DNA of 36,266 nucleotides from a virus. The notes under the pieces were generated by a model. The model did not search any database. It had not been told where the DNA came from and was given only the letters and a program-made list of their open reading frames with translations. The stretch's first letter is position 1. Every line of letters starts with the position of its first letter. A program made the position numbers and the translations under genes. The stretch covers positions 1 through 36,266 of the IMG/VR virus record IMGVR_UViG_3300009488_000041; one strand, given 5' to 3'. Below, piece by piece: positions 1 through 36,266 of the stretch.

Positions 1-218
1 CCCCTTCATCTGCACCTGCACCTGCACCTGCACCTGCACCTGCACCTGCACCTGCACCTGCACCTGCACCTGCACCTGCACCTGCACCTGCTTTTACTAT
101 GACAGAATTGGCTAATGGTTTAACTCGTGAGCAATATCATAAAGCTGGGTGGACTGATGAAATGCTCATAAATGTCAAATACATGAATGCTCCAAAGCAT
201 GAAGGCATCTTAAGTTAA
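1..218 (+). CDS. C-terminal part of Pro/Ala-rich early phage protein (cut by window start)
   Basis: The open frame enters from the left edge (first full codon at base 3) and ends with TAA at 216-218. It reads PSS, then about 13 Ala-Pro pairs encoded by CACCTG repeats, then a compact tail containing LTREQYHKAGWTDEMLI. That last motif resembles a short C-terminal helix I associate with phage early proteins in which a Pro/Ala linker joins two ordered ends. The gene at 35820-36266 has the matching N-terminal half and runs off the right edge, so the two are probably one gene in a circular genome. The DNA polymerase start follows 36 bases later. Function is unknown. Confidence 0.75.
   Translation, partial: PSSAPAPAPAPAPAPAPAPAPAPAPAPAPAFTMTELANGLTREQYHKAGWTDEMLINVKYMNAPKHEGILS
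13..90 (+). repeat. 13 tandem copies of hexamer CACCTG
   Basis: Perfect tandem CACCTG units fill bases 13-90 and encode an (Ala-Pro)n linker. Repeats of this kind change length by slippage and break short-read assemblies, which is probably why the sequence starts here. Confidence 0.95.
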
Positions 219-253
219 TTTAAGGTCGAATCATCATCACAAGGATTTGTAAA

Positions 254-2215
254 ATGGCTGACATTATTTATGATATAGAATGCTATCCAAATATTTGGAC
301 TTTAATGGCGTCTCCTTGTGATGATGACAACATGCATTATCTATTTGAAATCTCACCACGGGCAAATGATATTCATCGACTATTTGAATTTATAAGGTGG
401 TGCAAATTCAACATGCATAGAATGGTTGGGTTTAATAATGTCGGTTATGATTATCCATTACTGCATTGGATGTTAAATGTTGATCCTAACAGATTTTCTC
501 AATCTCAATTGAACGAAATTATTTATGATAAATCAAACAGTATAATAACTACGCCATGGGAGAATCGTTTTTCAAATGTGATCTATGCTAACAAACAAAT
601 TGTTCCGCAAGTAGATTTATTTAAAATTCATCATTTTGATAATACAAATAGACGAACCAGTTTGAAGCTATTAGAAATAAATATGCGACTTAGGTCTGTT
701 CAAGATTTACCATTTCCACCAGGAACAGTATTAGACTTAGAACAAATGCAAGTTCTCGTTAATTACAATAAACATGATATTTATGCGACAAAAATGTTTT
801 ATTATAAATCTTTAGATAAGATAAATTTTAGAGATGGGCTAACGAAAAAATATAATCGAGATTTTACCAATCATAATGATACTAAGATTGGTAAAGATTT
901 TTTAGTAATGGAGTTAGAAAAACGTCTTGGTCCAAATTGTTGTTATACCAAACCTGCGTTTAAACCTCGAAAAACAAACCAAACAATCTACGATAAACTT
1001 AAATTAGGTGAATTAATCTTTCCAATAATTAAATTCAGAACAAAACAATTTAATGAAATTCTGGATTTCTTTAAAAGAACGGAGACAGCCGAAACTAAAG
1101 GCGCATTCGAAAAACTTTCATGTACTTTTCCCAGTGGTTTAGAATGTGTATTTGGTATGGGAGGAATCCATGCATTTAATAAACCAATGCATGCACAAAG
1201 TTGCAAAGAATATGCAATCATTGATCTAGATGCCAAGAGTTATTACCCTAGCTTAGGAATTGTAAATCGTTTATTTCCTGCGCATCTTTCTGAAGTTTTT
1301 TGTGATATTATGTCAGAATTAAAAATCCAACGAGAACAATATGAGAAAGGAACATCTGAAAATAAAATGCTTAAATTAAGTTTAACCGGTTCATGGGGTT
1401 CGACTAACGACTCGTGGAGTCCATTTTACGATAAAAAATACGCAATGCAGATCACTATCAATGGTCAGTTGCTTCTTTGTATGTTGGCCGAAATGATCAT
1501 GTTGATACCTGATACAATGATACTACAAATGAATACTGATGGTTTAACCGTCAAAATACCGAGAACACTTGAACCCATGTTAAAAGGGTATAAAAAAGAG
1601 TGGGAAAAGCTCACAGGTTTAATTTTGGAATCGCAATATTATAGTGATATGTATTTAAAGAATGTCAATGGTTATTTAGCTGTAGATGTTTTGGGCAATA
1701 TTAAAAGGAAGAAGGATTATAACTATATTCGTGATTGGCATCAGAATCATTCAAAACTAGTCGTGCCTAAAGCTGCTGAAGCGCATTTAATAAGAGGTGT
1801 TGACATTGAGACATTTTTATTAAATCATAAAGATGATTTTGATTTTTGTTTAAGTATAAGAATGACAAAACCTTGGATACTTAGATGGGGAGATATTCAA
1901 GTACAAGGAACAAGTCGTTATTATATTTCAAAAACAGGTAAATCACTTGTCAGAACCGGTCCAGAATTATCGCGAATAACCAGAAAAAAACAAGAAATTT
2001 TAAAGAGTGAGATTGAACAAGGTAGGAATGGGGAAGGATTATTTAAATTGACAAAATCAGGTGATCCCCAACCATTAACACCAGTTCCAAGAAAAATAAG
2101 ATCGAATGTTAACTGGAAGACAACAATTTGTAATGACGGTGTAATCGATAGATCGAATATTGATTATGATTTCTATATTGCAGAAGTTAGAAAATTAACT
2201 GACGGTGTAAAATAA
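254..2215 (+). CDS. Family B-type DNA polymerase with 3'-5' exonuclease domain
   Basis: This is probably the replicative polymerase, 653 residues. An N-terminal proofreading domain shows Exo I (DIE, D7/E9), Exo II (FNNVGYD) and Exo III (YNKHD). The polymerase domain shows motif A as DAKSYYPS with D326 as the likely metal ligand, motif B as KLSLTGSWG from K374, and motif C as NTDG at 427-430. Motif C lacks the first Asp of the usual DTDS, and motif B lacks the usual Asn-Ser, so this is a divergent phage branch. I see no clear protein-priming insertions. The start ATG has AAGGA 8 bases upstream. The next gene begins on the last base of the stop codon, indicating translational coupling. It lies in the rightward early operon. 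Confidence 0.88.
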   Translation: MADIIYDIECYPNIWTLMASPCDDDNMHYLFEISPRANDIHRLFEFIRWCKFNMHRMVGFNNVGYDYPLLHWMLNVDPNRFSQSQLNEIIYDKSNSIITTPWENRFSNVIYANKQIVPQVDLFKIHHFDNTNRRTSLKLLEINMRLRSVQDLPFPPGTVLDLEQMQVLVNYNKHDIYATKMFYYKSLDKINFRDGLTKKYNRDFTNHNDTKIGKDFLVMELEKRLGPNCCYTKPAFKPRKTNQTIYDKLKLGELIFPIIKFRTKQFNEILDFFKRTETAETKGAFEKLSCTFPSGLECVFGMGGIHAFNKPMHAQSCKEYAIIDLDAKSYYPSLGIVNRLFPAHLSEVFCDIMSELKIQREQYEKGTSENKMLKLSLTGSWGSTNDSWSPFYDKKYAMQITINGQLLLCMLAEMIMLIPDTMILQMNTDGLTVKIPRTLEPMLKGYKKEWEKLTGLILESQYYSDMYLKNVNGYLAVDVLGNIKRKKDYNYIRDWHQNHSKLVVPKAAEAHLIRGVDIETFLLNHKDDFDFCLSIRMTKPWILRWGDIQVQGTSRYYISKTGKSLVRTGPELSRITRKKQEILKSEIEQGRNGEGLFKLTKSGDPQPLTPVPRKIRSNVNWKTTICNDGVIDRSNIDYDFYIAEVRKLTDGVK

Positions 2216-2580
2216 TGCCGTTAACATGTGGTTGTGATATGGATTCACCAGAACCAGGGCAAATATATTTTGATGATGGCCCTTCAGATTTTTCAGTCCT
2301 CAATACAATACGAAGTCGAAAATGTTGTAATTGTGACATCAAGATCAAACCCGGTGTTATTGTAACAGAACATGTGCGGTATAAGGTGCCAAAATCCGAT
2401 GTGGAAATTGCTATTTATGGTGAAGATGGTGAAATAGCCTGTGCATCTAAATTTTTATGTGAAAATTGTTCAGATATGTATTTTAATCTCAAAGATCGTG
2501 GGTATGATTGCATCGGGCCTTGGGAAGTAACCGAATGCCTTAATGACTATATTGATATAACATATACAAGGAGAGGGTAA
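2215..2580 (+). CDS. Hypothetical Cys-rich (zinc-ribbon-like) phage protein
   Basis: 121 residues. The ATG overlaps the TAA of the polymerase gene by one base (TAATG), so translation is coupled. Cysteines occur as CGC near the N-terminus, CCNC at about 37-40 and CENC at about 81-84. The CxxC pairs suggest a structural zinc site. The middle contains a TEHVRYK stretch and the C-terminus is acidic. It resembles small phage proteins that follow the polymerase, but I cannot assign a function. Confidence 0.7.
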   Translation: MPLTCGCDMDSPEPGQIYFDDGPSDFSVLNTIRSRKCCNCDIKIKPGVIVTEHVRYKVPKSDVEIAIYGEDGEIACASKFLCENCSDMYFNLKDRGYDCIGPWEVTECLNDYIDITYTRRG

Positions 2581-2586
2581 TATAAA

Positions 2587-2676
2587 ATGAATATAGACGA
2601 ATTGAGTCAAATACTTAGTCATGATGCGCAGATTAAATATGGTGTAGATCTAGGAAAATATGTAAGATTGAAATGA
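2587..2676 (+). CDS. Possible 29-residue peptide
   Basis: A short frame starts at ATG 2587, preceded by AAGGAGAGGG, which lies in the last codons of the upstream gene and is a good ribosome site. It encodes MNIDELSQILSHDAQIKYGV and continues to KYVRLK, then TGA. The strong ribosome site supports translation. The product may be a small helical protein or the remnant of a larger one. No function can be proposed. Confidence 0.4.
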   Translation: MNIDELSQILSHDAQIKYGVDLGKYVRLK

Positions 2677-2677
2677 T

Positions 2678-2758
2678 ATGTTTAAATATTTGTATATGGG
2701 TGTATATTTTATGTTTCATGTGTATTTATTTGTGTGGTTAATATTAAAACTTATCTAG
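2678..2758 (+). CDS. Possible 26-residue hydrophobic peptide
   Basis: ATG at 2678, one base after the TGA of the preceding short frame. It encodes MFKYLYMGVYFMFHVYLFVW and ends LILKLI, so almost the whole peptide could form one membrane helix. The ribosome site is weak (AAGATTG). In AT-rich DNA such a frame can arise by chance, so this is tentative. Confidence 0.22.
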   Translation: MFKYLYMGVYFMFHVYLFVWLILKLI

Positions 2759-2766
2759 GGGTGTTT

Positions 2767-2997
2767 ATGAGTAAAAAATTTGAAACGATATTCCATACTG
2801 ATGATTCAGTAGGTTCTTCCATATCTCTTGTTGAGTTGGAAGGTGATACAAAGTTTTGGGCATGGGCAGTTTATTTAAATCGTCTTGATTTGTGTATAAA
2901 AGGTAAGAAAACAGAGTATTATTTTAAAACTCGTGAAAATGCCATGAATTTTTTTAAGGAGGTGAAGCACAAGGCTCTTCTTTCCAATGTAAAATAG
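2767..2997 (+). CDS. Small hypothetical protein, paralogue of the gene at 35521
   Basis: 76 residues from ATG 2767, which has GGGGTG 4 bases upstream. A GTG 33 bases earlier is open but has no better ribosome site. The C-terminal half (WAVYL, then YYFKTRENAMNFFKEV, then KALLSNVK) aligns with WRVYL, YFKSFRSAARYFREL and KALFSSRVK of the protein at 35521-35802. The two early-operon genes are therefore related. The conserved aromatic/basic pattern could be a small nucleic-acid or protein-binding fold; function unknown. Confidence 0.6.
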   Translation: MSKKFETIFHTDDSVGSSISLVELEGDTKFWAWAVYLNRLDLCIKGKKTEYYFKTRENAMNFFKEVKHKALLSNVK

Positions 2998-3052
2998 AAG
3001 CAAAGAGTGGAGTTAGGTGTACTACAGATTAAATTATCTAAGGGTTAAAATT

Positions 3053-3343
3053 ATGCAAACATATCTTCAAGTTCATAAGACATGTCAACAAAATTTAGTT
3101 GGATGTGGAATAGATGTTTATGTTGCGACAATGTCAAATCCAGATGAACTTTATTTTGGTAAGTATAAAGATAGGAGTTTGGAAACTTTTAAAGGTAGAA
3201 AAGGATATTGGATTGTATGGGATGATGGGGAAATGAATGCAGCTAGGTTGGTAATAGATGAGAATGGGAAACCTGCTGGTTTCATTCCTAGAATGTTTTC
3301 TGATGGATCCGTTTATGGATATATTAAAAATGAGGGTATATAA
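3053..3343 (+). CDS. Hypothetical early protein A of a duplicated module
   Basis: 96 residues from ATG 3053, preceded by AAGGG. A GTG 36 bases upstream is open but less likely. The C-terminal third (GYWIVWDDGEMNAARLVIDE) reappears in the protein at 3585 as GYWTVLQDGKISSTKLVINE. The following gene starts 1 base after the TAA. No known family is recognised. Confidence 0.58.
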   Translation: MQTYLQVHKTCQQNLVGCGIDVYVATMSNPDELYFGKYKDRSLETFKGRKGYWIVWDDGEMNAARLVIDENGKPAGFIPRMFSDGSVYGYIKNEGI

Positions 3344-3344
3344 T

Positions 3345-3563
3345 ATGAATGAGAGATTCGGAATGATAACGTTAAAAGATTCCCCTGCACAAGATAGGGG
3401 AGGTTGTGATCAATGTAGATGGGCAGGTGATATTAGTAGTTGCCAAATAAAACGAGAAGGTAGTTTGGAAGAAGGTTATTATGATGTGTATTTATGTCCT
3501 GTATGCTTAGATACTTCCCTTACTGATTATTGGTATTCCAATGAAGAGATTTTGTTTTGGTAA
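3345..3563 (+). CDS. Small CxxC protein B of a duplicated module
   Basis: 72 residues. ATG 3345 lies 1 base after the previous stop and was preferred over an in-frame ATG at 3258 that would overlap the upstream gene by 86 bases. It contains CDQC, a later single Cys and CPVC, a likely zinc-ribbon arrangement, and ends DYWYSNEEI. The protein at 3585-3848 repeats this pattern (CDQC, CPSC, NYWYSNKED). Function unknown; a nucleic-acid-binding zinc ribbon is possible. Confidence 0.6.
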   Translation: MNERFGMITLKDSPAQDRGGCDQCRWAGDISSCQIKREGSLEEGYYDVYLCPVCLDTSLTDYWYSNEEILFW

Positions 3564-3584
3564 ATTCAAGGGTATTGGACTGTA

Positions 3585-3848
3585 TTGCAAGATGGGAAAA
3601 TAAGTTCCACTAAATTAGTAATAAATGAAATGGGGTTTGTAATAGGAATGATAGAATTAAAATACTTACCTGGATTTGATAAAGGTGATTGTGATCAATG
3701 TGGATGGGTAGGGGAACTTAATAGTTGTCGAATGGAACAAGAAGGTGATTTTGAAAAAGATTCTCATAATTTTTATAATGTGTATAAATGTCCATCATGT
3801 TTAGCGGCTCTTAGTAATTATTGGTATTCTAATAAAGAGGATATATGA
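3585..3848 (+). CDS. Fused duplicate of modules A and B (zinc-ribbon-like)
   Basis: 87 residues from a TTG start; AAGGG lies 11 bases upstream. Residues 1-24 match the C-terminus of the protein at 3053, and the rest matches the whole zinc-ribbon-like protein at 3345. The upstream sequence stays open in the same frame back to the TAA of the previous gene and still encodes the shared GYW motif. This is therefore a tandem duplicate in which two neighbouring genes became fused. It may be a working gene or a decaying copy. Confidence 0.5.
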   Translation: MQDGKISSTKLVINEMGFVIGMIELKYLPGFDKGDCDQCGWVGELNSCRMEQEGDFEKDSHNFYNVYKCPSCLAALSNYWYSNKEDI

Positions 3849-3849
3849 T

Positions 3850-4245
3850 ATGAACATCAAGAATCTTGAAAAACAAGCTATAGTTATTAATGAGAATATA
3901 GGTATAATTAAAAAATTCCTATTAAGTGAATTATATTTGATAGAAAAAATAATAATAATGATAGCTGTAGCAATGATAATAATGATACTAGGTTTTGTCT
4001 CAGAAAATCAAGAATCATTTGTAATATTGTTGTCATTATCATTATTCAGTTCATTATATTATTTTTCGTTGAAAGCAAGTCACCGGAAATGTGCTAATAC
4101 TATTCGAAAATGTGACAGTTTACTATACGACATCATGATATATATAACTGTTGAATTGCATAATAATGAAGTTGAAATATTGTCAGAGGAAAGATTAGTT
4201 GAATTTCAAGATCGGGTAGATGAATTGCAATGGGGTGTTAAATAA
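3850..4245 (+). CDS. Small protein with two predicted membrane helices
   Basis: 131 residues; ATG 3850 follows the previous TGA by one base. A basic N-terminus leads to a very hydrophobic segment at about 33-50 (IIIMIAVAMIIMILGFV) and a second at about 57-75 (FVILLSLSLFSSLYYF), joined by a short acidic loop. A hydrophilic helical C-terminus follows. A two-helix hairpin with a charged tail would fit a holin or other membrane effector, but no endolysin is adjacent, so the role is open. The next gene starts on its stop codon (TAATG). Confidence 0.55.
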   Translation: MNIKNLEKQAIVINENIGIIKKFLLSELYLIEKIIIMIAVAMIIMILGFVSENQESFVILLSLSLFSSLYYFSLKASHRKCANTIRKCDSLLYDIMIYITVELHNNEVEILSEERLVEFQDRVDELQWGVK

Positions 4246-4505
4246 TGGATATTCAAACATTTAAAAACAAAGTTAAAGACATTAGTAAGGATATAAACGC
4301 AAATCGACAATTAATGTTAATTAGAGTGCATCAACAAGTTAAAATACTTGAAAAGCAGGAATCTTTGTTAAGTGATCTTGATAATTTCGCGACAATTTTA
4401 TTGATTTTCGAAAGTGAAGATGTATCAATACTGGAAAAACAATTGCTAAATCTCCAAGCACGTGCTGACAATATACATGACTTAGTAATAAAGGATAATG
4501 AATAA
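4245..4505 (+). CDS. Hypothetical helical/coiled-coil protein
   Basis: 86 residues, coupled by TAATG overlaps to both neighbours. It is rich in Lys, Glu, Gln and Leu, with heptad-like spacing in QVKILEKQESLLSDL and LEKQLLNLQARADNIHD, suggesting a small coiled coil. The pattern is similar to the C-terminus of the preceding membrane protein, so the two may work together. No family recognised. Confidence 0.55.
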   Translation: MDIQTFKNKVKDISKDINANRQLMLIRVHQQVKILEKQESLLSDLDNFATILLIFESEDVSILEKQLLNLQARADNIHDLVIKDNE

Positions 4506-4843
4506 TGAACATTAAGACTGGGGATGAGATATTTTTAACGGAATGGGTATACATAGGTTTTTCTCAAAGGTTGTCTTGGAAAAAAGCAGTTGTAACTAGA
4601 ATAACGAAAACATTAATTTTTGTTGAGGATATTAAATTTCGAAAATGTAGTCTGGGAGTAGATTTATTTGAAATAAATGATGAGACTTTGTGCAGAGCAA
4701 CAGAAGATAACAGCCTTTTAAGGCGTAAAGAACTCCAAATTAAATTTAGTGTTTATAAATGGCAACATATCGAGTTAGAAACACTTGAAGACATTAACAA
4801 TATTTTACTATTGGCAGAAATCACAACAAGGAACAATAAATGA
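4505..4843 (+). CDS. Hypothetical protein, possible small beta-barrel N-terminus
   Basis: 112 residues, ATG overlapping the previous TAA. The N-terminus (MNIKTGDEIFLTEW, then AVVTRITKTLIFVEDIKFR) reads like a small SH3-like beta-barrel of the kind starting with a K-x-G-D-E turn, and is followed by a helical C-terminus. No catalytic motif is visible. It overlaps the next gene by 4 bases (ATGA). Confidence 0.55.
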   Translation: MNIKTGDEIFLTEWVYIGFSQRLSWKKAVVTRITKTLIFVEDIKFRKCSLGVDLFEINDETLCRATEDNSLLRRKELQIKFSVYKWQHIELETLEDINNILLLAEITTRNNK

Positions 4844-5304
4844 ATCATCAAGATGATGGGTCCAAAATTGTTCAAGAGCACAAATTCAATTTCATTTGTC
4901 GCATTGAGTTGGAACTTAGGTCTGATGGTTCGATCCTTAAAGAAGAACCATGTGGAGGAAATACACAGGTTATGCATAGATATGGTAAAGGGCCATTTTC
5001 AAGATTCAAAATTCCTACTGATATTCGTGATGAAGGCGTGCATATATTAATGAGCAATAACACCATCAAATATATAGGCGGAAGTACAAATTTTGCACGG
5101 AGTTATAACTCTGGATTTGGGAGAATAGCTATTAGATCAGCCCCGTTCATAGGTGGTAACGAAACGTATTGCCGAATCAATACATTAACATTAAATCAGA
5201 TAGAATCGGGTTCAATTGTTGAGTTATGGTTTAAAAAAACCGCACAGTATCACAGGGTGAAATCTCGATTAATTCACAGGCTAAATCCTGGATGGAATCG
5301 TTAA
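4840..5304 (+). CDS. GIY-YIG-like protein with altered first motif
   Basis: 154 residues. From about residue 66 the sequence follows the GIY-YIG nuclease pattern: GVHIL (canonical GIY/GVY) at 66-70, IKYIG at 76-80, ARSYNSGFGRI with Arg87 at the usual catalytic position, a GG-x-TYCRIN segment, and a C-terminal HRLNPGWN that matches the RLxPxWN end of a small phage/bacterial branch. The first-motif Tyr is His here. Known members are endonucleases; whether this one is active is unclear. It is the last gene of the rightward early operon, and its TAA overlaps the stop codon of the opposing tail fibre gene by 4 bases. Confidence 0.6.
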   Translation: MNHQDDGSKIVQEHKFNFICRIELELRSDGSILKEEPCGGNTQVMHRYGKGPFSRFKIPTDIRDEGVHILMSNNTIKYIGGSTNFARSYNSGFGRIAIRSAPFIGGNETYCRINTLTLNQIESGSIVELWFKKTAQYHRVKSRLIHRLNPGWNR

Positions 5305-6701
5305 GTATGTGCAATCCCCCATACTGTAAACCTTCCAGATGTTATATTGCCGCTACTGAATAATACTTGAACTCTATCTAGTGTAATCGCAGCCAATCTT
5401 ATTCCTCGAAAAGGTCCACCATGGTAAGCGGCACTAGCATTTTTATGGATAAAATCCCCTGTTATGGTTGGACCTTCTGAATCTGAGGGGATTATATCCC
5501 CTGTACCACCTATTCCGTCAGCTGTAGTTACATTTAATGCAATTCCTATGTTTGAGGTGCCTGCATTTACCGAAGCTGCATATGCAGCTGAGGCTACTGT
5601 TACATTTGTGCTATGGTATGCGTAATCGGTGGCCCCACTGTCAATTCCTCCAGCATCGCCAACTCTCATCTGAAATGAAACATTATTTGATGAGGGTATC
5701 ATTTTGACCCATGCAAAAGCAAACCTATCGTATATAGTAGTATCAAGACCTGTTATTGTAAGTGAAGGGCTAGCAGAAGCTACCTTTGAATCTATTACTA
5801 CCCATGAACCTTTAGCGCCATCAGCTTTGTTGATCGTACCAACGACAACATTTGCAGCAACTGATTGAAAATCGATAATGTCACCGGGAGCAGTAGTAAA
5901 ATTGCTACCCCCATTATTCAAAGTTATACCCGCTCCTACTGTGATAGCTAATACACCGTCAAATTGAAGTTGAAAACGTCTATTTGTAGCAACGGTTATA
6001 GTTGCAAAACCCGTCGTTCCGGTCACATTGAAATAGTCACCATCAATACCTAAGATTAGAGGTGACGCTGAGGCCAGATCCCCACCTTTTGTTGAACCCA
6101 CATAATTGTCGTTAGGATCGAGGAAGCCACCAAGCTGTGGTGATGTGTCATCGACAAGATTAATGGCCACAGGGGTGCCATTTGCCCTAGTGATGGCAAC
6201 AATTCGAACAGTATTCGCAGCTGTAGAAAAACATTGGAATTGATCACCCGGACTGGTTGTGAAATTTGCACCACCTGGAATCACAATTGATGCACCATGG
6301 GTAACAACTAGTGCCCCATCGAATTGCAAAATGAAAAACCTATTTGCAGCAACTGTCATAACTGCAAACCCAGTCGTACCAGTCACATCAAAATAGTCAC
6401 CATCAATACCTAAGACAAGAGGTGACGCTGAGGCCAGATCCCCACCTTTGTCCATACCGATAAAATTATCATTAGGATCCAGAAATCCTCCGAGTTGGGG
6501 TGATGTATCATCAACAACGGCAGTTAGAGTACCGGGTGGTCCTTGCGGTCCTACATCACCTTTCAGTGTATTTCCACCTGTGGTAGATCCATCACCAACA
6601 AAAGCCTCATCTAAATCTTCATCATAAATATGTTCACCTTCTATCGGTGTATATCCAGTACGTTCTGCTGTAGTCACTAAAGGAATTGTATATAGTGCCA
6701 T
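5301..6701 (-). CDS. Tail fibre protein with collagen-like turn and duplicated domain
   Basis: 466 residues, chosen from ATG 6701, which has GGGAGGAG 8 bases upstream; an in-frame GTG at 6722 lies before that site. The N-terminus (ALYTIPLVTT) is followed by GDVGPQGPPG, a collagen-like segment typical of trimeric phage fibres. Two copies of a roughly 110-residue beta-rich domain follow, each beginning DDTSPQLGGFLDPNDN and containing GIDGDYF-VTGTTGFA. A C-terminal domain ending RFTVWGIAHT probably forms the receptor-binding tip. It is the last gene of the late operon, consistent with a host-range role. Confidence 0.78.
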   Translation of the reverse strand: MALYTIPLVTTAERTGYTPIEGEHIYDEDLDEAFVGDGSTTGGNTLKGDVGPQGPPGTLTAVVDDTSPQLGGFLDPNDNFIGMDKGGDLASASPLVLGIDGDYFDVTGTTGFAVMTVAANRFFILQFDGALVVTHGASIVIPGGANFTTSPGDQFQCFSTAANTVRIVAITRANGTPVAINLVDDTSPQLGGFLDPNDNYVGSTKGGDLASASPLILGIDGDYFNVTGTTGFATITVATNRRFQLQFDGVLAITVGAGITLNNGGSNFTTAPGDIIDFQSVAANVVVGTINKADGAKGSWVVIDSKVASASPSLTITGLDTTIYDRFAFAWVKMIPSSNNVSFQMRVGDAGGIDSGATDYAYHSTNVTVASAAYAASVNAGTSNIGIALNVTTADGIGGTGDIIPSDSEGPTITGDFIHKNASAAYHGGPFRGIRLAAITLDRVQVLFSSGNITSGRFTVWGIAHT

Positions 6702-6702
6702 G

Positions 6703-7470
6703 TTAAAATCTCCTCCCACCAATAAAAGATGCTGTTCCAGTAAAACGTCTACCTAAATTCATAACGGTTCCAGATCCTGCGGAACCAACTAATCCTGTCA
6801 CTGCAGTACGATCTAAACCAGTTTGTATAGCGTCTGCTGAAGCTTCAGCAGCACTTATTGCCGCTTCAGCTGCGCTAGCTTCAGCATCAGCGGCAAATGA
6901 TTCTGATACTGTGACATTCTTACTTGTGATAATAACGACGTTATCCGAGATCCCAGAAGGGGGAGGTGTCGTGAATGTTACAGTATCGACAAGTAAAGAC
7001 CATAAACTGGGAGAGTTGTATACGCCATCTACAAAAATTTGCAGGTTGTCGTCTCCAGATGGTATTTCAGAAAGTGTAAAGTTTGTTTCGATACCATCAC
7101 CAGCAAATGTATCAACTATGCTATCTGCTGTTGCTACAGCTAAGGGTTGCCAATTTGCAGTAGTAAAGCTACTCCCAGTTGTAAATGGTACTGGGACTTT
7201 TGCAACATAAAAATCTCCAGTTCCTGCCGGGAACCTATAAACCTGTATATTGCTAGTTACACTAGTGATGGCAGTCCAATCAATAGCTGGGATTTGAAAA
7301 CCAAGTTTTGATAATTGTCCTTGGACTGTGTTTATTGTGCTACCAAGACGTGTTGTGGCTTCATCGATAGGAGCACCAGAGACTTCTCCTTCAATTCGAC
7401 TGTTTGCAATTTCAGCAAGAGTAATTGCATCAGTTTGAGCATTGTCAAGATCTTGAACCGTAAGAGCCAT
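6703..7470 (-). CDS. Tail fibre / tail-associated protein with Ala-rich coiled coil
   Basis: 255 residues. It starts ALTVQDLDNAQTDAITLAEI, an N-terminal helix. A beta-rich block DTFAGDGIETNFTLSEIPSG ... LQIFVDGVYN follows that I recognise as common in phage tail fibre proteins, then an Ala-rich coiled coil (ASAAEAAISAAEASADA) at about 195-215 and a short tip. It ends 1 base before the ATG of the next fibre gene, whose ribosome site lies inside its last codons. It is probably the fibre part that attaches to the tail tip. Confidence 0.68.
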   Translation of the reverse strand: MALTVQDLDNAQTDAITLAEIANSRIEGEVSGAPIDEATTRLGSTINTVQGQLSKLGFQIPAIDWTAITSVTSNIQVYRFPAGTGDFYVAKVPVPFTTGSSFTTANWQPLAVATADSIVDTFAGDGIETNFTLSEIPSGDDNLQIFVDGVYNSPSLWSLLVDTVTFTTPPPSGISDNVVIITSKNVTVSESFAADAEASAAEAAISAAEASADAIQTGLDRTAVTGLVGSAGSGTVMNLGRRFTGTASFIGGRRF

Positions 7471-7479
7471 TATTTAACC

Positions 7480-7638
7480 CTAGTTTGTTGGATTTTGTGG
7501 TGGTGTACCGATGTTTTCTTTTTTAGACTCATTCCAGAAATATACTGAAAACATAGATATGAGAGCTACAATGTTACAAGGTATACCCATTATCATCAAT
7601 GTTATCATTAGTAGCACAAAGATGGACTTGTTCAACAT
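7480..7638 (-). CDS. 52-residue membrane protein (too short for usual gene finding)
   Basis: ATG at 7638, TAG at 7480-7482. The peptide begins MLNKSIFVLLMITLMIMGIP, continues through CNIVALISMFSVYFW, and ends with a hydrophilic ESKKENIGTPPQNPTN tail. One long or two short membrane helices are likely. It fills the otherwise empty 261-base gap between the J-like gene and the fibre gene on the same strand and ends 9 bases before the fibre ATG. The ribosome site (AAGAG) is weak. It could be a holin-like or accessory membrane protein. Confidence 0.45.
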   Translation of the reverse strand: MLNKSIFVLLMITLMIMGIPCNIVALISMFSVYFWNESKKENIGTPPQNPTN

Positions 7639-7731
7639 AACTACTCTTAAAAATATTTATAAATCAAAAAGAAAATATAAGCTAGATGAGCTAATGAAAT
7701 CAAAAAGATCCCTGACAAAGTTTTATTAGAA

Positions 7732-10020
7732 TCAAGAAAATCCTTCACTAAATCCAGTCGAATGCGCACGTGTTAAAGGGTCCAATATATCGAATGTATA
7801 GTACCGATCATCATAATTGACACCTGTTACCCTGACATACTGTTTTTCAGTCGGATCTATTGTCAGCGGTAAGATTCTTTGCCCGTTAAGCCTTGCTTCA
7901 GGACCGAATGAAAATTCTGTCTTCAAAGCACTATTTGCAGTATATATAGTTTCTTCTGGAACTTCAAGCAGAACAACGTGTGTATTATCTACACCTGCAA
8001 TAACTGGGATTGACTGTATATCTCCGTCACGTTTTTTTAAAATGATAAAATGATCATCACCTTGAATGAATTCAACTGCTTGTGATAATTCAATTTCTAA
8101 GCCATCAACAGATCTTATGTAGCCATCGAAAGTAGCTACACGAGTACCTTTTACTACTGAAATCATCCTAGATGGGCGTATAAATCTCCCTTCTGCTGTC
8201 ACAGTAAAATCAACAGCTATCCTGCCGTATCGAAGCCTTTGAAATTCACGCCAAGTACGCCATTGTGCTTGTCTAAAATTAGCAATACCAGGAATTTCAT
8301 ATATTTTAGGGTTAGTTGCGCTACGGTCAGCAGGAAAAAAAATCAATTCTTGTGTATTTGTCTCTCGATTTTGCCATTTGAAAACAACCCCATCATTTTC
8401 TGTTGAATTATTAAATCTTCGTGACCATATTTCAACACCGGGTTTTTTAGATCTGTGAGTGAAAACCATTTCCGGCCCAAGTTGTGGCTGTTCAAATTCA
8501 ACAAATAAAACTTTTGCTACGCGATAAGGTACAGAGAACACAGCGTTTGTGATAGTATAAAATATTTCTTGTGGGGTGATCCGAGTGCTATCAAATGTAT
8601 AATTAAATTCTCCCGCTTGTGCCTCACCAAAATATGTTTCTATATCTTCTTGAGTTTGCAACAGCTGATCTAAATCCAGTTCTGATACATCTCGACCGCC
8701 TATTTTTGGATCGAGTGCCATTCTAATTAACGTCTGCATGGCTTGGGTGTTAGACGTAAGAGTTCCGGCAAATTCACCACTACCGATATATTTATCGACT
8801 TTTTCTGTAGCTAAACAAGATAAGACAGGGACTGTAATTGATGCGCTTTGCTCATTTCTTATTCTCCGGGTATGAATAGTCGTAACATCACCAAAATCAG
8901 TTAGTGAAACATCTTGTGAGCCATATAGATCTCTCCATTGAATTTCATCGACCACAGTCCCTTCAAATTCAAAATCTTTCAACGTATCTCGTTTAACTCT
9001 AACTCTCACATATGATCTTGAACCCATCTCGATTTCAACAGTTGTTCCTTTTTGATCTGTATCATTACCAGATACAGCACCTGAAATTGATGATATTGAT
9101 CCAACGGGGTCTCTATCATCATTAAGAAATTGCCATTGAGTAGTAAAATCAACAATAGCTGAAGATTTTACTACACCATCATCTTTAAACATCCCTCTAG
9201 GGGCAATTGTGTTAACCCAAAAACGATCAACTTTTAAAGTTGAAAATGAGAACCAACTTGTAAAACCTCCGGCGGGTGTTTCGTTGCTTGCCCTGAGTAT
9301 TAAACCTCCAACTTCAACAGAACGACGAACTGTAGATATTAAATCATTGATTACTGGACCTATCTGTATTTCTGGGGAATCCCCACTATTCGGACTAGTG
9401 AATGGCCCATAAACAGCAGCACTAGCATCTGTTATATCAGATACCAATGTATCACCATCTTTAATTTCTTCGATTACTAATTCTTTTCGTCCGACGCAAT
9501 AATAGGCAATTTCTTCTTCTACATTATTAAGAAATTTACGATAATTTCCCATAATAATATCAGGTATAGAATTTACTTGGCCACCAATATCAGGAATGCG
9601 TTCATTAATCCTTACAAAATTTGATCTATTAGTAAGTGCATTATTAGGTGATTCTTGCTGTCTATTTACATTCTTAAGAGCTACTGGCTTGGGAATATTC
9701 GGATTGCCTATTCCACCGGGTGTATCAGGCAATGATGAAATTACTACAACGGCTGATACTATTGCTACTACAGCACTGATTATTAATAACGCTGTTGCAC
9801 TAATACCGGGAGTTTCAACGACAGAGAATTTCCCCTCATGAGCTAAAATCTTAACAAAATTATTTGTAATATCGTTATCAGATGATGGGTTAAATCCTTC
9901 ATGTACACTGAAAGGTGTTTTCCTTGCTCTAAATTGTTTTAAACAAAAGTGAGCGGGACTTTTATCTTGAAATTCTTCTACTCTCCCATCAAGATAATAA
10001 TATTTTATATTTACCGCCAA
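7732..10020 (-). CDS. TipJ-family tail tip / host specificity protein (J-like)
   Basis: 762 residues. Residues 73-97 form a hydrophobic segment (ISATALLIISAVVAIVSAVV). It is followed by PGGIGNPNIPKP and a region reading RINERIPDIGGQVNSIPDII, a hallmark of the TipJ group of central tail tip proteins. Beta-rich modules follow, including TDFGDVTTIHTRRIRN and DPKIGGRDVSELDLDQL, as in lambda J baseplate-hub regions. The order K-like, J-like, then fibres matches lambda-type tails. Its start overlaps the end of the K-like gene by 10 bases. It probably forms the tip that contacts the receptor and closes the tail channel. Confidence 0.8.
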   Translation of the reverse strand: MAVNIKYYYLDGRVEEFQDKSPAHFCLKQFRARKTPFSVHEGFNPSSDNDITNNFVKILAHEGKFSVVETPGISATALLIISAVVAIVSAVVVISSLPDTPGGIGNPNIPKPVALKNVNRQQESPNNALTNRSNFVRINERIPDIGGQVNSIPDIIMGNYRKFLNNVEEEIAYYCVGRKELVIEEIKDGDTLVSDITDASAAVYGPFTSPNSGDSPEIQIGPVINDLISTVRRSVEVGGLILRASNETPAGGFTSWFSFSTLKVDRFWVNTIAPRGMFKDDGVVKSSAIVDFTTQWQFLNDDRDPVGSISSISGAVSGNDTDQKGTTVEIEMGSRSYVRVRVKRDTLKDFEFEGTVVDEIQWRDLYGSQDVSLTDFGDVTTIHTRRIRNEQSASITVPVLSCLATEKVDKYIGSGEFAGTLTSNTQAMQTLIRMALDPKIGGRDVSELDLDQLLQTQEDIETYFGEAQAGEFNYTFDSTRITPQEIFYTITNAVFSVPYRVAKVLFVEFEQPQLGPEMVFTHRSKKPGVEIWSRRFNNSTENDGVVFKWQNRETNTQELIFFPADRSATNPKIYEIPGIANFRQAQWRTWREFQRLRYGRIAVDFTVTAEGRFIRPSRMISVVKGTRVATFDGYIRSVDGLEIELSQAVEFIQGDDHFIILKKRDGDIQSIPVIAGVDNTHVVLLEVPEETIYTANSALKTEFSFGPEARLNGQRILPLTIDPTEKQYVRVTGVNYDDRYYTFDILDPLTRAHSTGFSEGFS

Positions 10021-10388
10021 AATTCAATACTCCGTCTATTTTTGATAGCATTTCTTAATGGTTCGAGTATAACTTGCCCTACTGCATTACAACAATGCGA
10101 GATATATTTATTATAATATATCCCAGCATGATGAAAATCTGTTCCAGCCATTGATCTAACAAAAATAATAATATCATAATTCTGTGGGTTAGTTACTAAG
10201 GTCAGTCCATGTTCATTTCCACTTCGCACTTCATTAAAATTTGAGGCTATAATTTCACTTGCCATTGATGCAACAGTATACATTTTTGTTTTTATACCTG
10301 CATCTCTTCTAACACAAACTATATGTTGCCAACAATTATATTTCATAAACCCATATCGTTTGCCAGTATAAGAATTTATATCAATCAA
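10011..10388 (-). CDS. NlpC/P60-like tail tip assembly peptidase (lambda K-like)
   Basis: 125 residues from a TTG start that overlaps the TGA of the previous gene; the first in-frame ATG would remove the N-terminal strand before the active Cys. YNCWQHIVCVRRDAG places the expected nucleophile at Cys19, and FHHAGIYY at 85-92 supplies the His, the usual Cys/His order of NlpC/P60 peptidases. NYDIIIF before the His block matches the D-L-V-x-F strand. Lambda K combines a similar domain in tail tip assembly and cell-wall penetration. It is one of the few visible candidates for peptidoglycan cleavage in this genome. Confidence 0.68.
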   Translation of the reverse strand: MIDINSYTGKRYGFMKYNCWQHIVCVRRDAGIKTKMYTVASMASEIIASNFNEVRSGNEHGLTLVTNPQNYDIIIFVRSMAGTDFHHAGIYYNKYISHCCNAVGQVILEPLRNAIKNRRSIEFWR

Positions 10389-10882
10389 AATGCTCTCAAC
10401 ATAGGAAAATCTGTAAAATTGTAAGTTTCCCCTGTTTCCCTACTATTCAATCGTGGTATTCCAGATCGGATGGTGAAAATGCCCTTGCTTTGTGCAATCG
10501 ATTCAAGATCATAAACAAACGGACCTTCTGCAATTTCGTTGAGATTTGTAGAAATATATATTCTGTATGTAATTGTAGGGTTAGTTTGATCTCCTACATC
10601 AATCCTATCCATCTCATCATCTAAAACATTTTCAATATCTGGTAAATTAAAACTTGCTAGTTGATCTAAATCATCTAATATTTTTGTATTATCACTCGCA
10701 AAGTTGATCGGTGTATAAGTTTGAGGAATATTATTCTCATCCCTTGCAATCAGTTCTTTAGTATCACGAACGAATCTAAACACTTGTGATAACGCTGGAT
10801 GTTCTATTGTAATGGTTTCAAAGACTCGCTCTTCTTCAGGTTGTGAATTTAAGAAAACTTTATAGTCTTCTAAAATAGTCAT
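10385..10882 (-). CDS. DUF1833-like tail protein (lambda L position)
   Basis: 165 residues. The pattern TITIEHPALSQVFRFVRDTKE, then TYTPINFA, and a later IYISTNLNEI with a C-terminal TDFPMLRAF matches DUF1833 phage tail proteins as I remember them. It lies between a small Cys-rich protein and the K-like peptidase, where lambda-type phages carry tail tip component L. It overlaps both neighbours by ATGA or TTGA, so the tip genes are tightly coupled. It probably forms a tail tip ring. Confidence 0.65.
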   Translation of the reverse strand: MTILEDYKVFLNSQPEEERVFETITIEHPALSQVFRFVRDTKELIARDENNIPQTYTPINFASDNTKILDDLDQLASFNLPDIENVLDDEMDRIDVGDQTNPTITYRIYISTNLNEIAEGPFVYDLESIAQSKGIFTIRSGIPRLNSRETGETYNFTDFPMLRAF

Positions 10883-11094
10883 TTAACTGGACCAACATGA
10901 TAGTCATGCTCTCCACAATCACAAGAAATTTCAATTCCTACTTCACAGTTAAAAAATGGACCTGGATAATCTGGAAATTTATTGCATGGGGCAAAATCAT
11001 CATTAAGCAGACAACCACAATCTTGGATAGGATTATATAATCCGTCCACATTATTAGCTACTAATTGCCTTATAATCATTTTAAGTACATTCAT
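10879..11094 (-). CDS. Small Cys-rich tail-region protein
   Basis: 71 residues with an N-terminal helix (VLKMIIRQLVANNVDGLYN) followed by Cys pairs: DCGC at about 25-28, a PCN, then NCEVGIEISCDCGEH. The phrase DGLYNP..DCGC..DDFAPC is common in small phage proteins next to tail tip genes. The cysteines could bind zinc or an Fe-S cluster, as suggested for the distal domain of lambda L. Here the Cys-rich part is a separate gene just upstream of the DUF1833 gene, so it may supply that function in trans. Confidence 0.55.
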   Translation of the reverse strand: MNVLKMIIRQLVANNVDGLYNPIQDCGCLLNDDFAPCNKFPDYPGPFFNCEVGIEISCDCGEHDYHVGPVK

Positions 11095-11106
11095 GTTTCA
11101 CCGTAA

Positions 11107-11595
11107 TTATTTTAATACCAAAAAATCAACATTAACAAGTTTAGCCAACCTATCGATAACAGGCTGAAGATTTTCACCATAAACTTCGATTAATGGCCAC
11201 AAAGAACCTCCAAACGGGTTATCTTGTGACGGTGTTGTTTCTACTACCAACGTACACGTTACACGCCAATTGATTCCCTCCCTTGTAGTTACATTGATAG
11301 TCCCAGGTTTAAACAACGCTTGATGGTTCTGTAATCCATCAGTATCAGTTTCAAGAGGGATATTAAAACTGTTTGCCCCATGATTTATTGTGAAATCATA
11401 CCAATCAAAGAATGCAGCTTTCTCGATATTTGTAAAAGCAAATATAACATTTATTTCGACAGCTTCCAAAGAATAATCTAATACTGTTCTGAAAATACCC
11501 CCCGCAACAGGTGTACGAACTATATTTGTGCCTCGATTAAATCTATACCCTTGTGCGAGAGGTATAATAAAACTAGGTATTGACGAATCACCCAC
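11107..11595 (-). CDS. Minor tail protein, gpM-like
   Basis: 162 residues from a GTG that overlaps the TAG of the tape measure gene. A central phrase EKAAFFDWYDFTINHGANSF followed by NIPL is typical of phage distal tail proteins of the M type, and the strand-rich remainder (INVTTREGINWRVTCTLVVE) fits a tube-like fold. Gene order tape measure, M, L, K, J is the lambda order. It probably joins the tail tube and tip. Confidence 0.65.
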   Translation of the reverse strand: MGDSSIPSFIIPLAQGYRFNRGTNIVRTPVAGGIFRTVLDYSLEAVEINVIFAFTNIEKAAFFDWYDFTINHGANSFNIPLETDTDGLQNHQALFKPGTINVTTREGINWRVTCTLVVETTPSQDNPFGGSLWPLIEVYGENLQPVIDRLAKLVNVDFLVLK

Positions 11596-13901
11596 TAAAA
11601 TTGCCTTGACGTTGTAGTATTACGATTTAACGATTTTGAAACCCTAGAGTTGGGATTTTCTATATCTGAAGAAACTGTATTTCTTATGAGAATGATGATT
11701 CTTTGCTCCTCATCAATATTTACATCTGGTTGTGCTATCTCCTCAGAAGTTTGATTTATTATGATAATTTCTGGTGCAGAAGGTTTATCACCTGCTATTT
11801 TTTTTGTTTCTTGCGCACTAGCGATCCTACCACCAGCTCCAAACTCCACTAGTTCTGGACCCTGCTCCCCAACGAGCAACTGTTGCCCAGCCTGAAACTG
11901 TCCTCCCTGCTGTCTTGTAGATGGTGGGGAGGCTGATGCTATAGTAGCAAATTGGGCGGCTCCAGCAGCAGCGGCTGCTGCCGCTAAAAAGAAACTAAGT
12001 GGTGGAGCAGCAGCAGATAAGGCTTTGGATACTGCAGATGCAGTCTCGACAACTGCATTGGCCAATGCTGCAGCTTGGCCAATCCTGAAAAGTTCTTTGT
12101 TACTAGATTGTATTAAACCAGAAATTGCACTGAGAGATTCTCTAACCACTTGCTCTTTAGTTTCAGCACTAGCTGCATCAATTACAGCGTTAGCTACAGC
12201 TGTAACCTGATTAATCGCAATAATCTTTTTGTTACTAGATTGCACTAAACCAGAAATTCTACTAAAAGATGCCTTAAGCTCTTTCTCTTTAGTTTCTCGT
12301 GATTTTCTATCTAATTCCGCTTCTGCAGCATCTGCATTTTTATCAATTTCTATTTTCGCTGCTCTAAAATCACTAAGTGAAATCAATTCTTTCTCTAGAT
12401 CCACCTCCAAAGATTCTAATCGATCCGTTCGTATTCTCTCAATTGCCTCACGTTCAGTCTCATTTAACGCCAATATTAATTCTAATCTTCTTCGTGCAAA
12501 TCCACGTTCAAGAGCTAATTCTTTTTCTTTCTGTTCTTGTTCCCTCATTTGTTTAGCAGCAAAACGTTCTAATTCATTTAGCACCTTTTGTTCTTCAGCT
12601 TCTCGTTTAGCTTCTATTTTATCTTGTTCTGTTTTGCGAATCTTTTCAACTTCTTCAGCTCTGCGTGCTACTCCTCTTGCTGCTCTTTCTTCTTCTTTTC
12701 TTTCTTGTTCTCTAACTGCTGTAAGCCGAATTATAGCTCCTTGCAACCCAAACATTTTAAGAGTTAATTCGTCGATTTCTTCTGCGTTGTTAGAGAAAAA
12801 ATCTTCTTCACTTTGCTTCTGTAACAACGCTATCTTAGCATTTACTGATGCAAGACTTGTATTTGCCTCTTCGAGTGTCCCTACAAAATCAGCAGTGCCA
12901 AATATAAACTCCGCTAAAACACCTTTAGTCTTGGTGAATATATTAGTGACAGTAACTTCTATTTCTGACAATTGTTTATTTGCAATCCGTAATGCTTCTA
13001 CTTCACTTTCGGTTAGTAATAATCCCTTTTCCTCAATCGCTAATGAAATTTCTTTAAGAGCTTGACCATTATCATTTAACAATGGTACTAAAAGTGTTGC
13101 ATCATTTGCCAAAGCTTCCAATATGAACGTGGTTTCTTGTCCATTAGCTCCAATCGTTTCCAATCCCTCAGCAACTAATAACAAAATACCTTCAGGACCA
13201 AGTTTTGTCAACTCCTCCCTAGTCTTACCCAAGGGTTTTATTACTTTCTCAAAAATAGTTTTAAATTCACCACCACCCGTTAAAACAAAATCACCAACTT
13301 TATCATTGACATCTTTTAAAATGTCAGCAGTTTTATCCATGTCAATATTTAATGTTTTAAATGCTGACGATATTCTTTGAAATTCTGGCACAGATGTATT
13401 TGATAGATCAGCAAGCCTTACTAATTCTGACCTGAATGACCCAGCATTTGTAAGTAATGCAAGTAATCCAGCAGCAGCAAGACCAAAAGCTGTACCAAGA
13501 CTAGGGAGGAAACTAATAAGATTCGACGTTGCACCACTCAACCCTCGCATTGAGCTACTTAATCGTTGCGATCCTGTTTCTAATTGACCAACAGCAGTAT
13601 TAGTCTGATTAGCTTGATTTTCAAGGTTTCTGAATTGATCACTTGTAGAACTAATCCCACTCGGTCGTAATTGTATTGTTTCTAATTGACCAACAGCAAT
13701 CTCAGTCTGATTAGCTTGATTTTCAAGGTTTCTGAATTGATCACTTGTAGAACTAATCCCACTCGGTCGTAACTGTATTGTTTCTAATTGACCAACAGCA
13801 ATCTCAGTCTGATTAGCTTGATTTTCAAGATCTTCTAAATCATTAGTTGCAGAATCAACCCCTTGTGACTGTACTTGAAGTGTTAATGATGCTGTTGCCA
13901 T
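11595..13901 (-). CDS. Tape measure protein
   Basis: 768 residues. The N-terminus carries a 34-residue repeat (NLENQANQTEIAVGQLE...) in two full copies and a diverged third. A hydrophobic stretch follows at about 135-155 (TAFGLAAAGLLALLTNAG), then a charged coiled coil (KEEERAARGVARRAEEVEK and similar). After that, two copies of an Ala-rich helical unit (SGLVQSSNKKIIAIN / SGLIQSSNKELFRIG) lead to an Ala/Gly region (FLAAAAAAAGAAQFATIAS). Length sets tail length in this family. It follows the frameshifted chaperone pair, as in lambda. Confidence 0.9.
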   Translation of the reverse strand: MATASLTLQVQSQGVDSATNDLEDLENQANQTEIAVGQLETIQLRPSGISSTSDQFRNLENQANQTEIAVGQLETIQLRPSGISSTSDQFRNLENQANQTNTAVGQLETGSQRLSSSMRGLSGATSNLISFLPSLGTAFGLAAAGLLALLTNAGSFRSELVRLADLSNTSVPEFQRISSAFKTLNIDMDKTADILKDVNDKVGDFVLTGGGEFKTIFEKVIKPLGKTREELTKLGPEGILLLVAEGLETIGANGQETTFILEALANDATLLVPLLNDNGQALKEISLAIEEKGLLLTESEVEALRIANKQLSEIEVTVTNIFTKTKGVLAEFIFGTADFVGTLEEANTSLASVNAKIALLQKQSEEDFFSNNAEEIDELTLKMFGLQGAIIRLTAVREQERKEEERAARGVARRAEEVEKIRKTEQDKIEAKREAEEQKVLNELERFAAKQMREQEQKEKELALERGFARRRLELILALNETEREAIERIRTDRLESLEVDLEKELISLSDFRAAKIEIDKNADAAEAELDRKSRETKEKELKASFSRISGLVQSSNKKIIAINQVTAVANAVIDAASAETKEQVVRESLSAISGLIQSSNKELFRIGQAAALANAVVETASAVSKALSAAAPPLSFFLAAAAAAAGAAQFATIASASPPSTRQQGGQFQAGQQLLVGEQGPELVEFGAGGRIASAQETKKIAGDKPSAPEIIIINQTSEEIAQPDVNIDEEQRIIILIRNTVSSDIENPNSRVSKSLNRNTTTSRQF
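13579..13835 (-). repeat. 102-bp tandem repeat in the tape measure gene
   Basis: The motif starting TCTAATTGACCAACAGC (plus strand) recurs at 13579, 13681 and 13783, exactly 102 bp (34 codons) apart. The 13681 copy is nearly identical to its neighbour, while the end of the copy nearest the gene body differs in the protein (NTAVGQLETGSQ). In-frame expansion or loss would change predicted tail length by 34 residues per unit. Confidence 0.93.
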
Positions 13902-14570
13902 ATTTAAGATTCCAATAAATATTATCTATTTGAATTATTATTTCAACTTCCCACGGTTCAAGATTGATCTGCATGATCTTTTGAAAATAAAATAATTCTT
14001 GATATGTAATTACCCCATCTCGATGGCATTGCAACCAATAAGTTTTCAAATATTCTAATTCTTCCGGTGCCGATACCGAACTACTTTTTGGTACTGGTGC
14101 GCCCATCTTTTTTAAAGCATCAAGATGTTGTTTCTGTGTTACACCTTTTGAATCTTTCTTATTATTTTTTAACCAGTCCTCACAATGTCTTAAAAATTCT
14201 GTTACTTTTTTCTAAAAAAATTACCTCTATTAGATATGAACGTATCTAAATCATCCATAATATATGGTGTATTATAAAGCAGATCCTGTACTGCTTTTTG
14301 ACTGAATGCTTTTGTGAAACTCCAATCTGCAACTACTTGCGATAGTAAATAAGCTGTGTCCCTATCTTTATCTTTATTCTCATCTTCAGGTATTGTTCCA
14401 CTCAAAGATTGAGTAAGTCGCAATGCCATTCTCTCTTGTCTATTTCTACGCCATGGTGTAGACTCGATTCCACCAACCATCAACCATTGCCCAGAATCTT
14501 TACCATGTATATCTTTTAGGATAAATTTAACAAGAGTACCAGACCTAGTGTAAAAATCTTCAGGATCCAT
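13855..14570 (-). CDS. Tail assembly chaperone, -1 frameshift product (lambda GT-like)
   Basis: A -1 shift at the A AAA AAG heptamer (14205-14211) joins the first chaperone frame to a second frame that is open to 13855. The junction reads RKK then VTEFLRHCEDWLKNNKKDSK and continues through MGAPVPKSSSVSAPEELEYL to TVTRG, adding 116 residues (about 238 in total). The second frame has no ribosome site at its first ATG (14106), so it is best read only as an extension. It overlaps the tape measure start by 47 bases. Overlapping G/GT frames made by -1 slippage are well established in siphophages. Confidence 0.82.
14202..14570 (-). CDS. Tail assembly chaperone, unshifted form (lambda G-like)
   Basis: 122 residues from ATG 14570, whose A overlaps the TGA of the tail tube gene. 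A GTG 3 bases earlier is also possible; AAGGAG lies 6 bases from the GTG and 9 from the ATG. The protein has a beta-strand opening and a helical C-terminal part ending GNFFRKK just before TAA. It lies between tail tube and tape measure, where siphophages encode chaperones that coat the tape measure during assembly. A slippery sequence overlaps the last codons. Confidence 0.78.
   Translation of the reverse strand: MDPEDFYTRSGTLVKFILKDIHGKDSGQWLMVGGIESTPWRRNRQERMALRLTQSLSGTIPEDENKDKDRDTAYLLSQVVADWSFTKAFSQKAVQDLLYNTPYIMDDLDTFISNRGNFFRKK
14205..14211 (-). promoter_or_regulatory. Slippery site A AAA AAG for -1 ribosomal frameshift
   Basis: Read on the minus strand, the heptamer is in the zero frame as A AAA AAG, directly followed by the zero-frame TAA. 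This is the same strong heptamer as in E. coli dnaX. A T-run (T TTT TTT) six bases earlier could also slip. Confidence 0.8.
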
Positions 14571-15745
14571 CACGAAAGTCTCCTTATAATCAAACTAGAA
14601 TTGTCTATATTGCCAGTAGCTTGTGCTTCTAAACTTTGCACAATTGCTGTTTCTCCAGCTACTTCAGGGGAACCTGATGTATATTTAACTGTAGGAAAAT
14701 CAAACATTATCGAACCACTGATACCTTCAAGAATCGCTATTAACTGAACTTCTGTTTCATCAATGAATTTTTGTAATAAATCAATACTACTAAAAAAAGT
14801 AGATATTGACAAAGTGTTATTAGCACGACCTTTTTCAATAAAAGCTACTGCAGCACTACCAATTTCAAATTGTGCAGATTGATTGTTATCGTTTGTTATA
14901 CCTAAAGAACTGAAGAAACCAATAATAACACCATCTTGAAGAATTCTACTATCAAGAGAAGAAAATGCCTCAGTAGTTATTGCTGGGTCAAATGTTGAAC
15001 CCGTCGGTGGAGTAGCACCTAACAACGTTAAATCTCTCCCCAATGTTGGAATTGTACCAGTAACCAAAGCATTAACAGCAATATCAAAAGTGAAACCTGT
15101 AGTTTCAACTCCAGTAACCAATTGATAATCCGCTGTACCATCACCATCAGGAAAATTACTTAAGACTGACATTGTACGCCTAATAGTACCAATTTCTAAA
15201 GTATCACCCACCACTATGTCAGTAGTTACTGTCGATTCATCTACTAAAATATCATCGGCAATACCCGAAGCCGTTATTACTGTTGCAGTAACCGCAGTTA
15301 CTCTAAATGTTCCAGAATTATTCCCAGTCAAACTGGGAAACTTTATCATGTCACCAATCACAATAGATGTAGGTGACGTGGTAAAATCACCTGCCGACCT
15401 AGTAAACGTTTTACCTGCTGCAACCACAGTAATACTTAACGCAGATTCCCCTGTCCTAACAACCCACGTGCCACCTAGGGCAGCTTCTAAAAGATCATCA
15501 TAGCTATCAGGCGACAACTCAACTGAAATTTCCCCGGCAACCTGTTTTGAACCTAAACGAACGCTTGTTGTATCCCTACCTCCATCTAATTCAGTTGAAA
15601 CCAAAGCATCCCGTGTCAATTGAAGATTGCCCGATGTAAATCTAAACGGTAACCACGTTGGACTTGTAGGGGTAACATTACAGGTAGTTTCAAAAATATA
15701 CCAATGAGTTACTACCGATCCCGTTTTGGGTTGCACACATGCCAT
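14570..15745 (-). CDS. Major tail tube protein
   Basis: 391 residues, rich in Thr, Ser, Val and Gly. The N-terminal region (TWLPFRFTSGNLQLTRDALV, then GGRDTTSVRLGSKQVAGEIS) is characteristic of one phage tail tube group that has an S-x-E-L-D-G-x-R block before a beta-barrel. A middle section (about 100-180) looks like an inserted domain. The C-terminus (TVKYTSGSPEVAGETAIVQS) returns to the tube fold. It is preceded by the tail terminator and followed by the chaperones, the standard order. Confidence 0.82.
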   Translation of the reverse strand: MACVQPKTGSVVTHWYIFETTCNVTPTSPTWLPFRFTSGNLQLTRDALVSTELDGGRDTTSVRLGSKQVAGEISVELSPDSYDDLLEAALGGTWVVRTGESALSITVVAAGKTFTRSAGDFTTSPTSIVIGDMIKFPSLTGNNSGTFRVTAVTATVITASGIADDILVDESTVTTDIVVGDTLEIGTIRRTMSVLSNFPDGDGTADYQLVTGVETTGFTFDIAVNALVTGTIPTLGRDLTLLGATPPTGSTFDPAITTEAFSSLDSRILQDGVIIGFFSSLGITNDNNQSAQFEIGSAAVAFIEKGRANNTLSISTFFSSIDLLQKFIDETEVQLIAILEGISGSIMFDFPTVKYTSGSPEVAGETAIVQSLEAQATGNIDNSSLIIRRLS

Positions 15746-15747
15746 AT

Positions 15748-16164
15748 CTAAGGTACCCTATTAATATAACTAGACCAATCCACACTCAAATCTAAAATAG
15801 CCCAACCCTTATTTATTCGCAATGGACCACGACCGATATTACTAATTCTTACACAGGTGTCATTCCACTCAAAATTAACACCAGGTTTAAAAATCAAAGC
15901 TATTTCATCAGCTTTCCTGTTCAAAACAGCACTACCACTATCTTGTGGATAATACACACTTATTTGATAAATCCCCTCATGCAAAAATGTTCCTTCTGGA
16001 CCTAGTTCTGATTGTATAGGTTGAATAGGTAAAATTGTACCAGCAAGAAACGGAGTTGAAATATCAGGCTCACCTGCCGTATTTTCAAGAAAAACCGGCA
16101 ATCCACCAAAATCAGACATTTTCAACGGTACATCAAGAGCCTTTTGTATTTCCTCAAAACTCAT
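15748..16164 (-). CDS. Tail terminator protein (DUF4128-like)
   Basis: 138 residues from ATG 16164, chosen because it overlaps the TAA of the small upstream gene (TAATG) and because family members start MSFEEIQKAL as here. An in-frame GTG at 16206 is open but would overlap that gene further. The pattern GLPVFLENTAGEPD, TPFLAGTILP, GIYQISVYYP and AVLNRKADEIALIF fits DUF4128, which covers the hexameric ring capping the head-proximal end of the tail tube. Confidence 0.76.
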   Translation of the reverse strand: MSFEEIQKALDVPLKMSDFGGLPVFLENTAGEPDISTPFLAGTILPIQPIQSELGPEGTFLHEGIYQISVYYPQDSGSAVLNRKADEIALIFKPGVNFEWNDTCVRISNIGRGPLRINKGWAILDLSVDWSSYINRVP

Positions 16165-16319
16165 TATCTTTCGATCATCTTCGTAATCATATGATGTATC
16201 CACCACGCTACTAGTCCAACAAAAATCACCAATGGTACAAATTCAACTGGTATATTTTCAGTATGATTACGATGAAGATAAAAAAGGAATCCCGTAAGGG
16301 CAAAAAACATGAAGATCAT
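16164..16319 (-). CDS. 51-residue two-helix membrane protein
   Basis: ATG 16319 overlaps the previous TGA (ATGA) and the TAA overlaps the terminator-protein ATG (TAATG). It is thus coupled on both sides, which strongly supports a real gene despite its size. The sequence starts MIFMFFALTGFLFYLHRNHT, has a short ENIPVEF loop, a second helix VPLVIFVGLVAWWI and a basic end (MITKMIER). A two-helix hairpin with a charged tail resembles a small holin, but no lysis enzyme is adjacent. It may instead be an envelope accessory protein linked to the upstream autotransporter. Confidence 0.55.
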   Translation of the reverse strand: MIFMFFALTGFLFYLHRNHTENIPVEFVPLVIFVGLVAWWIHHMITKMIER

Positions 16320-16660
16320 GGGGCGGCTACTTCAGAACCTAATACCTGCTCTGACTTAAATACTATCATTTCTAAAAACTCAAATGAAAATTGATGTCTA
16401 TAAATAGATGGCATCTCAAATATACACCCTTTGAAATTAATCACCTCTTTTACTCCAGACATGATAATAATACTGAACGGGCGAGGACCACTCATCATCT
16501 TATACATTACATCAATAATCGGTGAATTATGCTTCAAATTAAATGTTAAAATTCTCACCTTCTCACCAATTACTACATAATCACCTACAATGAACTCCTC
16601 CGTCGATAACCCCTCAACTATCAACGTGTGCTGACCCTCACCCTGCATGCTTATGTGCAT
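16316..16660 (-). CDS. Hypothetical protein between autotransporter and tail genes
   Basis: 114 residues from ATG 16660, chosen because GAGGG lies 7 bases upstream. The frame is open back to a TTG at 16795, but that extension runs through a hairpin that looks like a terminator. The product is strand-rich (HTLIVEGLSTEEFIVGDYVV, IDVMYKMM, FSIIIMSG, HQFSFEFLEMIVF), and the last part could be a tail-tube-like strand pair. Its place between the gp10-like and tail terminator genes would suit a minor connector or tail protein. No family recognised. Confidence 0.5.
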   Translation of the reverse strand: MHISMQGEGQHTLIVEGLSTEEFIVGDYVVIGEKVRILTFNLKHNSPIIDVMYKMMSGPRPFSIIIMSGVKEVINFKGCIFEMPSIYRHQFSFEFLEMIVFKSEQVLGSEVAAP

Positions 16661-16756
16661 TGTAATCCCTCGCTTGTGCGAGAACCGCAAAGAGTCCAGA
16701 CCCTGCGATCCTCGCATCCTCCATGTAAACCCATAATACATAGAGGATACTACCTG

Positions 16757-16796
16757 AAAATAGAGTTGCTGCTGTTCGTACACGTGCAGCAGCAAC
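16757..16796 (-). terminator. Candidate terminator hairpin after the autotransporter
   Basis: On the minus strand GTTGCTGCTG and CAGCAGCAAC form a perfect 10-bp stem with a 12-base loop (plus-strand arms 16765-16774 and 16787-16796). It is followed by TCTATTTT. The stem is GC-rich for this genome. It would end the autotransporter transcript before the tail genes. The short T run makes it imperfect. Confidence 0.5.
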
Positions 16797-16800
16797 CTAC

Positions 16801-16844
16801 ACCACTATGTACAGAAGGAGTTCCGATCCATGGCACATAGTGGT
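16801..16844. repeat. Inverted repeat ACCACTATGT / ACATAGTGGT
   Basis: A perfect 10-bp inverted repeat with arms 16801-16810 and 16835-16844 and a 24-base loop. It lies just upstream (minus strand) of the terminator-like hairpin and may be a second RNA stem or a protein site. The rest of 16845-16992 is AT-rich, with no convincing gene; a 26-codon frame with a CxxC is present but unsupported. Confidence 0.55.
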
Positions 16845-16992
16845 ATCCCTATTTTAGAAATAATACCAGCGAACATCTCAAATTTTACTATCTATACCGG
16901 TCAAAGCAAATTATTACTGACTTCGTATTTCGATCACAATCATAACATTTTCTTATCCTCTCTATCATCCAATTTTGGCAATATATATCTGC

Positions 16993-19785
16993 TTAGAAAT
17001 TCATTCTAAATTGCGCACTTGCTGCATGAGAAACAAAATCCGACCGAGTGCTCAAATCATAATCAAAACTGAGAACGTAGACACCATCATCAGTTGAATA
17101 ATCAATACCAGCTCCGATGATTCCACCTAACGCAGCTGGCTCCGGTCCACTCGTTGGGGCGACAGTAGTTCCTGTGCTCACCCAAGAAGAATTCACCTGT
17201 GCCTTCTCTTGCAAAACATCCCAATCAGCAATTAAACGGAGCTTCGGCGACAAAGTACCACCATCAAAAACCAACTTCTTGTTCAGTGTAACACCAGCTT
17301 TGATACCAAACAAGTCCATACTTTCAGGACTAACATTCAAAGCTCCGAACCCAGTTTCGGTGTACTCATCTGGATTTATATGCGAATATGCCAAAGTCAC
17401 CTGAGGAGTGATCGCATACAATTCCATATCAATCGGCATCCCAGCTCCAACACTAGCTGAATACGTGCTGGTGTCATACTCGCCCGTCACCGGAACACCA
17501 AATCCAGTACGCTCTGTAGCACTAGATGAATGGGCATAAGCCATAGAGCCGTTTATGAAAAAATCATTCATATACAAGGTTCCGTACAAAGTACCTTGTA
17601 TCTGGTCGGTGTCTGTTATCGATCTTGCTGTACTCTTCCCTTCAACATCAATATCAGCAAAACTTAGGGCTATTCCAACCATGAAATCGCTACTAACAAT
17701 CTGGTCAATTCCTATCACGATACCATGAGCATCCGCATCATATCCAGCAACTCCATCGCGCATGTCCATCTCAGAATCAGATCCAAATGCTTTCAGCCAT
17801 ACACCCATGTTGAGAGAGGGATTGCCGGCATTGACACCAGAATGTTTCGACAATCCGTATTTCCCAGAACTGGCAACAATGGTGTTCTGATGGCTGGTTA
17901 TCGTATTATTAACGACTGTTACCCCAGACATAGCTCCAGATAACGCAACACCAACATCAGGGTTTATCTTCTCATTAAAATGTTTGATGGACATTTTACC
18001 GTTATTAACGGCTTCTATGGCATCAACTACTTTCAGATTGATGCTTATTGCGTTATTGATTTTTGCAGTAGCTGATTCCAAAGCTTTACTGGCTGCTTTG
18101 ATAGCCTTGTCATCACTATTTTTTATAGCCTCAATCAAATCAGCCTCAGCAGCTTCCATAGCCTCAATAGCCGTCTCAACACCAGCCATCTCACTTACAA
18201 AAGTTTTAGCAGCATCAAATTCAGCTTGAGTCAATACGTTGATGATACCTGCTTTTTTCAAAGCTTTTGCATCAGCCATCATCTCATCTGTTACTTCAGT
18301 CCGAGCTGCTGTGACAATGGCATCAAGAACATTTTGATCTGTTGCTACGTCCCGAGCTGCTGTGACAATGGCGGCATCGATCTCTTCTTGAGTGATTGAG
18401 CCATCATTGACTATCTGCTGATTTTCGTAAACTTCAACGACTTTCTGTGCTTGTGCCTCGGTGACCAAAATACTTTTTATATAAGCCTCAGCCCAATCAG
18501 TATCATTATTATCAATCAGAGCCGAAGCTTCGATTGCATTCTCTTCATTAATATTAACTCCCGTAACGAGGTTTTCATTAACTGTTAATAATTTCAGAAT
18601 ATTTGCACCATCACCGTTACCAAAATCATTGACGGAGACATTGTCCTCAACAGTAACTACAACAATCTCATTAATAAAATTGTCAGCATCCTCAAACTGT
18701 TTAACAGTTACCACGTCACGTTTAGCGGTATTTGCAGCAGCATCAATCTGAATCTGGTTTATTGCACCAGCAAAAACCAAATCCGAAGCAGCATCAATAT
18801 CAACTTGACTTATCACATCAGCAGAAATCAAAGCCTCAGCCTTGGCAATATCGGCCAGTGTGACGTCTACGATGGGCCCAGCATCCCGTAGTGCTTCAGC
18901 AGCTGTAATGCGGTCAGAGGTGATCTCTTCGCCGTTGTTGCCATCTGGATCATCGTAGAATGCTATCTTGGTGTTTGCTTTGTGAGCTGCTTTAATGGCC
19001 TCGACCTGTGCCAATGTAAGATGCACAGCTGGACTATCCTCATACAAAGCACCTTCGGCGTAAGCCTCACTATTAAAACTCCGCTTCAGATTACCTACAA
19101 CTTCTGCAGTGACAGGAACATCTACAGAATCAATCCCAAGAATCGCATCAATATTCTCATCAGGAATCGCATCAATACCCTCATCTGTTGACGCCACAGT
19201 CTCAACAGCCAACAATTCAGTCGCTGCATAATCGAAACCTGTTCCAAGGTCCACCAGATAAGAGGCCGCATCAACTTGAATCTGAGTAACTCCCTCAACA
19301 TCAGCTTGAGTAAAGATTCTCTCACTACCAAGAACATCAACACTTGTCTTGAAATTAGACAAGACTTCTCGGAGTCGCTCAACTTCCGTAGTGGCAAGAT
19401 CGACACTGGAGAAGGTAGCGGAACTGGTCCAATCATCCCTGGTGTCCAAAGACGTGTTGTACGCAGCAAGAGCATTTTTATACTCAGAAACTGCTGCATT
19501 GATGGAATCATCAACTGTATCGATTGTGATACCATCAACAGCACTTACGTACGCATCAAACGTTATCTCTGTCTTACCTTCAATAACACTCATCTCGTGG
19601 TTAGCTGCAATCGCCTTATCAAAAGCAATATCGGCCGTATTCAAGTGCTCGTTAACGGTGCTAAATTGAGCAGCAAAAGCAGCCGAAACATCACTGAAAT
19701 CATCTCCAGCTATAGCAACAGTCACACCAGAACTCATAGACAACACACACGCGAGAAATAAAACCGACTTTTTCATAGTATTCAT
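16993..19785 (-). CDS. Autotransporter outer-membrane protein encoded among head-tail genes
   Basis: 930 residues from ATG 19785. Residues 1-26 form a Sec signal peptide (MNTMKKSVLFLACVL ... VAIA, cut before GDD). The passenger (about 27-660) is acidic, Ala-rich and helical, with loose repeats around phrases such as EEIDAAIVTAARDVATDQ and IDAAANTAKRDVVT. The last 270 residues, from GVWLKAFGSD to the terminal QFRMNF, alternate hydrophobic strands and end in Phe, as in type V (autotransporter) beta-barrels: the barrel inserts in the outer membrane and exposes the passenger. Local GC is clearly higher than in its neighbours. It interrupts the gp10-like to tail terminator order and has its own promoter-like site, so it behaves as an acquired cargo gene (moron). 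Possible roles are adhesion, receptor masking against superinfection, or help in cell exit. Confidence 0.82.
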   Translation of the reverse strand: MNTMKKSVLFLACVLSMSSGVTVAIAGDDFSDVSAAFAAQFSTVNEHLNTADIAFDKAIAANHEMSVIEGKTEITFDAYVSAVDGITIDTVDDSINAAVSEYKNALAAYNTSLDTRDDWTSSATFSSVDLATTEVERLREVLSNFKTSVDVLGSERIFTQADVEGVTQIQVDAASYLVDLGTGFDYAATELLAVETVASTDEGIDAIPDENIDAILGIDSVDVPVTAEVVGNLKRSFNSEAYAEGALYEDSPAVHLTLAQVEAIKAAHKANTKIAFYDDPDGNNGEEITSDRITAAEALRDAGPIVDVTLADIAKAEALISADVISQVDIDAASDLVFAGAINQIQIDAAANTAKRDVVTVKQFEDADNFINEIVVVTVEDNVSVNDFGNGDGANILKLLTVNENLVTGVNINEENAIEASALIDNNDTDWAEAYIKSILVTEAQAQKVVEVYENQQIVNDGSITQEEIDAAIVTAARDVATDQNVLDAIVTAARTEVTDEMMADAKALKKAGIINVLTQAEFDAAKTFVSEMAGVETAIEAMEAAEADLIEAIKNSDDKAIKAASKALESATAKINNAISINLKVVDAIEAVNNGKMSIKHFNEKINPDVGVALSGAMSGVTVVNNTITSHQNTIVASSGKYGLSKHSGVNAGNPSLNMGVWLKAFGSDSEMDMRDGVAGYDADAHGIVIGIDQIVSSDFMVGIALSFADIDVEGKSTARSITDTDQIQGTLYGTLYMNDFFINGSMAYAHSSSATERTGFGVPVTGEYDTSTYSASVGAGMPIDMELYAITPQVTLAYSHINPDEYTETGFGALNVSPESMDLFGIKAGVTLNKKLVFDGGTLSPKLRLIADWDVLQEKAQVNSSWVSTGTTVAPTSGPEPAALGGIIGAGIDYSTDDGVYVLSFDYDLSTRSDFVSHAASAQFRMNF

Positions 19786-19840
19786 ATAGTTACAATCTCT
19801 CATTTTCACTAGTAAAATTAACAACATCATGACTGTTGCT

Positions 19841-19869
19841 ATAATACCATATATGTATCTGAGATGCAA
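19841..19869 (-). promoter_or_regulatory. Promoter for the autotransporter gene (extended -10)
   Basis: On the minus strand TTGCAT, a 17-base spacer ending TGG, then TATTAT. The -10 matches 5 of 6 and has the TGn extension; the -35 matches only 3 of 6. The predicted start lies about 50 bases upstream of ATG 19785. It sits between the end of the gp10-like gene and the autotransporter start. Confidence 0.55.
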
Positions 19870-19880
19870 CATGATTAAAC

Positions 19881-20330
19881 TCACAACCTATTCAACCTAG
19901 CAGCATTCTCATTGAAAATCCTGGAAAAGTTCCTTTCGGTAATTCTTACAACTCCTTGCGGAGCCTGTCGGGAAAAACCACCTACCGTCTTCGGGCCATC
20001 CCGATACCCACCAAATTCTATGGTCTCAGCATATGGAAGATTATTTGTTAACCAAAAAATACGTGCATTAGCTGCTTGATTAACTGTTTGCTCAATCTCC
20101 CGATTTACTTGATTCAATGGCCTAATAGCAGTTGTAACTTGTGTGGATGGAATTCCTATCGTCACAAACCAATTACCTCTAAACCTACCACCAGTAGCTG
20201 GTGATTCTTGTACTGGGGACGCACGTACTACTTGTCCAAAAATTTTAATAACAGTAATCCTGTAAGTCTCATCAGACAAATTAGTGAAATCAATTCTAAA
20301 ATCTCTGATTTGACTTGCAAAACTAGCCAT
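19881..20330 (-). CDS. HK97 gp10-like head-tail connector / tail completion protein
   Basis: 149 residues from ATG 20330, which overlaps the TGA of the upstream gene (TGATG); a TTG one codon earlier is less likely. The middle and end match the gp10-like pattern: SPVQESPATGGRFRGNWFVT (the TGxLRxxW motif), NNLPYAETIEFGGYRDGP (YAxxxExG) and APQGVVRIT. In phages of this plan it joins the head neck to the tail. The expected next gene is the tail terminator, but the autotransporter and two small genes intervene. Confidence 0.78.
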   Translation of the reverse strand: MASFASQIRDFRIDFTNLSDETYRITVIKIFGQVVRASPVQESPATGGRFRGNWFVTIGIPSTQVTTAIRPLNQVNREIEQTVNQAANARIFWLTNNLPYAETIEFGGYRDGPKTVGGFSRQAPQGVVRITERNFSRIFNENAARLNRL

Positions 20331-20626
20331 CAAGGTAACCGACTTCGATTGCTCGGTCTCTTTTTTAATCTATCCCATGACCTATTCCTGACTCCAAAAT
20401 TGTCCCCATAAGAACTAGGGTTGCGTGTATCAATCTTCCCTGTGTAAGGATTAACATTACCTTGAGTACTCCAATTATTATTAATAGTACTATCCGAAGA
20501 AGATCGATAATGTCCCGGCACATAGGTACCATTCGATTTCATGTAACCATTCACCCAGGTATCAGCATGAGCAAAACTAGAAAACATTGTCAATGCCGAC
20601 AATAAGAACATCCCAATAAATTTCAT
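20330..20626 (-). CDS. Small secreted protein with GYxKxxGTYVxGHYRS domain
   Basis: 98 residues with a clear signal peptide (MKFIGMFLLSALTMFSSFAHA, cut before DTW). The mature part reads VNGYMKSNGTYVPGHYRSSS, then NNNWSTQGNVNPYTGKI, a motif I know from small periplasmic or surface proteins of Gram-negative bacteria and some phages, with no settled function. It lies within the connector genes, 3 bases after the head-closure gene and coupled to the gp10-like gene. With the autotransporter next door it is the second envelope-directed product in the late operon. Confidence 0.72.
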   Translation of the reverse strand: MKFIGMFLLSALTMFSSFAHADTWVNGYMKSNGTYVPGHYRSSSDSTINNNWSTQGNVNPYTGKIDTRNPSSYGDNFGVRNRSWDRLKKRPSNRSRLP

Positions 20627-20629
20627 AAA

Positions 20630-21013
20630 TCAACGCCTCAAATGTACAATATATAAAATCGTTCGATTTGTATAACGTGACAGATTAATACTAACAATTG
20701 AATATTTCAGCCCATCCAACAATACTTTATCACCCATTTTTGGCTCTATCGTACTATCTACTTTCAACAGTTGATCACCAGCTTGTATCACATTACCATT
20801 CGTACTAATTGCATTGGTATATTTCCTGCTAAAAGCAACTACAACACCCACTAAATTAAAAAATACTGCCGTTCCAGGTTCATTTTCACCAGTAGTAGGA
20901 TTGAAACTAACAGAAATTTGCTCTAATTGAATGGAATCAACACCAACTGTTCGTTCATCAAACTTTGCCAAAAGCTTAAATGCTAAATTCTGAAATTTTA
21001 AAGCTAAACTCAA
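20630..21013 (-). CDS. Probable head closure / neck protein
   Basis: 127 residues, strand-rich, overlapping the upstream adaptor gene by ATGA. Phrases such as VFFNLVGVVVAFSRKYTN, IQAGDQLLKVDSTIEPKMGD and KYSIVSINL resemble small beta-barrel head-closure proteins that follow the adaptor in siphophages. Assignment rests on position and fold type more than on a diagnostic motif. Confidence 0.6.
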   Translation of the reverse strand: MSLALKFQNLAFKLLAKFDERTVGVDSIQLEQISVSFNPTTGENEPGTAVFFNLVGVVVAFSRKYTNAISTNGNVIQAGDQLLKVDSTIEPKMGDKVLLDGLKYSIVSINLSRYTNRTILYIVHLRR

Positions 21014-21513
21014 CCTCTCATCCCTCGCATCACAAATCCTGCCGTTTCAAACAATGGATTTAGAGAATCGAGAACCCTAATGAGATTAAATGATCCTTCC
21101 ATAGCCCTTGTATTAAAATATGAAACTTTTACAGCTCCTACGACTTCCTCTGATTGGACTACCTGACCGCTTACAGTTGGTTGTAACACTACACCAGTTG
21201 AAAATTCATATGCTGCAAATACTTGAGCATCAATAAGCTCTTGAGGAATCACATCAGTATCAAGTACAAAATCATCAATACAAACCCCTATACGCGGCCA
21301 TTGCAAAGGTTGATTCCGTTCTGTTTTTTGACCTTTGTATTTTGCTCTAAATGCCTCAATATAAGTCATGCTATTTAATAATTGTTGTTCTGCAGTGACA
21401 TCGTTAGCATCTAAATCTTGACCTAGAAAATTCAATATTACCCGTGCATCAATCACCGATACATAACTATTCGCATTTGGAATATTTGATCCATCCTCAA
21501 CTATAATACTCAT
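21010..21513 (-). CDS. Head-tail adaptor (DnaT-like phage family)
   Basis: 167 residues. EDGSNIPNANSYVSVIDARV at the start, AEQQLLNSMTYIEAFRAKYKG and QPLQWPR fit the phage family often labelled DnaT-like, whose members sit in the head-tail adaptor position. The helical N-terminal half with the QWPR turn is diagnostic in my reading. It probably binds the portal ring below the head. It overlaps both neighbours by 4 bases. Confidence 0.72.
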   Translation of the reverse strand: MSIIVEDGSNIPNANSYVSVIDARVILNFLGQDLDANDVTAEQQLLNSMTYIEAFRAKYKGQKTERNQPLQWPRIGVCIDDFVLDTDVIPQELIDAQVFAAYEFSTGVVLQPTVSGQVVQSEEVVGAVKVSYFNTRAMEGSFNLIRVLDSLNPLFETAGFVMRGMRG

Positions 21514-22253
21514 GAATAAAAATCCGGTTCTTTATTTAAAGTAGAATCTCGATCAACTTTAAAATGTGCATCAAGATTTAGACCAAACGCATTACCAGTG
21601 AATGTGTCATTAGCATGCGCCGCATCCCGAAAAACTCTAGCAAGTATCAGCATATCTGGTTCTGCATTAGGTACAGTTACCCCAGGATCCGAAAATTCAG
21701 CTAACATATGCTGATGAATGATACCAGGCGCAACTTGCTCAATAAATATAGTTGTTGTATTTGGAAACGCATCTTGACCATGCCCACGTGAAGCAGAAAA
21801 CTCAATGCCCCATCGCACAGTACCAGTATCTGTATTATCTGGAGCCCAATGGACATGTGGAAAAAATGCTGTCCCTATAGCATAATCATGATTGATATGA
21901 AAAGACGTCCATAATTCATTTAAAGTAGATGGGGCAAAAGAAAACGCATAAACTCCGCTTGAACTAGCACCATCATTAACAACCATAGTCCAGGTTGGTT
22001 GATTAGGACCAGTAACTCTAGCATTGGAAAAACTACCTAATATATCTCGCCAACCTGGAGAATGTTTAAATAACTGACCCGTAGTTTCAAGATTACTATT
22101 GATCGTTTGATCAATAGTTTCTACAGTGTTAAGATTCGAATCAATAGCATTCGTTGACACAATTCTTCGATCTGCAGGTGTTATTTCACCTGTAGTATTA
22201 TCAGGATTCAAATCATTTATCTGAGAGATACTGTCTGCTTTGTTAAGTGCCAT
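21510..22253 (-). CDS. Putative virion structural protein
   Basis: 247 residues. The N-terminal 60 residues are polar; from WRDILGSFSNARVTGPNQPT the sequence is strand-rich, with TAFFPHVHWAPDNTDTGTVR, then EPDMLILARVFRDAAHANDT and a C-terminal HFKVDRDSTLNKEPDFYS. This C-terminal block recurs in phage proteins near capsid genes. It could be a head decoration or fibre protein. It overlaps the small gene upstream by 11 bases. Confidence 0.55.
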   Translation of the reverse strand: MALNKADSISQINDLNPDNTTGEITPADRRIVSTNAIDSNLNTVETIDQTINSNLETTGQLFKHSPGWRDILGSFSNARVTGPNQPTWTMVVNDGASSSGVYAFSFAPSTLNELWTSFHINHDYAIGTAFFPHVHWAPDNTDTGTVRWGIEFSASRGHGQDAFPNTTTIFIEQVAPGIIHQHMLAEFSDPGVTVPNAEPDMLILARVFRDAAHANDTFTGNAFGLNLDAHFKVDRDSTLNKEPDFYS

Positions 22254-22482
22254 TAGGTTTTTGCATCATTAGTGGTGGTGGTGGAACCGAGACCAACTGT
22301 GAAGCATGAATCCCAGGTGATAACACTTTATTTAATTCCCTTGGCACATGCAGTTGTTCTGCTTGAATCACAGTCTCAGGATTATAATCAACCCATACAG
22401 TCATAATGTCAGCATTAAAATCAGTTACATTAATTATGACCTTTTGACCTTTGACATTTACTTCCATCGTTGGACATTTCAT
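22243..22482 (-). CDS. Small hypothetical protein after the coat gene
   Basis: 79 residues, lying 5 bases after the coat protein gene. A short beta region (MEVNVKGQKVIINVTDFNAD) is followed by a Pro-rich tail (VSVPPPPLMMQKP). It may be a small virion-associated or head accessory protein; no family recognised. Confidence 0.5.
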   Translation of the reverse strand: MKCPTMEVNVKGQKVIINVTDFNADIMTVWVDYNPETVIQAEQLHVPRELNKVLSPGIHASQLVSVPPPPLMMQKPNGT

Positions 22483-22487
22483 GATGA

Positions 22488-23636
22488 TTATCCTAATAGT
22501 GTACCAGTATGTTCAGGTTTAATATTTTTAACTCCCCATGCTGTAGCAATTTCCCATTGCACCATCTTGTAACCTAAATACAACGCAACTTCAAAAACCA
22601 ATCCATTTCGAGGATCTGTAACTGTCATCCGATCCACAGCTAGATCTTGGCCACCTACCAAAGCAGGCAAACGATTCAACAAAATCACAGCAGAACGACT
22701 AAAAAACGAATTTTGAACCCCAGTTGCACCAACTGTCAACGCTACCGCAGAAGTTGGTAATGCAATACGTAATCCAGGAGCAGCAATAGTCAATACCCCA
22801 GGAGCAGCAAGGCCAGTAGTAACAATATATTTGTTTGTATCACCAGCAAAGGTTACAGCATCACCAGTAACAATCGTATCCGCTCCAGTAATCAAAGTGA
22901 TATCCGTTTCTCCAATAGCGTATCCAGAGGCATCACTTGTATAACTAGTACCTGTACCCTTGGTAGTTTCCTGAACTCCAGCCGATTCTCGAATAGCAAA
23001 ACCATTCAGATCCAACAACGTACCACTACGCAAAGTCTCAGTTGTACCAGCCTCGTTAGCCTTCGTCAGTTGAGTATTCTTGCGTATTTGAGCCCCCGCC
23101 GTTGAATCAATGACCATTTGTAAGTCAGTCAAAGGAGCCCCATTGTCAATCATAATCTTACGAGAATCAGCAGACTCATCAATTTTGTTGTTAAATGGAG
23201 TAGTACCCGCAACACCACTAGCGCGACTTGCAGTATCTTTTATCTCAACTGCCAAATCAACATCTATCTCATTGCGGAGTGTCCGCATAGCTTGCAATAC
23301 TTCATCATCCAGAATTGATTGCTGGCCTATCCCTGGAGGATCTAATGACAATGTTTCTTCACCTCGCCAAGGCAATTTCACCGCGCGAGACTTAGTAATC
23401 GTCATGTTAACAGGGTCCATCACAATCCCTGCTGCCTCCGTAACGGTCATTGCGGGTACAATGTCAACAGCAGAAATAGTTGGAGTTCGGTTGACTGTAA
23501 CCGTTTGACCCAAAGCTACCCTTGACGCTCTAGCATCACGTGAAACAGCTGGAGCATATCCAACCGCTTCTGCTGAAATTACATCAAGAGCACGATATAT
23601 TACCGGGATTAACCCAGTGAGTGTATTTGCAGACAT
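22488..23636 (-). CDS. Major capsid (coat) protein, P22-like
   Basis: 382 residues. The opening LIPVIYRALDVISAEAVGYA followed by PAVSRDARASRVALGQTV is characteristic of the P22 coat (gp5) family. Middle blocks KLPWRGEETLSL, ALVGGQDLAVDRM and DPRNGLVFEVALYLGY also fit. An inserted domain at about 225-300 (DITLITGADTIVTGDAVTFA) corresponds to the variable I-domain seen in this family. It follows the scaffold gene, as expected. Confidence 0.87.
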   Translation of the reverse strand: MSANTLTGLIPVIYRALDVISAEAVGYAPAVSRDARASRVALGQTVTVNRTPTISAVDIVPAMTVTEAAGIVMDPVNMTITKSRAVKLPWRGEETLSLDPPGIGQQSILDDEVLQAMRTLRNEIDVDLAVEIKDTASRASGVAGTTPFNNKIDESADSRKIMIDNGAPLTDLQMVIDSTAGAQIRKNTQLTKANEAGTTETLRSGTLLDLNGFAIRESAGVQETTKGTGTSYTSDASGYAIGETDITLITGADTIVTGDAVTFAGDTNKYIVTTGLAAPGVLTIAAPGLRIALPTSAVALTVGATGVQNSFFSRSAVILLNRLPALVGGQDLAVDRMTVTDPRNGLVFEVALYLGYKMVQWEIATAWGVKNIKPEHTGTLLG

Positions 23637-23645
23637 AATAACCCT

Positions 23646-24335
23646 CTAATTTTGATCGACAAAACCACCACCATCACGAACAAATTTTGCAACTTCTACT
23701 GGTGCCATGGATTTAAATTGTTCTCGACTTTTTGTTTTTCCTGTAGCTTCACCATGGTTACCAATACTACCAGGGGAACCACCGCCACTAGCTCTATTTG
23801 CAACCAAATGATTGCTATAACCTTTATCAAGTCTTATCTCATCCAAAACTTGAAGGCCTGTTTTCCCTGTCAATTCAGAACCATCAATCTCAACAATGTT
23901 ATTATTTCTAACAGTCAAACGAGACGCTATTTTGGCTGTTATAGCATCTCGCACCAAAGAATCAGGGACAACCTGCTTATTAACAAATTCAGTAACAAAG
24001 CTACTAACAATTTGTGCCTGTTCAGCCTCAAACCGAGTTTTCTCATCATTAAGGATTCGTTGCTCTAAATCCTGAGTCTTTTTATCCCGGTCAGCCAAAA
24101 GCTTTTTCATTCCATCAAGATTAGTTACGTTGTTAAGCTCAATCTCATCTTTATCTTTCTGACTTTTTTTTATCGCATCTGCTCTTTCTTTTTTCATCTT
24201 GTCTTGTCCAATCAACAAATCATCACGATCCTTTGTTAACTTGGAAACAGCATCATCATGATGTTTTTTGATTCGTGTTCTTTGCTCATCTGTTAATCCT
24301 TCAACACTTGAAAAAGTCAAATCAATACTCCTCAT
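23646..24335 (-). CDS. Scaffolding protein
   Basis: 229 residues, immediately upstream of the coat gene. A long charged coiled coil (about 20-115, rich in K, D, E and Q) is followed by a helical region and a Gly-rich linker (ASGGGSPGS). A short basic end (KSREQFKSMAPVEVAKFVRD) is like the coat-binding tail of P22-type scaffolds. The start ATG overlaps the upstream gene by 14 bases. Confidence 0.78.
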   Translation of the reverse strand: MRSIDLTFSSVEGLTDEQRTRIKKHHDDAVSKLTKDRDDLLIGQDKMKKERADAIKKSQKDKDEIELNNVTNLDGMKKLLADRDKKTQDLEQRILNDEKTRFEAEQAQIVSSFVTEFVNKQVVPDSLVRDAITAKIASRLTVRNNNIVEIDGSELTGKTGLQVLDEIRLDKGYSNHLVANRASGGGSPGSIGNHGEATGKTKSREQFKSMAPVEVAKFVRDGGGFVDQN

Positions 24336-24597
24336 TGTAAATATTCAATACTTCTTCTTCTTCAAATTCAATATTTTTAACTCGCTTAAGTTTCCCGCCG
24401 TCATTCACATCATTTGCATAAAAATCACCATTCACTACAAAATCGTCACAATTAAAATCCGAAATCCACAATTTTGCAATTGTTCTATCATTTGGCAAAA
24501 CAACTATTTCTAATTTAGCAATACCATCAATAGTCTCACCGTTATGGGTAATTTTTGCATCCGCACCTGTCAAACCAATTTTAATGTCTATATTCAT
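24322..24597 (-). CDS. Hypothetical protein upstream of scaffold
   Basis: 91 residues, strand-rich N-terminal two-thirds (AKITHNGETIDGIAKLEIVV, then IAKLWISDFNCDDFVVNGDF) and a very acidic end (IEFEEEEVLNIYNEEY). It is the first gene after the triple stem-loop region and is partly overlapped by the scaffold start. A small phage head accessory protein is plausible; no family recognised. Confidence 0.55.
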   Translation of the reverse strand: MNIDIKIGLTGADAKITHNGETIDGIAKLEIVVLPNDRTIAKLWISDFNCDDFVVNGDFYANDVNDGGKLKRVKNIEFEEEEVLNIYNEEY

Positions 24598-24612
24598 ATT
24601 TGCTCACTTCAT

Positions 24613-24723
24613 AAATATTAAAATGATTAGTCTTGCAACGTATATTTTTCATAGAGATGGTAAAAGACACACCTGTAAAGCGACAAACCCTAATGAAATG
24701 CAAGACTAACCATTTGAATATTT
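24613..24723 (-). repeat. Stem-loop 1: 25-bp imperfect inverted repeat
   Basis: Arms 24613-24637 and 24699-24723 match at 23 of 25 positions, with a 61-base loop. On the minus-strand RNA one of the two mismatches becomes a G-U pair. The right arm shares 7 bases with the left arm of stem-loop 2. No gene is visible in 24598-24908. Confidence 0.85.
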
Positions 24724-24803
24724 AGAGATGGTCCCACCAGAGGTAAAATGTCATGAGCAACCGGTCGAGTAGCAACTTGACGATAGAACCTTCTCTAAAT
24801 ATT
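24717..24803 (-). repeat. Stem-loop 2: 16-bp imperfect inverted repeat
   Basis: Arms 24717-24732 and 24788-24803 match at 15 of 16 positions, with a 55-base loop. Bases 24717-24723 also belong to stem-loop 1, so the full stems 1 and 2 cannot form at once, as in attenuator-type switches. Confidence 0.85.
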
Positions 24804-24813
24804 TAAAGTATGT

Positions 24814-24910
24814 GAGAAAGTAAAATTAGAGATTCCTCCTTATATAGAAAGTTACTAACCTACAAGCTATTTCTAAAATTAAAAAGAAAAATCTCCAACT
24901 TTACTTTCTC
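24814..24910 (-). repeat. Stem-loop 3: 20-bp imperfect inverted repeat
   Basis: Arms 24814-24833 and 24891-24910 match at 18 of 20 positions, with a 57-base loop. Both mismatches are transitions that become G-U pairs in minus-strand RNA. The right arm overlaps the stop codon of the minor head gene, so the stem would start right at the end of that message. Confidence 0.85.
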
Positions 24911-25991
24911 AAACATTCGCTTGTTCAAACACTTCAGGACGTTTTGCCCGCATTTCATCAAGCGTCAAAGGCTTGAAATTCTTATCCAGACTCAATCGAG
25001 CAAATTCATCAACTGTTAAACCCCCGTTTCTTAACAATTTTCCCCTAGTTGGGCCAATTACAGAATTCTGAAAAGCAGCGGATTGCGTTTTTAACCACTG
25101 GTAGTATGTCATATCCGCAGATACTTGTCCAATCTTTTCCTCACCAACTGCTGGACGCTTCGCATCCACATCTAAAAAATCAAATCGCTCATCCAGGACA
25201 GCAACCGTTGTTGATCTACAATTTACATGTATAGGAGGCAATGGACCTTTCCCAATCTTAAATTCTTGACCGTCCAATCCTCTGCATTGTGAAGTTGTGC
25301 GACTATCTAATGTAGAAACCCACTCATACCCTTTCACCACATCATCATTTTCTTTCATTACATCAGTACGCGCAACACTAGCCACATGTTGGACAGCCGT
25401 ACGAACAATGGCCGCATTATCACGATTTATTCTTACTAATTCCCCATTTTTAAATTTTTGCTGTTTAGTACCTCTAATGGCTATAACCATTTGATTTGTA
25501 GTTCTACCCTGTGCAAATCCTTGCTGAACTATGTTGTTCACACGATTAATACTCGTTTCGGCCCAATCTTTAATAAAAGGCTGTAACAAAGATTTACCTG
25601 TTAGCCCTTGCACCGACAAGGGTACTACCCTGGCAGATACTAGTAGCTGAGATGATGCAGGTATGACTGATTCAAAATTTCTAACTGTTTTATCCAACGC
25701 CTCAGATTCAAACTCAGCTTGATCAATAGTGATCTCTTCTAAATCAGATCTTAATAAATCAACATATTCTAGATAAATAACATTTTGAATCTTTGTTAAA
25801 TCAGAAATTAAAATTTGCAATCTGCGCTTACTAATAATTGTCTCACCTTCGAATCTCAATCTATTAGTAACATCAACAGATAATTCTCGCAAAAATTTTG
25901 CAAACTTCTTATGTTCACCTTGTTTTAATCCTTCAAGCAGAACTTGATTTCTAATTTCAATGTTTTTTAATTGTTCCTGTACAATTGCCAT
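24909..25991 (-). CDS. Minor head protein (Mu F / SPP1 gp7-like)
   Basis: 360 residues. The helical N-terminal part leads to a Mu F-type domain at about 195-285: VASVARTDVMKENDDVVKGY, EWVSTLDSRTTSQCRGLDGQ, PLPPIHVNCRSTTVAV. The S-R-T-x2-x-C-R..DG..PP.H.NCR pattern is diagnostic. Members bind the portal and help load DNA or internal proteins. It lies between portal and scaffold, as expected, apart from the small membrane protein gene upstream. Confidence 0.85.
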   Translation of the reverse strand: MAIVQEQLKNIEIRNQVLLEGLKQGEHKKFAKFLRELSVDVTNRLRFEGETIISKRRLQILISDLTKIQNVIYLEYVDLLRSDLEEITIDQAEFESEALDKTVRNFESVIPASSQLLVSARVVPLSVQGLTGKSLLQPFIKDWAETSINRVNNIVQQGFAQGRTTNQMVIAIRGTKQQKFKNGELVRINRDNAAIVRTAVQHVASVARTDVMKENDDVVKGYEWVSTLDSRTTSQCRGLDGQEFKIGKGPLPPIHVNCRSTTVAVLDERFDFLDVDAKRPAVGEEKIGQVSADMTYYQWLKTQSAAFQNSVIGPTRGKLLRNGGLTVDEFARLSLDKNFKPLTLDEMRAKRPEVFEQANV

Positions 25992-26004
25992 TAACCATGC
26001 CCAC

Positions 26005-26238
26005 CTAAAAAATATATGAAGACATCACATCAACAAGATCAACAAGATCACTATGATCCATATGTGTTGATCTCAACAATACATTATATTCATAAAACAT
26101 CCAAAAAATCAATATACCAATCAAAACAAACACCAACCTATTTTTTCGACCTTTATAATACCCTGAAGCCATTAGCATTATCAACATCAAAGTTATCAAA
26201 CTAACTATACTATAAATTAATATATCCATTATACTCAT
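26005..26238 (-). CDS. Small protein with two predicted membrane helices
   Basis: 77 residues. Helix 1 is at about 6-26 (ILIYSIVSLITLMLIMLMAS), followed by a basic turn YYKGRKNR. Helix 2 is at about 34-52 (LVFVLIGILIFWMFYEY), with an acidic end containing DLVDLVDV. The DNA near the end has a GATCAACAA repeat. A membrane protein between portal and minor head genes is unusual. The two-helix form with a basic inter-helix turn would suit a holin or antiholin, but this is only a structural guess. Confidence 0.58.
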   Translation of the reverse strand: MSIMDILIYSIVSLITLMLIMLMASGYYKGRKNRLVFVLIGILIFWMFYEYNVLLRSTHMDHSDLVDLVDVMSSYIF

Positions 26239-26318
26239 CTCATCATCACCAAAAGAAAGGACTAACTATAACCCAGCATAATTCAAATAAAATAATATAC
26301 CAAATAAACTTCTTTATA

Positions 26319-27767
26319 CTACACCACATCAGCTAAATCAATAGTAGATAATTCACCATTAACTTCTTCTTGCAATTCATCTAACTTTTCATCAATTGAA
26401 ATCACTTTAGATATTTGTAATTGTTCTCTCGCAATTCTAGCAGGATATAACCCAGATTGCCATTCCACAATTATCTGCTGTCTCTCTTGAGGAGATAATT
26501 TGATGTCAAAGAAATTACTATTTAACTGATACTCCCCATCAAAATCAACATTCAAAAATCTAGCTACCCAATTCAACGATTTAGTATACCCATTGGAAAC
26601 ATTTGTTCCAATGACCGCCAACATTGATGTATCCGCTGCCCTTTTGGTTCTAACCGCTTCTGCTGTCTCCGTACCTCCAGAATCCGAAATCAATTGTGCC
26701 CCAAGTGCTATCATTTGTTGTTCTTTGTTTTTAGCTAAATCATTCGCTAATACATTCGGACTAGGTTGTACAAATTCAAACTTGCCACCCGTCCCTGTTA
26801 CTATAATTGATGATTCCCCAAACTTCTGAACTGTCGAAGTTTTGTTATTTGGATTAGCTAATACATTTTTATAATTATCATCAGCTATATGAGGTGTTGC
26901 AGCAGACAATTGAAATGAACTATGCTCTAAATCTGCACCATTTCTATAATGTCCAATATTGATCCTAGCTACAGATTCCAACGGCAACGGATCTACTGAT
27001 AAATCATTATTCTCTGAACCAATGACCACGAATGGAATTTCATCGAAGACATTTCCTGCACCATCCAAAATTTCAAATTCTTCTTCCGGTTCATCTTCAC
27101 CCTCAATCCATAACTGTTGAGTATATTTATTATCCGTTAAACGTAAAATTCTAAAACGTTTCTTAATCTCTTTTTTAATCCTCATTTCATCAACAAAATG
27201 TGTAAATGTTTCCGTTAATACTATTAAATTGGGTTTGGTTAACCCATTGATAGCTGATTCATCCCAATCAATAATATCTAATACTCTATATCGCTTAACA
27301 AATGGCCTTAAACCATTGGAGACATCAGCAACCGTCGTAACACCACCACCTTCTTTAATCGGCATGTCAGTCAACAACCCATGTCGCCCAACCTGAATCA
27401 CTTCTGAAGACACAGCATGTGATTGTTGATTTATCCCCATACCATTTCCATCAATATCAATTTCAACATATTCCATCATACTCGGTAATTCTGGGATAAT
27501 CGGATCTATTCGATATAACATACCCAGAAGACCAACTAATGTTCTGCCCGTTGCATTATAAAATACTGCTGATTTACGATAACTCGCATTCAATCGCCTA
27601 TTATATTCTGATGTGTCAAGAGAATTAATAACTCTTAAATATGTTCCTGGCTTTTCATTATCTCTTTTTTTCAGTAAAAATTCTCCGCCAACCACATCAT
27701 ATACCAATTGTACACGGGGGAGATTTTCCTGATATTCTTCATTTGGTGTGATTTCGTGCCATTTCAT
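26319..27767 (-). CDS. Portal protein (DUF4055-like)
   Basis: 482 residues. The order of blocks fits DUF4055 portal proteins: YDVVGGEFLLKKR at the start, NASYRKSAVFYNATGRTLVG, LLTDMP, YRVLDIIDWDESAINGLTKP, IPFVVIGSENNDLSVDPLPL and NIGHYRNGADLEHSSFQLSA. Later come SGGTETAEAVRTKRAADTS and a helical C-terminus. Members form the dodecameric ring through which DNA enters the head. It follows the large terminase gene by 9 bases. Confidence 0.85.
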   Translation of the reverse strand: MKWHEITPNEEYQENLPRVQLVYDVVGGEFLLKKRDNEKPGTYLRVINSLDTSEYNRRLNASYRKSAVFYNATGRTLVGLLGMLYRIDPIIPELPSMMEYVEIDIDGNGMGINQQSHAVSSEVIQVGRHGLLTDMPIKEGGGVTTVADVSNGLRPFVKRYRVLDIIDWDESAINGLTKPNLIVLTETFTHFVDEMRIKKEIKKRFRILRLTDNKYTQQLWIEGEDEPEEEFEILDGAGNVFDEIPFVVIGSENNDLSVDPLPLESVARINIGHYRNGADLEHSSFQLSAATPHIADDNYKNVLANPNNKTSTVQKFGESSIIVTGTGGKFEFVQPSPNVLANDLAKNKEQQMIALGAQLISDSGGTETAEAVRTKRAADTSMLAVIGTNVSNGYTKSLNWVARFLNVDFDGEYQLNSNFFDIKLSPQERQQIIVEWQSGLYPARIAREQLQISKVISIDEKLDELQEEVNGELSTIDLADVV

Positions 27768-27776
27768 TTCAAACTC

Positions 27777-29063
27777 CTAAATTGACAACTGGTAACCTAT
27801 AATTGTCTTTGGTTTATTAATTGGATACATTTGATTAATAAAATATCCTCCAGCATCAAGCATATGATCATTACCACTTGTTTTATCTGGTAATCCTGAC
27901 TTATCATAATTTTGTTGTTCAAGGTTCTTTGTATATTCTGGACATTTAATAGTATTAACCTTATATCGACGTTTGCCATCAACTGTTAAAAACAATCTTT
28001 TCATTGCTTGCACACGATCTTTAATACGAGGATTCAAACTATCATAGACACAAGCATAACCCGCCATATCTATTTCTGCAATATCCGAAATAGAAGCATT
28101 AACACTTTTTCTACTTGTACCCGATGCATCAGGATAAACAGATATTCTATAGCCTTGATAACGCTCTTTTAAAATAGCTATCATAGCTGGGGTATCATAA
28201 GCTCCAACTATCTCATCCACTGCTACAGGATTATTATTATCTCCAACCACGTGAACTACCGCAGACATATTTGTAACATTGAAATCCATTCCAATATGCA
28301 AATGTTGATTAGGTTGAATAATCACATTAGAATGATTCAATATCCTATCAAACATATTATAAACAGACCCACTTGTCAAATTAACAAACTGACCATTTAT
28401 ATAGGCGTTAACTAACTCAGGTGAATATGTTTCCTCTAATGTTGAAATGTAATCACCTGGTAAATACTTAGCATTCTCATAAGTACTAGCCTGAACCATT
28501 GAATATGATTTCGTTGGATTATCAGCAAATAAATTATAAACATGCTTGAAACCTTCTGGTGTTGTCGTAACCCCTATAACTGTTTTATGTTCAATAGACC
28601 CACGTCTTCTAGCTATTATCTTATTCCAAACCTTACTTTGTTTTTCTATATTAGGTAACAAATCAATTTCATCAACAAGAGCCCGTGAAAATTTAAAACC
28701 TACAATGGAACTAGGATTATCCATAGATCTACAAATGATACTACCATAATAATATGGGCCTCTAAATAAATCAACCTCTCTATTTGCCACCTTAATATTG
28801 CACGTAAATCCCAAGATTCTTCCCGCCTCCTCAATCGTCGGATAAAAGACATCCCTTATATTGCCATATGTAGGTCCAAAGTAGGCCATAATCACACGTG
28901 GGTGGACTGAAGCGAAGTTCAGAAGATCCAGACAACCAACAAACGTCTTACCGCTCCCATATCCACCTACATAAGCTTTAAACGGTGTAGTTAATTCAGT
29001 CAAGTAGATACTCTGAGGATAACTCACAGAGGGATTAATTATATCAAAAATTGAACTACCCAT
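27777..29063 (-). CDS. terL: Terminase large subunit
   Basis: 428 residues. The ATPase domain has Walker A GGYGSGKT at 33-40, Walker B RALVDEID at about 133-140 and a coupling motif GVTTTPEGF. The nuclease domain shows HIGMDFNVTN (first Asp), VYPDASG (second) and GNDHMLDAGGYF (third), the RNase H-like arrangement of terminases. It cuts and pumps DNA into the prohead with the small subunit encoded just upstream (2-base gap) and docks on the portal encoded downstream. Confidence 0.92.
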   Translation of the reverse strand: MGSSIFDIINPSVSYPQSIYLTELTTPFKAYVGGYGSGKTFVGCLDLLNFASVHPRVIMAYFGPTYGNIRDVFYPTIEEAGRILGFTCNIKVANREVDLFRGPYYYGSIICRSMDNPSSIVGFKFSRALVDEIDLLPNIEKQSKVWNKIIARRRGSIEHKTVIGVTTTPEGFKHVYNLFADNPTKSYSMVQASTYENAKYLPGDYISTLEETYSPELVNAYINGQFVNLTSGSVYNMFDRILNHSNVIIQPNQHLHIGMDFNVTNMSAVVHVVGDNNNPVAVDEIVGAYDTPAMIAILKERYQGYRISVYPDASGTSRKSVNASISDIAEIDMAGYACVYDSLNPRIKDRVQAMKRLFLTVDGKRRYKVNTIKCPEYTKNLEQQNYDKSGLPDKTSGNDHMLDAGGYFINQMYPINKPKTIIGYQLSI

Positions 29064-29065
29064 TT

Positions 29066-29572
29066 CTATTCACCAATTGTCATCTTGACATCTTTAACAG
29101 GCGGAGCTACAACGTAGCTAATGCTCAAAGATGGTGCCGGTGCTGCATCGTCATGCTTCCCCTTCACCAACTCCGCCTCTGGCTTCCACTCATCAGGTCT
29201 TCTATTATACAACCATAGCTTAATAGCTGCAACATTCGGAGCTACCTTTTTTTTAGTTCTAATAATCCTAACATTGTCATATTCATCAACATTTTTAGTT
29301 CTAGTCCTCTCAGTATAACCTGTTGCTACCTGATACAACGAACGGACTACATTTGAATCATATTCATCTTTAGTAAAATCAAGTGCATCTGAAAAATCTG
29401 GATACATAGTCTTCCAAAGATAAAGCGAACTTACATTAATTTCGTAGAATTTCGCAACTTCTTCATGGGTATAGCCCATGATGATCAAATTGCGTGTCTG
29501 TTCAATCATCGACTTCTTATAGAGAGTCGGTCTACCTTTCTTCTTGTGCTTCCTTCTCAATTTTGGGCTCAT
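29066..29572 (-). CDS. terS: Terminase small subunit
   Basis: 168 residues, first gene of the leftward late operon. A basic start (LRRKHKKKGRPTLYKK) precedes an HTH region (IIMGYTHEEVAKFYEINVSS, then LYLWKTMYPDF), followed by a helical oligomerisation part. AAIKLWLYNRRPDEWKPEAE is a phrase typical of small terminases. The ribosome site is AGAGGT. The subunit recognises the packaging site; no pac or cos is identifiable here. Confidence 0.82.
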   Translation of the reverse strand: MSPKLRRKHKKKGRPTLYKKSMIEQTRNLIIMGYTHEEVAKFYEINVSSLYLWKTMYPDFSDALDFTKDEYDSNVVRSLYQVATGYTERTRTKNVDEYDNVRIIRTKKKVAPNVAAIKLWLYNRRPDEWKPEAELVKGKHDDAAPAPSLSISYVVAPPVKDVKMTIGE

Positions 29573-29581
29573 TATCTTAAC

Positions 29582-29611
29582 CTCTAATATGAATTCATAT
29601 TATATTTAGAG
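29582..29611. promoter_or_regulatory. Palindrome in the late operon leader
   Basis: A perfect 14-bp palindrome ATATGAATTCATAT (29587-29600) inside outer arms CTCTAA / TTAGAG. It lies over and just after the expected start point of the late promoter, where a repressor or activator site would act. Confidence 0.4.
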
Positions 29612-29614
29612 ATC

Positions 29615-29643
29615 AATATAAATCAAACAAAATAGAATGTAAA
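29615..29643 (-). promoter_or_regulatory. Promoter of the leftward structural operon
   Basis: On the minus strand TTTACA, 17 bases, TATATT: each hexamer matches the sigma70 consensus at 5 of 6 positions. It lies about 45 bases upstream of the small terminase ATG. Confidence 0.62.
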
Positions 29644-29729
29644 GTTTAATCACATTGGATATATACAATAGGTATGTTGCGAGGTGGCTATCAGAATTCC
29701 TGAATGTCTAACATCCGTTAACACCTAAA

Positions 29730-29816
29730 CATTAGCACTCCTTAACATTTAGACAATTAAGCATTAGCACTCCTTAACGTTGATTCCACAGCATCAAGGT
29801 TGATCTCATAGCATCG
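29730..29816. repeat. Direct repeats beside the origin
   Basis: CATTAGCACTCCTTAAC occurs at 29730-29746 and 29762-29778 (32-bp period). A second pair, GTTGAT-CCACAGCATC and GTTGAT-TCATAGCATC, follows at about 29779 and 29799. A partly palindromic TCAGAATTCCTGA is at about 29690. These could be regulator or initiator sites separate from the iterons. Confidence 0.6.
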
Positions 29817-29849
29817 AAACAGGTTAAAAACTCAAGAACGGCATAGGTT

Positions 29850-30209
29850 GCCACAGGTTTGCCACAGGTTTGCCACAGGTTTGCCACAGGTTTTGTGAAA
29901 ATCTAAAATCCCAAAATTCCCACAAAAATCAATGACTTGGACGCTTCTTTTTTTAAATGCCACAGGTGCCACAGGTTTTTTTTGTACCTTTTCTTATAAA
30001 AAAAGACAAAAAAATAAAAGATAGTAAGTTATAGTAAATTATAATAAGTAGTAGATGTATATATAGGAAAGGTAGGAAAAACCTGTGGCACCTGTGGCAT
30101 TGATATTTTCTTCAAGTTTAAGATGTTGTAATTATTGGAATTTTGTCGCCACAGGTTTGGAAATCAAACCTGTGGCAAACCTGTGGCAAACCTGTGGCAA
30201 ACCTGTGGC
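29850..30209. repeat. Symmetric iteron array, probable replication origin
   Basis: Thirteen copies of GCCACAGGT lie in mirror order. Four are direct, with 11-bp spacing, at 29850, 29861, 29872 and 29883. Two, 9 bp apart, are at 29959 and 29968. After a 104-bp AT-rich centre come two inverted copies, 9-10 bp apart, at 30081-30098, then one direct copy at 30148 and four inverted with 11-bp spacing at 30168-30209. The halves are centred on about 30028. Such iterons with an AT-rich unwinding segment beside a primase gene and between divergent operons are typical of initiator-controlled origins. No initiator of a known Rep family was recognised. The rest of 29573-30323 has no convincing gene. Confidence 0.8.
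30148..30176. repeat. Perfect 12-bp hairpin built from two iterons
   Basis: GCCACAGGTTTG, loop GAAAT, CAAACCTGTGGC: a direct and an inverted iteron face each other with a 5-base loop. It is the only direct copy in the right half and breaks the mirror symmetry. It could extrude as a cruciform, act as a single-strand origin or bind an initiator dimer. Confidence 0.7.
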
Positions 30210-30258
30210 AGTCGATTTTGGCTACAATCAAGATACATATGTGAAAGAATTCTTTACG

Positions 30259-30287
30259 TTGACATAAACCTTCATTCAAGGTAAGAT
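30259..30287 (+). promoter_or_regulatory. Promoter of the RHH-primase operon
   Basis: TTGACA (perfect -35), 17 bases, TAAGAT (4 of 6). It lies 37 bases upstream of the RHH gene. TGGTG (30287-30291) and CACCA (30303-30307) flank the expected start point and could be an operator for the RHH protein. Confidence 0.65.
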
Positions 30288-30323
30288 GGTGTCAATTTAA
30301 TTCACCAAACTTTAGAGGTACTT

Positions 30324-30512
30324 ATGAACATTTTAGATTCACAGATAACCAGTAGGGTAAACAAGGAAATATTGAGTAAATTCAGACACATAGCGTCGGA
30401 ATTGGACAAGAGACCGCAGCAACTACTCAGAGAATTAATTGCAGCGGTCGTAGACGATAGGATCAAGATAGCTCCGACAAAACATAAATATCACAAGAAC
30501 ATATATTCTTGA
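30324..30512 (+). CDS. Ribbon-helix-helix DNA-binding protein
   Basis: 62 residues with AGAGG ahead of the ATG. The pattern SRVNKEILSKFRHIASELDK, then RPQQLLRELIAAVVDD, fits a ribbon-helix-helix (CopG/Arc-like) fold: a short strand followed by two helices, with a basic tail. Proteins of this kind bind short repeats as dimers and often control their own promoter and replication. It lies directly between the iteron array and the primase gene, so control of either is likely. A near-palindrome CAAGAA/TTCTTG sits at its stop codon. Confidence 0.72.
   Translation: MNILDSQITSRVNKEILSKFRHIASELDKRPQQLLRELIAAVVDDRIKIAPTKHKYHKNIYS
30494..30511. promoter_or_regulatory. Small palindrome at the end of the RHH gene
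   Basis: CAAGAA (30494-30499) and TTCTTG (30506-30511) flank CATATA, covering the RHH stop codon. It could be an operator or a weak hairpin before the primase gene. Confidence 0.25.
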
Positions 30513-30574
30513 TAACATGTTGCAATCGTTGAGATTTAGGCGTAATAATTCCAACATAATCAAGGTTGAAACCA

Positions 30575-32854
30575 ATGCAGACGATGGCCCAGATTCGAGC
30601 AGCGGGGTTGGTATGTTTTCCCTGTAATGCAGATAAGAGTCCACGAGTGAAAAATTGGAAGGATTCAAGTACTTACATAGGGAGAGCAGATACGCAGATC
30701 GGAGGGTTAGCGGTACCGCCAAATGTGGTAATCATTGATTTAGATTTGCATAAGGGTATTACGCGAGCGGATGCAGCCAAGATACTAGGATGCACGATAC
30801 CTTGGGACGAGACGTTGATACAGCGCACGAAGAATGGAGGTGAGCATCATGCGTTTAGGATTAATTTTGAGACATCACAAAGATCTGGAGATCCTATAAA
30901 AGGATTTGACACCAGGGTTGGAGGTAAGGGGTACATATGTTTTGGGCAAGGCTATACCCCTGATGGGGAAGGCATTTTGAGGTTAGCTGATGTTGCTTCG
31001 TTGCCTGAGTTGCCAGTGGAGGCACGTGCGGTACTGGAGGATAAGAAGGTTGGACCTATCAAGAAGTTTAGCGGTCCAGATATTGAGATTGACGACAAGA
31101 ACCTGATTAGCGCGTTGAAGAGCATAGATCCGCATGATGGTCGTACCACCTGGATACAGGTTGGAATGGGCTTACAGGCGGAATTTGGGGACACTAAGAG
31201 TGCATTTGAGTTATTTGATAGGTGGAGTCGAGGTGATTTGTGGGAGACGGTAGGGATTCCGAAGAATTACAAGGAGTCTACGCAACACCAGCAGTGGCAG
31301 TCGTTCTCATCTACTGGGAACACGAAGATAGGAACGATATATCATCTGGCGAAGAATGCAGGATGGAAGTGGGTGAAAGAACCGCTGAAGATTGAGAAAA
31401 TTTCAGAAGGGCTTGGTCCTTCGGTTCCGTTGCCACGATCAAAGTTTGATTTTGGTATTGAGATTATCCATGTGGATAAGATTCCGATAAGTGAGATACC
31501 TCCGTGTCCTGATGGTTCTGATGGTAAGCCCCGGACATATTCACAGGATGCGGCGGCATGTTTGATATTGGGAGGTAAGTATCGCGGTCGAATTATGGAC
31601 ATTAACAATAGTATAAGATGGTGGTCGGGTCGGGAATGGGAGCCGATGAGTGAGCAGAATTTAAGATATTTCATAATAAAGTCGTTACCACCTGGAAAAT
31701 ACCGTAATCGTGCTTATTATTCTGGAGTTTATGAGATATTATTAGTCAATTTGCCACCTTCACGGGAGGGTAGGTATGATAAGCATGTATATTTTAGGAA
31801 TGGATATGTAGATTTATCAAAAAACGAATTCAAACCACATAGGATGGAGAATTTAAATCTAGGTACTCTTGCGGTAGATTATGATGAACAGTCGAACCTC
31901 AACACGCCTGAGTGGGAGAAGTTTTTAGTATCGATATTTGGATCATTGACTGATGAGAGGGTGGTATTGTTACAGGAGGTATTTGGATGGTTGATGATCA
32001 TACATAATTTAGGTATTGAGAAGTATATCGCGCTAACAGGGGTAACCAGGGCAGGTAAGGGGGTGGTATTAAGGATTTTGATGGCGATACTTGGTAGGAT
32101 TTTTTGTGGACCTATCAATTTTAGTTTGTTGGGAACGGTACAGGGGCATTCTACATTGTGGAGGTATAATGTAGTTTGTGATTCGGAGGCGAAGATGCCT
32201 AAGAGAGATGAACGTATGCAGGCGTTAGATACGTTGCAGAAGGTGACATCGAATGAGGTGTTGAGTTCGCGGCGATATTATGAAAATGACAATTTGGAAG
32301 GTATGGTAAATACCAAGTTAATTTTGGCGTGCAATAGATTCCCTGTGTTCTCAGATGACAGTGGAGCATCTGCGAGCCGCGTTGTACCGATAGTGTTTGA
32401 TAGAAGTTTTTTAGGTAAGGAAGATACGCATTTGGTAGAGAGGTTGAAGAAGGAGATAGTCGGAATTTCGCATTGGTCACTTGCAGGGTTGCGTAGATTG
32501 TTGTTGAACGGTGGGAAGTTTACGCTACCGGAATCGACTATGCAAGCGGTAGATGATTTACTAATGTCAACAAAGATATTGAGTGGTTATGTTGAGGATG
32601 AAGTTGTATTTCATCCAGATGCTATGGTTTTTATTGCAGATTTATATAAAGTGCATGGGGTTCATTGTGAAAAGACGGGTGCTAAGAAAATGAGTCAGAT
32701 TGTATTCAGTAAAGCGTTGAAAGATACGTTACTTGGTCGTGGTCTTAAATGGACAACAATTCGTATTGGTAAAATCAAAAAGCGTGGGGTTGTTGGAATT
32801 AGATTGAGGAATCCAATAGGGATGGATATACCGGCATCACCAATACCTATGTAG
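30575..32854 (+). CDS. Primase-polymerase / D5-like replicative helicase
   Basis: 759 residues from ATG 30575; a TTG 9 bases earlier is possible. The N-terminal prim-pol domain shows IIDLDLHKG with D55/D57 and a GEHHAF block at about 89-94, the DxD and His pattern of bifunctional primase-polymerases, followed by GFDTRVGGKGYICFG. A short middle domain (DPHDGRTTWIQVGMGLQAEF, then QQWQSFS) often links such primases to helicases. The C-terminal SF3/D5-like ATPase has Walker A GVTRAGKG at about 489-496 and a later TKLILACNRFP with SRVVPIVF. It probably unwinds and primes at the adjacent iteron origin, with the family B polymerase extending. Confidence 0.87.
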   Translation: MQTMAQIRAAGLVCFPCNADKSPRVKNWKDSSTYIGRADTQIGGLAVPPNVVIIDLDLHKGITRADAAKILGCTIPWDETLIQRTKNGGEHHAFRINFETSQRSGDPIKGFDTRVGGKGYICFGQGYTPDGEGILRLADVASLPELPVEARAVLEDKKVGPIKKFSGPDIEIDDKNLISALKSIDPHDGRTTWIQVGMGLQAEFGDTKSAFELFDRWSRGDLWETVGIPKNYKESTQHQQWQSFSSTGNTKIGTIYHLAKNAGWKWVKEPLKIEKISEGLGPSVPLPRSKFDFGIEIIHVDKIPISEIPPCPDGSDGKPRTYSQDAAACLILGGKYRGRIMDINNSIRWWSGREWEPMSEQNLRYFIIKSLPPGKYRNRAYYSGVYEILLVNLPPSREGRYDKHVYFRNGYVDLSKNEFKPHRMENLNLGTLAVDYDEQSNLNTPEWEKFLVSIFGSLTDERVVLLQEVFGWLMIIHNLGIEKYIALTGVTRAGKGVVLRILMAILGRIFCGPINFSLLGTVQGHSTLWRYNVVCDSEAKMPKRDERMQALDTLQKVTSNEVLSSRRYYENDNLEGMVNTKLILACNRFPVFSDDSGASASRVVPIVFDRSFLGKEDTHLVERLKKEIVGISHWSLAGLRRLLLNGGKFTLPESTMQAVDDLLMSTKILSGYVEDEVVFHPDAMVFIADLYKVHGVHCEKTGAKKMSQIVFSKALKDTLLGRGLKWTTIRIGKIKKRGVVGIRLRNPIGMDIPASPIPM

Positions 32855-32865
32855 ATGCCGGTATA
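32827..32865. terminator. Hairpin between convergent primase and HTH genes
   Basis: TATACCGGCAT (32827-32837) and ATGCCGGTATA (32855-32865) form a perfect 11-bp stem with a 17-base loop that covers the primase stop codon. No clear T run follows on either strand, so it may be a bidirectional weak terminator or an RNA-stabilising stem. Confidence 0.5.
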
Positions 32866-32869
32866 AATA

Positions 32870-33127
32870 TCAATTCAGAATATCTGTAATGGGTGTATTT
32901 AGAATTTTCTTGTTATTAGTCTTTTTGGCGAATGTAATAACAAGTTCCCGAATCTTCATAATTCCGCCAAAGTGATGTTTAACAAGTGATTTACTACAGT
33001 TTGCCTCTCTAGCTATATCAATAAGAGTCATTCTAAACAATCCTTTTTCATGGACACAGCGAAGAATACAAGCGAAAAGCAAATCACGGCGTTCGTGTTG
33101 AGACATATACTTATTTTCTGTAAACAT
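32870..33127 (-). CDS. TetR-type HTH protein without ligand domain
   Basis: 85 residues from ATG 33127, chosen because AGAGGA lies about 9 bases upstream; it overlaps the upstream gene by 17 bases. SQHERRDLLFACILRCVHEK, then GLFRMTLIDIAREANCSKSL and VKHHFGGIMKIREL, matches the TetR N-terminal three-helix DNA-binding domain, including the K-x-x-x-YxHF-like turn. The C-terminal regulatory domain of normal TetR proteins (about 200 residues) is absent. It may be a minimal phage repressor or activator. Confidence 0.66.
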   Translation of the reverse strand: MFTENKYMSQHERRDLLFACILRCVHEKGLFRMTLIDIAREANCSKSLVKHHFGGIMKIRELVITFAKKTNNKKILNTPITDILN

Positions 33128-33494
33128 TATGGAATTCCTCTTGATTTTTAACAAAACTACCTATCCCTGAGTTTTGTTTAACAATATTGATGAAATTTTG
33201 TTGGGCTTGGTCATTTTTATTTTTGAAATCAAATTTCCAATCAGGGTTTTTAATTTCAAGGGCTGTAAACACACCATAGGTATGACCACATGGGCACTTT
33301 ATAGGTGTTATACCTATTAGATCGGAACTTTTAAATACGGTATTGATTTGATGTGAATCATTACCGAGTCCAAAACGTATGGGTGTTCCAGTAGTTGGAT
33401 TTGGTAGCGTTCCTGAATTATTTCGCATAAGAAAAGAGTTAAATTTGGATAAGGAATGAATTCTTATCCATGATAGTAGCTGTCGTTCTGTCAT
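33111..33494 (-). CDS. VRR-NUC-like nuclease
   Basis: 127 residues. RNNSGTLPNPTTGTPIRFGL, SSDLIGITPI with the metal-binding Asp, GVFTALEIKNPDW with the E-x-K pair, and DQAQQNFINIVKQNSGIGSF fit the VRR-NUC (PD-(D/E)xK) order. A CPCGH insertion sits before the catalytic strand. VRR-NUC enzymes cut branched DNA, and phage versions are commonly next to an SF2 helicase, as here (4-base overlap). It probably acts in recombination or in resolving replication intermediates. Confidence 0.75.
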   Translation of the reverse strand: MTERQLLSWIRIHSLSKFNSFLMRNNSGTLPNPTTGTPIRFGLGNDSHQINTVFKSSDLIGITPIKCPCGHTYGVFTALEIKNPDWKFDFKNKNDQAQQNFINIVKQNSGIGSFVKNQEEFHNVYRK

Positions 33495-35104
33495 GATGTC
33501 ACCTTTTGTAACTTCGTAATTATTTGATCCAATTTATTACCACCTAATGATTGAGCTTCTAAAATACTAACACCTGTGAGAGTATAGAAAATCCTATAAA
33601 TCTGACTATCTGAATTACCTATGAATTTTAGATTGCCCGCCCATTGAGTAATCATATCACGTAGTATATTTTGTTTGTCTCTTCGAACCCTTTGTTTTTT
33701 CAAAGCTGATAATCTTATTATTTCTCCTTTGTTTCTTGGTGGTGGAGGTGGATTGTCAATTCTTTGTCTTTTTTTTCTTAATTCTTTTATTGAATCGATA
33801 TGTAATTCTGTTAAATCCCCTTGTATTTGTTTAATTGTGGGCCTAGTATCCTTTGTTTTAGTAGCACCGCAATATGGGCATTCAGATAATTGAGAATCAT
33901 ATGGGGAGAAACACTCCATACATATGGTTATTCCTAGGAAAAGATCATGATTTGTTTTTTTTCTTTTTGATTCGAGACTCCATTGTCTAAACATATCTGG
34001 AAGTCCATGTCGCATAACATTTCCAACATGATCGAGAATTATTGCATTTTTTTTATTTTCTGCAATTCGTAAACCTCGACCAAATTGTTGCATATAGAGA
34101 TTTAATGATGCGGTCGGTCTTAAAAAACTAATACATCCGACACTAGGTAAGTCGTATCCTTCACCAAAAACATCAACATTTACTAATTGGAGTAAATTTC
34201 CTGATTTTAATCTTTTTGATGCATTTACCCTATCTCTAATGGGTGTTTTTGCAGTGACCAACATTGCAGGTATACCTGCACTATTATATTTTTTAGTTGC
34301 AATTTTTGCTGATTCTACATTAGCACAAAATGTTAACCCTCTTCTACCATCGGCATATCTTAGGTAATGTTTAATTGCGTCCCCTGTGATTGTTGATTGT
34401 TCAATAGCTTTTGCTAATTGTGCCCTTATAAAATCTCCAGAATTGGTAAGAGCAACCTTTGATAAATCTAGATTTGATGGTGGGCAAAAAATTCTATATG
34501 GTGTCAAAAATCCCATATCGGTTAAGTCTACCAATGATGGTCCAATAAGCATAGTATTGAAAAGACCATCATTGGTAGATCCAAGACCATATTTGTCTTG
34601 TCTAGTTGGTGTAGCAGTAACGCCAAGTCCATTGGCATTAGAAAATGATTGGAGTACTTTACCCCATTTATTTTTCTTCAATACATGATGAGCTTCGTCA
34701 ATGATCCACATTTTAATTTTTTTAGCCCATTGTTGATAGTCAACTTTGTCAAGACGCCTTAATAAAGTATCGACACCTGCGATAGTTGTTGTTGAATAAG
34801 GATCGATATATGATTTTTGAAAATTTTCGATTTGAAGTGTTGAGAATTCTTTAATGAGACTATTGGATGTGAGTATGTTGTGTCCTATCCCTATTGCTGC
34901 AAGGCTGAGAGAGATTTGACCGATTAATTCTTGTCGATGAGCAATAATGACTTGATGTTGAGTTGTATTATCAGCAATGATTGATGATAATACAATAGTT
35001 TTGCCGCCTCCCGTTGGCAATACGTACAGTACAGCTTTATTTCCTGAGTGCCAAGACTGATAAATCCTATGTTTATCATTAAGTTGGAACGATCTTAATT
35101 TCAT
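33491..35104 (-). CDS. SF2 DEAD/DEAH-type helicase with zinc ribbon
   Basis: 537 residues. Motif I PTGGGKT at 30-36, motif Ia AHRQEL, motif II DEAH at 136-139, motif III TATPTR, then the second RecA domain with LTFCANVESA and motif VI QQFGRGLR. A C-terminal CMEC ... CPYC zinc ribbon follows at about 400-420, then a basic region (KKRQRIDNPPPPPRNKGE). This layout matches phage helicases that act in replication or recombination. It leads a three-gene leftward operon with the nuclease and HTH protein; AGAGGA precedes the ATG. Confidence 0.86.
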   Translation of the reverse strand: MKLRSFQLNDKHRIYQSWHSGNKAVLYVLPTGGGKTIVLSSIIADNTTQHQVIIAHRQELIGQISLSLAAIGIGHNILTSNSLIKEFSTLQIENFQKSYIDPYSTTTIAGVDTLLRRLDKVDYQQWAKKIKMWIIDEAHHVLKKNKWGKVLQSFSNANGLGVTATPTRQDKYGLGSTNDGLFNTMLIGPSLVDLTDMGFLTPYRIFCPPSNLDLSKVALTNSGDFIRAQLAKAIEQSTITGDAIKHYLRYADGRRGLTFCANVESAKIATKKYNSAGIPAMLVTAKTPIRDRVNASKRLKSGNLLQLVNVDVFGEGYDLPSVGCISFLRPTASLNLYMQQFGRGLRIAENKKNAIILDHVGNVMRHGLPDMFRQWSLESKRKKTNHDLFLGITICMECFSPYDSQLSECPYCGATKTKDTRPTIKQIQGDLTELHIDSIKELRKKRQRIDNPPPPPRNKGEIIRLSALKKQRVRRDKQNILRDMITQWAGNLKFIGNSDSQIYRIFYTLTGVSILEAQSLGGNKLDQIITKLQKVTS

Positions 35105-35126
35105 AATTTATAAAAATCCTCTGTTT

Positions 35127-35155
35127 AAATTATTTTTTCTTGACTTGAAGAACAA
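35127..35155 (-). promoter_or_regulatory. Promoter of the helicase operon
   Basis: On the minus strand TTGTTC, 17 bases, TAATTT, about 22 bases upstream of the helicase ATG. Matches are moderate (4 of 6 each). It overlaps the rightward promoter, so the two may exclude each other. Confidence 0.4.
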
Positions 35156-35168
35156 TATAAGCTAAAAC
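35140..35168 (+). promoter_or_regulatory. Rightward promoter before the structured region and early operon
   Basis: TTGACT (5 of 6), 17 bases, TAAAAC (4 of 6). It points into the GC-rich structured stretch and the early operon. Confidence 0.45.
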
Positions 35169-35436
35169 TTAAACCCAGTCAAGAGGGATTCTTGGAAAAG
35201 TCACTTGATTGGGTTTAAATAGCACGGGGAAGTGCGGAGTGGCCGCACGGTGTATCCGCAACTGCATACCGCCAACCTTTCTAACACAGTATAGGCTAGG
35301 GCGCGGACTGGAAAGCATTGCAATGGCGGGGATCACATCCCGCTCCCTGGTTTAAGCCTTTGGATGAGTAGATTGATATGGAGGGCCTTGTGGACGGTAT
35401 CACCGTGACACATTTAAGTTCCCGGTCTACTCATCC
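35169..35436 (+). ncRNA. Candidate structured non-coding RNA or long structured leader
   Basis: No gene is visible from 35105 to 35520. The stretch holds several stems: TTAAACCCAGTCAAG (35169-35183) with CTTGATTGGGTTTAA (35204-35218), whose one mismatch is a G-U pair in plus-strand RNA; GTGCGG/CCGCAC (35232-35248); GCGGGGAT/ATCCCGC (35326-35343); and an outer GGATGAGTAGA/TCTACTCATCC (35362-35436) enclosing ACGGT-ATC-ACCGT. GC is 62% in 35221-35280 and 55% in 35281-35340 in an AT-rich genome, a usual sign of structural RNA. I could not fold it as tRNA, tmRNA or a known riboswitch. It could be a regulatory RNA, a packaging or origin element, or an early-operon leader. Confidence 0.5.
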
Positions 35437-35520
35437 TCTCCTCGTATTGCTAGATATTGGAAGGTAGACCATAGTGAAAGAGGGAAACACTTGTGATTAG
35501 ACATTTCGAAGGGGTCCCCT

Positions 35521-35802
35521 GTGATTTCGAAGGCGCGTTGTTTTATCGTGTCAGGTACAATCTTGGAAGGGGTGTTTTTGGGGATGGATTGTATCTGTAT
35601 GCACAAGGATCTAGTGGTTTTTTGTATCGGTTTTGTTGAGCACAGAGGGGAGAAAAGACCTTGGCGAGTTTATCTTGGGCCTTTTCATAAGAAGGGTCAG
35701 AAAGACACTCGTTATTTCAAGAGTTTTAGAAGTGCTGCGAGATATTTTCGGGAGTTGGGGCGAAAGGCTTTGTTTTCTTCAAGAGTAAAGACATATTTAT
35801 AA
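35521..35802 (+). CDS. Small basic hypothetical protein, paralogue of 2767 gene
   Basis: 93 residues from GTG 35521 with AAGGGG 6 bases upstream. ATG 35584 (72 residues), with GGGG just before it, is an alternative. The C-terminal half is very basic, and its WRVYL, YFKSFRSAARYFREL and KALFSSRVK blocks align with the protein at 2767-2997. It is the first gene after the structured region and probably the first of the early operon. Function unknown. Confidence 0.58.
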   Translation: MISKARCFIVSGTILEGVFLGMDCICMHKDLVVFCIGFVEHRGEKRPWRVYLGPFHKKGQKDTRYFKSFRSAARYFRELGRKALFSSRVKTYL

Positions 35803-35819
35803 TTTTAAAGGGAAAAGAA

Positions 35820-36266
35820 ATGAAAATCACATTTGATCCATCCAACTTAGATGATTGGTTAGCTGTACAAGAGATTATGGAGTTAACATCAGTACTTGAA
35901 TCAGTACCTACAGCTGCATCAGCAATGCAACCACCTACAGCTGCATCAGCAATGCAAGTTGTTGTACCGATACAGACGGCAGTACCAATGGTGCCATGTG
36001 ATGCTAGTGGTGCGCCATGGAATCCACGATTTCACACAGATAGCAAAAACAAGACTAATAAAGGATTTTGGAAAAGAAGGAAAGGGGCATCTGTAGAAGA
36101 ATATGATGCGTTTGCGAAATCATTTACAACTATAACAATACCGGCTCCACCTGCATCCATAGCTCCACCTGCATCCATAGCTCCACCTGCATCCATAGCT
36201 CCACCTGCATCCATAGCTCCACCTGCATCCATAGCTCCACCTGCATCCATAGCTCCACCTGCATCC
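35820..36266 (+). CDS. N-terminal part of Pro/Ala-rich early phage protein (cut by window end)
   Basis: 149 codons from ATG 35820 (AAAGGGAAAAG upstream) to the edge. After a helical start there are two PTAASAMQ repeats, then a conserved block with GAPWNPRFHTDSKNKTNKGF and WKRRKGASVEEYDAF. Its G-x-PW-x-xRxH...K..GxWxxRRG pattern is shared by early proteins of many phages in my memory. An Ala-Pro-Pro-Ala-Ser-Ile linker encoded by an 18-bp repeat follows. In relatives such a linker leads to a C-terminal helix like the one at bases 91-218 of this window. The role is unknown; it lies next to replication genes. Confidence 0.75.
   Translation, partial: MKITFDPSNLDDWLAVQEIMELTSVLESVPTAASAMQPPTAASAMQVVVPIQTAVPMVPCDASGAPWNPRFHTDSKNKTNKGFWKRRKGASVEEYDAFAKSFTTITIPAPPASIAPPASIAPPASIAPPASIAPPASIAPPASIAPPAS
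35907..35957 (+). repeat. 24-bp direct repeat in the Pro/Ala-rich gene
   Basis: The 24-base unit starting CCTACAGCTGCATCAGC occurs at 35907-35930 and 35934-35957, identical copies with a 27-bp period, encoding PTAASAMQ twice. Confidence 0.9.
36144..36266 (+). repeat. 18-bp tandem repeat running into the window end
   Basis: Seven copies of GCTCCACCTGCATCCATA, the last one 15 bases long and cut by the edge, encode Ala-Pro-Pro-Ala-Ser-Ile. It contains the CACCTG of the repeat at the window start, so one may have evolved from the other. Confidence 0.95.

Follow-up and report, generated by a model that had tools for sequence, protein, structure and literature searches.

A viral DNA record, analyzed here over its full 36,266 bases and called the window below, encodes a 930-residue protein that is almost certainly a classical type Va autotransporter. 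Its gene lies among virion genes, at a site whose content differs between closely related phages. The passenger of this protein is very probably displayed on the surface of the infected cell, and we tentatively propose that its main function is to shield the cell from further phages. The window also contains genes for a terminase, a portal, a Mu F-like protein, a P22-type coat protein, connector and tail proteins, DNA polymerase, primase and helicase.

The autotransporter gene runs on the minus strand from an ATG at 19785 to a stop at 16993 (16993-19785), and an earlier note made from the letters of this DNA had both the coordinates and the strand right. By inspection, residues 1-26 (19708-19785) are a clear Sec signal peptide, as that note had claimed; it reads MNTMKKS-VLFLACVLSMSSGVTVAIA/G, with two lysines in the n-region, a hydrophobic core and an AIA cleavage-like motif. 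It is followed on the same strand by an acidic, alanine-rich passenger predicted to be helical (residues 27-584; 18034-19707), a modeled pore helix (residues 609-643; 17857-17961) and a 12-strand autotransporter beta-barrel ending in Phe (residues 660-930; 16996-17808). Residues 662-904 match the Pfam family PF03797 (Autotransporter) with E=2.1e-42, covering profile positions 1-250 of 255. The C-terminal barrel proposed in the earlier note was borne out by structure prediction, in that an AlphaFold model that drew on eight related barrels gave a textbook fold with the helix at 609-643, then 12 long strands and an end at Phe930. Solved translocators were the best structural matches of the modeled barrel, namely NalP (1uyn; Z 33.9, rmsd 1.6 Å over 276 residues), EstA (Z 31.7) and EspP (Z 29). 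With its signal peptide (by inspection), PF03797 barrel, 12 strands plus pore helix and aromatic C-terminal residue, the protein has the characters of type Va, and it shares the signal peptide, the pore helix, the 12-strand C-terminal barrel and the terminal Phe with the classical members NalP, EstA, EspP, AIDA-I and AaaA. It differs from them in being phage-encoded and in having a predicted helical, acidic and repetitive passenger without a Pfam domain. A trimeric autotransporter adhesin of the YadA type, with a trimerising anchor of about 70 residues, was considered and rejected given the full-length single-chain barrel.

The passenger contains 16.7% alanine and 18.7% aspartate plus glutamate, with a net charge of -71. 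The earlier description of it as helical and alanine-rich is correct for the composition, while the helices appear in prediction with low confidence only; a fold predicted for the passenger alone, without relatives, had a mean pLDDT of 39.7 and was unusable, and it points to no particular receptor-binding domain. A repeat profile revealed a 17-residue repeat, for example ITQEEIDAAIVTAARDV, in at least eight copies, four of them consecutive and helical (residues 308-375; 18661-18864, minus strand) and further ones at residues 166, 464, 498 and 518. Most of the length of this passenger is unalignable with the passengers of the sister phages described below. Repeats of the 'ATADDVVEVGDIL' type are common to the passengers of L001, L101, L135 and L137 and absent from that of the window. 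Kinship between the two kinds of repeat was rejected, as no unit was found when the 'ATADDVVEVGDIL' profile was run on the passenger of the window (max-score p=0.17); the converse profile, made from the 17-residue repeat and run with G161 as a control, picked up no more than one or two marginal units, in L001 and L101. In the passengers scanned, Pfam gave no known adhesin domain, and no convincing passenger relatives were found in the bacterial order that holds the closest chromosomal barrels.

The position among head-tail connector genes, also pointed out in the earlier note, is between the Neck1 or tail completion gene (phrog_169; 19881-20333, minus strand) and the tail terminator gene (phrog_179; 15748-16206, minus strand, with the homologous start at 16164). 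We compared five states of this site, those of the window and of L001, L101, L100 and L143. The site is empty in L100, where the stop of Neck1 overlaps the start of the terminator gene and the major tail protein shares 80% identity with that of the window. L143, a record that starts after the neck gene, has only a 1319-residue propeller-repeat protein before the terminator gene. In L001 the site holds a 789-residue propeller protein, a 1220-residue autotransporter and a 130-residue ORF, an arrangement also seen in L101, and in the window it holds the autotransporter and an ORF at 16316-16795. The propeller-repeat proteins ('FNNDGTKIFMVGSENDSIYEYDLSTAFD') range from 789 to 1319 residues and show no signal peptide by eye (L001 13459-15825; L101 62-2428; L143 243-4202). 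Of 50 phages linked by a related coat protein, only L001 had a PF03797 match. In L101 (2653-2666), as in L137 (705-711) of another phage type, the signal-peptide start and the passenger lie in different frames, which could reflect a sequencing or assembly error or genes that are broken or switching.

Since the sisters show autotransporter, propeller-only and empty states, this is a variable cargo site, and we have little doubt that the autotransporter gene is a moron: it is extra between two genes that are adjacent in L100, and its composition is unlike that of its neighbors. Its GC content is 43.2% against 37.5% for the whole window and its GC3 is 0.357, whereas the flanking genes have 0.235 and 0.285, both in agreement with the higher GC reported before. 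A deviating composition could also point to a host contaminant, a chimera or a misassembly, a concern raised in the earlier note, yet that explanation is effectively eliminated because two sister phages from different metagenome records, L001 and L101, have a homologue of the autotransporter between Neck1 and the terminator gene, and the gene is found in two other phage types as well. As close relatives show this site empty, with a propeller gene only, with an autotransporter gene only or with both, the role of such cargo can be tested by direct comparison.

The transcription signals proposed for the gene fared less evenly. An extended -10 element, TGGTATTAT, is indeed present upstream of it (19841-19849, minus strand), while its status as the gene's own promoter is unproven, since the -35 of this site (19846) is weak (3/6), about 30 comparable sites occur in the window and promoter-like sites are found at chance rate; a consensus promoter scan of the window did not list it. 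Downstream of the gene, the proposed hairpin proved to be two consecutive strong hairpins (16764-16846, minus strand; z=-4.4), a possible terminator, with a T-rich tail that is modest only. On the opposite strand, a near-consensus sigma-70-type site (19818-19845, plus strand; 11/12, with TG ahead of the -10) overlaps the putative -10 of the autotransporter gene.

Two further small genes lie close by. The ORF 3' of the autotransporter gene (16316-16795, minus strand, likely start 16660) is related (E=8e-17 to L138 10569-11000) to a myovirus virion protein of the phrog_280 type that is encoded next to the tail sheath. In this siphovirus-like genome its GC3 is high (0.45), and it may mark DNA imported from a contractile-tailed phage. 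A 98-residue protein with a signal peptide (phrog_29674; 20330-20626, minus strand) is encoded between the head closure gene Hc1 and Neck1. The head closure and Neck1 genes directly adjoin in L001, L002 and L100, without this protein, and the gene is therefore a second small insertion for an exported protein.

Using a profile built from both phage and bacterial barrels, we detected further copies of the autotransporter in viral contigs of two other phage types. L134 and L135 are contractile-tailed phages with tail sheath, Baseplate_J, UvsX and SbcD-like genes, and their autotransporter of 1111 or 1164 residues adjoins a 447-residue signal-peptide protein (L135 11049-12389) that is porin-like by eye and has no Pfam or PHROG match. 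These two phages are near-identical and their autotransporters are identical except for one in-frame insertion of 53 residues of repeat units, a type of difference that short-read assembly of repeats could exaggerate. L136 and L137 are the two ends of one record, which has its own terminase and represents a third phage type; its autotransporter is broken across the record ends, and the break probably falls within the repeats. A tblastn search against 50,697 phage records returned only four unannotated fragments with 24-27% identity, and the two of them that were inspected are marked UNVERIFIED. Rfam gave no match.

The best bacterial matches to the window barrel come from one order of Pseudomonadota (48 genomes), and the closest are the chromosomal autotransporters of G161 (49% identity), G197 and G141 (both about 40%). 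This kinship suggests that order as a candidate source of the phage's host. The genes around these three autotransporters are ordinary cell genes, named by eye as TPR proteins, an IalB-like protein and a methionine-pathway-type enzyme. In contrast to the window protein, the three have chromosomal neighbors and Gly/Thr-rich passengers. In a tree of moderate support, one row of which is a fragment, the five phage barrels cluster together (86/87) beside these cellular barrels (98/98). The simplest reading of these sequences is a single capture from a bacterial chromosome and subsequent spread among phages; repeated capture is possible, given the moderate support and the fragmentary row. Between L001 and L101, dN and dS are 0.18 and 0.50 for the barrel and 0.03 and 0.29 for the terminator gene, which indicates that the barrel is under constraint, although looser than that on a virion gene. 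For the passengers of the same pair the values are roughly 0.37 and 0.84, a crude estimate because alignment of the repeats is poor. Across the family the barrel stays and the passenger differs, with 17-residue helical repeats in the window and 'ATADDVVEVGDIL' repeats elsewhere.

Most likely, a phage acquired the gene for a complete type Va autotransporter from a bacterial chromosome, and it came to lie at the site between the neck gene and the terminator gene. The protein would be made late, together with the virion proteins. Because it belongs to the autotransporter family, we infer that it is exported by Sec, that the host BAM complex places the barrel in the outer membrane and that the long acidic passenger is exposed outside on the infected cell. 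There the passenger could form a surface shield or mask a receptor, lowering the adsorption of further phages (superinfection exclusion), and this might also spare progeny from loss on the dying cell and its debris. Selection for shielding would account for a barrel that is kept while the passenger is swapped or changes its repeat number. The location of the gene in the late cluster counts against exclusion, as exclusion factors are often early products. Four points nevertheless make us prefer shielding as the main function, with rather less than even confidence. The gene recurs in phages without an integrase, the autotransporter of L134/L135 has a second outer-membrane-like protein beside it, one anchor is retained under a varying displayed part, and phage T5 has a receptor-blocking surface protein (PMC4728585). 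This protein, Llp of T5/BF23, is made by a virulent phage, excludes superinfection and presumably cuts inactivation on debris (PMC4728585). The likeness to the window protein lies in the proposed function of a phage-made outer-membrane protein; Llp itself is a small lipoprotein, is encoded next to the receptor-binding protein gene and is no autotransporter (PMC4728585).

The main rival is adhesion or aggregation, which accounts for the repeats as well as shielding does. Infected cells would attach to particles or to other cells, infected or not, and lysis would take place beside fresh hosts. Autotransporter adhesins typically combine a conserved barrel with repetitive, fast-varying passengers, and the change in repeat number between L134 and L135 and the propeller-repeat protein in the same cargo site of the sisters would fit such a role too. 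It is rather unlikely, however, given that the passengers scanned have no Pfam adhesin domain and, as a mild counter-argument, that a strongly acidic passenger tends to repel. Less probable again is a conversion-like gene for host fitness, which would help the bacterium during a prolonged carrier state or pseudolysogeny, for instance through attachment or protection from grazers. Neither the window phage nor four further records of phages with the autotransporter gene yielded an integrase, which makes lysogenic conversion less likely, and the gene is embedded among virion genes; the prophage proteins LasAI/LasAII in Liberibacter would be the precedent for it (PMC3708911). A role in exit, one of those suggested in the earlier note, where late insertion of barrels would weaken the outer membrane and aid lysis, agrees with the late gene cluster but is quite improbable, as it would not call for a passenger of 560 residues that varies from phage to phage and no lysis gene was found beside the autotransporter gene.

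Taking shielding as the preferred reading, the combination of a common anchor with differing outer parts suggests that these phages repaint the surface of the infected cell, perhaps to keep other phages off. It is also plausible, at somewhat less than even confidence, that unrelated phages with different tails and related hosts share and recombine a host-derived barrel with interchangeable repeat passengers, and remodel the infected-cell surface in mutual competition.

Known phage changes to host surfaces involve small lipoproteins, porins and sugar-modifying enzymes. Here, several phage types carry a full type V secretion protein of bacterial origin with the anchor kept and the displayed part varied; if the shielding function is true, it would be a large and evolvable exclusion factor and would come with a natural library of passengers tolerated by an autotransporter barrel. 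The earlier remark that phages do not normally carry genes for large type V proteins holds as a rule, but phage autotransporter domains were already known from uncultured phages and from Liberibacter prophages (PMC3708911). The former are the proteins A0A6J5KUW0, A0A6J5L9T3 and A0A6J5R861 of uncultured Caudovirales phages, named 'Autotransporter beta-domain containing protein', which are phage-encoded and have the same barrel fold, yet are uncharacterised and only 11-15% identical to the window barrel. The latter, LasAI/LasAII (HyvI/HyvII) of Candidatus Liberibacter asiaticus prophages, are surface-exported autotransporters whose passengers contain variable tandem repeats. They belong to a lysogenic prophage, and their authors describe them as lacking a typical signal peptide and as having a translocator not homologous to others (PMC3708911). 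They resemble the window protein in being phage-borne with a repeat passenger, and their published description sets them apart from it, as the window protein has a signal peptide and a PF03797 barrel. In the open-licence literature searched, the phrase 'phage-encoded autotransporter' was not found, and neither was a full classical autotransporter in a cargo slot of virion genes, with relatives in three phage types and with exchanged passengers.

Both ends of the window (3-218 and 35820-36266, plus strand) are reading frames with Pro/Ala repeats. The homologues of these frames lie at opposite ends of the L001 record, with two further genes between them, and from this layout the window seems to lack only a few kilobases. 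A 94-residue protein (32870-33154, minus strand) has a weak match to TetR_N (E=4e-4, below the Pfam cut-off) and is a possible phage regulator. In the sister phage L001, two phage ORFs beside the tail genes (L139 10261-11290) have type IV prepilin-like N-termini (GFSLVEVAIVLVIIG; GFTLIEV).
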